Source: Opitutia bacterium (lineage in GTDB: Bacteria; Verrucomicrobiota; Verrucomicrobiia; Opitutales; Opitutaceae). Taken from it: a DNA stretch of 56,912 bases. Below, in pieces: positions 1 to 56,912 of the stretch. The notes beneath the pieces were generated by a model. That model was given only the letters and a program-made list of their open reading frames with translations, was not told the DNA's origin and made no database searches. The translations under genes and the position numbers were made by a program. The first letter of the stretch is position 1. Every line of letters starts with the position of its first letter. Location of the stretch: assembly GCA_947467625.1 (NCBI GenBank), contig CANIJN010000005.1:1-56912 (forward strand). Reading direction: 5' to 3'.

Positions 1-198
1 CCTCGACGCAGATACGGATTTGCCCGCGCCGACGAATCGCACGGAATTCCGGCTACACGCAGGCCGTCACACCGCGCTCCGACGCGGAGGCAAAGACCGC
101 GCTTCTGTCGTTGCCGAATTGATCGCCGCTCCTTTGCTCTCCTTCCCGCCGCTCGCCATCGGTCGCATCGTTGGATCACCTCGCTCGTCTATCCCCTC

Positions 199-1644
199 AT
201 GTCCAAGCCCAACACGAAAACCGTCAGCCGCCGCAACTTCATTAAGTCGACCGCACTTGTCGGTGGCGCGGCGTTTGTGCTTCCTCGTTTCAGCATTGGC
301 CAGTCGGGCGGCTCACCGAACAGCAAGGTCAACATCGCGATGATCGGGGCCGGCGGCATTGCCGGCATGGCCTACGGTTCCTGTTGCGATGAAAATGTGG
401 TCGGGCTGTGCGACGTGGATGAAACGAAGTTTGGCCAACACAAAAAAACCTACCCGGCGCTCGCGGCCGCGAAAAAATTCGCCGACTTCCGCGTGATGCT
501 CGACAAGATGGGCAAGGAGATCGACGCCGTCTGCATCAACACTCCGGACCACACCCACTTCGCTGCCACCCTCGAATGCATGCAGCGGGGCAAGCACGTC
601 ATCACGCAGAAACCGCTCACGCACGATATCTGGCAGGCGCGCACGCTCCGACTCGCCGCTAAGAAATACAAGGTCGTCACGAACATGGGCAATCAGGGCC
701 ACACCTATGACGGCATTCGCAAGATGAAGGAATGGGTCGAGGCCGGCATCCTCGGGCAGATCACCGAAATCCACTCGGGGATCGGTGGCCCGGAGTGGCA
801 GGGTGGCTATTTCCGCAAACCCGCCAAACTGCCGTTGGACGTCGAGCCCGTGCCCGCGGGATTGAACTGGGATTTGTGGCAGGGCCCGGTGCCGGAGTCG
901 GCTTACAGCGCATTTCTTCATCCGAGGTTTTGGCGCGGATTCTGGCAATACGGCGGCGGTACGTTGGGCGATTGGTTCTGTCACATCGGGGACGGCCCCG
1001 TCTGGGTCCTCGATCTCTACGAGCCGACGGTCATCGAATGCGTCGAGCGAAAGGCCAACGAATTGGGCGACTCGATGTGCCCGAACAGCTCCGTCGTGCG
1101 CTGGGATTTTCCGGCGCGCGGAAAGTTGGCGCCGTGTTCGCTTTATTGGAGCGATGGCCAGGCGAACGGTGGACGCGCGATCAAGACGTCCGCCGATTGG
1201 AACTGGTCCACCAAGCATTCCGAGACGGGCAAGGTCACCGCGTCGCCGCCACCGAAAGCGGGCTCTTACTGGACCGGCAGCAAAGCCAATGCGTTTCTCG
1301 ACAATCGCTCCAATAATCCGCGTCTGGCCGACATGGATAGAAACAATGCTCTACGGGAGAGCGGCGGGTTGCCCGAGGCCAAGTATCGCCGGGTGAAGGG
1401 TGGGCCGCACCAAGAATGGATCGATGCGATCAAGGGTCTCATCCCCGACACGGGTGCGAACTTCGAGTATGCCGCGCGTTTGACCGAGATCGATCTGCTC
1501 GGAGTGTTGGCCCAACGTTTCGGCGGACGCATCGAGTGGGATGCCGCCAAGATGAAGGTCACGAATCGTCCGGAGCTGAACGCCTACTTGAAAGAGCCGG
1601 TGCGGCGCGGCTGGGAATACGGCGACGATTTGTGGAAGGCGTGA
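199..1644 (+). CDS. Tat-exported Gfo/Idh/MocA family oxidoreductase
   Basis: This 481-residue protein starts with a twin-arginine signal (SRRNFIKS at residues 10-17, then a hydrophobic stretch ending near FSIGQ), so it should be exported folded to the periplasm. The Rossmann region follows at about 45-75 (AMIGAGGIAG, then an acidic CDVDE that fits NAD-type binding). The usual E-K-P motif reads QKP (ITQKPLTHD, about residue 138), keeping the lysine but losing the glutamate. A Gfo/Idh/MocA C-terminal alpha/beta domain with HPRFWRGFWQYGGG fills the rest. The family oxidises or rearranges sugars and cyclitols with tightly bound nicotinamide; the substrate here is unknown. The next genes on the same strand are a PQQ-type propeller and a second exported oxidoreductase. 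No clear Shine-Dalgarno sequence precedes the ATG. Confidence 0.9.
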   Translation: MSKPNTKTVSRRNFIKSTALVGGAAFVLPRFSIGQSGGSPNSKVNIAMIGAGGIAGMAYGSCCDENVVGLCDVDETKFGQHKKTYPALAAAKKFADFRVMLDKMGKEIDAVCINTPDHTHFAATLECMQRGKHVITQKPLTHDIWQARTLRLAAKKYKVVTNMGNQGHTYDGIRKMKEWVEAGILGQITEIHSGIGGPEWQGGYFRKPAKLPLDVEPVPAGLNWDLWQGPVPESAYSAFLHPRFWRGFWQYGGGTLGDWFCHIGDGPVWVLDLYEPTVIECVERKANELGDSMCPNSSVVRWDFPARGKLAPCSLYWSDGQANGGRAIKTSADWNWSTKHSETGKVTASPPPKAGSYWTGSKANAFLDNRSNNPRLADMDRNNALRESGGLPEAKYRRVKGGPHQEWIDAIKGLIPDTGANFEYAARLTEIDLLGVLAQRFGGRIEWDAAKMKVTNRPELNAYLKEPVRRGWEYGDDLWKA

Positions 1645-1884
1645 GCGCGTTCGGCGTCGAAGGTTGATGCAGGCTTGCGGTGTGGCGCTTCGGCGCAGCT
1701 GGCCGGAGCGCGCCGGTTGTTCAGCACGGAAGCGTGGGCTGATGGCGACCTTGGCCTGGTTTCAATGCTCTCTCAAAATAAGCGGTTAAGCTTGAAGGTG
1801 CGTTGGCATAAAGGCGTCCGGCCGGGCGCAGAATTTTCGTGTCACGGAGCTGGACCCGTTGGAGGATTGGTCACCCCTTTCACG

Positions 1885-3117
1885 ATGCGTTTCAAACACT
1901 CTCTCCTCCGGCTGGGCCTCCGGTCTGGCATGGTCTTGTTGACCGTTCTCTGTGCGGCGGCGCCAGCGGCCGACTGGCCCCAGTGGCGCGGCCCCGGCCG
2001 CACGGGCATATCCATCGAGAAAGGCTGGCTTGATCAATGGCCGGCTGCGGGTCCGGCGATTGCGTGGCGCGCTGCGGTCGGCCTCGGCGCATCGTCTTTC
2101 GTGGTCGGTGACGGGCGCGTCTTCACGATGGGCCACGCCGATGGGCAGGATACGGTGTTTTGCTTCGAGGCCGTCTCTGGAAAACCAATTTGGAAACACA
2201 GCTACCCCGCCGAGCTGGGCGACAAGTTTTTCGAAGGCGGCACCACTGGCACGCCCACGCTCGACGGAGGTCGGCTCTACGCGCTGAGCCGCTGGGGCGA
2301 TGCGTTCTGTTTCGAGGCCGCCACCGGAAAGATTATTTGGTCCGTGAATGTGCAAAAGGAAACCGGTTGCCCCGTCCCCGACTGGGGATTCACGGGCGCG
2401 CCGCTCGTGCTCGCCGGACGATTGATTCTGAACGTCGGTGAAGCCGGGCTCGCGCTCGACAAGGCGACTGGAAAACTTCTGTGGAAATCGGCGGATAAGA
2501 ACGCCGGTTACTCCACACCGCTTCCGGTTGAACTCGACGGCCGCGTGCTCGTGTTGCTGGGCTCCTCGAAATCGTACCTCGCGGTCAACCCCGTCGACGG
2601 CAAGGAGGCGTGGCGCGCTCCGTGGGTGACCGAGTACGGCGTCAATGCCGCCGATCCGATCGTGAGTGGTGGGAAAATGTTTGTCTCGACCGGATACGGC
2701 AAAGGCGCGGCGCTCTTCGCACTCGGCGCCGGTGCGCCCGAGGAAGTGTGGCGCGCTCGCGCGTTTCGCACGCAACTCAACGCTGCGGTGCTGCACGACG
2801 GGCACCTCTACGGCGTCGATGGCGACACGACTTCGATCGGTGGCATCAAGTGCCTAGAATTCGCCACGGGCACAGAGAAATGGGCGCACAAGGATTTTCG
2901 CACGGGCGCTCTGAGTATGGCCGACGGCCGGCTCATCGCCCTGAGCGGCACGGGCACGCTGATGATCGCGCCCGCCTCGCCGACGGGTTTTTCGCCCACG
3001 GCCTCGGCCAAGATCCTCGATGGTAAATGCTGGGCGGCGCCGGTGTTGGCCAACGGTTTGATTTATTGCCGCAATACGAGCGGCAACGTGGTCGTCATTG
3101 ACGTGCGAAAGAAATAG
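1885..3117 (+). CDS. Secreted PQQ-type beta-propeller protein
   Basis: The protein of 410 residues begins at ATG 1885, where a signal peptide starts (MRFKHSLLRLGLRSG followed by VLLTVLCAAAPAA). The frame is open further upstream, to 1675, but that extension looks non-coding and would bury the signal peptide. The mature part opens with DWPQWRGPGRTG, typical of PQQ-binding-like beta-propeller proteins of planctomycetes and verrucomicrobia. Repeated strands such as GKPIWKHSY, GKIIWSVNV, GKLLWKSAD and GKEAWRAPW mark successive blades. Such proteins resemble quinoprotein dehydrogenases or BamB-like scaffolds; many have no shown enzyme activity. It sits between two exported Gfo/Idh/MocA oxidoreductases and ends 15 bp before the second, so co-transcription is likely. 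Confidence 0.85.
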   Translation: MRFKHSLLRLGLRSGMVLLTVLCAAAPAADWPQWRGPGRTGISIEKGWLDQWPAAGPAIAWRAAVGLGASSFVVGDGRVFTMGHADGQDTVFCFEAVSGKPIWKHSYPAELGDKFFEGGTTGTPTLDGGRLYALSRWGDAFCFEAATGKIIWSVNVQKETGCPVPDWGFTGAPLVLAGRLILNVGEAGLALDKATGKLLWKSADKNAGYSTPLPVELDGRVLVLLGSSKSYLAVNPVDGKEAWRAPWVTEYGVNAADPIVSGGKMFVSTGYGKGAALFALGAGAPEEVWRARAFRTQLNAAVLHDGHLYGVDGDTTSIGGIKCLEFATGTEKWAHKDFRTGALSMADGRLIALSGTGTLMIAPASPTGFSPTASAKILDGKCWAAPVLANGLIYCRNTSGNVVVIDVRKK

Positions 3118-3132
3118 GCCGGACTCAGCTTT

Positions 3133-4455
3133 ATGAAACTCGACCGCCGCTCCTTCCTTCGTAAGTCGGCCGTGGCGGGTGCCGCTTTCGCTGCGGCGCC
3201 CTATGTTAGGGCGGCAGCGCCCGGCCGTAAGTTTCGCACCGCGCTGATCGGCTGCGGCTGGTGGGGGAAAAATATCCTCAAGGAAGCCATGGCATCTGGC
3301 CGCTGCCAGACGGCCGCCCTGGCCGACGTAGATGCGACCACGCTCGAAGTTGCCGCTGATCAGGTCAACGGCCTCTCCGGCGACACGCCAAAAACCTACA
3401 AGGACTACCGCGAGCTGCTGGCTCGGGAGAAGCCGGATATTGTGATTATCGCCACGCCGGATCACTGGCACGCGCTCAACACCATCGCGGCGGTCAGCGC
3501 GGGCGCGCACGTCTTCGTGGAGAAACCGACCGGACACACCGTCAACGAAAGTCGCGCGATGCTGAAGGCCGTGCGCGACAGTGGACGCGTTGCCCAGATT
3601 GGGCTGCATCGCCGGATCGGCCCGCACCACGTGAGCGGCATGCAGTTTCTCAAGTCCGGCGCGGTCGGCGAAGTTGGCATGGTGCGGGTCTTCGCGCACG
3701 GTGGCGGTGATGTCGAAAAACCGTCGCTGAACGAGGCGCCGCCCGACGGTATGGACTGGGATTTTTGGTGCGGCCCGGCGCCGCTGCGACCGTTTAACAA
3801 GCGCATCCACCCCGGCGGCTGGCGCAACTACCTCGACTACGCGAATGGCCAACTCGGCGACTGGGGCGTCCACTGGCTCGACCAAGTCATGTGGTGGAGC
3901 GGTGATGCCCCGTTGAAACGCGTCTTCTGTGCCGGTGGGCGGCCCGTGCGCGGCGTGCCGGTCTTGAATACGAAAGAGCAGACGAGCGACGCGCCCGACC
4001 ATCAGGTCGCGACCTACGAGTTCGAGAAGTTTACCTGCGTGTGGGAGCACCGCCGGTTTGCCGATAATAACAGCGAGAAGCACAAGATCGGTGCCTATTT
4101 TTACGGTACCAAGGGTGTGCTTCACCTCGGTTGGCGCGATGGTTGGACATTTTATCCGACGGCCAAGAGCGCGAAAATCGAGCACGAGAATCCTCAGCTG
4201 CAGGAGCCCGACGGCCACAACCTCGCGCTGTTGTGGGCGGACTTCATGGAGTCGATCGACCAACGTCGCGCGCCGGTCGCGGGCATCGAACTCGCGCATC
4301 GCGCCACCGTGCTGCCGTTACTCGGCATGGTTTCGTGGCGCGTGGGCCGCAGCCTCGCGTGGGACGCGGCGACGGAACGTGTCATCGGCGATCCCGAGGC
4401 GAACCAACTGCTGAGTCGCCCGTATCGCGAGCCGTGGATTTATCCTTCGGCGTAA
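3133..4455 (+). CDS. Tat-exported Gfo/Idh/MocA family oxidoreductase
   Basis: The 440-residue protein carries a Tat signal (DRRSFLRKS at residues 4-12, then an Ala-rich h-region ending at VRAAAPG). The nucleotide-binding fold follows (ALIGCGWWGKN, ALADVD), with a canonical EKP motif (VFVEKPTGH) and the conserved HRRIGPHH segment that lines the active site in this superfamily. The C-terminal domain includes GQLGDWGVHWLDQVMWW, common in exported members from Planctomycetes and Verrucomicrobia. The cofactor is expected to be NAD(P), probably loaded in the cytoplasm before export. It is the third gene of a + strand run; the DUF3472 gene follows 37 bp later. Its substrate is unknown and probably a sugar or sugar alcohol. 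Confidence 0.9.
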   Translation: MKLDRRSFLRKSAVAGAAFAAAPYVRAAAPGRKFRTALIGCGWWGKNILKEAMASGRCQTAALADVDATTLEVAADQVNGLSGDTPKTYKDYRELLAREKPDIVIIATPDHWHALNTIAAVSAGAHVFVEKPTGHTVNESRAMLKAVRDSGRVAQIGLHRRIGPHHVSGMQFLKSGAVGEVGMVRVFAHGGGDVEKPSLNEAPPDGMDWDFWCGPAPLRPFNKRIHPGGWRNYLDYANGQLGDWGVHWLDQVMWWSGDAPLKRVFCAGGRPVRGVPVLNTKEQTSDAPDHQVATYEFEKFTCVWEHRRFADNNSEKHKIGAYFYGTKGVLHLGWRDGWTFYPTAKSAKIEHENPQLQEPDGHNLALLWADFMESIDQRRAPVAGIELAHRATVLPLLGMVSWRVGRSLAWDAATERVIGDPEANQLLSRPYREPWIYPSA

Positions 4456-4492
4456 GCGTCGGGTAATCAAAAATGCGCGTCGGCCACATCTC

Positions 4493-5425
4493 GTGAAAAT
4501 AGCTTCGCTCATCCTTTTCGTCGGTCTCGCAAGCGTGGCCGTGAAAGCGTCAGAAAGCATCGGCGGCAAGGCCCCGGCGCGCGCGGCGCGGTCAGTGCAT
4601 CTCCAATGGAGCGCGGCAGAGTGCGAGGCGTTTTATGTCGAGGCCACGGTCGCGCGATCGACGCCGGGGACTTATGTTTCGGCGATTGGCTGGAGCGGTG
4701 GTTATTTTGGGATTCAAGAAGTGCGCGACGGGAAAAAGGTCGCGATTTTTTCGGTGTGGGATCCGACGAAGGGCGACGACCCGAAGGCGGTGAAACCCGA
4801 GGAGCGCGTGGAGTTGCTGCACGAGGGCGAGGGCGTGCGCATCAAACGCTTCGGCGGCGAGGGCACGGGTGGGCAGTGCATGGTGGATTTTCCGTGGGTA
4901 GTCGGCGAGACGGTGCGGTTTCTCGTGCGCGCGGAGGTGCACGACGCAGGCGGTGGACGAGGCACGGCTGGCGAGGCGGAAGCGAAGACGGCGTATGCCG
5001 GCTGGATTTTTGATCCGGCGCACAAGGAGTGGCGGCACCTCGTAACGTTTCGCACGCGCAACAACGGGAAACTCCTGCGCGGCGTTTACTCGTTTGTGGA
5101 AGATTTTAAGCGCGATACCAAGAGCGCGGACGAGGAGCGGCGGGCGCAGTTTGGAAACGCGTGGATGAAGCCGCGCGCGGGCGCGTGGCAGCCGGTCACG
5201 CAGGCGAAGTTCACGGCGTCGCGGGCGGACTGGGAGGCGCGCGACACGATCAACGCGGGGCCGGCGGGCGATGGACTGAACGGTTTTTTTCTCGCGACGG
5301 GCGGCGAGACGCGGCGGACGACGGAGCTGACGGCGATGATGAAGACGGAAACGGTGCCGACCGCGGCACCGGGGGATTTGCCGGCAGCGGTGTGGGCGTC
5401 GAGTGCGGGGGCGGTGGCGCGGTGA
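4493..5425 (+). CDS. DUF3472-type secreted protein
   Basis: The gene starts with GTG (4493) and encodes 310 residues with a short signal peptide (KIASLILFVGLASVAVKAS). Motifs GWSGGYFGIQ, VAIFSVWDP and GGQCMVDFPW match the DUF3472 domain, a beta-sandwich module of unknown role found in secreted proteins, often near carbohydrate-active enzymes. The C-terminal half (WRHLVTFRT, then FVEDFKRD) fits the same architecture. The last 25 bp of the gene form the first copy of a direct repeat that recurs at the broken end of an oxidoreductase gene at 6836. The gene is convergent with the next one, 31 bp away. No enzymatic function can be assigned. Confidence 0.75.
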   Translation: MKIASLILFVGLASVAVKASESIGGKAPARAARSVHLQWSAAECEAFYVEATVARSTPGTYVSAIGWSGGYFGIQEVRDGKKVAIFSVWDPTKGDDPKAVKPEERVELLHEGEGVRIKRFGGEGTGGQCMVDFPWVVGETVRFLVRAEVHDAGGGRGTAGEAEAKTAYAGWIFDPAHKEWRHLVTFRTRNNGKLLRGVYSFVEDFKRDTKSADEERRAQFGNAWMKPRAGAWQPVTQAKFTASRADWEARDTINAGPAGDGLNGFFLATGGETRRTTELTAMMKTETVPTAAPGDLPAAVWASSAGAVAR

Positions 5426-5445
5426 CGCGAGATGGTGGGCGGGGG
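5396..5445. repeat. Direct repeat, copy 1 (3' end of DUF3472 gene)
   Basis: A 25-bp stretch (5396-5420) is identical to 6836-6860. After an 8-bp insertion in this copy, another 17 bp (5429-5445) match 6861-6877 exactly. Copy 1 covers the end and stop codon of the DUF3472 gene; copy 2 marks the broken 5' end of an oxidoreductase fragment. The two copies are in the same orientation, 1.44 kb apart. Confidence 0.85.
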
Positions 5446-5456
5446 TGGCGGGAAGG

Positions 5457-6224
5457 TCAGCGCGCGGGCTGAATCTTGAGGTTGGCGTAGTGCGCGATCG
5501 TACTGCCTTCGAACCAGAGGGCGACGCCGCCCTTGGCGCCGGCACCGGATTTCACGTCGTTGATGATGAGCGTGGGCTGCTCCTGGTGGTTAACGAAGAG
5601 CCGGGCCTTATCGCCGGCGACGATGATCTTCACGTGAATCCAAGCGGCGGGTACGATGTCGACGTAGGTCTCGTAGCGCGACGGGGTCTTCTCGCGCAGG
5701 GCGGACCACGTGTGCTCGGGATGCGAGATATACTGGGCGGTGTGGTTGCGGCGTTCCTGATCGTCGGAGCGACCGTTGGTGGGGCGCAGGTAAAAGCAGT
5801 CGTAGGTCTTGCGGTCCGGCTGCACGCGGAACGCCACACCGACGAAACCGCGCGCGCCACCGGCGGCTCCGGCGGCGGGTTCGCCGGCGAGATCGACCTC
5901 GATGGTGCCGTCGGTGAATTCAAGTCCATCGACGAGAGCGAGATGGTCGCGACGGCCGGATTCACCGGCGCCGGCGGCGGACTTTTTCTTGCCGGACTCC
6001 TGCTTGGTCGGAGCGGGCTGGGTCGAAGCAGCAGCGGGCGACGCAGTCAGGTTGAGGGCGGAGCGACCCTTGAACGAGACCGGGGCGGCCTCGACTTGGT
6101 GGAGCGTGAGCCCGGCGGGCGTGGCGAGGGGAAGTTGGCGCTCTTGCGCAAAGAGCGTGGCGGACGCGGTGGCGCCGGCGAGAAGGAGGATGCAACGGAA
6201 GAGGCAGACCGAGAATCGAGGCAT
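5457..6224 (-). CDS. Secreted LamG/concanavalin-like domain protein
   Basis: I place the start at ATG 6224, which begins a signal peptide (MPRFSVCLFRCILLLAGAT); the open frame extends upstream but without signal-like sequence. The 255-residue product has a Pro/Ala/Lys-rich linker around residues 70-95 and then a beta-sandwich fold: FTDGTIEVDLAG, FVGVAFRVQPD, YDCFYLRPTNGR, WIHVKIIVAGDKARLFVN and GGVALWFEGS. These strands resemble LamG/DUF1080-like domains that bind or hydrolyse glycosides. The family includes both lectin-like and 3-keto-glycoside hydrolase members, and I cannot choose between them. It lies downstream of a truncated Gfo/Idh/MocA gene and probably belonged to the same operon as TonB receptor 1. 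Confidence 0.75.
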   Translation of the reverse strand: MPRFSVCLFRCILLLAGATASATLFAQERQLPLATPAGLTLHQVEAAPVSFKGRSALNLTASPAAASTQPAPTKQESGKKKSAAGAGESGRRDHLALVDGLEFTDGTIEVDLAGEPAAGAAGGARGFVGVAFRVQPDRKTYDCFYLRPTNGRSDDQERRNHTAQYISHPEHTWSALREKTPSRYETYVDIVPAAWIHVKIIVAGDKARLFVNHQEQPTLIINDVKSGAGAKGGVALWFEGSTIAHYANLKIQPAR

Positions 6225-6297
6225 GGGGTAGGCGGGTTCGGCTTCGATTGAAGCAGTCTTCGCAGCACTGCCAAGGCGCAATCCGGGCCAGTGGATT

Positions 6298-6840
6298 CTA
6301 GACGCTCCAGCCGGGGCGATAATCATAGCCGGGGCCTAGGAAGCGGTTGGCCGAGGCGAGGTTCGTGACGCGGCCGGCGGTAGAGCCCCACTCCAGGCGC
6401 GCCTGCGCGCGAATCGCGGCGACACCGAGCAGCGCGGTTTCGACGAGCGGCGCCGAAATCGAGCAATCCGAACCGCAGCGTTTGTCGGCGCGAATGGCGT
6501 CGGTCCACGCTACGTGCGACCCGCCGGCGACGCGCGGGCTCGGCTTGGGCGGAAGCGAGGCGGCGAGTTCTTTCATCCGAGATTCGGTCAGCAGGCGTGC
6601 ACTGCCGCTGTGGGAGGCGACCCACATCGCGCATTTTTCTCCGTAGAAAATGCTGCCGCCTCCGGGGCGGAATTTGAAGCCCTCGACCGGTTGCGGCGGT
6701 GTGATCGCGCCATCGAACCCTTTGAGCGTGACCAGTCCGTGGTTGCCGCGCCCGCGGAAGCGATACATGAGTGTGTTGAGCACGGGAAACGTCTCGTCCT
6801 TCGACGCGGTCGTGGCGGGCTCGATCGAGACCGGAGCGTC
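6298..6840 (-). pseudogene. 5'-truncated Gfo/Idh/MocA oxidoreductase gene
   Basis: The frame encodes only the C-terminal portion of a Gfo/Idh/MocA protein. ALLGVAAIRAQARLEWGSTAGRVTN aligns in pattern with the C-terminus of the intact protein at 199-1644 (DLLGVLAQRFGGRIEWD...VTN), and YRFRGRGN and FYGEKCAMWVAS fit the mid-domain. The Rossmann half, about 250 residues, is missing. Protein-like sequence continues upstream of the only possible start (GTG at 6783) up to about 6837 and then runs into the repeat at 6836 and low-complexity DNA, with no usable start. The fragment therefore looks like a relic. RAYT and REP sequences lie just upstream and may be linked to the breakage. Confidence 0.75.
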
Positions 6841-6877
6841 GAGTGCGGGGGCGGTGGCGCGAGATGGTGGGCGGGGG
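6836..6877. repeat. Direct repeat, copy 2 (break point of oxidoreductase relic)
   Basis: This copy matches 5396-5420 over 25 bp and 5429-5445 over 17 bp, lacking the 8 bp present between those segments in copy 1. Recognisable oxidoreductase sequence stops where it begins. That suggests recombination or template switching, rather than point mutation, removed the 5' part of the gene. Confidence 0.8.
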
Positions 6878-6892
6878 GATGGGGGTGCGCTC

Positions 6893-6917
6893 GGCCTCCT
6901 TACGTCGTCCGCTACGG
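6893..6917. repeat. REP half-element on the 3' side of the RAYT gene
   Basis: These 25 bp are identical to the right arm of the second REP hairpin (7763-7787), including the core ACGTCGTCCGCTACGG. No matching left arm is present nearby, so this is a lone half-palindrome. A degenerate REP-like GGCTACGG at 6950-6957 also supplies the stop codon of the RAYT gene. Confidence 0.8.
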
Positions 6918-6951
6918 GCGATTGATACGGGCCATCGCTGCGGGTGATCGG

Positions 6952-7599
6952 CTACGGACTTTCGTCATCGATTTTTCCGGTGCGGCCGCGAGCGAGGGCG
7001 GCGGTGTGAATCCGCCAGAATATTTCCCAGAAATCCTCGGCGAGCGGGTGCAGCGTGGGATAGCCCGGGACGACGCAGCCCGTGTAGGCCCACTCAGGGG
7101 CCTTCGCCGCGAGTACGGCGCGCACGGGATTTTCTGCAACGTAGAAACAGGTGCTCGCGAAGGCGCCGCGTTTCCGCTCCTCGTCGCGCAGCACGTGGTC
7201 GTGCGGCTGATGCTGCCAGCGGGCCGGTGCGAGGTGCGGCTTGAGCTGCGTGCGTAAAAACGCGGTGGCGCGGCGCTGGTCGGAGGTCGCGCTCACTCCC
7301 ATCCACACGAGGTGCAGGTGGTCGGGCATCAGTGTGTAGATCGGGCAGAGCAGGTGTTCGCGCGCCGCGGCGTGGAGGAGGAGTTCGCGAAACACTGCGT
7401 GAAACTGCGGGTCGAGCCAGCCCGTGCTCCGGCGATCAATCGGGTGCGTCCAAAAGACCACAGCAGAGCCACGATACCACTCAGGCTCAAGACGCGGGAG
7501 GTGGCCGCGAGGCTCTTGGGGCGAGCGCTTCGGGTCGGAGGCGGGTATGCACCGCCTCGTTACCTCGGCGGCTACGGAAATCAAGTGCGGAAGAGGCAC
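6952..7599 (-). CDS. REP-associated tyrosine transposase (RAYT)
   Basis: The 215-residue product has the Y1 transposase signature of the IS200/REP-associated family: an HUH motif (MPDHLHLVW, His94 and His96) and a downstream catalytic tyrosine in CFYVAENPVRA (Tyr153). EPEWYRG near residue 38 and FRELLLHAAAR near 70 are typical of this subgroup. RAYTs are single-copy domesticated enzymes that cut and join single-stranded REP hairpins; they lack IS ends. REP elements lie on both sides here, as expected. The start at 7599 is the only upstream ATG, but the first 35 residues are poorly conserved in appearance and a later non-ATG start is possible. Confidence 0.85.
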   Translation of the reverse strand: MPLPHLISVAAEVTRRCIPASDPKRSPQEPRGHLPRLEPEWYRGSAVVFWTHPIDRRSTGWLDPQFHAVFRELLLHAAAREHLLCPIYTLMPDHLHLVWMGVSATSDQRRATAFLRTQLKPHLAPARWQHQPHDHVLRDEERKRGAFASTCFYVAENPVRAVLAAKAPEWAYTGCVVPGYPTLHPLAEDFWEIFWRIHTAALARGRTGKIDDESP

Positions 7600-7613
7600 G
7601 GTAGCGGATGACG

Positions 7614-7678
7614 GTGGCGGACGACGTAAGGATGCCGGGCTGGGCCGGGGAGGACGGCCTCCTGACGTCGTCCGCTAC
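7614..7678. repeat. REP hairpin A
   Basis: Arms at 7614-7636 and 7656-7678 are 23 nt each and pair at 20 positions, with one of the three mismatches a possible G-T wobble. The loop is about 19 nt and GC-rich. It is the copy nearest the RAYT start and the most diverged. Confidence 0.8.
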
Positions 7679-7723
7679 GGGATTGGGTCGCTACGGGAAT
7701 GAGCGGGATGCGGTTGGGATCCG

Positions 7724-7785
7724 GTAGCGGACGAGGTCACGAGGCCGGGCGCGGGGGAAGACGGCCTCCTTACGTCGTCCGCTAC
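7724..7785. repeat. REP hairpin B
   Basis: Arms at 7724-7746 and 7763-7785 pair at 20 of 23 positions around a 16-nt loop. The right arm plus two bases is identical to the lone half-element at 6893-6917. Confidence 0.85.
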
Positions 7786-7829
7786 GGATTCGTCCGCTAC
7801 GGGAATGAGCGGGATGCGGGTGGGATCTG

Positions 7830-7890
7830 GTAGCGGACGAGGTCACGAGGCCGGGCGCGGGGAAGACGGCCTCCTGACGTCGTCCGCTAC
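7830..7890. repeat. REP hairpin C
   Basis: Arms at 7830-7852 and 7868-7890 match copy B almost exactly, with the left arm identical and one change in the right arm. It starts 106 bp after copy B, and the DNA between them is nearly the same as that preceding copy B, so the unit was tandemly duplicated. Confidence 0.85.
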
Positions 7891-7953
7891 GGATTCGTCC
7901 GCTACGGGATTCGGTCGCTACGCGGTCGGGCCGTCTTCCGCCGCGTCGGGCAC

Positions 7954-10900
7954 TCAATACGAATACGTGGTCGTGAAGCGAAACTCGCGCGGCTGCACCA
8001 GATCGTAACGCGTGTAGGCGGGGCCGCGGCCGCCGGGGAGATTAAAACCGTCTGGGGACGTCGCGGAGAACGCGAGGCGGGAGGGGATGATGTCCGTGCG
8101 ATCGAGGAGATTGTTGACGTTCACCTGGAACCTGACGCGCCCGGGGAGGCTGCGGAATTTCCGCGTGTAGCCCAGCATCAGATCGGCGGCGGTGATGACC
8201 CGGCCGGTGATTTCAGCGCCTTTGGAATTTTCGCCGATGACGTTGGCGCTGCGCCAACGCCAGCCGCCGCCGATGGTGAAGCCTTCGAAGCGTCCGCTGC
8301 GGATATCGTAGGCGGTGAAGAGGCTGATCTTGTGTGGGCGCACGCCCCAGCTTTTCAACTGCGACTCCCGCTCGTCGTTGAACGCGGCGGTCAGATCGTA
8401 GATTTCCTGTGCGATGGTGGCGCCCGTGGACGTGGTGAGCGTCGAGGCATTCGCGGCGGCCGCCGCGCGGCCAAGTTCGAGCCACTTCGCAACCGCACCG
8501 CCCGTTTCGTAGGCGGCCGGATCGATCACGTAGCGGCCGGTGGCGTCCTGCGAGACCCCCTGTTTGAGCAGCACGGGATCCGCTCGCTTGAAGCCGTAAA
8601 AACCCACGGCCTCCGGGGCCATTTCGGTGCGGCCGGAGGTGGTGTAGGAATAGTTGGCGACGAGGCGCCAGTGGCGTGTCAGGTTGGCCGTGATACGCGC
8701 CTCGTAGCCCTTCGTGTCGAAGTCCGAGGCGACCGACGACGCGGGCGGTGTGTATTTGGAACGGATCGGCGCCCACTCGGTGGCGCTGAACGGTCGACCC
8801 GCGCCGACGAGCACGGTGCCGAAGGCGTCCATGACGCGGGTGTTCGCCCCTGTGAGTGTCGGCGTAAACGGCGCCGTCACGCGGCCGATTTCGCTGCCGG
8901 TGAAATAGACTACACGCGCGTTCAGTCGGCTCTGGAGTAAGTCGAAGCCGAGGCCGAAATCCTGGCCGCGGCCTTTTGAAAGCGGTGCGAGATTGCCGTC
9001 GGGGAACACGGTGCGTGCGAGCGGCGGGATGCCGACGTTGGAGGATTTATTGCCAATCAACGAGAGCCACTCGACTGGGTGGTAAACGACGCCGGCGGTC
9101 CGCGTTTGGCCAACCATGTTGTTCACTTTGCCTTTCGAGATATCGAGATCGACGACGTCGCCCATGATCGGATCGTTGAGGTAACCGAGCTGGGTGTTTT
9201 TAACACGGTCGTCGCGATAGCCGAAGGTCGTGACGAGTTTGCTGTCGAAGAAAAAGCTCTGGGACGCGATCATCTTTGAATCCATTTTCTGCACCATGCC
9301 ACCGTTGTCGGCGCCGCCGGCGGCGACGTTGGCGTAGGCGGTCGTGAAGGCGCGACCGCCGATGTTGATCGTCGCCGGCAGGGAGCGCCAGTCGCCAGCG
9401 CGATAGGTGCCGGTGCTGCCCTCGGTGAGATAATTTCGGACGTTGATGCGATTGTTGGCGTTGGAGGGATCGGTGCTGAACGGGCGGCCGGCAAGGACGA
9501 GCCACGAGTTGGCGCGGCGGTCATTGACGTCGATGCGCGCGACGGAGGCAGCGAGGCGGTGGCGGCCGAGCCCTTTCCATTTTGGTTCGAGGGTGTAGGA
9601 GGCGGAGAGGCGGGACTCGCGGCTGTCGCCGTAGTGGATGTCGCGCGTCCACGTGCCGTCGAAATACATGCGGCCGACGTAGGGGTTGGTCGGGCCACCG
9701 ACGCCGAGCGTGCGGTTGGCCTCGCCGCGCAACGTGGGCGTGTTGCCATTCATCACGTTCGCGACGGCGCGCGTTTCCTGGTAGTTGTGCGCGAGGTTGA
9801 AGATTACGTTGCGCGTCGGCTGCCAGTCCGCGGTTAACGTGTAGTTGTGGAGATTTTGGTCGCGAAACATACCGGGGCCGACGGCATTGCCATTGAGCGG
9901 AAAGAATTTCGGGTCGTGGATGCGGAGTACGGGCGCGGTGATGCCGCGCGTGCCGTCGGGGGCGCGGACGGCGGCGGTGTTGTAGCTGCCGGTGAAGAAC
10001 GTGCCGATGGCGTCTAAGATCGTGTGATCGTTTTCAATGTAGACGTAGCGGTGAGTGGTGCCGCCGACCGCGCCATCGCGACCGACCACGCCGACCAATT
10101 GTTGCGCGGCGGTGGGCACCGTGTTGTTGGGCACGAACGAGACGGCGCTCACTCCGAGGGCCTCGCGGTTGTCATACCACGCGAGCACCTGTTCGGCATC
10201 GCTGAAGGAGCGGACGATGGCGTTGATGTCGCGGCCGACCTCGCCCATCGCAGTGAGCGTGACGGAGCGGAGCGGGCGCCACGTGACGGAGCCGAAGACG
10301 CGGCGCTTGTCCTGAAAATCGAAGGCGCGCCAGCCGCCGTTTTCCTGGTGTAGGGCGGCGACGGAGACCGCGAGTTTGTTTTTGACGATGACCTTGTTGG
10401 CATCGACCTCGAGGCGCTGACGGGACCAGGAACCGAGGCCGTAGCGGATGGCGGCGGTGTCGCGGTGGGTCTCGGCGATTTTGGAGGATTGGTTGAGCAG
10501 ACCGCCGGGCGCACCGATGCCGAAGAGGATGCTATTGGGTCCGCGGGCGTCTTCGAAACGGCCGACGCGATATGGGTCAGACGGCGTGATGCTCGTGAAG
10601 TAATCCATGCCGATACTCGCGAGGAGTCCGCGGATCTGGATACCGGCGAAGAGGGCGTGGCCGCCGATGATACGGTTTTGCTCGGAGGACGCGCCCTGCG
10701 AGTTGGTGTCCATCTCGGAGTTCACGGAAAACTCGAGGAGATGGGCGATGTCCGTGATCGCGAGGTCGTCGAGAAACTCTTTCGTGAAGACGGAGACCGA
10801 GCTGGCGGTGTCGCGGAGCTTCGTGTTGAGGCGGCTGCCGGCGAGGGTGTTTTCGGCGGCGTAGCCGAGGTCGTTATGGGTGGAGACGGTGAACGGGCTG

Positions 10901-11019
10901 AGCTCGACGACGTCGGCGGTCGGGGGCTTCGGCGGGGAAGCGGGCGCGGCAGCTTGGGCCACGAGTGACGACGGCAAAAGGGAGGCGACCATGAAGGCAG
11001 CGATGATTTTAGAGGGCAT
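7954..11019 (-). CDS. TonB-dependent outer-membrane receptor 1
   Basis: The 1021-residue protein has a signal peptide (residues 1-24, IIAAFMVASLLPSSLVAQA), a Pro-rich linker and the motif VELSPF (38-43), which may act as TonB box. The plug domain follows (SVSVFTKEFLDDLAI, ARGPNSILFGIGAPGGLLNQSSK), then a 22-strand-type barrel. It ends FRFTTTYSY, giving the terminal aromatic residue used for outer-membrane insertion. It should import a ligand too large for porins, using TonB energy. No SusD partner is nearby, as is usual in Opitutaceae. A perfect -35-like TTGACA lies on the coding strand at 11106-11101, with no convincing -10. Upstream is a toxin-antitoxin pair; downstream are REP elements and relic genes. 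Confidence 0.93.
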   Translation of the reverse strand: MPSKIIAAFMVASLLPSSLVAQAAAPASPPKPPTADVVELSPFTVSTHNDLGYAAENTLAGSRLNTKLRDTASSVSVFTKEFLDDLAITDIAHLLEFSVNSEMDTNSQGASSEQNRIIGGHALFAGIQIRGLLASIGMDYFTSITPSDPYRVGRFEDARGPNSILFGIGAPGGLLNQSSKIAETHRDTAAIRYGLGSWSRQRLEVDANKVIVKNKLAVSVAALHQENGGWRAFDFQDKRRVFGSVTWRPLRSVTLTAMGEVGRDINAIVRSFSDAEQVLAWYDNREALGVSAVSFVPNNTVPTAAQQLVGVVGRDGAVGGTTHRYVYIENDHTILDAIGTFFTGSYNTAAVRAPDGTRGITAPVLRIHDPKFFPLNGNAVGPGMFRDQNLHNYTLTADWQPTRNVIFNLAHNYQETRAVANVMNGNTPTLRGEANRTLGVGGPTNPYVGRMYFDGTWTRDIHYGDSRESRLSASYTLEPKWKGLGRHRLAASVARIDVNDRRANSWLVLAGRPFSTDPSNANNRINVRNYLTEGSTGTYRAGDWRSLPATINIGGRAFTTAYANVAAGGADNGGMVQKMDSKMIASQSFFFDSKLVTTFGYRDDRVKNTQLGYLNDPIMGDVVDLDISKGKVNNMVGQTRTAGVVYHPVEWLSLIGNKSSNVGIPPLARTVFPDGNLAPLSKGRGQDFGLGFDLLQSRLNARVVYFTGSEIGRVTAPFTPTLTGANTRVMDAFGTVLVGAGRPFSATEWAPIRSKYTPPASSVASDFDTKGYEARITANLTRHWRLVANYSYTTSGRTEMAPEAVGFYGFKRADPVLLKQGVSQDATGRYVIDPAAYETGGAVAKWLELGRAAAAANASTLTTSTGATIAQEIYDLTAAFNDERESQLKSWGVRPHKISLFTAYDIRSGRFEGFTIGGGWRWRSANVIGENSKGAEITGRVITAADLMLGYTRKFRSLPGRVRFQVNVNNLLDRTDIIPSRLAFSATSPDGFNLPGGRGPAYTRYDLVQPREFRFTTTYSY

Positions 11020-11149
11020 GATCAGGGGTGACTTTTACGGGGCCGATGCGGCGAGAGATTGCGGCGGGGTGCAGGTTTACGCTCCTCCGGGCCGCCACGG
11101 TGTCAATCTCACGAAGCGCCGATCAACTCTGGCAAATTTCCGCTGGTCG

Positions 11150-11611
11150 TCAGGGCGCGAGGGTCTTCAAGCCGACAGCCTTCGCGAGGGCGGCTTGGCG
11201 CGTGTCGTAGGTCACAAACGTGCGTGCGCCGAGCTCCAGCGCGGAGGCCACGTGCAGCACATCGAGCGCGCGCGTGCCGAGTTTGGCGGTGTGGGTGCGG
11301 CTCAGTTCGGCGGTGCGATCAAGCGCGGCGCGCCAGAGAAGGTCGGTGATGACTAGCCGGCCGTTTGACAAATCGTCGCGGAAATGGGCGCGCACGGCCT
11401 CATGCTGGGAAGCATCGATGTCGCCTCGAAACTCGGCCAACGCGATCGCGTTAGTCAGTTCCGCCGAGACAAATTTCGTGATCGGGACTGCCCCGCGCAG
11501 CGTCGCACGCCACGCCACCATCGCACGCGTGCGCGGATCGTGGAGATAAAGCGCGCGGAGCGCGCTGGAATCGCAATAGCTCTCCTCAGCGGTCGCCACG
11601 GTTGGCCTCAT
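11150..11611 (-). CDS. PIN-domain toxin (VapC-like)
   Basis: The 153-residue protein shows the full acidic set of a PIN-domain ribonuclease: Asp14 (YCDSSAL), Glu51 (AELTNA), Asp117 (ALDVLHVA) and Asp136 (TYDTRQ). VapC-type toxins cleave tRNA or rRNA with magnesium held by these residues. Its start overlaps the end of the antitoxin gene by 26 bp, the usual toxin-antitoxin arrangement with translational coupling; a GTG at 11599 is an alternative start that shortens the overlap. Nothing suggests inactivation. It forms a self-contained unit between metabolic genes. Confidence 0.85.
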   Translation of the reverse strand: MRPTVATAEESYCDSSALRALYLHDPRTRAMVAWRATLRGAVPITKFVSAELTNAIALAEFRGDIDASQHEAVRAHFRDDLSNGRLVITDLLWRAALDRTAELSRTHTAKLGTRALDVLHVASALELGARTFVTYDTRQAALAKAVGLKTLAP

Positions 11612-11834
11612 CCAGCGCCTTCATTGCCGCATCGCTCATCGGCTTGGGCATATAGCTCAGCAACCGCGCGTAATAGTCGATCGGCGGCTGCGGCTTTTTC
11701 GGCTTCTCCGTGTAGGCGCGCAACACGAACGCCGCCTTGCCGCGATCGGTGATAATGACCTCGCCCTCGCGTTCGATCCGGTCGCGGATTTTCGGAAACG
11801 ACGTGCGCAATTCGCGGATGGTGGCGGTGCTCAT
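11586..11834 (-). CDS. Phd/YefM-like antitoxin
   Basis: This 82-residue protein resembles the Phd/YefM antitoxin fold at its N-terminus: TIRELRTSFPKIRDRI, then GEVIITDRGKAAFVL, which is the beta-hairpin region typical of the family. The C-terminal half (PPIDYYARLLSYMPKPMSD) would be the flexible segment that wraps around the toxin. It precedes and overlaps the PIN-domain toxin. A perfect 10-bp inverted repeat lies 3 bp upstream of the start codon and is the likely operator for autoregulation. No Shine-Dalgarno sequence is visible, so the mRNA may be leaderless or the operator may overlap the ribosome site. Confidence 0.82.
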   Translation of the reverse strand: MSTATIRELRTSFPKIRDRIEREGEVIITDRGKAAFVLRAYTEKPKKPQPPIDYYARLLSYMPKPMSDAAMKALDEANRGDR

Positions 11835-11837
11835 GGC

Positions 11838-11861
11838 GTGTGACTCAAGCGTGAGTCACAC
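11838..11861 (-). promoter_or_regulatory. Palindromic operator of the toxin-antitoxin genes
   Basis: Arms GTGTGACTCA (11838-11847) and TGAGTCACAC (11852-11861) are perfect inverted repeats around a 4-bp spacer. The element ends 3 bp before the antitoxin start codon, the classic position for Phd-type autorepression. It also lies about 105 bp behind the stop of the hydrolase gene, but it has no T-run on that strand, so a terminator is less likely. Confidence 0.55.
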
Positions 11862-11965
11862 AGACCGGCAAGGCGCAAACGGTGCCGGGTGGCGCACCAG
11901 TCAGATTTGAAAGGGGAGAGCTTGGGCGGAAGGACCGGGCGACGGTGCGGCGGAGGCGCGGGGAG

Positions 11966-14296
11966 TTACGGGGATGGGGATGAGGCGGGCTTTGGCCAGG
12001 CGAGGTGATGGTGGAGAAAATCGAAGGAGCCCTCGCCGTTGATGCTGTGGCCGCCTTGGAAGTATTCGAGGCGGGTGCGGTCGGCGAGGCCGAGTTGGGC
12101 GTAGAGCCAACCAACCTTGGCGTATTCGTGGGCGACCCAGGGATCGCGCCCGACACGGTCGAGGTGGCCGCGCTCCACCATGAAGGGGCGCGGCACCATG
12201 AGGTAGGCCATTTCGGCGTAGTCGAACGTGTGCCCAAGATTCCAATACGGCATCTCCCACTCGATCGTGCGCATGAAACTGAAGGGCTGGTCGGTGGCGG
12301 CGACCTTGCGGGTCCACGAGTTGAAATCGCCCGAGCAGATGGCGAGGCAGTATTTTTCGAGGATGGTCGGCACGCGCATGGCGGTCTCGCCGCCGTAGCT
12401 CAGGCCGTAGAAGGCGATGCGTTTCCCGTCGACGAATGGCTGGGTGTCGAGCCAGCGCAGGATCTGGTCGTGCTGGGCGAGAATGAAGGAGAAGAGCGAG
12501 GCCTGCACGGTATTGGCCTTGCGACTGAGGTAACGGTAGCGGTCCTCACCGCGGTAGAGATTGAACGGTGCAAACGTAATGAAGCCGCGCTCGGCGAGGG
12601 CGGCGGAGAAGTTGTTGTAGGCGGGGTTGTCGCCCTCGAGGGTATCGCGAGGGAGGCTGTTGCGCCCGCCCTGACAGACGACGACGGGACGGCGTTCGCC
12701 GGGACGGAGGTCGGTGGGCACGACGAGTACGCCCCACGCGAACACTTCGGGCCAGACATCGAGCACGACATCGTAAGCGGTCCATTTTGCGGTGGCGGCG
12801 ATTTGGCGGGTGCGCGGTTGGAACGGGAGGAACGGTTCATCGAAGCGGCCCATGGCGTCGGCGTGGAAGCGTTCGCGATAGGGTTTGGCACCGGCGATGA
12901 ACTTTTCGGCGGAGTGGGTCGGCAGGCGGCGCTTCGTCGACCACGTGGTGTCGGCGAGCTCGGGCATGATGCGGTGGAGAAACGCGCCGTCGCGGACCTG
13001 GTCGGATTTTTGGACGAGAGATTGGACGTGGGTTTCGAGTTCGCGGAAGAAGCGGGCTTCGCGGGTGGCGGGCTGGAAGGAGGTGCGGCGCTCCCGTGGA
13101 ATCGAGCGGGAGAGCGGCGTGAGCTGCGCTACGCCAAGGCGGCGCGCGAACGCGGCGAGGGCGGCGTCGCCGAAAGCGTGGGTGTCGCTGCGGAAGAGGA
13201 GCGGCGGTGGAAAGCGATCACCGGTGGCGACGCGTAGGACTTCGGCTTGGACGCGCGTGAACTCGGGTGTGCGCCAGTCTCCTTTGTGGCCGGTGATTAA
13301 GGGCACGTTGCTGTGCTCGACGATGAGGGTGCGGGGTAAAATGAGGCCGGCGATTTCGGCGTCACCGAATTCGCGGAGGAGGCCCCACACGTTGCGATAG
13401 ATGGGCTCGCTCCAGACCTGTTGGCGGGAATCGAAGTAACCGCTGACGAGGGCCGCGGAGAATCGCGAGTCGATGGCGGCGGCGTAGAAGGCGGTCTGAC
13501 CGCCCTCGGCGTAACCGGCGATGCCGAGCGGCAAGGTGCCGCCGTGGCGCGTGCGGAGCCAATCGGCGGCGGCGAGGGCGGTCTGAATGTCGTAGCCGAT
13601 GACGTGGCGGCCGAGATGAAACGCTTGGCGGTAAATCCACTCCCGGTGCGTTTGGTCGGTTTTGCGGAGCTGGGCATCGTCGGTTGTCAGTTTCGCGCGA
13701 CTGATTGTAACCGGGAGGAGAAGTTCGAAACCACTTTCCGCGAGGTGGCGGGCGGCTTGCTCGTCCGGAGCAAGGCCCGGGGCGAGGCCGAGGTAGTGTT
13801 CGGGCGTTTGGTCGGCATCGGGGATGAAAACGGCTTGCGCGACGGGCGGAGCCGTGGGCTCCACGTACAAGCCGGAGCCCCACACGCCGTCGAGCACGGG
13901 CCAGCGCACCTGCCATACGCGGTAGCGCGCGGTCTCGGCGACGAGGGCCGGTTGGGTGTCGTCGCCGTAACGTTCGAGGGCGGCGGGCAAGCGAGAGTCG
14001 ACGACGCCGAGGATGGATTGGAAACGCGCGCGGTTGGGCTCGACGGAGCGGGCGTAGGCGGCTGGCGAAGAGAAATCGCGCGACCAGTGCGCGCCGCGTT
14101 TCGCCACAGACTCGGAGATCTTGCGCTCGGCGAAGGCGTGGGCGCCGTCCATGAGTCGCGTGGAAAGGTCGGCTTCGGGCCAGTCGAGCGGCGCGGTTTG
14201 TGGGAGTGGGGCGCCGCGGGCGGGCTCAGCGGCCCCGAGTGGAAGGGCGCAAAGGAGGAGAGTGACGACGAAGTAATGGCAATCGGAAGGGGGCAC
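11966..14296 (-). CDS. Secreted double alpha/beta-hydrolase, first domain without nucleophile
   Basis: The 776-residue protein has a signal peptide (FVVTLLLCALPLGAA) and two alpha/beta-hydrolase domains. Domain 1 spans about 120-390 and carries GIAGYAEGGQ at 258-267, where alanine 263 replaces the catalytic serine. Domain 2 spans about 500-770 and carries YGLSYGGE at 630-637 with Ser633 intact, plus a likely catalytic His750 (FQGGHS). The second domain resembles dienelactone-hydrolase or acetyl-xylan-esterase-like enzymes. It probably removes ester groups from glycans in the periplasm. It follows the sulfatase gene by 17 bp, so both likely serve the same decorated polysaccharide. Domain 1 may be structural or bind substrate. 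Confidence 0.82.
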   Translation of the reverse strand: MPPSDCHYFVVTLLLCALPLGAAEPARGAPLPQTAPLDWPEADLSTRLMDGAHAFAERKISESVAKRGAHWSRDFSSPAAYARSVEPNRARFQSILGVVDSRLPAALERYGDDTQPALVAETARYRVWQVRWPVLDGVWGSGLYVEPTAPPVAQAVFIPDADQTPEHYLGLAPGLAPDEQAARHLAESGFELLLPVTISRAKLTTDDAQLRKTDQTHREWIYRQAFHLGRHVIGYDIQTALAAADWLRTRHGGTLPLGIAGYAEGGQTAFYAAAIDSRFSAALVSGYFDSRQQVWSEPIYRNVWGLLREFGDAEIAGLILPRTLIVEHSNVPLITGHKGDWRTPEFTRVQAEVLRVATGDRFPPPLLFRSDTHAFGDAALAAFARRLGVAQLTPLSRSIPRERRTSFQPATREARFFRELETHVQSLVQKSDQVRDGAFLHRIMPELADTTWSTKRRLPTHSAEKFIAGAKPYRERFHADAMGRFDEPFLPFQPRTRQIAATAKWTAYDVVLDVWPEVFAWGVLVVPTDLRPGERRPVVVCQGGRNSLPRDTLEGDNPAYNNFSAALAERGFITFAPFNLYRGEDRYRYLSRKANTVQASLFSFILAQHDQILRWLDTQPFVDGKRIAFYGLSYGGETAMRVPTILEKYCLAICSGDFNSWTRKVAATDQPFSFMRTIEWEMPYWNLGHTFDYAEMAYLMVPRPFMVERGHLDRVGRDPWVAHEYAKVGWLYAQLGLADRTRLEYFQGGHSINGEGSFDFLHHHLAWPKPASSPSP

Positions 14297-14313
14297 GGGT
14301 CAGGGGCGCACGG

Positions 14314-15822
14314 TCACCGGGGAGCTGATACGGCGGGGCGTTTTTGGATGGAGGGGTAGGGACGGCCGGCGATGAGGCGCGAGCCGTCGGTGAAACCCTC
14401 GGGGCGGTCGGTGAGTGTGCGGATCAGGCGGGAGCGCCAGTCGGCGAGCTCGATGGCGTGAGTGTCAACGGGGGCGAGGTCGTGTTCTTCGCGCGGGTCG
14501 GATTCCAGATTGAAGAGCTGCTCGGTGCCGTCGGCAGGGCGCCAGACGTATTTGTGGCGACCGTCGGTGAGCGCGTGGAAGGCTTGGGCGGGGCCGTAGG
14601 TGTTGGCGTGTTCGGAGTGGAGCGTGGCGCGGAGGGGCGTGGAGGCACCGCGCAAGGTGGCGACGAGACTGATGCCGTCCATGGGTTTGGGTGGCGGCAG
14701 GCCGGCGAGTTCGAGCAGCGTCGGCATGATGTCTTCCAGGCACACGGGTTGGAACGAGCGGAGGCCGGCCTTGAATGTGAGGTCGGGCGAGGCGGCGATG
14801 ATGAACGGGATGTTGGCGGAGCCCTCGTAGGGTTCGCATTTGCGGAAGTAGCCGTGGTCGCCGAGGAGTTCGCCGTGATCGGTGGTGAAGACGATAATCC
14901 ACGGGCGGCCGGCGGCGCGGCTGCGGGCGGTGAAGGCGGCGATGAGCGGGGCGAGCTGTGCGTCGAGGTGTTCGATGAGGCCGAAGTAGCCGGCTTGGGC
15001 AGCGCGAAGTTTGTCTCCTTCGAGGCGGATGCGGTGGCCGTTGCGGTCGCCGTCGGGAGAGAGTGCGTCCCACTTGACCCAATCGCCGCGCGCGGGAGCG
15101 GGGAGGGCGGCGGTGAGGTATTTGTCGAAGTAGGCTGGCGGAGGGAAGAGGGGTGGGTGCGGGGCGTAGAAGGAGGCGGTGAGAAACAGCGGTAGGGCGG
15201 GAGCAGTTTCGGTGATGACGGAACGGGCGCGGGCCGCTACCCAGGCGGTGGGGTGAAGTTCCTCGGGGAGCGCCCAAGGCTTGGCCTGCCAGAAATTCGT
15301 GGTGACGCCGAGGCTCTCGATCACGGCGCGGATGCCGCGAGATTCGGGGGCGGCGGCGCGGAGGGTGCGGTCGTAATCGTCGTCGGAGAGGTAGGTGGAG
15401 CCGAGGAGTTCGCGTTGGTAGCCGATGAATTTGTTCGGCGGGTTTTGGTGCATGTTGCGACCGACGAGCACCGTCGCGTAGCCGGCATCGGCCAGGAGCG
15501 CGGGGAAGGTCGGGTGCTTGATCGGGAACGGCGCGTAGCCGACGAGACCGCTCGTGGACGGGTGCAATCCCGTGAGCAGAGAAAGGCGAGCGGGGATGCA
15601 CGACGGGCAGGTGGAATACGCGCGGCGGAACAGGGCGCCCTCGCTTGCGAGGCGATCGAGGGTGGGGGTTTTGACGACGGGGTGGCCGACGGCGGAGAGG
15701 CTGTCGCCGCGCCACTGGTCGGGCATGAGCAACAGGATGTCGGGGCGCGGGGCGGCGGCGTGGGTACGGACGAGAACGCCGAGCAGAAAAACGAGGAGGG
15801 ACAGGTGGCGGATGGGGTGCAC
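14314..15822 (-). CDS. Secreted sulfatase (formylglycine type)
   Basis: The 502-residue protein has a signal peptide (residues 6-23) and a type I sulfatase fold. The active-site motif C-x-P-x-R reads CIPAR (Cys75 to Arg79), so Cys75 should be converted to formylglycine. Metal ligands are visible at Asp35 (LLLMPDQ) and Asp315-His316 (TTDHGELLGDHG), and PHPP at 221-224 fits the substrate pocket. These enzymes hydrolyse sulfate esters of glycans or small sulfated compounds. No maturase gene is in the window, so one must be supplied from elsewhere. The gene lies between the SpmA-SpmB fusion (37 bp upstream) and the double hydrolase (17 bp downstream), all on the minus strand. Confidence 0.92.
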   Translation of the reverse strand: MHPIRHLSLLVFLLGVLVRTHAAAPRPDILLLMPDQWRGDSLSAVGHPVVKTPTLDRLASEGALFRRAYSTCPSCIPARLSLLTGLHPSTSGLVGYAPFPIKHPTFPALLADAGYATVLVGRNMHQNPPNKFIGYQRELLGSTYLSDDDYDRTLRAAAPESRGIRAVIESLGVTTNFWQAKPWALPEELHPTAWVAARARSVITETAPALPLFLTASFYAPHPPLFPPPAYFDKYLTAALPAPARGDWVKWDALSPDGDRNGHRIRLEGDKLRAAQAGYFGLIEHLDAQLAPLIAAFTARSRAAGRPWIIVFTTDHGELLGDHGYFRKCEPYEGSANIPFIIAASPDLTFKAGLRSFQPVCLEDIMPTLLELAGLPPPKPMDGISLVATLRGASTPLRATLHSEHANTYGPAQAFHALTDGRHKYVWRPADGTEQLFNLESDPREEHDLAPVDTHAIELADWRSRLIRTLTDRPEGFTDGSRLIAGRPYPSIQKRPAVSAPR

Positions 15823-15859
15823 GTGAAGGGGCGACGCGCGCAGTTCGACGGGGGCGCGG

Positions 15860-17248
15860 TCAGTCGAACATGAGATGGCAGATGATTACGGAAGCGACTA
15901 CGCCGACGAAATCGGCGACGAGGCCGGCGGCGACCGCGTGGCGGGCGCGGCGGACGGCGACGGAGCCGAAGTAAACGGCGATGACGTAAAAGGTCGTTTC
16001 GCTGCTGCCAAAGATGGTGCCGGCCATGCGCGTGGTGAGCGCGTCGGGGCCGAGGCGTTGGACTAGTTCAGCGAAGAGTGCGGTGGTGGCGCTACCGCTG
16101 AGCGGGCGCACGAGGACAATCGGAAGAAGATCGGGAGGAAAACCGAGGGGGACGAGCAACGGGGCGAGTGCGCTTTTGAGCGCTTCGATGCCGCCGGCGC
16201 CGCGGAACATGCCGATGGCGACGAGGATAGCGACGAGGAACGGGATGACGCGGATGGCGACTTGAAAACCCTCCTTCGCACCGTCGACAAATTCCTCGTA
16301 AACTTTCACCCCGCGCAGCGCCGCGTAGAGCGGGAACAGCACGAGGAGAAAGGGCACGGCGAGCAGCGAGAGCGTGCCGATGGCGCGCAGCGCGACGTGC
16401 TGGGATGAAGTGTCCTCCCACGGCGGCAGCGGGACGTGGGCCGGAAAAATCTGCGCGTGCAGCGCGGCGGTCGCGGCGTGGTAGCCGGCCGGGGCCAAGA
16501 CCATCCACGCGACCAGGGCGGCGAACAGGGCGAGCAGCAGGCCGACGACGGCGCGGCCCCAGCCGGGCATCGGCGCGGGTTCGGCGAGGATGACGGGGGC
16601 GATTTCGGTGGCCGGGTCGGCGGAGGGGAGGGGGGCGGTGGCTGCGGCGCCTTCGGGCGCGACGCGGAACATGCGCCAGTTTTGCATCCACTTCACGACG
16701 GCGACGGCGACGATCGTGGAGAAAACAGTGGCGAGAAACGCGGTGCCGACGATGGCGGTGGGGTCTTTGGCTTTTTGCGCGGCGAGGATGGCGATGGCGG
16801 TCGTAGGGAGAAGTTGGATGCTGCTGGTGTTGATCGCGAGGAAGGTGCACATCGCGTTCGTCGCGGTGCCGGGATGTTTGTTGAGGGTTTCGAGATCGCG
16901 CATGGCGCGGAGCCCGAGGGGCGTGGCGGCGTTGGAGAGGCCGAGCATGTTGGCGGCCATGTTCATGACCATGGAGCCCATCGCGGGGTGCTCGACCGGG
17001 ACGTCCGGGAAGAGCCGCCGCATGATCGGACGCAAGGCGCGGGCGAGGAGTTGCACGAGGCCGCTGCGCTCGGCGAGACGCATGAGGCCGAGCCAGAGTG
17101 CCATGATGCCGACGAGCGGAAGCGCGATTTTCATCACGGCGGTGTCGGCCATTTGAAACGCGCCGGCGGTGACTTCGGCGATCCGGCCGGTGGCGGCGCC
17201 GATGATCGCGGCGAGAAGGACGAGGGCGAGCCAGAGGTAATTCAGCAT
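15860..17248 (-). CDS. SpmA-SpmB fusion, nucleoside-recognition membrane protein
   Basis: The 462-residue product is a polytopic membrane protein combining two nucleoside-recognition (Gate) domains that are separate proteins, SpmA and SpmB, in Bacillus. The SpmA part covers about 1-195 (MALWLGLMRLAERSG, NMAANMLGLSNAATPLG, CTFLAINTSSIQLLP). A soluble linker comes next, and the SpmB part covers about 285-462 (IRVIPFLVAILVAIGMFRG, SGSATTALFAELV, GSSETTFYVIAVYFGS). In Bacillus these proteins aid spore dehydration; homologues in non-sporulating bacteria are presumed transporters of unknown substrate. Both halves keep their conserved motifs. The gene starts the sulfatase-hydrolase run and is divergent from the histidine kinase gene. 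Confidence 0.87.
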   Translation of the reverse strand: MLNYLWLALVLLAAIIGAATGRIAEVTAGAFQMADTAVMKIALPLVGIMALWLGLMRLAERSGLVQLLARALRPIMRRLFPDVPVEHPAMGSMVMNMAANMLGLSNAATPLGLRAMRDLETLNKHPGTATNAMCTFLAINTSSIQLLPTTAIAILAAQKAKDPTAIVGTAFLATVFSTIVAVAVVKWMQNWRMFRVAPEGAAATAPLPSADPATEIAPVILAEPAPMPGWGRAVVGLLLALFAALVAWMVLAPAGYHAATAALHAQIFPAHVPLPPWEDTSSQHVALRAIGTLSLLAVPFLLVLFPLYAALRGVKVYEEFVDGAKEGFQVAIRVIPFLVAILVAIGMFRGAGGIEALKSALAPLLVPLGFPPDLLPIVLVRPLSGSATTALFAELVQRLGPDALTTRMAGTIFGSSETTFYVIAVYFGSVAVRRARHAVAAGLVADFVGVVASVIICHLMFD

Positions 17249-17467
17249 CGGGGGATGATTTCAACGATGCGGGTGGGCGGATGGGGAGCCAGCGCGAAAG
17301 TGGCGGGGCGCGACGCAGGAGGTGGCGCGAAAGTTCCCGCACGGGGTCGGCGCTTCGGAACTAAAGTTGCCAAGCAACACGGAAGGAACTCTCGTCGCGC
17401 TATGAACGTTGCCGGCAATGTGAACGAAGACCTGGCCTGGCTCCCTATGGGGAGTCTTGGACGATGC

Positions 17468-17473
17468 GGAGGT
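17468..17473 (+). promoter_or_regulatory. Shine-Dalgarno site fixing the kinase start
   Basis: GGAGGT lies 7 nt before GTG 17481. It is one of the few strong ribosome-binding sites in the window and argues for that GTG over the TTG eight codons upstream. Confidence 0.6.
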
Positions 17474-17480
17474 CAGGCGC

Positions 17481-19589
17481 GTGGTTGACCGTGGGAAGTA
17501 TTCGGGGCGATGGAGAGCGGGCCGTTTCTCTCTCCTGTGGTTTTGGGCGGCTTGGGCGGTGGCTGCACTCGGCGCCGACGCGGTGGAGCCGGTGCTCACG
17601 AGTGTCGCGGAAATAAAATTGCTGACCCCACAGGAGGCGGGGAAGGGACGGTCCGTGCGGTTGCGAGGTGTTATCACGGTTTGGCTGGGCAGCCGAAACG
17701 GCTCGTTTTTGCAGGATGAAACAGGTGGGGTTTTTATCGCGATGCGGCAGGGCGGCACGACGTTTGTGCGTGTCGGGGATTGGGTGGAATGCCGGGGCCG
17801 CACGGCACCGGGCGGCTACGCGCCGATGGTGCAGTTGGAGCAGTTTGACTACCTTGGGCGGAAGGAGATTCCCACTCCCGTGGCGATGAGTTTGGGCGAG
17901 TTCTCCACCGGTCGACACGACGGAGAGTGGGTGGAAACGCGAGGAATTGTGCGGAGCGTGATTCAGTCCAATCTGGACGCGCGGCCGGAGCTGCAAGTCG
18001 CCTTGGGTCAGGAGCGACTCCGCGTTCCAATCTACGATGTGCAAAGCGAGGTGCCCGAGAACTTGGTGGATGCGGAAGTGCGACTGTTTGGGACCGCCAG
18101 CGGCTACTTTAATCAGGATCGGCAACTTTTGATGCCGGCGCTGAGAGTGTCTGACTGGAGCCAGGTGGTCGTCACACGGCCCGCGTCGGGAGATCCGTTT
18201 GCGTCCGACCTGCGCTCGACAACGAGCCTGTTTCGCTATGCACCCGGCGATCGCTGGGACCATCGCTGCAAGCTCAAGGGCGTGGTGACACATGCTATCC
18301 CCGGAAAAGTTTTGTTTATCCGTGACGATGACGGCGCCCTCTATGTCGAGACGACGCAAGCCACTCCGCTGAAACCGGGCGATGTGGTGGAAGTGGCCGG
18401 ATTCCCCGCCATCGGATTGGGGACAACCTATCTCCAAGATTCGGTGTTTCGCGTCGTGGGTTCTGCGGCGGCCCCCGCGCCCGTGGCTGCAAATCCGGAG
18501 ATGATCGTGCAGGGCAAGGTCCGTCCCAGCGAGTTGGTCGCGATCGAGGGTGTGCTCGTGGAAACGACGCGGCTGCGCGACCGCTGGATGCTCACGTTGA
18601 AGGCGGCGGAGCACACTTTTGATGTCGATTTGGACGCGTCGCCTACCGGCGCCGCGGCGACCTGGCCCGAACGTGACAGCCGGCTGCGAGTCGTCGGAGT
18701 CGTCTGGAACGAACGAGTTGATTCCCGAAGCCGCAACATTGTGCCCGAGTCGTTTCGCGTGCTGCTGCGCTCGGCGGCGGATATCACAGTAATCGAGCGG
18801 GCCTCGTGGTGGACGGATGCGCGGTTGGAAAGAGTCATTGGGACGCTGCTCATTGTGATGGTGGCGGCCTTGGGCTGGATCTGGCTGTTGCGGCGGCGGG
18901 TGGACGCACAGACCGCGACCATCGCCGAGAAGGTGGCGCGCGAAGCCGTCGCCGAGGAGCGCGCCCGGACAGCGTGCGAAATCCACGACACCGTCGCACA
19001 GGGATTCATGGCGCTCGGCTTTCAATTGGAAGCGCTCTCTTCGGAATTGCGGGAGGCCAGCCCGCCCGTGCGGCAGCAGTTGGATCGGACGATGAAAATG
19101 CTGCGCCACAGTCACGAGGAGGCGCGGCACTCGTTGAAGCAAATGCGCGGCCGCTCGGAAGAAACCAAAGGGCTTTCGCCGGCTCTGCGGGAAGCGATGG
19201 AGCGCGGCATCGCGAACTTCACCCCCGAGCATTTTCGCTATCTGGAGAAAGGCACGCCGTTCCCGCTCCCGGAACTCGCCGAACACAACATTCTGCGCAT
19301 CGCGCAGGAAGCCGCCGCCAACGCGGCGAAGCACGCGTCCGCGCGCAATCTCGAGGTGGAACTGAGCTTCGAGGCGGACGGGACGCGCGTGCGGATCGCG
19401 GACGATGGTTGCGGCTTCGAGTTGCGGCCGACCGCGGACTTGGCCTCCGGCGACCACTTCGGCCTCCAGATCATGCACGAGCGAGCGCAGCGGATCGGAG
19501 CCAGTCTGAAAATTCGTTCTCAGCCCGGCGCGGGCACGGAGGTCATTTTATTTCTCCCGCGAGTTGCCGCTCAACGGCAGACTGCTTGA
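17481..19589 (+). CDS. Sensor histidine kinase (HisKA_3 type) with OB-like periplasmic region
   Basis: With start GTG 17481 the protein has 702 residues. A membrane anchor or signal (FSLLWFWAAWAVAALGA) precedes a periplasmic region of about 410 residues with repeated OB-fold-like patterns: SVRLRGVITVW...GSFLQDETGGVFI...GDWVECRG, then CKLKGVVTHA...VLFIRDDDGALYV...GDVVEVAGF, then VAIEGVLVET. A transmembrane helix at about 455-471 (IGTLLIVMVAALGWIWLL) leads to a NarL/DegS-type dimerisation domain (ACEIHDTVAQG, phospho-acceptor His502). The ATPase domain follows (NILRIAQEAAANAAKH, DDGCGFE). It should phosphorylate the response regulator 20 bp downstream in answer to a periplasmic signal. TonB receptor 2 comes next, a likely target. 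Confidence 0.9.
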   Translation: MVDRGKYSGRWRAGRFSLLWFWAAWAVAALGADAVEPVLTSVAEIKLLTPQEAGKGRSVRLRGVITVWLGSRNGSFLQDETGGVFIAMRQGGTTFVRVGDWVECRGRTAPGGYAPMVQLEQFDYLGRKEIPTPVAMSLGEFSTGRHDGEWVETRGIVRSVIQSNLDARPELQVALGQERLRVPIYDVQSEVPENLVDAEVRLFGTASGYFNQDRQLLMPALRVSDWSQVVVTRPASGDPFASDLRSTTSLFRYAPGDRWDHRCKLKGVVTHAIPGKVLFIRDDDGALYVETTQATPLKPGDVVEVAGFPAIGLGTTYLQDSVFRVVGSAAAPAPVAANPEMIVQGKVRPSELVAIEGVLVETTRLRDRWMLTLKAAEHTFDVDLDASPTGAAATWPERDSRLRVVGVVWNERVDSRSRNIVPESFRVLLRSAADITVIERASWWTDARLERVIGTLLIVMVAALGWIWLLRRRVDAQTATIAEKVAREAVAEERARTACEIHDTVAQGFMALGFQLEALSSELREASPPVRQQLDRTMKMLRHSHEEARHSLKQMRGRSEETKGLSPALREAMERGIANFTPEHFRYLEKGTPFPLPELAEHNILRIAQEAAANAAKHASARNLEVELSFEADGTRVRIADDGCGFELRPTADLASGDHFGLQIMHERAQRIGASLKIRSQPGAGTEVILFLPRVAAQRQTA

Positions 19590-19609
19590 TTCATCGAGAC
19601 CGAAGGAAA

Positions 19610-20239
19610 ATGACTACAGCCCCCATTCGTATCCTGCTCGTCGACGACCACCTCATGGTTCGGCTGGGCCTCGCCAGTATGCTCGGCCGGGAGCGCGATC
19701 TGCAGGTGGTGGCCGAGGCCAGTTCCGGGGCCGAAGCGATCAAGCAGTGCGAGGTTCATCGCCCGGACGTCGTGTTGATGGATATTCGCCTGCCTGACAT
19801 GAGCGGGATCGAGGCCACTGCGGTCATCGTGAAGCAGCGTCCCGAAATCAAAGTCGTCATGCTGACGACCTATGAGGGCGACGAAGATGTCTTTCAGGCG
19901 ATCAAGGCGGGCGCCAAAGCGTATTTTACGAAGTCAGTGGCCGGGCCCGAACTGGTGCAGGCGATCCGGGCGGTCCACGGTGGACAGTTTTGTCTTCCTC
20001 CGGATATCGCCGGGAAGTTGGCGCAGCGCTATTCGCTACCGGAGCTCACGCCCCGCGAGCGCGAAATCCTCGAGCGCATCGCCGGCGGACGCAGCAACAA
20101 GGAAATCGCCGCGCTGCTCAATCTGGCGGAAAACACCGTCAAGAATCACGTGCACGTCATTTTGGAAAAGCTCGGCGTGCAGGACCGCACCCAAGCGGTC
20201 ACGAACGCCATCAAGCGCGGCATTCTGCACATCGGGTAG
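19610..20239 (+). CDS. LuxR/NarL-family response regulator
   Basis: The start is ATG 19610, preceded by the purine-rich GAAGGA; the open frame upstream overlaps the kinase gene and is not coding. The 209-residue protein has a receiver domain (RILLVDDHLMVR at 8-19, phospho-acceptor Asp58 in VVLMDIRLPD, and FTKS near 105) and a C-terminal LuxR helix-turn-helix (LTPREREILERIAGGRSNKEIA, NTVKNHVHVILEKLGV). Phosphorylation by the preceding kinase should promote dimerisation and DNA binding. TonB receptor 2 and its four downstream genes begin 162 bp later on the same strand and are the obvious candidate regulon. Confidence 0.95.
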   Translation: MTTAPIRILLVDDHLMVRLGLASMLGRERDLQVVAEASSGAEAIKQCEVHRPDVVLMDIRLPDMSGIEATAVIVKQRPEIKVVMLTTYEGDEDVFQAIKAGAKAYFTKSVAGPELVQAIRAVHGGQFCLPPDIAGKLAQRYSLPELTPREREILERIAGGRSNKEIAALLNLAENTVKNHVHVILEKLGVQDRTQAVTNAIKRGILHIG

Positions 20240-20401
20240 TCGGGCAGGTCGGGGTGGTATCCGAAAGGACTAGTTCGGCTTGGTCCGAATGAGGCGAGGG
20301 GGTGCATTGCAAGATCAGGACGGGGGTGGCGTCTATGGTTTTATCCCAGCGAGAGCCCCTTTTCCCGCAGGTAGCCTGCGACCTCGTCAACGATCCATCC
20401 T

Positions 20402-23176
20402 ATGAACCCCAATAAAACTTGTGCCTGCCGGATCTCCCTCCTGCTGGGCCTGACAGTGTCTCATTTGGCCGCGCAGACAGCGCCGGCCGTGCCAACCGAA
20501 ACCATCGAGCTGAGTCCGTTTGTTATCACCACGGATAAAGACGTAGGCTACCTCGCAGCCAACACGCTTTCAGGCAGTCGACTGAACACGAAGCTTTACG
20601 ACACGTCGGCTTCGATTTCCGAGATGACTCAGGAATTTCTCATTGATATCGGAGCGAATGACACGATGGCGGCGGTGGACTACGCGCTCGGATTTGAATC
20701 CGACCGAGCCGGCGCGACCGACAACATATCGCAGTTCAACTCCCAGAATGTGGTGGCGCGCGGGGTGGGTCGCAGCGGCACGGTCGCGCGCGACTTCTTT
20801 TCGTGGAACCTCAGTTCCGATTCCTTCAGCACGGAACGCTTGAGTCTGAGTCGTGGGCCCAATTCGGTGCTCTACGGTATCGGCAATGCGGGCGGCATTA
20901 TCAACAGCACGTCGAAACGCGCCAACTTCCGCCGTGCGACCGAGGTGAATCTCAAGGTGGACGCCGACAACAGTTGGCGCTTTCACATCGACCACAATCA
21001 ACCGTTGGGGAGCAAACTCGCCCTGCGCGTAAATGTGCTGGCGGATGACATGCGCACTTGGCGGGAACTCGAATACACGAAAGACCAGCGGGCCCAACTC
21101 GCCGGCACGTGGCGGCCGTTCAAACGCACGGAAATCCGGGCTGACTATGAACGTGGACGGCAGGATCGGCTCATCGGGCTGCGGTTTTCCGCCCGCGACT
21201 ATTTTCTCCAATGGGCGGATGCCGGCTCGCCGGCCTACGACCGGGCGATCAACGGCAATACCTATCCGACCGGCACGGTGGCTTGGAGCACGGTGCCGCG
21301 TTTGGGATATAACGGCGACGATAACCAATGGTTCAACTATCAGCGCTTTGCCCGGACGCGTGGTCGCGACGGCTTGACGAGCGATGGTGTCAAATTGGCG
21401 AATGAAACCTATCTGCCGTTTTCTGCGGTGATCGGCGGTCCGGCATCGACTTCGAACAACGCCTACTGGACGGGTTCGGTTTTTCTCCAGCAGGAGCTGA
21501 GCAAGAACCTCTATGTCGAACTGGCCGTGAACAAACAATACAGTGAACGCACCGTGCTCCGGGGCGTGTCGCAGAATTTCATGGGACTGATGCAGGATCC
21601 CAACAAGACCCTCCCCAACGGAGCGGCCAACCCGCGCTACGGGCAATTCTTCATGGAGGGGCAGGCACTGAAAAACATCGCGACCGGCAATACCCTGAAC
21701 AAGCGGGCGTCGCTGACCTACGAGTTCGATTTGAAAAACAAATGGCTCGGGCGCCACCGTTGGCTGGCTCTGGCCACGAGTGAAAACTCGGACAATCTCG
21801 TCAAGCAGTTGAACGAGGCAAATCTCACGCCGTTGAGTCCGACGTTGCCCGCTCTGACCAATGCCCAGAACACGATCAACCGCCGCACCTATCTGAATTT
21901 CAACGGTGGCAATCGTTACTTCAATCAGGATCCCTTCCGCACGGTCCAGGCGCCGATTCCGTTCACGGACTCGGTCAACGGTTTGGCGGGCACGATTACC
22001 CCGGGCTTTTTCGTCAGCAGTCTGACCCCCTCCACATCGGTCAACGATGCGATGATGATCGCCGGTCAGAGCACCTTTTTGAATGATCGGCTGTCCTTCA
22101 CCTATGGCCTCCGCCACGACAAAGCGGACCGGCAGAACAGTTTCCTCGTGCGCAACCCCACGACGCAGGAGGTGACTGGCGCGACCTTGACGCCGACTTC
22201 CACTTACAGCGGCAACACGCAGACGCTCGGGTCGGTCGTTCATCTCACCCCGTGGGTTTCTGTCTATGGCAACCGCTCGCAAAACTTTACGCCGCAGTCG
22301 GCATTGGACGTCTCGGGCGAAAACATCGGCAACGTGCAGGGCAAAGGTAAGGACTACGGGCTCAAGTTCAGGCTCGGCGACAATCGGCTTTATGCCCGGG
22401 TAGGCTACTACACGTCGTCGGCCGTGGGAACCGTTGCCCGGAATTCCGCGGTTATATTCAATATCCAAAACATCTGGTTGGCGATTGAGGGAGCCAGCGG
22501 ACCGCACGCGGTCAAATTTACGGGCAGTCCGGGCAACAACACCGATACCCAGGATTTCAACGTGGAAGGCTATGAGTGCGAGGTGACGGCGAATCCGTTC
22601 AAGGGCCTGGCGCTCACGCTCAACTATGCGACGCTGAATGGTAAGACGAGCAATCTCTACCCGAACAGCCGGGCCCACGTGGCCGCAAACCGTGCGCTCT
22701 GGGCTGCGAACAGCAGCCTGCCGCTGACGACCGGCGGCGGTGGCACGGTAGGCGGCACCTTGGCCGCGATCGATGCGCTGCAGGTTCAGGATAATTTGCA
22801 GAACAGCCGGGAAGGCGCGGGTAACTATCGCGATTCATTCAACGCGTTTGGGCGCTACGAATTTCAATCACCGAAGCTGAAGGGTTGGAGTGTGGGCGCC
22901 GGAACCCGTTTCCGAACGGGCCGCGTGCTCGGCTATAACGCCAGCGCACAACCCATTCGCGCGCCAAAGCTGTTCATGGCCGACGCCAACCTCGCCTATC
23001 GGCGCCCGATCTGGAACAAGCAGGTAAATATGCGGCTGCAGGTGAATATCCAAAACCTCTTCGACAATCAGGATCTGATCTGGGCTTCGATTGATCCCGT
23101 GACCTACGTGAAAAATGACTACACCCTTTTCACGCCTCGCCAAATTACTCTCTCCGCCAGTTTCCAGTTTCGATGA
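20402..23176 (+). CDS. TonB-dependent outer-membrane receptor 2
   Basis: The 924-residue protein has a signal peptide (ISLLLGLTVSHLAAQ), then IELSPF at 35-40 as a possible TonB box. The plug follows (SGSRLNTKLYDTSASISEMTQEFLID, RGPNSVLYGIGNAGGIINSTSKR) and then the barrel. It ends QITLSASFQFR, with the terminal aromatic one position from the end. The gene lies 162 bp behind a two-component system and 94 bp ahead of four closely packed secreted-protein genes. The gap before it contains a small hairpin (CGCAGG-TAG-CCTGCG, 20366-20380) that could be a regulator site. The ligand is unknown; the context suggests an oligosaccharide or other degradation product. Confidence 0.93.
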   Translation: MNPNKTCACRISLLLGLTVSHLAAQTAPAVPTETIELSPFVITTDKDVGYLAANTLSGSRLNTKLYDTSASISEMTQEFLIDIGANDTMAAVDYALGFESDRAGATDNISQFNSQNVVARGVGRSGTVARDFFSWNLSSDSFSTERLSLSRGPNSVLYGIGNAGGIINSTSKRANFRRATEVNLKVDADNSWRFHIDHNQPLGSKLALRVNVLADDMRTWRELEYTKDQRAQLAGTWRPFKRTEIRADYERGRQDRLIGLRFSARDYFLQWADAGSPAYDRAINGNTYPTGTVAWSTVPRLGYNGDDNQWFNYQRFARTRGRDGLTSDGVKLANETYLPFSAVIGGPASTSNNAYWTGSVFLQQELSKNLYVELAVNKQYSERTVLRGVSQNFMGLMQDPNKTLPNGAANPRYGQFFMEGQALKNIATGNTLNKRASLTYEFDLKNKWLGRHRWLALATSENSDNLVKQLNEANLTPLSPTLPALTNAQNTINRRTYLNFNGGNRYFNQDPFRTVQAPIPFTDSVNGLAGTITPGFFVSSLTPSTSVNDAMMIAGQSTFLNDRLSFTYGLRHDKADRQNSFLVRNPTTQEVTGATLTPTSTYSGNTQTLGSVVHLTPWVSVYGNRSQNFTPQSALDVSGENIGNVQGKGKDYGLKFRLGDNRLYARVGYYTSSAVGTVARNSAVIFNIQNIWLAIEGASGPHAVKFTGSPGNNTDTQDFNVEGYECEVTANPFKGLALTLNYATLNGKTSNLYPNSRAHVAANRALWAANSSLPLTTGGGGTVGGTLAAIDALQVQDNLQNSREGAGNYRDSFNAFGRYEFQSPKLKGWSVGAGTRFRTGRVLGYNASAQPIRAPKLFMADANLAYRRPIWNKQVNMRLQVNIQNLFDNQDLIWASIDPVTYVKNDYTLFTPRQITLSASFQFR

Positions 23177-23270
23177 GTGCACGGTGCGATGCAGTGCGTG
23201 GGCCGGCCACGCTCGTTGAGACTTCCCGGCCGGGCGCAAGATCGGTAAACTTTCGTTCTTAAATCCTCCC

Positions 23271-24020
23271 ATGAAAATCCATTCATTCTGTTCCGTTCTC
23301 CTTCTGCTTAGCTTCGCCTCTGCGGCTGCGCTTGGTCGCGCGGCCGACTCCTCCGCGAAATTGCCACCACCTTGGCAGAATCAAGATATCGGTAGCGGGC
23401 GGGTCGGCACAGAAGTCCCGCCGGTGCCGGTCGAGAAGTTTGGCAAGAACGCCCTGTTTGGAAAAGGTGCGCAGATCGCCGGCAACGCAAAGCACGCCGA
23501 CGGCGTGTTCACGTTGCAGGGCACGATGGATATCTGGGGACCGATGGACGGAGGCCAAGTCGTCTGGCAAAAGGTGCAGGGCGACATCGAGATCGTCGCC
23601 CGTGTCACGAGCATGGATAATCCCGGAAAGAATGCCCACGCGAAGGCCGGCCTTTGTATTCGCGAATCGCTCGAAGGAGCGGCGCGGAGCGTGACGCAGT
23701 GCATCACGCCCGTCGACGGCTCGCAGTTTTTGTATCGCGCCGCGAAAGCCGAGAAGACCGATCGCGTTCGACCCGACCCCGCCGCGCCGAAGCCCAGCGT
23801 GCCCAAGGAAAAATTCCCCTGCTGGCTCAAGCTCGTGCGAAAAGGCAATGTCTTCACCGGCTACGAATCCCTCGATGGCGAAACCTGGTGGCACACCGGC
23901 ACAATCACCCTCGATTTGAAGGCGGATGCCTTGGTGTGCCTCACGACGTCGTCGCATACCACCAACACTCTGACCACGGCGGTGTTCGATCACGTCACGC
24001 TGAGCGCGAAGTCCAAATGA
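23271..24020 (+). CDS. Secreted DUF1349-like beta-sandwich protein
   Basis: The 249-residue protein has a signal peptide (residues 4-24) and a beta-sandwich resembling DUF1349/concanavalin-like domains: FTLQGTMDIWG, VQGDIEIVARVTSMD, HAKAGLCIRESL, CWLKLVRKGNVFTGYESLDGETW and VCLTTSSHTTNTLTTAVFDHV. Such modules usually bind carbohydrate rather than cleave it, and no catalytic residues can be singled out. Its stop codon overlaps the next start (ATGA at 24017-24020), so translation of the two is coupled. It is the first gene behind TonB receptor 2. Confidence 0.75.
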   Translation: MKIHSFCSVLLLLSFASAAALGRAADSSAKLPPPWQNQDIGSGRVGTEVPPVPVEKFGKNALFGKGAQIAGNAKHADGVFTLQGTMDIWGPMDGGQVVWQKVQGDIEIVARVTSMDNPGKNAHAKAGLCIRESLEGAARSVTQCITPVDGSQFLYRAAKAEKTDRVRPDPAAPKPSVPKEKFPCWLKLVRKGNVFTGYESLDGETWWHTGTITLDLKADALVCLTTSSHTTNTLTTAVFDHVTLSAKSK

Positions 24021-25027
24021 GGCGCGCCATGCATGCCACACTCGGCGGAAAACTCATAACCGCTACCGTCCTGTTGGCAGCGATTGCCCTCACCCCGGCC
24101 ATGGCCCAAGGCAAAGCCAAGGCTACCGCCCAACCCGGGCAACTGGGTCGGGTGATGACCATCGGGATCGACGGGTCCGATCCGCGGCTGGTTTGTGAAG
24201 CGGAAGGAATTCAGGCGCCCAACTGGACGCCCGACGGGAAATGGCTCGTCTGCAACGGCATCATCGCGGGGAGCAAGGTGCTGCTCCGAGTCGCCGCCGA
24301 CGGCAGCACCCAGCCGGAGTTGATTCCGACCGGCACGATGAAGGTGGCGAGCAACGACCATGTGCTTTCGCCCGACGGGAAGACGATCTACTTCACCGTG
24401 AACCCGCATCTCTACGCGGTGCCGTTCGCGGGCGGCACACCCCGGCGCATTTCCAACGAGCACCCGGCTGCGACGGCGTTCAAATATTTCCTTCACGGTG
24501 TTTCGCCCGACAACAAGACACTTGCCTACGTCGGTGTGAGTGCCGTCGGCGACGATGCGTGGGGGCGGGCTGACATCTTCACGATACCTGTCGCCGGCGG
24601 CCCGGATACGCGACTGACGGACACACCGGCGCCCGATGACGGCCCCGAGTATTCGCCCGATGGTAAGTGGATTTACTTCAACTCCGAATTAAACGCGAAG
24701 GTGCCCGGCCATTCGCAGTGCTACCGCATGAAGTCCGACGGCAGCGGCATCGAACAACTTACCCACGATGAGCGGGTGAACTGGTTTCCGCACATCTCGC
24801 CGGACGGGAAGTGGATCGTCTATCTCAGCTATCCGCCCGGCACGTTGAAGCACCCGGCCAACAAGGCGGTCATTCTTCGACGCATGCGACCTGACGGCAG
24901 CGAGCAGGCCGACATCATCGCGTTCAACGGCGGCCAAGGCACCATCAACGTCAACAGCTGGGCACCCGACAGCAGGCGCTTCGCCTATGTCGACTATCCG
25001 GTTCAGCCCGCCGCGAGTTCGAAGTAG
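24017..25027 (+). CDS. Secreted six-bladed PD40/TolB-like beta-propeller
   Basis: I take ATG 24017, which overlaps the previous stop; ATG 24029 is an alternative that keeps the signal peptide (LITATVLLAAIALTPAMAQ). The 336-residue product contains six PD40 repeats: PNWTPDGKWLVCN, VLSPDGKTIYFT, GVSPDNKTLAYV, EYSPDGKWIYFN, HISPDGKWIVYL and SWAPDSRRFAYV. This makes a complete six-bladed propeller like the TolB C-terminal domain, without the TolB N-terminal domain. It is probably a periplasmic scaffold or lyase-like enzyme; oligogalacturonide lyases share the fold, but I see no proof of activity. It is the second gene of the four-gene group. Confidence 0.82.
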   Translation: MRRAMHATLGGKLITATVLLAAIALTPAMAQGKAKATAQPGQLGRVMTIGIDGSDPRLVCEAEGIQAPNWTPDGKWLVCNGIIAGSKVLLRVAADGSTQPELIPTGTMKVASNDHVLSPDGKTIYFTVNPHLYAVPFAGGTPRRISNEHPAATAFKYFLHGVSPDNKTLAYVGVSAVGDDAWGRADIFTIPVAGGPDTRLTDTPAPDDGPEYSPDGKWIYFNSELNAKVPGHSQCYRMKSDGSGIEQLTHDERVNWFPHISPDGKWIVYLSYPPGTLKHPANKAVILRRMRPDGSEQADIIAFNGGQGTINVNSWAPDSRRFAYVDYPVQPAASSK

Positions 25028-25039
25028 CTAAGCACGGAT

Positions 25040-26002
25040 ATGAAACGGCTCCAGTTGGCTGTTCGTTCGATTGCTCTCGTTTTCGTCGCTGAGCTTTCAC
25101 TCCACGCGGCGGATGCGGTGGAGCGTCCCCGTATCGTTGGCATCGCCGAGGTTTCGCTCTTTGTGCACGACCTCGAAAAATCGCGGACCTTCTACAAGGA
25201 GTTCCTCGGCTTCGATGAGCCCTACTCGCTCAAGGGTGAAAACGGCGCGGTGAGTCGGACGTGGATCAAAGTCAGTGATCGGCAAACGATTGAACTGGTC
25301 CCCGAGCAGGCTACCGGAACCGATCGGCTCAATCGTATCTCGTTACAGGTGGACGATGCCGAAGCGATGCGTCGCTACCTGGCGGCGCGCGGGATAAAGG
25401 CGCCGGACGCAATCAGCAGAGGCAAAACCGGTGACCCCAATTTTTCGGTGCGCGATCCCGACGATCACGTCGTCGCGTTTGCGCAGTCTACGCCGGATGG
25501 GTGGATGTGGCGCGAGCAGGGCAAGTTTCTACCCGAGTCGCGCGTTTCGACGCGGATTTCTCATGTGGGGTTGCTCGTCGGAGACCTCGAAGCGGGGCTG
25601 GGCTTTTATCGGGGCATCCTCGGCGGGAGGGAGACCTGGCGCGGCGGGGCCAATCCGAACGTGCTCACCTGGGTGAACGTGAAGTTGCCCGAGGGAGAGG
25701 ATTACCTCGAATTCATTCTCTATGCCGCGCTCCCGGCGCCCAACAAACGCGGTGGCACCCACCATCTCTGCCTCGAAGTTCCCGATGTTGAAAAGACCAA
25801 GGCTACGCTGATGGCGCGAGCCGCGCGCATTGGCTACACACGAGAAATCGAAATCAAAACGGGCGTCAATCGTCGCCGCCAGATCAACCTCTTCGATCCC
25901 GATGGCACGCGTGTCGAGGTCATGGAGCCCAATACCGTGGACGGTAAACCCGTTCCGTCCTCGACCGCCCGGCCGCCCAGCAGCCGAGCTCCTGCTTTGT
26001 GA
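25040..26002 (+). CDS. Secreted two-domain VOC (glyoxalase-like) protein
   Basis: The 320-residue protein has a signal peptide (SIALVFVAELSLHAA) and two vicinal-oxygen-chelate domains. The second domain (about 170-297) has the canonical metal set His175 (SHVGLLV), Glu224 (YLEFILY), His241 or His242 (HHLCLEV) and Glu293 (VEVMEP). The first (about 33-150) has serine where the first histidine would be (AEVSLFV), and ISLQV where the other is expected, so it probably lacks metal. VOC enzymes include glyoxalases, dioxygenases and epimerases; most are cytoplasmic, so secretion is unusual. The stop overlaps the next start (GTGA at 25999-26002). The activity is unknown. Confidence 0.83.
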   Translation: MKRLQLAVRSIALVFVAELSLHAADAVERPRIVGIAEVSLFVHDLEKSRTFYKEFLGFDEPYSLKGENGAVSRTWIKVSDRQTIELVPEQATGTDRLNRISLQVDDAEAMRRYLAARGIKAPDAISRGKTGDPNFSVRDPDDHVVAFAQSTPDGWMWREQGKFLPESRVSTRISHVGLLVGDLEAGLGFYRGILGGRETWRGGANPNVLTWVNVKLPEGEDYLEFILYAALPAPNKRGGTHHLCLEVPDVEKTKATLMARAARIGYTREIEIKTGVNRRRQINLFDPDGTRVEVMEPNTVDGKPVPSSTARPPSSRAPAL

Positions 26003-27090
26003 ATATCAAGCGCCTCCTCCTTGTTTTCCTCGTCACCGCAGCACTGCTCGGCGCAGCCGATTTGCCCGGCGTGAAATGGCATCCCGGCCACTATATTTTT
26101 GTGGCAAGATCGCCGCTCACCAAGGAGCTGCTTACGCTGCCACATTTTCGTGGCGTGCAAAAGGTCTACGTCTGGCGGGACTTTGAAACGGCGAAGGGGC
26201 GCTACGATTTCTCCGCGCTGAGAGCCGATCTGGCGCTGGTGAAGAAATACGACCGGCAACTCGTCGTGCAGTTTTCCTACAAGAAATTCTTCGTGAAGGG
26301 TCGGAGCGTGCCCGACTACCTGATCGGACCGGATTATGGCGGGGGAGTGTATGGCGAATCGGATTTGGTCATCTGGAACAAGAACGTGATCGCGCGGTTC
26401 GAGGCGATGTTGGCCGCGTTTGGACGCGAGTTTGATCGCGATCCAAATTTGGAGGCGATAAATCTGCCCGAGACGGCGTTGGGATCGGTCGGGCAAGTGG
26501 CCAAGTTGGAAACGTCACCGCCCAAGGGCATCGAGCCCTATAGTGAGCAGGCGTATCTCTCGGCGCTCAAACGGCAGATGTTCGCGTTGCGCCACGCGTT
26601 TCCGAATACGGTCGTCATCCAATACATGAACTTTCCGGTGACGATCATCGATGAGGTGAGTGACTACGCGAAAGAGATCGGCGTCGGCATGGGCGGACCG
26701 GACGTCTATCCGCGCGAAGACAGCCGGCTAAGCGATCCTCAAACGGGAGTCTATCGCCTCTATGAGAAACTCGCCGGCACAGTGCCGATGGGCGCTGCCG
26801 TGCAGAAGGAAAATTATTCCCTGGCCGCCAAGAAACAATCGGGCTGGGGACGCGTGCATCTCGGCAAGGTCGTGCCCGGCGATGAAGTCCCTTTCCCGGT
26901 CCGCGAGCACCTCCAGATGGCGCAGAATAAACTGAAGCTGAATTACGTCTTCTGGTTCATGGATCCGGCGCATCTCAACGCAGACGTGATCAAGCTGGTT
27001 GCTGAGCCTGACCTCGTGAACGATCCGGCTGGTGGTCTCGAAACCAAACGTCCGCCCAAGGCGTTTTTCCTTGGGCTACCTTTGAGGTGA
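25999..27090 (+). CDS. Secreted TIM-barrel glycoside-hydrolase-like protein
   Basis: The gene starts with GTG overlapping the previous stop codon. The 363-residue protein has a signal peptide (LLLVFLVTAALLGAA) and features of a (beta/alpha)8 glycosidase of the GH42/GH5 type: YVWRDFETAKGRYDFSALRADL near 57-78 (the usual WxxxEPxxGxYDF theme), QLVVQFSYK, INLPETALG (Glu158, a candidate acid/base at the end of strand 4) and LNYVFWFMDP near the C-terminus. I cannot name a nucleophile with certainty, so activity is unproven. It closes the four-gene group behind TonB receptor 2, and it converges with the FAD oxidoreductase gene 174 bp away. Confidence 0.65.
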   Translation: MNIKRLLLVFLVTAALLGAADLPGVKWHPGHYIFVARSPLTKELLTLPHFRGVQKVYVWRDFETAKGRYDFSALRADLALVKKYDRQLVVQFSYKKFFVKGRSVPDYLIGPDYGGGVYGESDLVIWNKNVIARFEAMLAAFGREFDRDPNLEAINLPETALGSVGQVAKLETSPPKGIEPYSEQAYLSALKRQMFALRHAFPNTVVIQYMNFPVTIIDEVSDYAKEIGVGMGGPDVYPREDSRLSDPQTGVYRLYEKLAGTVPMGAAVQKENYSLAAKKQSGWGRVHLGKVVPGDEVPFPVREHLQMAQNKLKLNYVFWFMDPAHLNADVIKLVAEPDLVNDPAGGLETKRPPKAFFLGLPLR

Positions 27091-27264
27091 GTCCGCCGCC
27101 TGTGATCCCTTGCGCGATGGCGGTCGATCTAAGAAGGCGTGCTTGGCGGGGAGGTTCAAGATTGAGGGGCGGTTATGCGAACAGGCGACGCGAGGTGGGC
27201 GATGTTCGCGCGTTGGCGGTCGGTGACGAAGGCGCGGGCGGCGTTGGTTTTCGCGCCGGCGGGA

Positions 27265-28674
27265 TCAGGCGGTCTCGCGGGTTTTGTCGCGGAGGGCGGC
27301 GATTTCGGGCCAGCGGAGCTCGTGCGGGAGAGATTTGCCGGAGGCGGCGAGAGCGGCGGCCGCGCCGGCGGCTTCGCCCATGGCGACGGCGTTGCCGGTG
27401 ACGCGGTAGCTCGCGTGGGCTAGGTAGTCGCCGCTGATGCAGCGGCCGGCGAGGAGGAGGCCGTCGACATCGCGGGCGACGAGGGCGCGGTAGGGAATAT
27501 CGTAGGGCAGCGCCTTCACGCCGCTGTTGGTGTAGCCGCCGCCGGCGTGGGCTTTGTCGTAGGCGTGGATATCGACCGGAAACGTGGGGCGCACCACGGC
27601 GTCGGCGTGGCGGGCGCCGGCGACGAGATCGGCGCGGTTGACGATGTAGCGACCGCGGATGCGGCGGCCGTCGCGAATGCCGATCTGCTCGGGCGTGGCG
27701 GCAATCTGAATACCGTCCCACGGGCCGCCGAGTTTGCGGAGGCCGTGGACGATGCGGTGGAGCTCGGCGCGGGCGTTGAGGGTGGCGGCGGTGAGCTTGA
27801 CGGCGTCGAAGGCGAGGATGCCGTATTCGTGATTCATCATCGCGAGGAGGAGATTGTCGCGGATGGGGAACAGCGTGGGCATCATGTAGGACGGCGTGAC
27901 GCCGCCGCGGATGATCTCGGCGCGGAAGGCACGTTTGGTGGCCTCGACGTTGGTGGTCTGCGCGCGGTGGATAAATGGGGCGAGGGCGGTGTGGTCTTTG
28001 ACGACGAGGAGGGCGCACATCGAGAGCGGCTGGCACGGGCACTCTTTGGTTTCGCCGGTTTCCCATTCGCAGCCGGCGAGAGCGCCGAGGTCGCCGTCGC
28101 CCGTGGTGTCGATGAAGACGGGGGCGCGCCAGGCTTGGCGGCCGGATTTCGACTCGGTAACGACGGTGGCGAGACGGCGGCCCTCTCGGTAGGCGGCGAC
28201 GACGTGGGTATGGAGTTGGATCTTCACGCCGGCGGCGAGACAGAGTTCGTCGAGGAGGACCTTCATTTCCTCGGGCTGATAGGTCATCGCGGACTTGCTC
28301 GGGATTCGGCGGGCGTCGCGGGCATCGAGTTTGCGCACGAGCTCCTGGTTGAAACCGGGTTTGTCGAAATCGAGGAGGTAGCCGAGGAGCGAAGAGGTCC
28401 ACACACCGCCGAGGGCGCCGTGGGCTTCGAAGAGACGGACGCGGGCCCCGGCGCGTGCGGCCGTGATGGCGGCGGTGACGCCGGCGGGACCGGCGCCGCA
28501 CACAATCACATCGGCGTCGCCGGCGAGCGGGACGGCGCGGGCGGGCTCGGCGAATGTGCCGGGCGCGGCGGTAGGGACGGTGGCGCCGCGGGCGAGCAAG
28601 GGGGCGGACGCGGCGGCGGTGACGGAAGCGGAGAGGAAGCGGCGGCGATTCATGGGGGGTGTGGCGCGGGGCAT
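27265..28674 (-). CDS. Exported FAD-dependent oxidoreductase (PF12831 type)
   Basis: I place the start at ATG 28674, whose A is the last base of the upstream stop (TAATG), implying coupled translation; ATG 28653 (MNRRRFLSAS) is an alternative. Either way a twin-arginine-like signal is present. The 469-residue product has the FAD dinucleotide fold (DVIVCGAGPAGVTAAI at about 55-70, EAHGALGGVW), and TTGDGDLGALAGCEWETG matches the FAD-dependent oxidoreductases of the PF12831 group. A C-terminal FAD motif reads VDGLLLAGRCISGDYLAHASYR. Members act on sugars or are of unknown substrate. Export of a flavoprotein by Tat is plausible, since cofactor is loaded first. It is the last gene of a long minus-strand cluster. 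Confidence 0.87.
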   Translation of the reverse strand: MPRATPPMNRRRFLSASVTAAASAPLLARGATVPTAAPGTFAEPARAVPLAGDADVIVCGAGPAGVTAAITAARAGARVRLFEAHGALGGVWTSSLLGYLLDFDKPGFNQELVRKLDARDARRIPSKSAMTYQPEEMKVLLDELCLAAGVKIQLHTHVVAAYREGRRLATVVTESKSGRQAWRAPVFIDTTGDGDLGALAGCEWETGETKECPCQPLSMCALLVVKDHTALAPFIHRAQTTNVEATKRAFRAEIIRGGVTPSYMMPTLFPIRDNLLLAMMNHEYGILAFDAVKLTAATLNARAELHRIVHGLRKLGGPWDGIQIAATPEQIGIRDGRRIRGRYIVNRADLVAGARHADAVVRPTFPVDIHAYDKAHAGGGYTNSGVKALPYDIPYRALVARDVDGLLLAGRCISGDYLAHASYRVTGNAVAMGEAAGAAAALAASGKSLPHELRWPEIAALRDKTRETA

Positions 28675-29636
28675 TACGGTTTCGACGCAGGCGGAGTTAC
28701 GAGCGTGGGCGGGCCAGTGAGCCAGCCGAGGGACGTGAGAAATTTGTCGGCTGCGATGAGCGTGAGGCGGTAGTGGGTGTTGTCGCCGCGACCGTAGTTG
28801 AAGAAGCCGTGCTCTTGGCCGTCGTAGAGGTGGAGGTCGCAACGGCCGCCGATCTTCTCGATTTCGGTTTTCATTTTCTGCGCGCTGACGACGGTAATGT
28901 TTTTATCGGCGCGGCCGAGGAAGTGGATCGTGGGCGGGAAATTCGGGTAGAGGTTGTGGAGGGGTGAGATGGTTCTCCACTTGTCACCCATCGCGGCCTC
29001 GACCTTGGCGAAGGCTCGGCTGCCGGGGCCGCGGTCGATCATGGAATTGAAGAGGATAATGGCGTTGGGACGTGTGCTCGTGGAAGTGTCCTCGCCAGGT
29101 TGATCGAGGCCGCTGAGCGTGGTGACGGCGGCGGCGAGAAATCCACCGGCGGATCCGCCAGCGACGGCGATGCGCTGAGGATCGAGACCGAGGTCGGCGG
29201 TGTGCTGGCGGACCCAACGCATGGCGGAGAACGCGTCCATGATCGCCTCGTGTTGCGTCGTCTGGTGGCGCGTGCGGATGCGATATTCGACGGAGATCGC
29301 GACGAGTCCGCGTGAGGCGAGGTATTGGGCTTGGGCGTAGAAATTGGACGGGGCGCCGACGTTGAAGCCGCCGCCGTGAAAGAAAACGATCCCGGGTTTC
29401 GGCGTCGCGGCGGCGTGACCGGGAGGGTTGAAGATGCTGACGCTCAGCGTGACGGCGCCGATGGTTTTGTAGGGGACGATGCGGTCGGGTTGGATGTGCG
29501 CGGCGGCATCGGCCGCGGCGGCGTCGACTTCCACGCCGGCGCCCGTGGCGGTTTTGGTGGTGGGACGGGCGGCGGGTTGGGCGGAGAGCGCGGAGGCGAG
29601 TAGCGTGAGGAGTGTGAAGCGGAGGCGGAGGGGCAT
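28674..29636 (-). CDS. Secreted alpha/beta hydrolase (esterase/lipase-like)
   Basis: The 320-residue protein has a signal peptide (residues 6-22) and a hormone-sensitive-lipase/BD-FAE-like hydrolase fold. The oxyanion motif HGGG is at 87-90, the nucleophile motif GGSAGG has Ser162, and Asp244 (GRADK) and His276 (QEHGFF) complete the triad. ISVEYRIRT and DAFSAMRWVRQH are typical of this family. It should hydrolyse small esters, perhaps acetyl or feruloyl groups on glycans. Its stop codon shares a base with the next start codon, and it begins 44 bp after the stop of TonB receptor 3, with a small hairpin between them. Confidence 0.9.
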   Translation of the reverse strand: MPLRLRFTLLTLLASALSAQPAARPTTKTATGAGVEVDAAAADAAAHIQPDRIVPYKTIGAVTLSVSIFNPPGHAAATPKPGIVFFHGGGFNVGAPSNFYAQAQYLASRGLVAISVEYRIRTRHQTTQHEAIMDAFSAMRWVRQHTADLGLDPQRIAVAGGSAGGFLAAAVTTLSGLDQPGEDTSTSTRPNAIILFNSMIDRGPGSRAFAKVEAAMGDKWRTISPLHNLYPNFPPTIHFLGRADKNITVVSAQKMKTEIEKIGGRCDLHLYDGQEHGFFNYGRGDNTHYRLTLIAADKFLTSLGWLTGPPTLVTPPASKP

Positions 29637-29653
29637 GGGGAGGGCAGGGCGGT

Positions 29654-29673
29654 CCCGCCTCTCACGAGGCGGG
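29654..29673 (-). repeat. Small hairpin behind TonB receptor 3
   Basis: CCCGCCTC (29654-29661) and GAGGCGGG (29666-29673) form a perfect 8-bp inverted repeat with loop TCAC, 7 bp after the receptor stop codon. It has no T-run, so it may be an mRNA-stabilising or attenuating hairpin rather than a full terminator. Confidence 0.5.
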
Positions 29674-29680
29674 CTACGGG

Positions 29681-32600
29681 CTAGAAGCGGAGGGTGGTGG
29701 AGAGGGTGATCTCGCGCGGGTCGGTGAAGACGAAGCGGTCGAGCGTGATGCCGTCGGTCTTTTGGCGGCGGATCTCAATGTCGTGGTCGTCGAGGAGATT
29801 GCGGACGTTGAGCTGGAAGCTGGCGCGGACGTTGCGACCGAAGGAGGAGCCGCGGTGCTGGTAGCGGAGCATGCCGTCAAAGCGGATGCTGTCGTCGCCG
29901 TAGACGACGGGGCCGTTGAAGCCGACGCCGGTGTTGGCGCCGGAGCCCTGCGGCGGGAGGCCGGGCTGGGTGGAGACGCGACCGGCGACGATGGGGCTGA
30001 GGTAGCGACCGCCGAAACCGGCGGACCAGCCCTTGAAAACGGAGTCCTTGAAGGTGTAGTTAGCGAAGAAATTGGCCTTGTGCTTGCGATTGCCATACGC
30101 GCCCTCGAAGTCGAGACGGCGGCCGTCGAGGTCGGAGCGCTGGGCGGCGACTAGCTCGGCGAGCGTGACGCCCTGCGTGCCGCGGGACCCGAGGACATCG
30201 AAGGTGGGATTGGCCTTCACGAGGTCGGCGACGAAGGCGTCGAGTTGGTCCGTCTGGAGCGTGGTGCGTTTGTAGACGTTGGCGCGCTCTTGGAGATTGT
30301 AGGAGTAGTTGACGATGAAGCGGAGGCTCTCGCCGACGTTGGCGGTGACGCGGAACTCGACGCCCTTGTTGGCGTTGTCGAGGGAGTCGCCGTTGGCGAG
30401 GGAGGTGGGACGGAGCTCGGAGTATTTCGCCATCTGCGCGGACGTGTAGAGACGGTCGGTGGTGCGGCCGTCGCCATTGGGGTCGTCGAGGATGGAGAGG
30501 ATCTGATCGTAGCGCGGGGAGAAGGCGTTGTTGACGCCCATGGCGCCGCTCTGGTCGGTGACATCGGTGGTGAAATAACTCACGCGGGCGACGATGCGGT
30601 CCTGGCGGAGGCTGACCATGACACCGGTGTCGAAGCCGTTGCCCTGCGGGGCGGGGGGCACGCCGCCATCGGCGCCGAGACGCTGGGTGAAGTCGGGGAG
30701 GCCGAGATTTTTCGAACGGTTGGCGAAAACGGAGAGTGACTGGATCGGGTGGATGACGATGCCGGCGGTGGTCGTGCTGCCGGAGAATTTATAACGCGTG
30801 GTGGGCGAGGTTGTATTAAAGATCTGGAGACCAGCGGTGCCGGCCCAAATGCCCGAGATGTCGCGGACGGGCGTGGTGCGCGTCTGCTCGAGTTCGTCGC
30901 GGCGGTAGCCGAGCGTGGTAACGATGCGGCGGGACCAGAAGGAGCTTTGGAGGGCGAACATTTGGCTATCGATTGTGCGCCGGCTCTTGGTGCCGCCGCT
31001 CTGAATCCAGCCAGTGGTGACGGGCGCGGCGCGACCGGGGATGGTGGCGGTAAGGGTGCCGGGGTTGAGCGGATCAGGGAGGCGCTGGGAGGCGGAGTCG
31101 CCGAGAGTGAGGTAGGCGCGGCGCCAGACGCCGTTGTTGTCGTTGGTCGGCTCGTTGTTGAAGGGCGCGCCGAGCCAGGATTCGCGCTCGGTGTAGCTGA
31201 CGGTGTCCTCGATCTGGTGCTGCGCCAGGCCGGCCATGCGGTGGTGGCCCCAGCGGCCGGCGTTTTTCTCGTAGGCGAGGGTGCCACGGAAATTGTCGCT
31301 CTCGCTGGTGCCGTAGCGGCGGAGCCAGAGGGTTTCGAGATAGGTGCGGCCGGCGTTCGGATTGAGAAGATTGCCGGCGGCGTCGGCGGCGGGGCGGAAA
31401 CCGGAGGAGGACTGGAAGAAGGTGGGGTTGCGGAGGAGGGCGTTGGGGTCGCCGCGGATCGTGGCGTTATCGCCGCCGACGTCGTAGTTCAGCCACTTAC
31501 CCTTCTCGTGGTAGAAACCGACTTCGCCGACGAGGGCCGAGGTGAAGCGGTGCTCCGCGATGGCAGTGATGTTTTCAAAATCATGAAGCGTGCGGCCACC
31601 GGGGCCGGCGGCGTTGGCTTCGTAGGGGACGCGGGCGGGATCGTTGAGAATGGCCGGGGCGTAGGGCGTGTCCTGCGCGGTGGACCAGGCCTGGTTGGCG
31701 TTGACGAGGAAGTTTTGGTTTTCGACGTAGACGAGGCGGTTGGCGGTCAGCGGGCGGGTGTAGCCGGCGGCGGTTTGCGCGGCGGTGAGCGCGACGATGC
31801 TTGTGCTCGCGACGGTGGTGCTACCCTGATTCCACCATCGGGTGATGCCGTCGACGACGGGGTAGTTGCGGCCGAGCGTGCCACGGACGGTGCCCTTCTC
31901 GGCGTCGATGCGGACTTCTGTTTTGTCGAACGGACGATAGGTGAGGGCGACGGTGGCGGCGCGGCGGGTGGAGGCGAGGTAGTCGCGCCAACTGCCCTTG
32001 TGATCGTAAAGGGCGTTGAGGCGGGCGGCGAATTTCCGCTTCACTAGCGGGACGTTGAGATCGAGGGTGGCGCGGCCGTTGTCGGCGGTGCCGGTGAGGA
32101 ACTGGGTCTCGAGAAACGTGGTGCCGAATTGGGCGCGCTTGGGGGAGTTGTTGATGATGCCGCCGGCGGAGCCGATGCCGAAGAGGACGGAGTTGGGGCC
32201 GCGGGAATCGTCGAGGCGCTCGGTGCTGTAGAAGTCGGTGCCGAGACGCGTCTCGAAGTAGTTGCGCGTGCTGTTGCCGAGGATACCGCGTGAGCGAAAG
32301 TTGAAGGAGTTTCCGGCGGCGATCTGCGAGATGCCGTTGTTGACGCGCAGGGTGTCGCCGTCGTCGGTCTGGCTGTTGTTGGCGTAGAGCAGCGCCTGCT
32401 CGAGGGAGGTGGCGCCGATGTCGTTGAGGAATTCCTTCGTGAAGACGTCGATGATGGCGGGCGTGTCTTTGAGCGAGGAGTTGAGGCGGGAGCCGGCGAG
32501 GGAGTTGGTGGCGAGGTAGCCGACGTCGCCGGAGGTGGAGGCCTCGAAAGGTGAGAGGACGACGGCGTCCTCTTGTGCGGCAGCAGGCGAGGGTGGGGCG

Positions 32601-32689
32601 GCCTGCGCAGACGCGCGAGGGGCGAGTGCGACGAGCAGCGTGAGGGGGACGACGGCAGCGCGCAGGCGGCGGGTGACAAGGTTTTGCAT
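29681..32689 (-). CDS. TonB-dependent outer-membrane receptor 3
   Basis: The 1002-residue protein has a signal peptide (AAVVPLTLLVALAPRASAQA), VVLSPF at 43-48 as a possible TonB box, and a plug domain (AGSRLNSSLKDTPAIIDVFTKEFLND, RGPNSVLFGIGSAGGIINNSPKRAQF). A long barrel follows, ending REITLSTTLRF with the terminal Phe needed for barrel assembly. It lies in the middle of a co-directional cluster, 42 bp behind an M14 peptidase gene and 44 bp ahead of an esterase-like gene. A peptide, lipid-linked or glycoside ligand could fit; the peptidase neighbour makes peptides worth testing. No SusD-like gene is near. Confidence 0.93.
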   Translation of the reverse strand: MQNLVTRRLRAAVVPLTLLVALAPRASAQAAPPSPAAAQEDAVVLSPFEASTSGDVGYLATNSLAGSRLNSSLKDTPAIIDVFTKEFLNDIGATSLEQALLYANNSQTDDGDTLRVNNGISQIAAGNSFNFRSRGILGNSTRNYFETRLGTDFYSTERLDDSRGPNSVLFGIGSAGGIINNSPKRAQFGTTFLETQFLTGTADNGRATLDLNVPLVKRKFAARLNALYDHKGSWRDYLASTRRAATVALTYRPFDKTEVRIDAEKGTVRGTLGRNYPVVDGITRWWNQGSTTVASTSIVALTAAQTAAGYTRPLTANRLVYVENQNFLVNANQAWSTAQDTPYAPAILNDPARVPYEANAAGPGGRTLHDFENITAIAEHRFTSALVGEVGFYHEKGKWLNYDVGGDNATIRGDPNALLRNPTFFQSSSGFRPAADAAGNLLNPNAGRTYLETLWLRRYGTSESDNFRGTLAYEKNAGRWGHHRMAGLAQHQIEDTVSYTERESWLGAPFNNEPTNDNNGVWRRAYLTLGDSASQRLPDPLNPGTLTATIPGRAAPVTTGWIQSGGTKSRRTIDSQMFALQSSFWSRRIVTTLGYRRDELEQTRTTPVRDISGIWAGTAGLQIFNTTSPTTRYKFSGSTTTAGIVIHPIQSLSVFANRSKNLGLPDFTQRLGADGGVPPAPQGNGFDTGVMVSLRQDRIVARVSYFTTDVTDQSGAMGVNNAFSPRYDQILSILDDPNGDGRTTDRLYTSAQMAKYSELRPTSLANGDSLDNANKGVEFRVTANVGESLRFIVNYSYNLQERANVYKRTTLQTDQLDAFVADLVKANPTFDVLGSRGTQGVTLAELVAAQRSDLDGRRLDFEGAYGNRKHKANFFANYTFKDSVFKGWSAGFGGRYLSPIVAGRVSTQPGLPPQGSGANTGVGFNGPVVYGDDSIRFDGMLRYQHRGSSFGRNVRASFQLNVRNLLDDHDIEIRRQKTDGITLDRFVFTDPREITLSTTLRF

Positions 32690-32731
32690 GAGTCGTGGGA
32701 GCGGGTGGTCAGGGAAAGGTTGGTGGAAATC

Positions 32732-33994
32732 TCAGGGTGCGGCCCGGGAGGGAAAGTAGTCGGTGAAGACGGCGGGGAGCGCACGGCCGAATTCCTGCCA
32801 GTCGGCGCCGAGCGGGGCCTTTTGTTTTCCGGCGATCCAGTGGGCGTTGAACTCGAGGACGGCGGCAGTGATGCCGAAACGTTCCAGCCAGCCGCTGCCG
32901 AGCGTGCCGGGGTTGTGGTTCGTCGCGCCGGTGCTGCCCTCGGTGAACCACGTGTGCTGGCGGAGGAGCGCTTCGAGGCGCTCCATGTTCTCGAGGTAGG
33001 TGGCGAGTTGGGGGACGGCGGGGCGGCTGACGTGGAGTTTGCCGTTGTTGTCGTTGTGGAGTTCGAGCGCGAGGTGCGGGCGGAAGCCGCGGGCGTTCAT
33101 GGCGGCGAGCCATTGTTCGAGCGCGTGATTCTCGGGGCAGAGCTCGGGCGAGGGCGGCTTGTCCCAGCCGCGGTTGAGGTCGATGCCGCGGAGATTAAAA
33201 CGCGTGCGGCCGCGGGCGACGCCGTCTTTGTTCGCGAGGGGCAGAATGTAGTAGGCGATGTGGTCGAGGTGGGCGCGGGCGGCAGGGGTGTCGGCGAGGA
33301 CGGCGGCGACGAGGCCCTCGATTATCCAGTTGCCGCCGGGTTCCCACGGGTGGGCGCGGGCGCGGAGGAAGACGCGGTGCGGGGCGCTCTCGCGGCCGAT
33401 GCGGATGATTTCGAGCGGACGGTCTTCGACCGTGCGGCCGATGACGGAGAGGGAGACGAGTGGATGCGGACGGATGCGCGCGAGCAGTTTTTCGAGGTCG
33501 CTGAGGCGGTAGGGTTCGACGCGGGCGACGTAGAGCGAGCCGGTGGGGCCGAGGGTGACGCGGAGGCGTACGCGCTGTTCGACGAGTTCCATTTTTTCGG
33601 AGCGCCACGTGTGGCCGTCGTCGGAGAGGAGGCAGGCGGTGCGGGCATCGACGGGGAGGCCGGAGGTGCCGTTCCAGACGTTGAGGAAATTTTGGAAGAC
33701 GAGGGTATGCGAAGAGCCGGGTTTACCCTCGAGACGGAAGTGCCAATGCCCGGCGGCGCGATTGGGGGAGTCGCGCTCGTGGTCGTATTGGAGGGAGAGG
33801 AGAATTGAGCCGTCGGGTTTGAAATCCCAGTGGAGGGGCGAGCCGTTTTCGATGGAGGTGTCGATGAACGCGAAGTCGGCGGGGCGCGGCGCGGGGCGCG
33901 GCAGCGGAGGGGCGGCGATGGAGGTGATGGGCGCGAGCGACAGGAATGCGGCGGCGAGGATGGCGTAGAACGATTGGCCGTGACGGCGAGGCAT
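32732..33994 (-). CDS. Secreted M14-family zinc carboxypeptidase
   Basis: The 420-residue protein has a signal peptide (AILAAAFLSLAPITSIA), an N-terminal beta domain (about 35-160) like that of cytosolic-carboxypeptidase-type M14 proteins, and a zinc carboxypeptidase domain. Zinc ligands are His215 and Glu218 (HPWEPGGNW) and His313 (LELHND). DLNRGWD at 272-278 supplies the substrate-binding Asn-Arg, and Glu381 (AVLEFN) is the catalytic base. The arrangement resembles the M14D/CCP-like subgroup that can process modified C-termini or peptidoglycan-type peptides. It precedes TonB receptor 3 by 42 bp and may generate or process the receptor's ligand. It is complete and looks active. Confidence 0.87.
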   Translation of the reverse strand: MPRRHGQSFYAILAAAFLSLAPITSIAAPPLPRPAPRPADFAFIDTSIENGSPLHWDFKPDGSILLSLQYDHERDSPNRAAGHWHFRLEGKPGSSHTLVFQNFLNVWNGTSGLPVDARTACLLSDDGHTWRSEKMELVEQRVRLRVTLGPTGSLYVARVEPYRLSDLEKLLARIRPHPLVSLSVIGRTVEDRPLEIIRIGRESAPHRVFLRARAHPWEPGGNWIIEGLVAAVLADTPAARAHLDHIAYYILPLANKDGVARGRTRFNLRGIDLNRGWDKPPSPELCPENHALEQWLAAMNARGFRPHLALELHNDNNGKLHVSRPAVPQLATYLENMERLEALLRQHTWFTEGSTGATNHNPGTLGSGWLERFGITAAVLEFNAHWIAGKQKAPLGADWQEFGRALPAVFTDYFPSRAAP

Positions 33995-34106
33995 GGGGCG
34001 GTGGGGCTCGGAGTTGGGGTAGGAAGATGGGTGCGATAGAAAACTTTTCGGACGCGCACGCGGCGGAAATTTCAGGTCGAGGGAATTCGGCGGATGCTGG
34101 GCCGGA

Positions 34107-34170
34107 GAGCAGGGCGGACATCAGTCCACTGGGACGGACCAAATACGGCGGACTGAAGTCCGCCCTGCTC
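34107..34170. repeat. Long inverted repeat between isomerase and peptidase genes
   Basis: Arms at 34107-34127 and 34150-34170 are 21 nt each and pair at 20 positions (core GGGCGGAC...GTCCGCCC), with a 22-nt loop. The element begins 18 bp beyond the isomerase stop codon on the minus strand. It differs in sequence from the REP array at 7.6 kb. It may be a second REP family or a terminator-like hairpin. Confidence 0.75.
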
Positions 34171-34187
34171 AAAGAGCGGAGGCTGCT

Positions 34188-35153
34188 TTACGCGAAGGCC
34201 TGGCGGAGCATCGCGATGCTCTTGGGCACGGCGGTGTTGGGGTCTTCCTTGCCTTCCATCTCGAGGGAAACCCAACCGGTGTAGCCGGCTTGGGCGAGCA
34301 TCGCGGCGATGCGCGGGTAATCGAGGTCGAGGGTATACCACTCACCGCCGCCGTGGTAGGTCTTGGCCTGCACGTAGACGGTTTTTGGGGCGATGGCCTC
34401 AAGTTTTGGATACGGGTCTTCGAGGAAATTCCCGGTGTCCATCAAGCCGCCGAGCCACGGTGATTTGATGTGATTGAGAATCCGCAGGAGTCCCTCGGGG
34501 GTGCGGGCGAGGCCCCAGTGATTTTCGAGGGCGAGCACGACGCCGCACTGCTCGGCTTTCGCGAGGCAGCGTTCGATGCCGTCGATGCACCACTTGAAGC
34601 CTTCCTCCTCGGTGTGACCGGGGAGCACGGGCTCGAGGCCGCGGTTGGCCATGAGTTGGTCGAAACTCTTGGTAGTGCCCCAACGGCCGGTGTTGATGCG
34701 GATGGACGGGCAGCCGAGTTCGTAGGCGAGCTCGATACACTTTTTCGTGTGTTCCACTTCGACGGCGAGTTTGGCGGAATCGGGTTGGACGAAACTCTGG
34801 TGAGTCGAGACGCAGCAGACTGAAAGACCCTGGCGGAACGCGTGGCGCTTTAGGTTGTGGAGATAGGCGCGACCTGCGGCGTCGATTGGGGCGCGTTCGG
34901 CGAGATCCATCTGGCGATGGAGGAGATCGACGCCCTCGACGCCGAGCTCGGCGGCGCGGTCCATGACGGTTTCGACGGGTACCTTGGCGGTCTTGAAGTG
35001 CCAATACGAATACGTCGCGATGGCGAGCTTGGTGCGTTTACGCGCGGGTTTAGGTGCGGACGGAGGAGTGGCGGAGAAAAGGGTCGGACTGAGAGCGAGG
35101 GCGCCGCCGGCGGTGAGTGAGGTGGCGAGGAACGAGCGGCGGTTGAGGGGCAT
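34188..35153 (-). CDS. Tat-exported sugar phosphate isomerase/epimerase-like TIM barrel
   Basis: I place the start at ATG 35153, which begins a Tat signal (NRRSFLATSLTAGGALALS); the frame is open far upstream but only as the antisense-like shadow of the neighbouring gene. The 321-residue protein has an AP-endonuclease-2/xylose-isomerase-like barrel: AIATYSYWHF, AELGVEGVDLLHRQM, SVCCVSTHQS, CIELAYELGCPSIRINTG, VVLALENHWG with a likely metal-binding Glu, GGLMDTGNF and GWVSLEMEGK. The family isomerises or epimerises sugars. Export suggests it acts on free sugars and not sugar phosphates. It lies 50 bp behind the DUF1501 gene; the leader between is a pure pyrimidine tract on the coding strand, with no Shine-Dalgarno. 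Confidence 0.87.
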   Translation of the reverse strand: MPLNRRSFLATSLTAGGALALSPTLFSATPPSAPKPARKRTKLAIATYSYWHFKTAKVPVETVMDRAAELGVEGVDLLHRQMDLAERAPIDAAGRAYLHNLKRHAFRQGLSVCCVSTHQSFVQPDSAKLAVEVEHTKKCIELAYELGCPSIRINTGRWGTTKSFDQLMANRGLEPVLPGHTEEEGFKWCIDGIERCLAKAEQCGVVLALENHWGLARTPEGLLRILNHIKSPWLGGLMDTGNFLEDPYPKLEAIAPKTVYVQAKTYHGGGEWYTLDLDYPRIAAMLAQAGYTGWVSLEMEGKEDPNTAVPKSIAMLRQAFA

Positions 35154-35158
35154 GAGGT

Positions 35159-35197
35159 GGGGAGGGGGAGAGGGGGAGAAGGAGAGAGGGGGAGAGG
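35159..35197. other. 39-nt uninterrupted purine tract in the isomerase leader
   Basis: On the + strand every base from 35159 to 35197 is G or A, so the isomerase mRNA leader is all pyrimidine just before its start codon. The tract fills most of the 50-bp gap between the two genes. Confidence 0.8.
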
Positions 35198-35203
35198 CGG
35201 ACC

Positions 35204-36652
35204 TTACGCGAAGAGGGCGCGGATGACTTCGCCGTGGACGTCGGTGAGGCGGTAGTCGCGGCCTTGGAAGCGGTAGGTGAGGCGGGTGTGGTCGAAGCCG
35301 AGGGCGTGGAGCAGTGTGGCGTTCAGGTCGTGGACGTGCACGGGGTCCTGCGTGACGTTGAAGCCGAGGTCGTCGGTCGCGCCGTGGACGTGCCCGCGTT
35401 TCAGGCCTCCGCCGGCGAGCCACATCGTGAAGCAGCGGTTGTGGTGGTCGCGGCCGTCGTTGCCGCCCTGCACCATCGGGGTGCGGCCAAACTCGCCGCC
35501 CCAGACGACGAGCGTATCGTCGAGGAGGCCGCGTTGTTTGAGGTCGGTGACGAGGGCGGCGCTGGCCCGGTCGGTATCGACGCAGTTTTTTTGCACATCC
35601 TTGGTGAGATTGCCGTGTTGATCCCAAGCCTCGTGAAAGAGCTGCACGAAGCGCACGCCGCGCTCGATGAGGCGGCGAGCGAGGAGGCAATTGCGGGCGT
35701 AGTTGGACTCCTTGACGTCCTTGATGCCGTAGAGTTCGAGGATGTGCGGTGGCTCTGAGGAGAGGTCCATGAGCTCGGGGGCGCTCGTCTGGAGTTGGTA
35801 GGCCATCTCGTAGCTGGCGATGCGGGCAGCGATCTCGGGATCGCCGGCTTCGGCGAGGGCGAGATCGTTGAGGCGATGGAGCGTGTCGAGTGAGGCGCGT
35901 TGGGCGGGGGCGTCGATGCCCTTGGGGTTGGAGAGATAGAGGACGGGATCACCGGTGCCCCGAAATGGGATGCCACCGTGAACGGTCGGGAGGAAACCGC
36001 AGCCGTAGTTGCTGGCGCCGCCGCTGGTGCCTTTTGCGCTCGTGAGCACGACGTAGCCGGGCAGTTCGGCCCCCTCGCTGCCGAGACCGTAGAGAGTCCA
36101 CGAGCCGAAGCTCGGGCGGCCGAATTGTTGCGAGCCGGTGTTCATCAGAATCTGCGCGGGCGCGTGGTTGACGGCGTCGGTCTGCATCGAGCGGACGAGG
36201 CAAAGGTCGTCGACGATTTTCGAGGTGTAAGGCAGGAGCTCGCTGAGCTCGATACCGCTCTGGCCGTGGGGGGAGAACTTGAATTTTGGTCCGAGGAGGG
36301 CGGAGTTGGGTTTGATGAAAGCGGCGCGGTAATCTTTGAGGAGTTCGGCGGGAGGGAGCTGGCCGTCGCGTTTCGTGAGCTCGGGTTTGGGATCGAAGAG
36401 CTCGAGGTGACTCGGGGCGCCGGCCTGAAACATGTAGATGACACGCTTGGCCTTTGGGGTGAAGTGCGGGGCTTTGACGGCGAGGGGATTGCTGGAGGTC
36501 CTCGCGGTGAGCGCGGAGGGAGCGGGCGCGGAATCTTTCGCGAGGAGAGAGTGGGCGGCGATGCCGGCGAGGCCGACGCCGCAGTCGCGGAGGAACCAAC
36601 GGCGCGAGCGCTGGAGGGCGTGGGCGAGGCGGAGTTCGGTGGAGAGATTCAT
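35204..36652 (-). CDS. DUF1501 protein (secreted, sulfatase-like fold)
   Basis: The 482-residue protein begins with a Tat-type signal (RSRRWFLRDCGVGLAGIAAHSLLA). It then matches DUF1501 throughout: FTPKAKRVIYMFQAGAPSHLELFDPKPEL, SELLPYTSKIVDDLCLVRSM, NHAPAQILMNTGSQQFGRPSFGSW, VVWGGEFGRTPMVQGGNDGRDHHNRCFTMWLAGGG. DUF1501 proteins have an alkaline-phosphatase-like fold and nearly always accompany PSCyt/PSD1 proteins in Planctomycetes and Verrucomicrobia; the function of the pair is not settled. Here the PSCyt/PSD1 gene ends 3 bp before this start, a textbook pairing. The HDH-type motif near GRDHHN may bind metal. I am confident of the family and make no claim on the reaction. Confidence 0.93.
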   Translation of the reverse strand: MNLSTELRLAHALQRSRRWFLRDCGVGLAGIAAHSLLAKDSAPAPSALTARTSSNPLAVKAPHFTPKAKRVIYMFQAGAPSHLELFDPKPELTKRDGQLPPAELLKDYRAAFIKPNSALLGPKFKFSPHGQSGIELSELLPYTSKIVDDLCLVRSMQTDAVNHAPAQILMNTGSQQFGRPSFGSWTLYGLGSEGAELPGYVVLTSAKGTSGGASNYGCGFLPTVHGGIPFRGTGDPVLYLSNPKGIDAPAQRASLDTLHRLNDLALAEAGDPEIAARIASYEMAYQLQTSAPELMDLSSEPPHILELYGIKDVKESNYARNCLLARRLIERGVRFVQLFHEAWDQHGNLTKDVQKNCVDTDRASAALVTDLKQRGLLDDTLVVWGGEFGRTPMVQGGNDGRDHHNRCFTMWLAGGGLKRGHVHGATDDLGFNVTQDPVHVHDLNATLLHALGFDHTRLTYRFQGRDYRLTDVHGEVIRALFA

Positions 36653-36655
36653 GGC

Positions 36656-39600
36656 TCAGTTCTTCGTGAGGGTTTCGTCGAGGTTGAGGATTACGCGGGC
36701 CGCGATGGTCCACGCAGCGAGATCAATGGGAGTGGCGTCGGCGGGCAGGTCGATCGGGCGGGTGAGGGACGAGAAGGCGATGTCGCCGGCTTTGAGTTCG
36801 CCTTGGCGGAGACGGGTGCGGGAGTCGACGACGAGTTGGACGACAGCGTCGCGCTCGGCGGGGCGCGGTGCGCGGGCCGTGGCCAGGCGATAGGCGTGCG
36901 TGGCGCGGTCGGTGTCGGTGGAGCCGCCTTCACGCCAGAGGCGGAGGGCGAAGGCTTGGGCGGCTTCGACCATAATGGTTTCGTTGAGACCGGTGAGGGC
37001 GGCGAGGGGCGTATTCGAACGAATGCGACGCACACACGAGAAGTCGCCGTTCGGGGCGTCGAAGGCGCTCAGCATCGGATCGGGCATGGAGCGTTTGCGG
37101 AAAACGTAGAGGCTGCGGCGGTAGCGATCGGGGCCGGTGGGTACGTCCCAGTAGGTGACTTTGCTGTAGTTGTAAGCGAGGACGTTTTCGGGGATTGGCG
37201 GGAAAACGCTGGGCCCGCCGAGGGTGGGCGAGAGGAGGCCGGCGATGCTGAGCGCGACGTCGCGGACGACTTCGGCGTCGGCGCGGAAACGTGGACCGCG
37301 CGCGAGGAATTGATTCCGCGGATCGCGTTCGAGTTGGGCGGTGGTGGCGCGGGAGGACTGCTGGTAGGTGCGGCTGGAAACGAGGGTGCGCACGAGGTGT
37401 TTTTGGCTCCACCCGTTTTCCATAAAATCGACGGCCAGCCAGTCGAGGAGGTCTTGGTGCAGGGGCACCGGCGTGCGCGTGCCGAAGTCCTCGGGCGTCT
37501 CGACGAGGCCCGTGCCGAAAAGCGATTGCCACACGCGATTCACGGCGACGCGGGCGGTGAGGGGTGAGCGGCGGTCGGCGATCCAGCGTGCGAGGGTGAG
37601 GCGGTTCGCGGGGGCGTTGGCGGGGAGCGGATGCAGGGCGGACGGGACGTGCGGGGCGACGGCGTGAGTGGGTTTATCCCATGCCCCGCGATCGAGGAGG
37701 CGGGTGGTGCGGAAGTCGGCGGTGGAGCGTTCGCCGAGGTGCAGCACGGACGTGCCGGCGGCGGGATATTTTTTCCAGAGGACGTCGGCTTCGGTGACGA
37801 ATTTTTTGAGCGCGGGATCGCTGGCGCGCCACGCGGTGAAGAGCGCGGCGGACTGGCGCGGCGTGCGTTGGTCGGCGGGAGTGTCGAGCGCGAGGAGAGC
37901 GGCGTAGTCGACGGGGGCGGCGCGGGGATCGGGCGCGGTGGTGAGCGCAAGGCGGCAACGACCGAGCATGCAGTTATGGCGGCTCTTTTCGTCGCCACTG
38001 TGATGATACCGGAGAAGAAACTTGAGTTTCGTGCCGGCGGGGAATGCGAGGGGTTCGGCGAACTGGACGACGGCGACGGAGTCGGTATTGCGGCGGCCGG
38101 GGCCGCGGTCGGAGCGCCACGCGGTGTCGTTGCTGCCGTCGATCAGGAAGGCGACGGGCCCGAGGGTGCGGCGTTGTTCCTTGTCGAAGACAGCGTCCCA
38201 CTCGCGCTCGAGGGTGCGGGCGGGTTCGGCGAAATCGGCGGAGGCGTTCTTCAAGGCGACTTTTTCCCACGTGGTGCTGTCGGGGAGTTGGGCAGTGACC
38301 TCGAGTTCGGAGAGGGCCCACGTGCCGTAGAGGCTCCGACCGGGACCGCCGAAAGGCATATCGCCGTAGCACAGTGCTTCGAGGCGGAGGCCGGTGGCTC
38401 CGGTGAGATCGGGGGTGGTGATGATAAAAATATCGCCCTTGGTGCTGGGTTGGCCCTCGGTGACGATCGAGCGGTCGGCGAGTTGCACGGGGTGGTTGAG
38501 GCCGCTGGTGCTGCCCATTTCGGTGGCGACGAGGGGCGACCACGTGATGGCGTCGCGATCGGCGCGGACTTGGGTTTCCCAGGCGGCCAATTTTTCGGAC
38601 CACTTTGGTTCAGCTTTTTTCAAGCGGTCGTCGACGGCCCGCAGATCGCTTTGGAGTTTGGCGATCTGTTGCTGCTGCTCGGCGGTGTAGACCCACGACT
38701 GGGCTTCGTAGGTGTTGTTGAGAAAAGCAAAAATGCCGAAGTAGTTGTCGTGGGTGATGGGATCGAATTTATGCGTGTGGCATTGGGCGCACTGGAGGGT
38801 GAGGCCGAGAGTGGCCTTGCCGACGCAGTCGAGACGGTCGACGACGGCCTCGATGCGAAACTGCTCCGGGATAATGGCGCCCTCCTCGTTAATCATGCCG
38901 TTGCGGAGAAAACCGGTGGCGACGATTTGATCTTGGGTGGGCTGGGGCAGGAGGTCGCCGGCGATCTGTTCGATGAGGAACTGATCGTAGGGCTGGTCCC
39001 GATTCAGGGCGTGAATGACCCAGTCGCGCCAGGCCCACTGTTCGCGCGGGAGATCTTTTTCGAAGCCGTTGCTGTCGGCGTAGCGGGCGGCGTCGAGCCA
39101 GACGCGGGCCCATTTCTCGCCGTAGCGTTCGCTTGTGAGGAGTTGAGTGACGAGGGCTTCGACGGCTGGAGCGAGACCTTTCACGGCGGCGGTGGTGGCG
39201 AAGGTAGCGACGTCGGCGGGAGACGGAGGGAGGCCGGTGAGGTCGAGGAAGAGGCGGCGGCAGAGCGTGGCGGGATCGGCGGGGGCGGAGGCGGTGAGGC
39301 CGGCGGAGGGGAGTTTCGCGGCGATGAAGGCGTCGACGGGCTGGGGTGCGTGAAGCGGGGGTGGCGCTTTGACCGGTGCGGTGAAAGCCCAGTGGGCCGC
39401 GTACGGGGCACCCTCGGCGATCCAGCGGGTGAGCGTGTCTTTTTGCGCGGCGGTGAGCGTTTTTTTCTCCTTGGGTGGAGGCATCATTTCCTCTTCGTCG
39501 GTGGAGAGAATACGGGCGATGAGTTCACTGTCGGCGGGCTTATGCTCGACGATGGTGGCGACGCCGGACTTGCCGCCTTTGAGCGCGCCCTCGCGGGTAT

Positions 39601-39775
39601 CGAGGCGGAGGCCGGCCTTGCGGTCCTGGTCATCGGGGCCGTGGCAGTGGAGGCAGTTCTCGGCGAGGATGGGCTGAACCTCGCGAGCGAAATCGACGGG
39701 GGCGACGGCGGACGCAGTGGCAGCCGTGCAGAACGAAGCGACCAGGGAGAGCAGGTGGGCGGGACGGAGCATCAA
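36656..39775 (-). CDS. PSCyt1-PSCyt2-PSD1 planctomycete cytochrome-type protein
   Basis: The 1039-residue protein has a signal peptide and a PSCyt1 c-type haem motif (CLHCHG, Cys41, Cys44, His45) in the N-terminal domain with DRKAGLRLDTREGALKGGKSG. PSCyt2/DUF1549 follows at about 145-350 (LFLDLTGLPPSPADV, YADSNGFEKDLPREQW, DQFLIEQIAGDLLP). A beta-rich middle region holds ligand-binding-like segments, and the C-terminal PSD1/DUF1553 domain starts near 735 (RVAVNRVWQSLFGTGLVETPEDFG, KHLVRTLVSSRTYQQSS). These proteins are thought to take part in periplasmic electron transfer or polysaccharide handling, but no reaction is established. It opens the minus-strand cluster running down to 27265 and is directly paired with the DUF1501 gene. 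Confidence 0.93.
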   Translation of the reverse strand: MMLRPAHLLSLVASFCTAATASAVAPVDFAREVQPILAENCLHCHGPDDQDRKAGLRLDTREGALKGGKSGVATIVEHKPADSELIARILSTDEEEMMPPPKEKKTLTAAQKDTLTRWIAEGAPYAAHWAFTAPVKAPPPLHAPQPVDAFIAAKLPSAGLTASAPADPATLCRRLFLDLTGLPPSPADVATFATTAAVKGLAPAVEALVTQLLTSERYGEKWARVWLDAARYADSNGFEKDLPREQWAWRDWVIHALNRDQPYDQFLIEQIAGDLLPQPTQDQIVATGFLRNGMINEEGAIIPEQFRIEAVVDRLDCVGKATLGLTLQCAQCHTHKFDPITHDNYFGIFAFLNNTYEAQSWVYTAEQQQQIAKLQSDLRAVDDRLKKAEPKWSEKLAAWETQVRADRDAITWSPLVATEMGSTSGLNHPVQLADRSIVTEGQPSTKGDIFIITTPDLTGATGLRLEALCYGDMPFGGPGRSLYGTWALSELEVTAQLPDSTTWEKVALKNASADFAEPARTLEREWDAVFDKEQRRTLGPVAFLIDGSNDTAWRSDRGPGRRNTDSVAVVQFAEPLAFPAGTKLKFLLRYHHSGDEKSRHNCMLGRCRLALTTAPDPRAAPVDYAALLALDTPADQRTPRQSAALFTAWRASDPALKKFVTEADVLWKKYPAAGTSVLHLGERSTADFRTTRLLDRGAWDKPTHAVAPHVPSALHPLPANAPANRLTLARWIADRRSPLTARVAVNRVWQSLFGTGLVETPEDFGTRTPVPLHQDLLDWLAVDFMENGWSQKHLVRTLVSSRTYQQSSRATTAQLERDPRNQFLARGPRFRADAEVVRDVALSIAGLLSPTLGGPSVFPPIPENVLAYNYSKVTYWDVPTGPDRYRRSLYVFRKRSMPDPMLSAFDAPNGDFSCVRRIRSNTPLAALTGLNETIMVEAAQAFALRLWREGGSTDTDRATHAYRLATARAPRPAERDAVVQLVVDSRTRLRQGELKAGDIAFSSLTRPIDLPADATPIDLAAWTIAARVILNLDETLTKN

Positions 39776-40007
39776 GGGAAATACGGGCGGAGGGGAGGAG
39801 TCTTTATGAGGCGAGTGCGTGCTAGCGCCGAAACCATGTTTCGAAATCTTCGAAGAACAAGAAGTCAGATGTGCGGTCGGGTGTTGGCGCGAGGGTGCGG
39901 TGCGATCTAGCGGTGCGAAAATGAAGGGCGCAGCAAGGTTCGGAATCGGGGTAGGAAGATTCTATGGGTAGGCAGATTTTTCGGATTGGACCGAATGGGT
40001 AGGGTAG

Positions 40008-40169
40008 TTAACCGGTGAGCGTTGGGAGCCACAGGCCGAGAGCGACTGCCGCGCCGGCGGCGAAGAGGCAGGCGATGACCGTGAACTGATTTGCGCGGCG
40101 ACGGTGGCGGATGCGCTCGCGGACCGCGTGGTCGGATAAGGGGGCCGCGTTGGTGGGTACGGACTTCAT
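40008..40169 (-). CDS. Small single-pass membrane protein (53 residues)
   Basis: A 53-codon frame from ATG 40169 to TAA 40008 reads MKSVPTNAAPLSDHAV, then a basic stretch RERIRHRRRANQ, then a hydrophobic helix FTVIACLFAAGAAVALGLW, ending LPTLTG. The basic residues before the helix predict an N-in orientation. It does not overlap another credible gene. No Shine-Dalgarno sequence is visible. The protein is not recognised, and the length is short enough that chance cannot be ruled out. Confidence 0.5.
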   Translation of the reverse strand: MKSVPTNAAPLSDHAVRERIRHRRRANQFTVIACLFAAGAAVALGLWLPTLTG

Positions 40170-40695
40170 TCGACGAAAAAATAGATTCGCCGTCGTCTTG
40201 CACGGAGAAATCGCAGAGCCGCCGATACCGGGTGCGGTTGACGAATTTTACGCCAGTAATCCAGATAAGCGTGGTCGCAAACGCGGAGGCGGTGGACCGG
40301 ACGTCAGCGCGTGTGGCGAGCATTCACGCGACCCTATAGCGCAGCCGTGCCTCTGTGGGCCGATTCAATGTTGCGTGGATTGTGTAACGATTAGTGCGGA
40401 CGTTTTGTTTTTAAAGTCGGTGACGGTGACAGGCCTTCAAACACCGCATCTGGAAAAATGAGGGGTTGAGCACGACGTCATTTTCGCTGTCTGGGGATCC
40501 TTCCGTTTGGGAACGGAGGGATTCGTGCTCATCGGTTTGGTCATCGGAATTGGAATCGGCGGACTGACCGCATCCGGGCGGATTCTGTTTGAGAAGTATC
40601 GCTGGATAAGTGGGCGTCTTTTCCGGGCTGCTATTTTTCGTTGCCAACGATTGGTTCGGTTCCAACCACGGCATTGATTGACTTAAGCGGGCTAC
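40170..40695. other. Intergenic region, no supported gene
   Basis: This 526-bp stretch looks less GC-rich than its surroundings. Short frames exist on both strands (for example 40411-40674 on the minus strand) but have no recognisable domain, signal or family pattern. It contains the hairpin at 40497-40522 and lies behind the end of the six-gene catabolic operon. Confidence 0.6.
40497..40522 (-). terminator. Candidate hairpin behind the catabolic operon
   Basis: Arms ATCCTTCCGTT (40497-40507) and AACGGAGGGAT (40512-40522) form an 11-bp stem with one wobble pair and loop TGGG. It lies about 175 bp behind the symporter stop codon on the minus strand. No T-run follows on either strand, so factor-independent termination is doubtful. 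Confidence 0.35.
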
Positions 40696-42120
40696 TTACC
40701 TGAGCGCTTGCGTCAGTTTCGCCTGTATCTCGGTGACTCGCTCTCGTGTCAGCGGGTAGCCGCGGAGCAGAAGCAGCGCGGTCCCGGTGCCTAGGGCGGG
40801 AATCGCGCAGAAGAAGATGCGCATCCAGAAAACAGTGCCGGGCGGTTGGTTGTCGCCGAGGGCGGCGTCGAACCCGGTGGTGTTGAGGACGACGCCGGCG
40901 AGGATGAAGGAGAGCGAGACGCCCATCTTGGTGATCCAGCCGTTGGCGGCGGAGATGAGCGCTTCGCGGCGTCGGCCGTTGAGCGATTCGTCGTAGTCCA
41001 CGATGTCGGCGGTCATCGAGTTGACGAGCACAAGGTAGGCCGCGAGGCCCGGGGCCTGGAGAAGCGCGGTGGCGAGTTGCAGGTAAGGCAGCGCGGGTGT
41101 GTAGAGGAGAAATTTCAACAAGGCCGAAACACATACCATCCCCAGGGCGACCATGATCGCGCGGTGTTTGCCGATGCGATTGGCCAGCCACATAACCCCG
41201 GGAATCGAGAACATCGCGATGAGGTTAAACGTCGTGCCCCAGATGCCCATCATCGTCGCGGCGGCAACTTTGTCGCCCTGGAAGATGTGGTAGATATTGA
41301 TGTAAAGACCGAGGCTCGAAACGGTATAGAGCGACATCATCGTGACGAGGCACGCGGCGGAAAAAACGAGGAGCACCCGATTGGAGAGGACGACCTTCAT
41401 CGCGCGTAGAAAAGGCTCGGGGCGCTGCGCGGCGGCCACTGCGGTCTGGGGCGCCTCCTTGAGGGTAAGCGCAGGGATGAGGCAGACGATCGTGATGAGG
41501 GTGCCGCAGACGCAGCCGACGACGCGCACCCCTTCGATCACGTCTTGAAACACCGCGATCTGGCAGAGCGGGTAAAGCCAGCCGGTGCCGAACCCGACGA
41601 TCTTATGGGTAATGCCCGCGTAGGCGAACAGGCGGGTGCGTTCGCTGTAGCTCGTCGCGAGGGAGATCCCGAGGGCGTTCCAAGGTACCGTGAACAGTGT
41701 GGTGCCGGTAAAGAACGCGAGAATCGTGAAAAGGAAGTAACCGAAGTAAAACGTCTGGCCGGCATCGCGGGGCAACCACCACATCGCCGCGAAACTGGCG
41801 CCGGTGAGAATCGCGCCCGCGACCATGAAGGGTCGGCGGCGCCCCCAGCGGGAGCGAAAGTTGTCCGACCAATTTCCCACCAGAGGATCGGAGACGGCGT
41901 CCCACAGGCGAGCGATGGCCAAGACCACGCCGATGAACACAGGGTTCAGACCGAGGGCCAGGTTGAAGATCGGATTGGCCAGGTATTGAGGCGCGGTGTT
42001 GGCGAACTGCTGGAGCCCGCCGCCGGTCGAGAAGATGATAGCGTCGCGCACCGGAAGCTTGGCTGCGGACGCAGGCAGGGAGGAATCCGCCGGTGGAGGC
42101 GGGGTAGTGGGGTGCGACAT
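40696..42120 (-). CDS. GPH-family sugar:cation symporter (MFS)
   Basis: The start is ATG 42120; the frame is open further upstream only as a shadow of the aldolase gene. The 474-residue protein has about 12 membrane helices and the GPH (MelB-like) signatures: IARLWDAVSDPLVGNWSDN near 65-85, SRWGRRRPFMVAGA, NALGISLATSYSERTRLFAYAG and VNSMTADIVDYDESLNGRRREA. This family couples uptake of glycosides, pentosides, hexuronides or polyols to sodium or protons. The aspartates in DAVSDP are the cation-site positions. It is the last gene of the IclR operon, 32 bp behind the aldolase, and most likely imports the operon's substrate. Confidence 0.92.
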   Translation of the reverse strand: MSHPTTPPPPADSSLPASAAKLPVRDAIIFSTGGGLQQFANTAPQYLANPIFNLALGLNPVFIGVVLAIARLWDAVSDPLVGNWSDNFRSRWGRRRPFMVAGAILTGASFAAMWWLPRDAGQTFYFGYFLFTILAFFTGTTLFTVPWNALGISLATSYSERTRLFAYAGITHKIVGFGTGWLYPLCQIAVFQDVIEGVRVVGCVCGTLITIVCLIPALTLKEAPQTAVAAAQRPEPFLRAMKVVLSNRVLLVFSAACLVTMMSLYTVSSLGLYINIYHIFQGDKVAAATMMGIWGTTFNLIAMFSIPGVMWLANRIGKHRAIMVALGMVCVSALLKFLLYTPALPYLQLATALLQAPGLAAYLVLVNSMTADIVDYDESLNGRRREALISAANGWITKMGVSLSFILAGVVLNTTGFDAALGDNQPPGTVFWMRIFFCAIPALGTGTALLLLRGYPLTRERVTEIQAKLTQALR

Positions 42121-42152
42121 GGGGTTGGGGTAAGGGTCAAGCGGCCTGCCGG

Positions 42153-43001
42153 TCAGGGGCCGTCTCGATAGATCGCGAGTGCCTGATCGGCCGTGGCGCC
42201 GCGGTGGATCATGGCCATGAAGGCGGCGACGATGCGGGCGGGATTGGGGTGCTGATAAATGTTGCGGCCGTAAACGAGTCCGTGAGCGCCCTGCGCGAGA
42301 TAGGCGGCAGCTTCGGCGAAGACGGTTTCGATGGGCTTCTTGCCGCCACCGCGCACGAGGATCGGACAACGTGCGGCCTGGACCACTTCGTGGTAGTCGG
42401 AAGCGTGGTCGGTGGGATCCGCCTTGATGACATCGGCGCCGAGTTCGCGGGCTTGGCGCACGAGAGGGACGATCAATTTTTTGTTTCCATCGACCTGATA
42501 GCCGCCCTTGGCCTCGTTGGGCTTGAGGACGAGTGGCTCGATCATCAGCGGCATGCCGTAGTGATCGCACGCGGCGCGGAGGCGGGCGGCGTTGAGCGCG
42601 GTCTGGCGATGGAGGTCGGGCTCGCCGGGCATGAGGAGAAGGTTGCAGACGACGCAGGCGGCATCGGCCTTGAGCGCACCGACGATGGGTTCGTCCCAAT
42701 GCACGAGTTGGTTGAACATGACCTTGTGCGTGGTGGCGTTGTAGAGGTTCCCGACGTCGGTGCGAAGCACGAGGGCGGGCTTACGCGGGCCGGGGATCGA
42801 CTGGAGCACGTCGGCCTGGCCGATGTTCATTTGAATCGCATCGGGACCCGCGTCGACGAGCGCCCGCACGACGGCGGGCATGTCTTCGAGACCGTCGAGG
42901 AACGCGTGTTCGTTAAATACTCCGTGGTCGATGGCGACATCGAGGCAGCGACCGTCGGCCGCGAGGAACCGGTTGAGGCGGACTTTGTGGGCAGAGAACA
43001 T
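42153..43001 (-). CDS. DhnA/LsrF-type class I aldolase
   Basis: Start ATG 43001 gives a 282-residue protein with the DhnA/LsrF/DeoC-like barrel: DVAIDHGVF near 21-29, IQMNIGQADVL, PLMIEPLVL, and GADVIKADPTD with Lys193 as the expected Schiff-base lysine, then CPILVRGGGKK, the phosphate-binding end. It should cleave a phosphorylated ketose or acyl-ketose in the retro-aldol direction. The glyoxylate-shunt-like or LsrF thiolase variants share this fold, so the exact reaction is open. It lies 8 bp behind the GlpD-like gene and 32 bp before the symporter, and it would act after the dehydrogenase in a kinase-oxidation-cleavage scheme. Confidence 0.88.
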   Translation of the reverse strand: MFSAHKVRLNRFLAADGRCLDVAIDHGVFNEHAFLDGLEDMPAVVRALVDAGPDAIQMNIGQADVLQSIPGPRKPALVLRTDVGNLYNATTHKVMFNQLVHWDEPIVGALKADAACVVCNLLLMPGEPDLHRQTALNAARLRAACDHYGMPLMIEPLVLKPNEAKGGYQVDGNKKLIVPLVRQARELGADVIKADPTDHASDYHEVVQAARCPILVRGGGKKPIETVFAEAAAYLAQGAHGLVYGRNIYQHPNPARIVAAFMAMIHRGATADQALAIYRDGP

Positions 43002-43009
43002 GACAGGAT

Positions 43010-44593
43010 CTAGTTGAGAGTTGATAACGGAGGGTTGAGGGCAGGAGCGGGGAAAGAGACGCCGTGGCGGGTGGCGAGCAGTTCGCGCGTGCGGGCAACC
43101 TCGTGCGTGAGAGAGGTGGGGCTCCAACCGAGCTCGCGGGCGACGAGTTCGGCAACCGCCGCGAAGCGGTCAGGTGTGAGCTGGCCAAAGAGTGCGAGCG
43201 GCGTGCGCCGGAGGAGCAGATCGTCGAGGTGAACGACCGCTTCCGTGCGGACGACCTGGGCGAGCGCGGTCGGGTGTGCGTAGTTGGGTTCCGGTTCGCG
43301 TCCGCCGATGGGAGTGTCGTGTGTCGCGGTGTGGCGGGTGCGCCCGAGATCGATAAATATTTTGTCAGCGACCTGCTCAGCGAAGGCGCGAAAGGTCGTC
43401 CACTTGCCGCCGACGAGTGAATATACCGGCCACGGGCGCGCGGGCGGCGCGGGCGGAAGGTCCCGCCGCGCATGGTCGCGGCTGATGCGACCGGTGAATC
43501 CGCCTTCGCTCGCCGGCAGCGGCCGCACGCCGCAAAAACGGGAAACAATGTGCTCGCGGCCGATCTTGATCGCGGGAAACACGGTGCGCACCGACTGGAG
43601 CATGTAGTCGATCTCGCGCTCGTCGCAGACGGCATCATCGGGGTTTTCGATGCGGATGTCGGTCGAGCCGACGAGGACCTTGCCGTGCAGCGGAAAGAAA
43701 ATGCAGATGCGGCCGTCTTCGTTCTCGTAGAAGAGCTGCTGGCCGGCCGTGGCCGCGAGCAGCTCGGGATGATCGACGATGAGGTGCGAGCCCTTGGTGC
43801 CCCCGATAAAACGCGTCGGCTGGCCGAGCGCCGTGTTTGCAAAATCGATCCACGCGCCGGTGGCGTTGACGACGACGCGTGGGGTGACCGCGAATTTTTC
43901 GCCGGTGATTTCATCGCGCAACGTCACGGCGCCGTCCGGGGATGTGGCGATGGCGGCGACGTAGTTGAGCGCTTGTGCGCCGGGGTGTGCGGCGAGGGCG
44001 TCGTCGATCAGTTCGAGACAAAGGCGCTCGGGCAACGGAATCCACGCGTCGTAGTAGGTGGCGGTGCAGACGATGCCAGGGTGCAGCAGTGGGCGGGTGC
44101 GGAGCGCGGCCGCGCGACCGGCGAAGGAGTGGGTCGGCAACACGCGGTCGCGCGCCGTGAAAAGATCATAGAGAGTGAGGCCGATTTTCACCAAGGCGGC
44201 GCCGCGCTTGGAGGGTTTTGACGTGCGGTCAAAAAACTTCGCGGTGGCGTTGGCGAAGCCCGACCAGCGCGAGAAAATCGGAATCGTCGTCGGCAGCGGC
44301 TTGACGGCGTGTGGGGCGTTTTTGAGGAGGCGGTTGCGCTCGTGGAGCGATTCTCGGACGAGGCGGAACTCGCCGTTTTCGAGGTAGCGCAGCCCGCCGT
44401 GGATCATGCGCGACGAGGCCGACGTGGCGCCGGCGGCGAAGTCGGCTTTGTCCACGAGCAGAGCGTCGACACCATTGAGCGCGAGTTCACGGAGGAGCCC
44501 CGCGCCGTTGATCCCGCCACCAACGATAAGGACGTCGATGGCGCGGGTGGCGCGTAGGCGATCAAGGGCGGCAGGGCGAAGCGGCAGGCGCAT
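43010..44593 (-). CDS. GlpD-like FAD-dependent polyol-phosphate dehydrogenase
   Basis: The 527-residue protein has the DAO/GlpD FAD fold: VLIVGGGINGAGLLRELAL at 21-39, ASSRMIHGGLRYLENGEFRLVRESLHER, VVVNATGAWIDF, and ICIFFPLHGKVLVGSTD. The C-terminal GlpD domain is present (SLVGGKWTTFRAFAEQVAD). The segment YDAWIPLPERLCLELI, where standard glycerol-3-phosphate dehydrogenases read about YSDCWVDDARLVLANA, is altered, and an insert lies around residues 105-160. This makes a substrate other than glycerol 3-phosphate likely, as in EryB of erythritol catabolism. It donates electrons to the quinone pool at the inner membrane. The genes overlap closely: 6 bp from the FAD oxidoreductase and 8 bp to the aldolase. 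Confidence 0.87.
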   Translation of the reverse strand: MRLPLRPAALDRLRATRAIDVLIVGGGINGAGLLRELALNGVDALLVDKADFAAGATSASSRMIHGGLRYLENGEFRLVRESLHERNRLLKNAPHAVKPLPTTIPIFSRWSGFANATAKFFDRTSKPSKRGAALVKIGLTLYDLFTARDRVLPTHSFAGRAAALRTRPLLHPGIVCTATYYDAWIPLPERLCLELIDDALAAHPGAQALNYVAAIATSPDGAVTLRDEITGEKFAVTPRVVVNATGAWIDFANTALGQPTRFIGGTKGSHLIVDHPELLAATAGQQLFYENEDGRICIFFPLHGKVLVGSTDIRIENPDDAVCDEREIDYMLQSVRTVFPAIKIGREHIVSRFCGVRPLPASEGGFTGRISRDHARRDLPPAPPARPWPVYSLVGGKWTTFRAFAEQVADKIFIDLGRTRHTATHDTPIGGREPEPNYAHPTALAQVVRTEAVVHLDDLLLRRTPLALFGQLTPDRFAAVAELVARELGWSPTSLTHEVARTRELLATRHGVSFPAPALNPPLSTLN

Positions 44594-44599
44594 GGTTGG

Positions 44600-46060
44600 T
44601 CAGGCGTCTTCGGCGGCGAGATAGGCGAGAAGCGCGGGGGAGCGAGGCCACGTCAGCTCAACGTTCTGCGCGGCGAGGCTGGCGCGCAGCTCAGCCGGGG
44701 AGAGCGCGGCAAACGAGCTATGTGCTCCGCGGGCCGCAAGTGCGGCGGCGGTGCCGGCGGCTTGACCGAGCTGCATCATCGTGCGCGAAAGGCGGCAACT
44801 CGAAGCGGCGACCGAGGAGAAACTCGCACCGCGGCAGGCGACGGCGAGGTTGTCGAATTCCCTCGGCAGCAGGCTGCGAAAGGGCACGCCGTAGGGCTGG
44901 GAAAGTTCGCCGGTGCCGGCGCGGCCGGTGTCGGCGCCGTGCGTGTCGCGCGCGTGGTCCGCAATCGTGATCAGATCGTCGTGCGTCTGTCCGGATAGAC
45001 CGGCAAGGAGGTCGTGTTCCGTGAGGACGTAGCGGCCGACGAGGCGCGGGCCCTCGCGGACGCCGAGGCCGGGAGCGATCCAAGAGAGCCGGAACGACTG
45101 GAACTCGGGAAACCCGGTCTGCAGATGGTGCCAGTGCGCGCGGATGCGGCGGGCGCATTCGGCGTAGGCTCGGGCGAAACCCAATGCGTGGGCTTCTCGG
45201 CCGGCCATCACGGGCAGCGCGTTGATGTTGAAATCGCCGTTCGGGTATTGCGTGCAAGCAGCGACGGGGAATTTTTCCGCCCACCAGCAAACTGCGGGAA
45301 TGTCGGCTGGCAGCGGCTCGACCGTGGGCGTGGCGACGCGCGCTACGCGGTAGATGAGCGTGGTGCCGTTGAGCTTGTCGGTCGGCTCGCGGGCCGCGCT
45401 CGGTTCGTTGTAGAGCGAGCGCGGTTCCTGACCGAGCGAAGTGAGGCAGCCGAGCTGTTGGGCGAGGAGAATGTCGGCGGTGGCGTCGATGTAGAAAGGC
45501 GCCGTGACGGAGTGGCCGTTGCTTAGGACAAGCGACACCACGCGCGAACCGTCGGTGTGGGAGCGTTCAAATGCAGTGTTTTTCCAGACGGTGCATCGCC
45601 CGGTTTCGGCGAGCATAGACTCCATTTCGGCGGCATAAACATCCGGCTCGTAAGGCACCCCGTGCCAGTGCTCGCGGCGGAAAGCCTCAGCGGCGAAAAG
45701 CGGTGGTGCACCGAAGCGGCGGAGGGTGTCAGCGTAGCGCGCGTCGGGATCGATCACCAGTTCGCCGCCGGGATACTTCGGCGATACCTCCGGCCCCTGC
45801 CAGGCGAAGTGCCGGCCGAATTTGTAGATACCGACGGCCTGCGACGTTTTCTTTAGGCGTTTGTAGAGATCAAACGGGATGCCCGTGCCGCCCACGCCCG
45901 GTTCCCAGTTGTTGACGCCGCCCCGGGCGGCGTTGCCGCCGAGGGAGTCGGATTTCTCGACCAACAGGACGCTCGCGCCGAGGCGGGCGGCGGCGAGGGC
46001 GGCCCCGAAGCCGCCGGAGCCGGCCCCGACGACCACGAGGTCGAATTGAAACGAGGTCAT
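44600..46060 (-). CDS. FAD-dependent oxidoreductase (PF12831 type)
   Basis: The 486-residue protein has an FAD dinucleotide fold at the N-terminus (LVVVGAGSGGFGAALAAARLGASVLLVEK at 9-37, GGNAARGGVNNWEPGVGGTG) and a C-terminal motif FDNLAVACRGASFSSVAASSCR. No signal peptide is seen, so it is cytoplasmic, unlike its relative at 27265. The group acts on sugars, sugar acids and unknown substrates. It lies 21 bp behind the SDR gene and 6 bp before the GlpD-like gene, and so is part of the IclR operon. With the SDR it could form an oxidation-reduction pair on the same substrate. Confidence 0.86.
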   Translation of the reverse strand: MTSFQFDLVVVGAGSGGFGAALAAARLGASVLLVEKSDSLGGNAARGGVNNWEPGVGGTGIPFDLYKRLKKTSQAVGIYKFGRHFAWQGPEVSPKYPGGELVIDPDARYADTLRRFGAPPLFAAEAFRREHWHGVPYEPDVYAAEMESMLAETGRCTVWKNTAFERSHTDGSRVVSLVLSNGHSVTAPFYIDATADILLAQQLGCLTSLGQEPRSLYNEPSAAREPTDKLNGTTLIYRVARVATPTVEPLPADIPAVCWWAEKFPVAACTQYPNGDFNINALPVMAGREAHALGFARAYAECARRIRAHWHHLQTGFPEFQSFRLSWIAPGLGVREGPRLVGRYVLTEHDLLAGLSGQTHDDLITIADHARDTHGADTGRAGTGELSQPYGVPFRSLLPREFDNLAVACRGASFSSVAASSCRLSRTMMQLGQAAGTAAALAARGAHSSFAALSPAELRASLAAQNVELTWPRSPALLAYLAAEDA

Positions 46061-46081
46061 GGGCGGAACCGGTGCGGCGAA

Positions 46082-46813
46082 TCAGAGCGGCGAAACTTCC
46101 TGCACCATTGGCCAGAGGATCGTTTCTTGAATGCAGAGGTGCGGCGGAAGCGCGCAGACGTCGGCGACAAGCTGGCCGATTTCCTCGGGCTTGATGCACT
46201 TCGTGAGCGTTTCGGCGTCGCGAGGGCCCAGACCGGCGGCTTCGGTAAAGGTAGTTGCGCCCCAGGACGGAGTGATCGTGGTCACGCGGACGCCGTGCGG
46301 ACGGAGTTCGAGGTAAAGCGACTTGGAAAAGTGATTCAGCCCGGCCTTGGCCGCGCCGTAGACCCCCCACGTCGGCCACGCGTGATGGCCGGCGACACTG
46401 CCGATGTTGACGATGATGCCGGAGCCCTGCTTCCGCATGAGCGGGGCGACCCGGCGGCAGCCGTAGATCACGCTGTTGAGATTGAGAGCGATTGCGGCAT
46501 CGATGTCGTCGTCGGTCTGCTCCTCAGTTGGAGCGATCTTCACCGCGCCACCGGCGTTGTTCACGAGAATGTCGATCCGGCCGGCTGTCTGCGTGACGGA
46601 GGCGACGACGCGGTCCCAATCGGCAGCCGAGGTGGCGTCGGCCCTAAGCGCGGTTAAGCCGGTGCCCTTGGCGGCGAGGTCGAGCGCGGCCTGGTCGCGG
46701 CCGGTGATCCAGACGCGGGCGCCGCCGGCGGCGAGCTTTTGGGCGATGCCGAGGCCGAAGCCTTTGGCGCCGCCGGTGACGAGAGCGATTTTACCTTGGA
46801 GGGGGGTGGGCAT
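46082..46813 (-). CDS. Short-chain dehydrogenase/reductase
   Basis: The 243-residue protein is a classical SDR. The NAD(P) motif TGGAKGFG is at 13-20, NNAG at 85-88, the catalytic serine at 139 (IVNIGSVAG), Tyr152 and Lys156 (YGAAKAG). ITGRD after strand 2 has no acidic residue at its end, so NADP may be preferred. C-terminal substrate-binding residues are complete (TPSWGATTF). The enzyme would oxidise or reduce a hydroxyl or keto group of the imported sugar or polyol. It is the second gene of the operon, 17 bp behind the regulator and 21 bp before the FAD oxidoreductase. Confidence 0.93.
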   Translation of the reverse strand: MPTPLQGKIALVTGGAKGFGLGIAQKLAAGGARVWITGRDQAALDLAAKGTGLTALRADATSAADWDRVVASVTQTAGRIDILVNNAGGAVKIAPTEEQTDDDIDAAIALNLNSVIYGCRRVAPLMRKQGSGIIVNIGSVAGHHAWPTWGVYGAAKAGLNHFSKSLYLELRPHGVRVTTITPSWGATTFTEAAGLGPRDAETLTKCIKPEEIGQLVADVCALPPHLCIQETILWPMVQEVSPL

Positions 46814-46830
46814 GGGGTGAGCGATAGGAA

Positions 46831-47625
46831 TCAGAGAAGTTTGTAGCCGAAGCGGCGGGAGATTTGTTCGGCGGCGGCGGCCACTTTGACGCCAATGGAG
46901 GGCAGATTGGCCGCGGGGAAGCGGAAGCTCGGGCCGGTCACCCAGATGGCGGCGATCGGATAGCCGCGATGGTTGAAGATCGGCGCGCCGACGCAGTGGA
47001 GGCCCTCGATCTGCTCGGCGCAGTCGAGACCGTAACCGGCGGCGAGCACATTTTCGATTTCCGCCTCAAACTTGGCGCGGGTGTCGAGGGTGCGTTCGTT
47101 GTAGCGCGTAAATTTCATGCGCTTCAACAGCGCCTCGCGCTCGTTCGGCGGCAGGAAGGCGACGAAGACCTTTCCCGGAGCCGCCGAGTGCAGCGGGAAG
47201 TGTGTCCCCGGATCGATTAGGAACTTCACGGGCTGGGTGGCCGCGACCTGCTCCAGCACGACTCCCTGCGTGTCCGAGCGGACACCGATGAGGACGGTTT
47301 CCTGAGTCTCGTCACGCAAAGCCTGCATGATGTCGAGGGAATGCTCGATGAGCTTGTCCTCGCCGATGGCGGCGTAGCCGAGCGAGAGCAACTTCCGGCT
47401 CAGCGTGTAGCGCATGTCCTCTCCTTCGCGAAGGAGGTAACCGCGTTCTTCCAACAAGCCGGTGATGCGGAAAACGCTGTTGGCCGGCAGTTCGAGTTTC
47501 TCGGCGATTTCGCGCATGCGCATCCCCTCGGGGCGGGTGGCCAGCAGCTCCAGAATGGAAAGCGCACGGTCGAGCGCAGGCACCTGAAATGAATCTGCGT
47601 CGGTTTGGTTTTTAGATGTCTTCAT
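46831..47625 (-). CDS. IclR-family transcriptional regulator
   Basis: The 264-residue protein has the IclR winged helix-turn-helix at about 20-80 (ALDRALSILELLAT, MREIAEKLELPANSVFRITGLLEERGYL) and the effector domain behind it (QALRDETQETVLIGVRSD, FPLHSAAPGKVFVAFLP, GYGLDCAEQIEGLHCVGAPIFNHRGYPIAAIWVTGP). IclR proteins sense small metabolites of the pathway they control. Two 16-bp direct repeats lie 9-43 bp upstream of its start, between it and the divergent receptor gene, so it probably represses or activates itself and both transcription units. It is the first gene of a six-gene operon that ends at 40696. Confidence 0.95.
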   Translation of the reverse strand: MKTSKNQTDADSFQVPALDRALSILELLATRPEGMRMREIAEKLELPANSVFRITGLLEERGYLLREGEDMRYTLSRKLLSLGYAAIGEDKLIEHSLDIMQALRDETQETVLIGVRSDTQGVVLEQVAATQPVKFLIDPGTHFPLHSAAPGKVFVAFLPPNEREALLKRMKFTRYNERTLDTRAKFEAEIENVLAAGYGLDCAEQIEGLHCVGAPIFNHRGYPIAAIWVTGPSFRFPAANLPSIGVKVAAAAEQISRRFGYKLL

Positions 47626-47633
47626 TTCAATAC

Positions 47634-47668
47634 TTGACTAATGGAACAGTAGTTGACTAATAGAACAG
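47634..47668. promoter_or_regulatory. Tandem operator repeats in the IclR divergent promoter
   Basis: TTGACTAATGGAACAG (47634-47649) and TTGACTAATAGAACAG (47653-47668) are direct repeats that differ at one base, with a period of 19 bp. They lie between the start codons of the regulator (47625) and TonB receptor 4 (47770). The TTGACT parts also look like -35 elements for the receptor direction. Direct-repeat operators next to an IclR gene fit autoregulation; binding is not shown by the sequence alone. Confidence 0.6.
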
Positions 47669-47769
47669 ATGTAAAGGCGCATTTTCTCTTCCGAGCGAAA
47701 TCGCTTTTCGCCCCCGCCGGCCAACCTGCGGGAGCGAAAATTAACCCAGAAAAAAACCCCCAGAAACCA

Positions 47770-49932
47770 ATGAATCGATTGAACGCCCGGGCCCAACTGG
47801 CTCGTTCCTCCGCTACGCTGATTTTTTCATTACTGGTCATGATGCCTGTCATGGCGCAGTCGGCATCAGACGCCAAGCCCGTCGGAAAATCTTCCGACGA
47901 GGCGGTTGTGCTCAATCCATTCACGATTACTGCCTCGGCCGAAAAAGGGTATACCTCTGCCGAGGTAGTCTCGGCTTCGCGCTTTAATGAAAAGATCAAA
48001 AACGTCCCGCAGACCATTGTCGTGCTCACGGACAGTTTTTTGAAGGACATGAATGCCCAGAACTTGGTTGATGTTCTTCCGCTTATCGGGGCGACGACGA
48101 GTGGAGCGACGCGCAGCCAAGATAATTTCAGCATCAGGGGCTTTGGCGTAAGCCAAACCTACGTCGACGGCTTCAAAGACGTTCAAGAATGGGGCGGCGG
48201 TGAGTTTGCTCACGTGCAGCAGTTGGAGGTAGTGAAGGGTCCTGCAACCAATCTGTTTGGAAACAGCAAAGGCTTCGGAGGTATTATCAATCGTATCTCA
48301 AAGCGGCCGCGCCTGACACCCTTCCAGCAGGTATCCCTCACTGTCGGTAGTTTCGACAACTATCGCGGAGCTGTCGATTCCACGGGGCCGCTCAACCAAA
48401 GCAAAACTCTGCTCTACCGGGTCAATGCCGCCTACACCAATAACGGCAGCTTTCGTGACCTTCAATCGGTTGAGCGCCTTTTTGCCGCCCCCGTGTTAGA
48501 GTGGAAGCCGACTCCCGCGACCAACGTCACGTTTTTTGGCGAGTTCATGCACCAGCGTTATTCCGAGGACAATTTCATCCCCACGGTGAAGAATGCCACG
48601 AGTGGATTGCAGGAGATTACCGTCCCATACTCGCGCAGCATCGACGAACCGTGGCAGAAGAGCCTGATCGACAAGCAGAGTCTTCGTTTTACGGCCGATC
48701 ACCGAATCAACGAACATTTCACCGCGCGCGTCGCTGGGTTTCAGACCTACATCGACAATCCGATTCAGCAGGTAGAATTCCTCGCCTTGGCCCCAGACAA
48801 TCGCACGGTGACACGGCGAGCCTTCGATTTGAATCGCTGGGAGGACTATTCGTTCTTGGAGGCCAATCTTCTCGGGAGTGTTGAAACTGGCTTCGTTAAG
48901 CACCAAGCGGCACTCGTAACCGACTACTTTTACCAAAAGTATCGTAGCAACGTGCGGCGGGCGCCCCTCGCATCGATTGATCTCTACAATCCCGTGTATG
49001 GGGCACCTATTCCCGATTTCCGCGCCCCGTCCGCGACACTTGCGACGAATACACTGGGGGACGGAGACACGACAGGATACGCAATCACCTACCAAGCGAA
49101 CTTCTTTAAGGATCGCGCCATCATTACCGCTGGAACACGCCACGACAAAGTAACTTCCCATCGTGTTCTTGAAGTGCCGCCGAAGCCTTACGCCGATATC
49201 ACTGATTTTCCTAACCGGAAGGACTCCCCGCGGTATGGAATCGTCTTGCGGGCGACCGACCAAGTTTCGGTTTACTATCAATACTGCGAAGCGTTTCAAC
49301 CGCTGCTGGGCGCGGGATTCAAACTGGACGGATCCGCGCTCGACCCCACTACCGGAAAATCCTCCGAATACGGACTGAAGCTTTCGCTATTGGGCGACCG
49401 GATTCAGGCTAGCGTAGCCTCGTTTGAGGTGGAGGCTGCTGGATTGGCGGTGCGCCTACCGGCACCAAACAATTCGTTTTTTGCCAATGCCGGCAGTAAC
49501 ACTGGAAACGGAGCCGAGTTCAACCTCACCTACAATGATGACCGTCTGACGGTCATGCTGGGATGGGTAAATCAAGATGTCCGGCCAACCACAGGTGGCG
49601 TTCAAGGTATCGCCCTGCCCGGCATCCCCAAGAATCAGGCGCAACTGTTTCTCCGCCACAGGTGGAATATCAACAAGTTCGGAGGCATCACGGTCGGTGG
49701 AGGCGTGGTTTATCAGGACGACCGCCCGCTCACTGCCACGCCAGGCGCTCAAATCCTGCCGGCCTTTCAACGCTATTTCCTGAATATTGGCTTTGGTGTG
49801 CGAAAGGGGCTCCTCGCCTCTCTCTCTGTCGGGAATGTTTTCGATAAGAAGTATGTCGTTGCATCGAGCGGCACCGTTTGGCGCCCGGGCGAGCCGCGCT
49901 CGATCAAACTCACCCTGACACAGAGCTGGTAG
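47770..49932 (+). CDS. TonB-dependent outer-membrane receptor 4
   Basis: Start ATG 47770 begins a signal peptide (SATLIFSLLVMMPVMAQS); the longer frame from 47653 would overlap the operator repeats and is unlikely. The 720-residue protein carries VVLNPF at 46-51, a plug (ASRFNEKIKNVPQTIVVLTDSFLKDMNAQN, FSIRGFGVSQTYVDGFKD, VVKGPATNLFGNSKGFGGIINRISKRP) and a barrel ending KLTLTQSW. It is shorter than the other receptors and closer in form to siderophore-type receptors (FhuA-like plug). Divergence from the IclR operon suggests a role in bringing in that operon's substrate. Base composition looks less GC-rich than the neighbours. Confidence 0.92.
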   Translation: MNRLNARAQLARSSATLIFSLLVMMPVMAQSASDAKPVGKSSDEAVVLNPFTITASAEKGYTSAEVVSASRFNEKIKNVPQTIVVLTDSFLKDMNAQNLVDVLPLIGATTSGATRSQDNFSIRGFGVSQTYVDGFKDVQEWGGGEFAHVQQLEVVKGPATNLFGNSKGFGGIINRISKRPRLTPFQQVSLTVGSFDNYRGAVDSTGPLNQSKTLLYRVNAAYTNNGSFRDLQSVERLFAAPVLEWKPTPATNVTFFGEFMHQRYSEDNFIPTVKNATSGLQEITVPYSRSIDEPWQKSLIDKQSLRFTADHRINEHFTARVAGFQTYIDNPIQQVEFLALAPDNRTVTRRAFDLNRWEDYSFLEANLLGSVETGFVKHQAALVTDYFYQKYRSNVRRAPLASIDLYNPVYGAPIPDFRAPSATLATNTLGDGDTTGYAITYQANFFKDRAIITAGTRHDKVTSHRVLEVPPKPYADITDFPNRKDSPRYGIVLRATDQVSVYYQYCEAFQPLLGAGFKLDGSALDPTTGKSSEYGLKLSLLGDRIQASVASFEVEAAGLAVRLPAPNNSFFANAGSNTGNGAEFNLTYNDDRLTVMLGWVNQDVRPTTGGVQGIALPGIPKNQAQLFLRHRWNINKFGGITVGGGVVYQDDRPLTATPGAQILPAFQRYFLNIGFGVRKGLLASLSVGNVFDKKYVVASSGTVWRPGEPRSIKLTLTQSW

Positions 49933-49972
49933 GCTTCGAATCCATCGTCCTGAGCAACCACTATCCGTCTCA

Positions 49973-49981
49973 CCCCCCCCC
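49973..49981 (+). other. C9 homopolymer tract upstream of TonB receptor 5
   Basis: Nine consecutive C residues end 7 nt before ATG 49989, between the two receptor genes and where a ribosome site would lie. No Shine-Dalgarno is visible there. Confidence 0.75.
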
Positions 49982-49988
49982 TAGCGCC

Positions 49989-52900
49989 ATGAAATCACTA
50001 AACAATTGGTCACTGCTTTCCGTCATCTCTTTCGCCTTCGCCATTTCTCTTCTCTCCACCGTGCGCGTTGCGGGTCAGGTTCCTGCGGGAGGTATTGAGG
50101 GACGCGTCCTGAATTCTCGCAATGGAGACTTCCTTGAAAGTGTCCGCATCACGGTCGAGGGCACTCCTCTGGAAACATTTTCTGACGCGTCTGGACGCTA
50201 TCGCTTCGTGAACTTGCCAGCGGGACAGGTTCGAATTCGAGCGTTTCGAACCGGGTTGCTTACGCTGGTTGAAACAGTGGTTGTCGCACCAGGGCAGACC
50301 GTGCAGCGGGACCTCTCGCTTTCTGATATGGGAAAGAATGCCACTGCGGTCGGCGAGACGGTTAAGCTGGATGAGTTTGTTGTGTCCACCTCGAGGGAAA
50401 TGGATGGAGCGGCGATTGCGATCAACGAGCAGCGCTTTTCCTCGAAGATGGTCAACGTGGTCTCCGCGGACGAGTTCGGATGGATTGCGGAAAGCAGCTT
50501 GGGAGAGTTCCTGAAATTCCTTCCAGGAATGACCGTCGACTATGCGGGCGGGGATGCGCGCTCGATTTCGCTCGGTGGAGTGCAGGCGGCCTATGTTCCG
50601 ATCACGGTTAACGGCTTCAGCATGGCGAGCGCGGCCTCTTCGGGCACCGGGCGGCAGGTGGAGTTGGATCAGTTCTCCATGGCCAGCAACATTGGGCGCG
50701 TCGAAGTCTTTCATTCGCCGACGCCGGAATCTCCCGGTTCCGCGCTGGTGGGCGGCGTGAACATGATCCCGCGGAGCGCGTTTGAGCGCTCCCGTCCAGT
50801 CTTCACCGGGAACGCCTACGTGATGATGCGCGACGACGCCCGTAGTCTGAAAAAGACAGCGGGCCCGATGAGCACGCCCACTTACAAAATCCATCCGGGC
50901 TTTGATTTTTCCTATGTCGTGCCGGTCAACAAAAACTTTGGTTTCACGGTTTCCGGTGGGACCATGAAGCAGTTCACCTGGCAGGAGTCGGTGAACATGA
51001 CGTGGCGTGGCGCCGGCAATGCCACGACGGTCGCGGCCAATGCCACGAATGGCCTGCCCGACACGACTCCCGACAAGCCGTATTTGACGAACTTCTCCGT
51101 CATCGACGGGGCGAGAGTCACCTCGCGCACCTCCTTCGGAACGACGATCGATTACAAGCTGACGCCCAACGACCGGGTCTCGCTGGCGTTTCAATACGCG
51201 TATTTTGATGCCATCTTCAATAATCGGAACCTGATCTTCAACATCACGCGCGTGCAGCCGGGGCAGTTTTCCTCGACGTCCACCAAAGGCGACGTGGGCT
51301 TTGGCGACATGACGATAGGTAGCCAAGACTCGCGCCAAAAGTCAGGCACCACCTACATGCCGACCCTTGTCTGGCGCCATGACGGGCCGATCTGGAAGAT
51401 GGAAGCCGGCGCCGGCTTCTCCCATTCGGGCAACCGCTACGCCTCGATCGACAAGGGGTTCTTCAATGCTGTTTCGGCGCGCCGCACCGGCGTGACCATT
51501 TCGTTTGACGACATTTTCTACCTCCGGCCCGGACGGATCACGGTGACGGATGGCACAAGCGGGGCGCCGGTCGATCCCTACAAGCTCAGCACCTTCGTCC
51601 TGAGCAGTGCCACCGACAACTCGAGCGAGGCTTCCGACACGCAGCGGAGCGCATATGGCAATATCAGGCGTGATTTTATTGTGAGCGGGATTCCGATCTC
51701 GCTCAAGAGCGGCGCGGAGATCCGCCAGGCGCAGCGTGATATCCGGCTATTTCAGCCGTCGTTTGTCTTTGTCGGCGCCGACGGACGGGCCACGACGACC
51801 CCTACTAATCCGGCGGGCAGTGACGACGGCGCGGCCTTTCTGCTCGACCCGAGTTTTTCCCAGCACACAGCCCCGTTCGGGTTTCCCCAAGTCCAGTGGA
51901 TCGATAACTACAAGTTCTGGGATCTTTACAAGGCGCACCCCGAGTATTTCACCGTGGACCAAAACGCCGCCTACCGCGCGGCGACAACCAATTCGAAATT
52001 GGCCTCCGAGGTTGTCTCCTCCGCATACCTGCGTGGGGACATTTCGTTTTTCGACCGCCGGCTGAAGATCGTCGGCGGCGTCCGGGCCGAACAAACCAAT
52101 GTCAAAGCTCAGGGGCCGCTTACCGACCCAACCGGCAACTACCGGCGCGATGCCAGCGGAGCCGTGGTGGTGCAGCGGGACGCGAGCGGTCGACCCATCC
52201 TGGGCGCCAACGGGCAACCCCTACCGGTGCTGATCGAACCGACGACGATCAACGGCGTCTCCAACGCCCTCGCGATCTCAAAGCTCACGCTCCGGGAGCG
52301 GCAGATGAAGGTGGACAAGGAATATCTCCGCCTCTTCCCGAACCTCAATGTCAGCTACAATTTGCGGGAGAACCTGATCGCCCGCGGCGCTCTTTACACC
52401 TCGGTCGGCCGGCCCGACTACAATCAGTATGCCGGAGGGCTGACGCTGCCGGATACGGAACTGGTGCCTGATTCAGCCAGCAACCGCATCTCGGTCAACA
52501 ATGCCGGGATCAAGGCCTGGAGCGCGAACACCAGCAAAGTGAGGTTGGAATATTATTTCGAACGGGTCGGCCAAGTCTCGGTCGCTGCGTTCCGCCGCGA
52601 TTTCCGCAACTTTTTCGGGAGCGTCGTGCTGCCCGCCACCCCGGAGTTCCTCTCGCTCTACGGTCTGGACCCCGAGACCTACGGGAAATACTCGGTCGCG
52701 ACGAACTACAACCTCACGAGCTCCGTGCGGATGGAGGGTATGGAATTCGATTACAAGCAGGCGCTGACGTTCCTACCGAACTGGGCGCGCGGCGTGCAGG
52801 CCTTTGCGAATGCCACCGCCACGCGCGCCACAGGCGACGGCGTGGCCAACATGGCCGGTTGGACCCCGCGCCTCTTCAACTGGGGTGTGAGCCTGACTCG

Positions 52901-53201
52901 TCCGAAGTATAACCTGCGGGTAAACTGGAACTACGCCAGTCGCCGGCGGGCCGGATTGGTTGCGGTGGGTCGCAGCATCGAACCCAATACCTACGACTGG
53001 CGTTCCAAGAAACTAAACATCGATGTCAGCGGCGAATACTGGCTCTCGAAGCGCGTCGCACTCTTCGCCAATCTGCGCAACATTAACGATGCGCTAGATG
53101 ACATTGAGCGTGCCGGCCCGAGCACGCCGGCGGGATCTCAGCTGCGCCAACGCAACGACTACGGTTCGCTTTGGACGTTCGGCATAAAAGGGGTCTTTTA
53201 A
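49989..53201 (+). CDS. TonB-dependent receptor 5 with carboxypeptidase-regulatory-like domain
   Basis: Start ATG 49989 begins a signal peptide (SLLSVISFAFAISLLSTVRVAG); the longer frame from 49878 overlaps the previous gene and is rejected. The 1070-residue protein has a CarboxypepD-regulatory-like domain at about 32-112 (GGIEGRVLNSRNGDF, FSDASGRYRFVNLPAGQVRI). VKLDEFVVS (125-133) takes the place of the TonB box seen in the other receptors. The plug follows (FLKFLPGMTVDYAGGDARSISLGGV, GRVEVFHSPTPESPGSALVGGVNMIPR) and then a barrel ending FGIKGVF. The N-terminal domain is common in SusC-like receptors. It follows receptor 4 by 56 bp and precedes an exported oxidoreductase by 132 bp. Confidence 0.92.
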   Translation: MKSLNNWSLLSVISFAFAISLLSTVRVAGQVPAGGIEGRVLNSRNGDFLESVRITVEGTPLETFSDASGRYRFVNLPAGQVRIRAFRTGLLTLVETVVVAPGQTVQRDLSLSDMGKNATAVGETVKLDEFVVSTSREMDGAAIAINEQRFSSKMVNVVSADEFGWIAESSLGEFLKFLPGMTVDYAGGDARSISLGGVQAAYVPITVNGFSMASAASSGTGRQVELDQFSMASNIGRVEVFHSPTPESPGSALVGGVNMIPRSAFERSRPVFTGNAYVMMRDDARSLKKTAGPMSTPTYKIHPGFDFSYVVPVNKNFGFTVSGGTMKQFTWQESVNMTWRGAGNATTVAANATNGLPDTTPDKPYLTNFSVIDGARVTSRTSFGTTIDYKLTPNDRVSLAFQYAYFDAIFNNRNLIFNITRVQPGQFSSTSTKGDVGFGDMTIGSQDSRQKSGTTYMPTLVWRHDGPIWKMEAGAGFSHSGNRYASIDKGFFNAVSARRTGVTISFDDIFYLRPGRITVTDGTSGAPVDPYKLSTFVLSSATDNSSEASDTQRSAYGNIRRDFIVSGIPISLKSGAEIRQAQRDIRLFQPSFVFVGADGRATTTPTNPAGSDDGAAFLLDPSFSQHTAPFGFPQVQWIDNYKFWDLYKAHPEYFTVDQNAAYRAATTNSKLASEVVSSAYLRGDISFFDRRLKIVGGVRAEQTNVKAQGPLTDPTGNYRRDASGAVVVQRDASGRPILGANGQPLPVLIEPTTINGVSNALAISKLTLRERQMKVDKEYLRLFPNLNVSYNLRENLIARGALYTSVGRPDYNQYAGGLTLPDTELVPDSASNRISVNNAGIKAWSANTSKVRLEYYFERVGQVSVAAFRRDFRNFFGSVVLPATPEFLSLYGLDPETYGKYSVATNYNLTSSVRMEGMEFDYKQALTFLPNWARGVQAFANATATRATGDGVANMAGWTPRLFNWGVSLTRPKYNLRVNWNYASRRRAGLVAVGRSIEPNTYDWRSKKLNIDVSGEYWLSKRVALFANLRNINDALDDIERAGPSTPAGSQLRQRNDYGSLWTFGIKGVF

Positions 53202-53333
53202 CATCGGGAGCTACGTGGCTCAGGGCGACTGGCGCGGAGGGCCGAGCCGGTTGCCTGCATCAACTCGCTTCAAGGCCGGTGCATTTCTCCAACGAAAATA
53301 ATCCACATCTGAAAACTCCTTTTAGTCATCAAC

Positions 53334-54620
53334 ATGGAGCCTGCCTTTACGCCATTAGGTCGCCGTAGATTCCTGAAAGCCTCCGCGGCACTGGCTGCAG
53401 GTGCTGCTCTTGGCACCCACAACCTAACTGCCGCGGAGCGGGCCCGCTCCATCGGAGCCAATGACCGCATCCGGATCGGTATGATCGGCTGCGGCGACCG
53501 TGGGCGCACCGCGCACATGCAGGGAATCTACAAGCATCTCGCCGCTACCAATTTTGAGATCGTCGCCTTGGCCGATCCCTGGCGCATCCACCGTGAGCAG
53601 GCCAACGGCATGGTGAAGGAATGGTTCGGTCGGGAGGCGAAGCAGTTCGCGTCCTACCGAGATCTCCTCGCGATGGACGGGATCGACGCGGTGATGATCG
53701 CCTCGCCGGATTTCCATCACACGACGCACCTCGAAGCCGCAGCGAACGCAGGCAAACACATCTACGTGGAAAAGCCGCTCGCCACGGAAATGGACAAACT
53801 GGTGCGCGCCTACGATGCCGCGAAAGCGGCCCAGGCCGCGGGCAGCGTGATTCAAGTCGGCACGCAGCTGCGCAGTTTGCCGGGAATCGCGGGAGCCCGC
53901 GAATTGGTGCAGGCCGGCACCCTAGGTAAAATCACGCGCATCGACGAAACGCGCAACAGCGAGAAGCCCTACTGGTATGGCTATCTCGACCGCGACGTGA
54001 AGGAGGCCGACGTCGATTGGAAGGAGTTTTTGGGCGACCGGAAAATGCGGCCGTTCAACGCCCGTCACTACGCCGGATGGTGTGGTTACTACGAATTCTG
54101 CCAAGGCCCGGTGGCGCAGTGGGGCGCCCACTTCCTCGATCTGCTGCACTATGTCACGGGATGTGGTTTGCCAGAGTCATGCGTTTGCCTCGGCGGCGTG
54201 ACCTATTGGAAGGATGAGAACAAGTTCACGACCCCCGACAACGTCATGGCGACGTGGATGTATCCCGAGGGATTCATGGTCACCAGTTCGAACAACTTTG
54301 GAAATGGCTCCGGCAGTTCCCGGAAGTTCTACGGCGACAAGGGCACGCTTGATGTCGGCAACTGGAATGCGCCCACCTATAGCGCCGAGGGCGGTCCGAA
54401 GCGCGACGGTAAGATTCGCGGCAAGCAGAACGTGACGCCGATCGAGCGTCCCGATCATTTTCTCAACTGGCTCCAGTGCATGCGCACGGGGCAGACGCCC
54501 CACGCGTCAATCGATGCCGGTTATCAGCATGCGGTTGCTGTGCTCATGGCCACGACCTCCTACGAAACAGGGCGGCGGACTGTCTACGACCGCGCCGCTC
54601 GGGCAATTCGCACGTCATGA
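53334..54620 (+). CDS. Tat-exported Gfo/Idh/MocA family oxidoreductase
   Basis: The 428-residue protein has a Tat signal (GRRRFLKASAALAAGAALG at 9-27) and the Gfo/Idh/MocA fold: GMIGCGDRGRT, VALADPW, IYVEKPLATEMD with intact EKP, and QVGTQLRSLPG. GPVAQWGAHFLDLLHYVTG is the sugar-site segment typical of secreted family members. It is the third gene of the + strand run that starts at the IclR divergent promoter, and an FGGY kinase gene follows 88 bp later. It would act on the free sugar or polyol in the periplasm before import and phosphorylation. Confidence 0.9.
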   Translation: MEPAFTPLGRRRFLKASAALAAGAALGTHNLTAAERARSIGANDRIRIGMIGCGDRGRTAHMQGIYKHLAATNFEIVALADPWRIHREQANGMVKEWFGREAKQFASYRDLLAMDGIDAVMIASPDFHHTTHLEAAANAGKHIYVEKPLATEMDKLVRAYDAAKAAQAAGSVIQVGTQLRSLPGIAGARELVQAGTLGKITRIDETRNSEKPYWYGYLDRDVKEADVDWKEFLGDRKMRPFNARHYAGWCGYYEFCQGPVAQWGAHFLDLLHYVTGCGLPESCVCLGGVTYWKDENKFTTPDNVMATWMYPEGFMVTSSNNFGNGSGSSRKFYGDKGTLDVGNWNAPTYSAEGGPKRDGKIRGKQNVTPIERPDHFLNWLQCMRTGQTPHASIDAGYQHAVAVLMATTSYETGRRTVYDRAARAIRTS

Positions 54621-54708
54621 TGGTTTGCGCTGAGCTCCTGCGCGCTGGTTCGGCGGCATCTGGCATGCCTGACACCGTCGGTGTGACTGCTCGCGGGAGT
54701 GGGCCACC

Positions 54709-56088
54709 ATGAATTTGTCCAAAACCAGACCTCCAATAAAGTCTATCCTCGGCCTCGATATCGGCAGCACCTTTGTGAAGGCCGTGGTGTTCGACCACCG
54801 GGGCCGCGCACTCGTGTCAGCAGCGCGAAGCGTGCCAGTGCGGCGTCCGCAGCCCGGCTGGGTTGAGCGTGACGCCCTTGCGACGTGGCGCACCGTCGCG
54901 GATTTGGTGAGGCGCGTGACAGCGGGGAGAACGGTTTCCGCGATCGGAGTGACCGGCTGCGGTAATGGTGCAGTATTTGTCGCTCAAAATCTCCGCCCTC
55001 TGAGGTCCGGTATTCTCTCCAGCGATCACCGGGCCGTGGATTTCGTTCGACGTGATCCGGTGGCGCGCCAGACGGCGTATGCGGGCCAAACGTGCTCCTT
55101 GCTGCATTGGTTTCGTGCAGCGGAGCCCGTGAAAGCGCGGGAGCTTGCCTATGTCTTGGCGTGGAAAGATTTCATTCGGGCAAAGTTGACGGGCGTGATT
55201 GCGACGGAGCCGACCGATGCGGGTGCGGCGGGCTGGCTTGATGTTGCGCGGCGAAAATTGCAGGCTGATGATCCGGCGATCCCACCGCTCCGCGAAAGTC
55301 TCGCATCTGGGGGTGCAGTGACAGGTCCCGCCGCAAAGGTGACAGGACTGAGGGAAGGCACTCCGGTCTTCATGGGGTGTATCGATTGCGAAGCGGCGGC
55401 CTTGGGAAGCGGTGTATCGCGCGCAGGTGACCTCTCACTCGTCGCCGGCACGTGGTCGATAAATCAGATGTTCGCTGACCGGTTACCCAGAGGGCGTGAC
55501 TTATTTCTGGTGAATCCGGCAGTGGAGCCGGGACGATGGCTTGTGCTGGAGGGGAGCCCGACCTCGGCGGCAAATTTTGACTGGGCCGTGCGGACGTTCG
55601 CCGGAGGCAGTGCCGCGCGTGCGCTCCTGCTCGCGAGACAGGCGCGGCGAACGCCGATTCTTTTTTACCCCCACCTGCCGACGGGCGAAGGAGCCTTTCG
55701 CGACCTCGATGCGGAGCACGGGCGGGGTGAAATGTTGCGTGCGGTCATCGAAGGCGTGGCATTTGCGCACCGAGCTCACGTCGAGAAGCTCCTCGCAGGT
55801 GGATCGAAACCGCGACGGATCAGGTTGGCGGGAGGAACCGCGCGGAGTCCGTTTGTCGCTCAACTCTTCGCCGACGTGCTCGGTAGCAAAATCGAGATTC
55901 CGGCGGGTCCTGAAATTGGGGCGCTCGGGGCGGCTCTGTGCGCGGGCGTTGGCCTGGGCATTTGGCCGACCTTGCGTGTCGCGCAGGAAGTAGCAGTGCG
56001 AATTGAGGCCGCATATATGCCCCGTCCGAAAGCGCACACTGAATTGACCCGCGATTTTGTCCGGTTCTCGCAAGTTTTTCCGCCCTGA
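54709..56088 (+). CDS. FGGY-family carbohydrate kinase
   Basis: The 459-residue cytoplasmic protein has the FGGY kinase layout: phosphate-1 motif GLDIGSTFVKAVVFD at 15-29, VTGCGNGAVF, AWKDFIRAKLTG, the probable catalytic Asp226 (FMGCIDCEAAALGSGV), LSLVAGTWSI and the C-terminal RIRLAGGTARSPFVAQLFADVLG. Length is at the short end of the family. It phosphorylates a sugar or polyol with ATP; xylulose, ribulose, erythritol and carnitine-like substrates occur in the family and cannot be separated here. The presence of a GlpD-like dehydrogenase in the divergent operon favours a polyol. The glycosidase gene follows 5 bp behind its stop. Confidence 0.92.
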   Translation: MNLSKTRPPIKSILGLDIGSTFVKAVVFDHRGRALVSAARSVPVRRPQPGWVERDALATWRTVADLVRRVTAGRTVSAIGVTGCGNGAVFVAQNLRPLRSGILSSDHRAVDFVRRDPVARQTAYAGQTCSLLHWFRAAEPVKARELAYVLAWKDFIRAKLTGVIATEPTDAGAAGWLDVARRKLQADDPAIPPLRESLASGGAVTGPAAKVTGLREGTPVFMGCIDCEAAALGSGVSRAGDLSLVAGTWSINQMFADRLPRGRDLFLVNPAVEPGRWLVLEGSPTSAANFDWAVRTFAGGSAARALLLARQARRTPILFYPHLPTGEGAFRDLDAEHGRGEMLRAVIEGVAFAHRAHVEKLLAGGSKPRRIRLAGGTARSPFVAQLFADVLGSKIEIPAGPEIGALGAALCAGVGLGIWPTLRVAQEVAVRIEAAYMPRPKAHTELTRDFVRFSQVFPP

Positions 56089-56093
56089 ATCCT

Positions 56094-56912
56094 ATGACTC
56101 CACGACTATTGCTGACAGCCTTCGCCCTCGTTCTGGTTTCCTCCGCCGCTTCCGCGTCCGTGGTCATTTGGGTCGCGCCCGACGGCAAGGACGACGCTGC
56201 GGGAACGCAGGCCGCCCCGTTCGGCACCTTGCTCCGCGCCCGTGATGAGGTCCGCAAAATCGCAACCGAGGGCATGAAGGATGACATCATCATCCAACTC
56301 CGGAGCGGGGTCTATCGTCTGGAAGCCCCGATCGAGTTTGCGGCCACCGATCTCGGTGACGGCAAACATCGCGTCACAATCACGAGTGAGAACGGTGTCC
56401 GGGCGGTTCTCGCGGGGTCGCGCCCGTTGACCGGCAACTGGCGCCAGGTGAAAGGCGATCTCTGGTCGCTGCCTGTGCCGGCCGCGGCGAAGGGGGCATG
56501 GGTATTTCGCAGCTTGTTCCGCGCCGGGCGTTCCTTGCCTCGTGCGATCGAACCCAACAAGGGGTGGTTCACGGTCGTGAGTGTCGCGGACGGGCGCCGT
56601 CGGTTGCAATTGAAGGAATCCCTGCCGGCGGCGTGGCATGGATTGCAGACCGTGGAAATCAACAGCACGGCACAATGGCACTTCAACCGGCAGCCAGCGG
56701 CGGAGCTCGGGGCGGATTTTGTGGTCGGCCGGCGTCCGATCGGGACCGATGCGAGCGGAGCGCGGATATCCGACAAATCGAAGAGCCGGGTGTGGTTGGA
56801 AAACGCGGCGGAGTTTGTCGATTTCCCCGGGGAATGGTTTCTCAACCCGGAGAAGGGCGAGTTACTCTACTTCGCGTCACCGGGCGAAGATCCCAATCAC
56901 AGCCAGTTCAGC
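56094..56912 (+). CDS. Right-handed beta-helix glycosidase-like protein (partial, runs off the end)
   Basis: The frame opens at ATG 56094, 5 bp after the kinase stop, and is still open at the last base, giving 273 residues without a stop codon. It has a signal peptide (LLLTAFALVLVSSAASA), and its start WVAPDGKDDAAGTQAAPFGTL is the sequence that opens many right-handed parallel beta-helix proteins such as GH141-like and polysaccharide-lyase-like enzymes. IIQLRSGVYRLEAPIEF, VLAGSRPLTGNWRQ and GEWFLNPEKGELLYF match the N-terminal module of these proteins. The catalytic part lies outside the window. The context (oxidoreductase, kinase) suggests degradation of a glycan that feeds the kinase. Confidence 0.8.
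   Translation, partial: MTPRLLLTAFALVLVSSAASASVVIWVAPDGKDDAAGTQAAPFGTLLRARDEVRKIATEGMKDDIIIQLRSGVYRLEAPIEFAATDLGDGKHRVTITSENGVRAVLAGSRPLTGNWRQVKGDLWSLPVPAAAKGAWVFRSLFRAGRSLPRAIEPNKGWFTVVSVADGRRRLQLKESLPAAWHGLQTVEINSTAQWHFNRQPAAELGADFVVGRRPIGTDASGARISDKSKSRVWLENAAEFVDFPGEWFLNPEKGELLYFASPGEDPNHSQFS

Follow-up and report, generated by a model that had tools for sequence, protein, structure and literature searches.

A TonB receptor followed by four secreted proteins in an Opitutaceae genome: a candidate glycan module apparently built of components that recur in other settings

TonB-dependent carbohydrate utilisation (CUT) loci are known in freshwater Verrucomicrobia, where sulfatases are also reported near genes for glycoside hydrolases, lyase-type proteins and carbohydrate-binding proteins (He et al. 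2017, PMC5615132). As described in the parts of that paper drawn on here, which do not mention SusD, these loci resemble the one analysed below in grouping a receptor with a regulator and secreted carbohydrate proteins, but they also carry sugar transporters of the inner membrane together with established glycoside hydrolases; our locus has neither, and its TIM barrel belongs to an unnamed family. A second described system is the 3-keto-glycoside gene cluster containing barrels of the beta-eliminase type (Bitter et al. 2023, PMC10628242), of which the abstract and outline mention no VOC protein. Literature on VOC proteins in 3-keto or polysaccharide loci and on DUF1349, PD40 and Opitutaceae receptor loci, covered as the openings of abstracts and passages of PMC13274419, contained no description of the present gene set.

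The window analysed is a stretch of 56,912 nucleotides from an Opitutia bacterium of the family Opitutaceae. The genes considered here are as follows.

14314 to 15822, minus strand: sulfatase (PF00884), an upstream neighbour and at most a putative member
17457 to 19589, plus strand: sensor histidine kinase, with domain matches to HisKA_3 and HATPase_c and a long N-terminal putative sensor region
19610 to 20239, plus strand: NarL-type response regulator, receiver and GerE domains
20402 to 23176, plus strand: TonB-dependent receptor, 924 amino acids, Plug just below the Pfam cut-off, siderophore-receptor-like by NCBIfam
23271 to 24020, plus strand: LECT, a secreted domain weakly similar to DUF1349, of the family that forms the LECT part of LECT-PD40 fusions
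24029 to 25027, plus strand: PD40 beta-propeller protein, its start chosen by comparison with relatives (24017 in the sequence-only reading)
25040 to 26002, plus strand: secreted two-domain VOC (glyoxalase-fold) protein, with a Glyoxalase match
25999 to 27090, plus strand: secreted TIM-barrel protein of glycoside-hydrolase-like fold, with no Pfam or NCBIfam family, overlapping the VOC gene at GTGA

The sequence-only reading had proposed a receptor followed by a beta-sandwich, a PD40 propeller, a VOC protein and a barrel, all with signal peptides and with a two-component system directly upstream. The open reading frames are real, co-directional on the plus strand and in that order, the NarL-type regulator and HisKA_3 kinase do precede the receptor, and every N-terminus of the secreted proteins looks like a signal peptide when judged by eye. 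The TTG at 17457 is merely the first possible kinase start, and 17511–19589 was used as well. Of the two overlapping junctions that had been claimed, the GTGA at 25999 holds because no other in-frame start is seen nearby and the two closest full relatives likewise begin V/M-N-I-R. The ATGA at 24017 is doubtful. Three Verrucomicrobiaceae loci have a PD40 gene that begins with ATG-CAC after the stop and 8 nt, and in the window the LECT stop TGA is followed by 8 nt and ATG-CAT at 24029, which makes 24029 the likelier start; coupling at 24017 was therefore set aside as an argument for joint expression. Spacing within the four-gene run is thus 8 (or −4), 12 and −4 nt, from which we infer that the four products may be made together.

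The receptor is recognised as a TonB receptor by NCBIfam (E 6e-20), with Plug at E 1e-4, and its nearest NCBIfam models are siderophore receptors, matched far below their cut-offs. Its position behind a two-component system is a repeated arrangement: C5, C9 and C79 of this genome each carry kinase, regulator and receptor on a single strand, the order kept by all three close kinase paralogues. The locus thus shares with CUT loci a receptor with an adjacent regulator, while a glycoside hydrolase with an inner-membrane sugar transporter is lacking, the barrel being glycoside-hydrolase-like in fold only. The stretch 17457–27090 encodes no sugar transporter of the inner membrane, and the module contains no gene for sugar catabolism. 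A Sus-type locus would have a SusD-like partner, and the absence of one had been pointed out for this unit; the SusD family searched (SusD-like_3, PF14322) gave no match in the whole genome, despite 116 receptor-matching stretches (several per receptor) and with a positive control genome, so being “SusD-less” carries no weight here and was rejected as a special feature.

The PD40 label stands (PD40 repeats, E 2.1e-23), and the protein stays below the TolB equivalog cut-off (TIGR02800, 86 bits against 343 needed). The beta-sandwich label for LECT is less secure, resting on a DUF1349 match below the cut-off (E 0.0042, 17.2 bits against a Pfam gathering threshold of 32.4) and a poor structure model. 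Two of its relatives score 22.5 (L017) and 21.9 bits (L058) against the same threshold, and a LECT profile found no convincing match among PDB sequences. With a pLDDT of 47 the model was dropped as a source for the fold, its comparison with viral structures being meaningless and unused. A single open frame spans LECT and PD40 in 16 of the 20 PD40 loci examined from the window's order, and LECT comes first, as in the window, in 14 of those 16. By this sequence comparison the window genes are the split form of a usually single-chain protein: the fusions (approximately 500–575 amino acids) carry both domains on one chain, mostly arranged as in the window, whereas the window and three Verrucomicrobiaceae loci are predicted to export two separate proteins.

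The suggestion of a TIM barrel was borne out, as the structure model has eight strands at a mean pLDDT of 86.6. By this model the protein is a genuine TIM barrel; its nearest folds are those of GH14 (Z 21.4, 293 aligned, rmsd 3.4) and GH35 enzymes (Z 20.0, 281 aligned, rmsd 3.2). The window barrel itself (P0005) matches no Pfam or NCBIfam model (0 families at E 0.1) and does not reach the curated GH35 or GH42 cut-offs. Its family, which spans several phyla and is hypothetical wherever annotation was seen, has weak matches to Glyco_hydro_42 in nine of 21 members (best 0.00097) and to GH35_fam in 11 of 21 (best 2.3e-7), and its profile picks out GH35 beta-galactosidases among PDB sequences (E 3e-5, 60 positions). 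Like the clan GH-A beta-galactosidases (GH35/GH42, with GH14 beta-amylase similar by fold), to which the family has this distant sequence link, the window protein combines a TIM barrel with a W..E..G.YDFS motif region after strand 2 and a strand-4 glutamate. That residue, E158, follows strand 151–156 at the acid/base position of clan GH-A and is invariant in 21 of 21 aligned members, as are H31, W59, E63 and N211; D235 is invariant in all 19 members reaching that position. Unlike those enzymes, the window barrel has no strand-7 glutamate. The position, placed from strand ends and not from superposed coordinates, holds Q269 after strand 264–268, and across the 18 aligned members with a residue there it is Q in 14, E in two, D in one and H in one. 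Since Gln replaces the catalytic beta-7 Glu, hydrolysis by the barrel is not assured. It could instead be a glycan-binding pseudo-enzyme in a capture-and-signal unit, which would also suit the binding-type folds of PD40 and, if lectin-like, LECT; the invariant E158, H31, W59, E63, N211 and D235 give the look of a kept active site, and the Glu in two relatives and Asp in one likewise speak against this alternative, which we consider unlikely. At the ends of strands 4, 5, 6 and 7 are E158, N211, D235 and the Q/E/D/H at 269, a set that might bind a metal in the manner of xylose-isomerase-like barrels. That the barrel founds a new family of secreted, metal-dependent sugar-cleaving enzymes, which would cleave glycans by elimination or in some other non-classical way and be paired with the VOC protein in a periplasmic pathway for keto-sugars, is a more speculative idea to which we give little credence.

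Sulfatases were found in nine of 12 pieces around barrel relatives and in two of 27 around relatives of the PD40 and VOC proteins (Fisher p 4.7e-5), or in five of seven barrel pieces after related loci were collapsed (p 0.0014). The queries for the first count came mostly from barrel loci; the count was redone using three queries that do not come from these loci, two of which derive from the two positive comparison pieces. One barrel relative (L017) has a chondroitinase-B-like gene (PF14592) as well as sulfatases nearby, and the piece around another (L032) holds an apiosidase-like gene and two sulfatases. Three of the 12 barrel pieces had no detected sulfatase. In the window the sulfatase nearest to the barrel is the one at 14314–15822, on the opposite strand approximately 10 kb away, and none lies within the same gene run.

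The VOC assignment was confirmed (PF00903, E 3.3e-25, above the cut-off), with two matching stretches as in paired glyoxalase-type modules. The C-terminal domain has a metal-type triad, H175/H242/E293, with H/H/E conserved in 12 of 12 sequences, and the match to the HpaD-type extradiol dioxygenases (TIGR02295) is 42 bits against the 321 needed. Among 11 loci of VOC relatives seven share a gene group of 3-keto-disaccharide hydrolase, sugar-isomerase-type barrels, receptor and ECF/FecR, the neighbours being named by Pfam (for example 3keto-disac_hyd and AP_endonuc_2). With these neighbours the VOC relatives resemble the 3-keto-glycoside clusters (PMC10628242); the partner genes are absent from the window module.

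The five-gene order, looked for around relatives of each part, was held by no relative examined, and a conserved five-gene system was rejected. What is conserved is the LECT-PD40 pair, accompanied by the barrel in Verrucomicrobiaceae MAGs, while the VOC protein belongs to a different gene group. In those MAGs LECT, PD40 and barrel recur at 68–86% identity in an order different from the window; the barrel is present in L016–L019, and LECT and PD40 in three of these four. These comparisons suggest that the module is a mosaic of parts used elsewhere. Of the earlier proposal, a secreted utilisation unit tied to the receptor remains reasonable, and the single conserved unit does not. A near search among plasmids gave no match, the barrel had none among phages, and a mobile or plasmid-borne module was rejected; distant barrel relatives occur on seven plasmids, with unrelated genes around them in the three regions read.

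In the tree the barrel groups with the Verrucomicrobiaceae MAGs (support 96/100) and not with members of the window's family, Opitutaceae, so the triad of LECT, PD40 and barrel has its own history. Together with the 94-nt gap between receptor and LECT, the siderophore-type receptor matches and the lack of receptor and triad side by side in any relative examined, this fits the less probable but credible alternative that the genes are functionally unrelated neighbours, a two-component-controlled receptor whose ligand may even be a metal chelate and a separately gained secreted four-gene run. Against it, the genes are co-directional, and receptor and four genes share a lowered GC3 of 0.70–0.79, against 0.81–0.88 in the two measured genes after the module and four genes before the kinase. 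The receptor-LECT gap also holds no plus-strand promoter-like or terminator-like site, which is weak evidence. The scan was uninformative on operon limits, with two promoter-like sites where 2.1 were expected and 14 terminator-like sites where 8.2 were.

Our preferred explanation, to which we give an even chance, is a receptor-linked module, governed by a two-component system of its own, for uptake and processing of a glycan that is acidic and probably sulfated. The kinase would sense a ligand outside the cytoplasm, and the regulator would turn up the receptor gene together with the four that follow. LECT and PD40 may form a joint exported unit that binds carbohydrate or serves as a scaffold, and the barrel, as a distant clan-GH-A-like protein, may act on the glycan or on oligosaccharides from it. 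The VOC protein, whose family occurs in 3-keto-glycoside gene groups, could perform a metal-dependent step on a sugar, and the receptor would import the product. The substrate, all activities and the co-regulation are proposals; the analysis itself shows the gene order, the domains and folds, the link to LECT-PD40 fusions, the presence of the triad in other genomes, the association of barrel relatives with sulfatases, the 3-keto context of the VOC relatives and the repeated kinase-regulator-receptor order. We counted against the glycan module the lack of a sulfatase in the same run, Gln269, the lack of a sugar transporter or catabolic gene in the module, the siderophore-type nearest receptor models and the three barrel pieces with no detected sulfatase.

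If the glycan reading is true, the locus connects glycan use in Verrucomicrobiota with four secreted families that lack an assignment. The barrel is the most useful part, representing a family with no Pfam or NCBIfam name that is now open to assays with sulfated and uronic-acid glycans, and the conserved context of the VOC protein offers a lead, itself testable, towards a new step in the metabolism of 3-keto-sugars.

The sequence-only reading had placed a TonB receptor ahead of four secreted genes, a beta-sandwich (called LECT here, weakly DUF1349-like), PD40, VOC and a TIM-barrel, and all five are located in that order. The two-component system proposed upstream was likewise recovered as a HisKA_3 kinase and a NarL-type regulator, co-directional with the five genes. 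The features are as follows.

14314-15822, opposite strand: the single sulfatase in the window
20402-23176: TonB receptor
23271-24020: LECT, secreted, 249 aa
ending at 25027: PD40 propeller
25040-26002: VOC, a two-domain glyoxalase-fold protein
25999-27090: barrel, 363 aa
27265-28842 (longest frame), convergent: FAD-dependent oxidoreductase, downstream of the module

Third-position GC (GC3) is 0.70-0.79 in the receptor and four genes, 0.75 in the kinase, 0.78 in the regulator and 0.81-0.88 in the nearest minus-strand genes. Because other genes of the window also fall to 0.65-0.78, the lowered GC3 is only a hint of a separate origin. At 11150-11834 two small adjoining ORFs resemble, by eye, an antitoxin and a PIN-type toxin.

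The best evidence that LECT and PD40 may act jointly is that they are found fused. A PD40-protein match (E ≤ 1e-20) occurs in 27 of 372 genomes of the order, and 20 of the 27 non-self matches were fetched. A LECT profile search placed the LECT domain and PD40 in one open frame at 16 of these 20 loci, LECT preceding the propeller in 14 and following it in 2, with the domain matched only in part in L093 and L096; it was absent from L084, L087 and L091 and undetected in L099. On sequence grounds the two genes of the window are the counterpart of a single protein elsewhere, since the two share a frame at so many loci. LECT itself is matched (E ≤ 0.001) in 74 of the 372 genomes, many matches being domains inside very long frames. 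The fusion proteins (L085, L086, L088-L090, L092-L098, L100-L103) are about 500-575 aa long, mostly one per genome, and their surroundings vary.

The barrel is most similar to proteins of four Verrucomicrobiaceae MAGs (82-86% identity), which rank above its relatives from the window's own family (56-64%). A tree built from 17 of the 21 aligned rows, without four fragments, groups the window with these MAGs (support 96/100). LECT (69-70%) and PD40 (74-76%) are also encoded in three of these MAGs, where the barrel stands first: it lies immediately upstream in L017 and L019, and about 5.4 kb upstream in L016. The window's VOC and receptor have no match in any of these pieces. In the same three loci PD40 starts with ATG-CAC 8 bases past the LECT stop. 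The window has the LECT stop TGA, 8 bases and then ATG-CAT at 24029, and because this spacing matches, the ATGA overlap at 24017 is probably not the true PD40 start, while the GTGA overlap of VOC and barrel at 25999 is sound. Beside the triad, L017 14243-17156 and L019 9354-12273 hold genes resembling those of phosphonate metabolism, among them a DAO-type oxidase by Pfam.

Within the order the barrel is present in 10 of 372 genomes. Besides the window's own, G319 and G280 each have a pair of close copies, and the remaining seven show nothing nearer than distant matches (E 3.3e-32 at best). Further relatives occur in betaproteobacteria, actinobacteria, a cyanobacterium and on seven plasmids (Vibrio, Rhizobium, Serratia, Ewingella, Enterobacter, Xenorhabdus), the plasmid copies all annotated hypothetical. 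The label hypothetical applies across these groups (L022-L031, L136-L138) wherever an annotation was available, and in L023 the relative lies, by eye, amid glycosyltransferase-like and flippase-like genes.

The barrel matched nothing in Pfam (E 1), NCBIfam (E 0.1) or PDB sequences (E 1). Its AlphaFold model, built from 21 sequences, has eight strands (mean pLDDT 86.6), and its best fold matches are GH14 beta-amylases (Z ~21), GH35 beta-galactosidases (Z ~20) and GH164 (Z ~18), rows at most 1 apart counting as tied. The family profile also finds GH35 enzymes in the PDB (E 3e-5), with the match confined to the region of strands 2 to 3. H31, G52, W59, E63, Y69, F71, P105, Y107, A140, E158, F201 and N211 are invariant, and D235 is kept in all 19 sequences reaching it. 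Since the window has Q269 directly past strand 7, a position taken by Q, E, D or H among relatives, the modelled barrel looks like a clan GH-A relative in which the usual second catalytic Glu was lost or never present.

Sulfatase genes were detected in 9 of 12 verrucomicrobial pieces with barrel relatives (227 kb in total) versus 2 of 27 comparison pieces (506 kb in total; p 4.7e-5), the latter made up of 11 VOC pieces and the 16 longest of the 20 PD40 pieces; with related pieces merged, the count is 5 of 7 (p 0.0014). By Pfam, the neighbours are sulfatases and Chondroitinas_B in L017, an apiosidase-like gene, GHL6 and two sulfatases in L032, and one sulfatase in L034.

VOC is matched (E ≤ 1e-20) at 18 places in 12 of the 372 genomes. 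Eleven of the 17 places besides the window's were examined, including a second copy in its genome (C68), and seven (L061-L066, L068), from the window's family, share one gene group: an AP_endonuc_2 barrel, 3keto-disac_hyd (a short match in L063), a TonB receptor, ECF sigma, FecR with a Laminin_G_3 domain and secreted VOC, with ThuA in four. L069 has an AP_endonuc_2-like match only, and no partner genes were found at L059, L060 or L067. A 12-row alignment shows no variation at H175, H242 and E293 in the C-terminal domain; the N-terminal H99 and E146 are missing in the window's protein alone, which has E37 where most rows have His. From the fold, we presume the conserved residues to be metal ligands.

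Three kinases of the window's type (E ≤ 1e-50) lie in its genome, on C5, C9 and C79, each followed on the same strand by a regulator and then a receptor; C9 (L133) and C79 (L134) repeat the window's order, and two receptors come in succession on C9. A fourth, weaker kinase on C65 has a regulator behind it without a receptor. Among 29 short loci from other genomes, taken from 44 kinase-search rows, a receptor starts right behind the regulator in at least three (L120, L124, L128), a lower bound as each piece reaches only about 1.5 kb beyond the kinase.

The gene and domain associations behind the module are observed directly, and our literature searches found no paper describing this gene set. 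Its parts would be a binding or scaffold pair in split form, a GH-like barrel without a family name, and VOC, whose family occurs in 3-keto-glycoside gene groups. We infer the substrate, chemistry and joint regulation of what would be a receptor-linked module, controlled by the two-component system, for an acidic or sulfated glycan.
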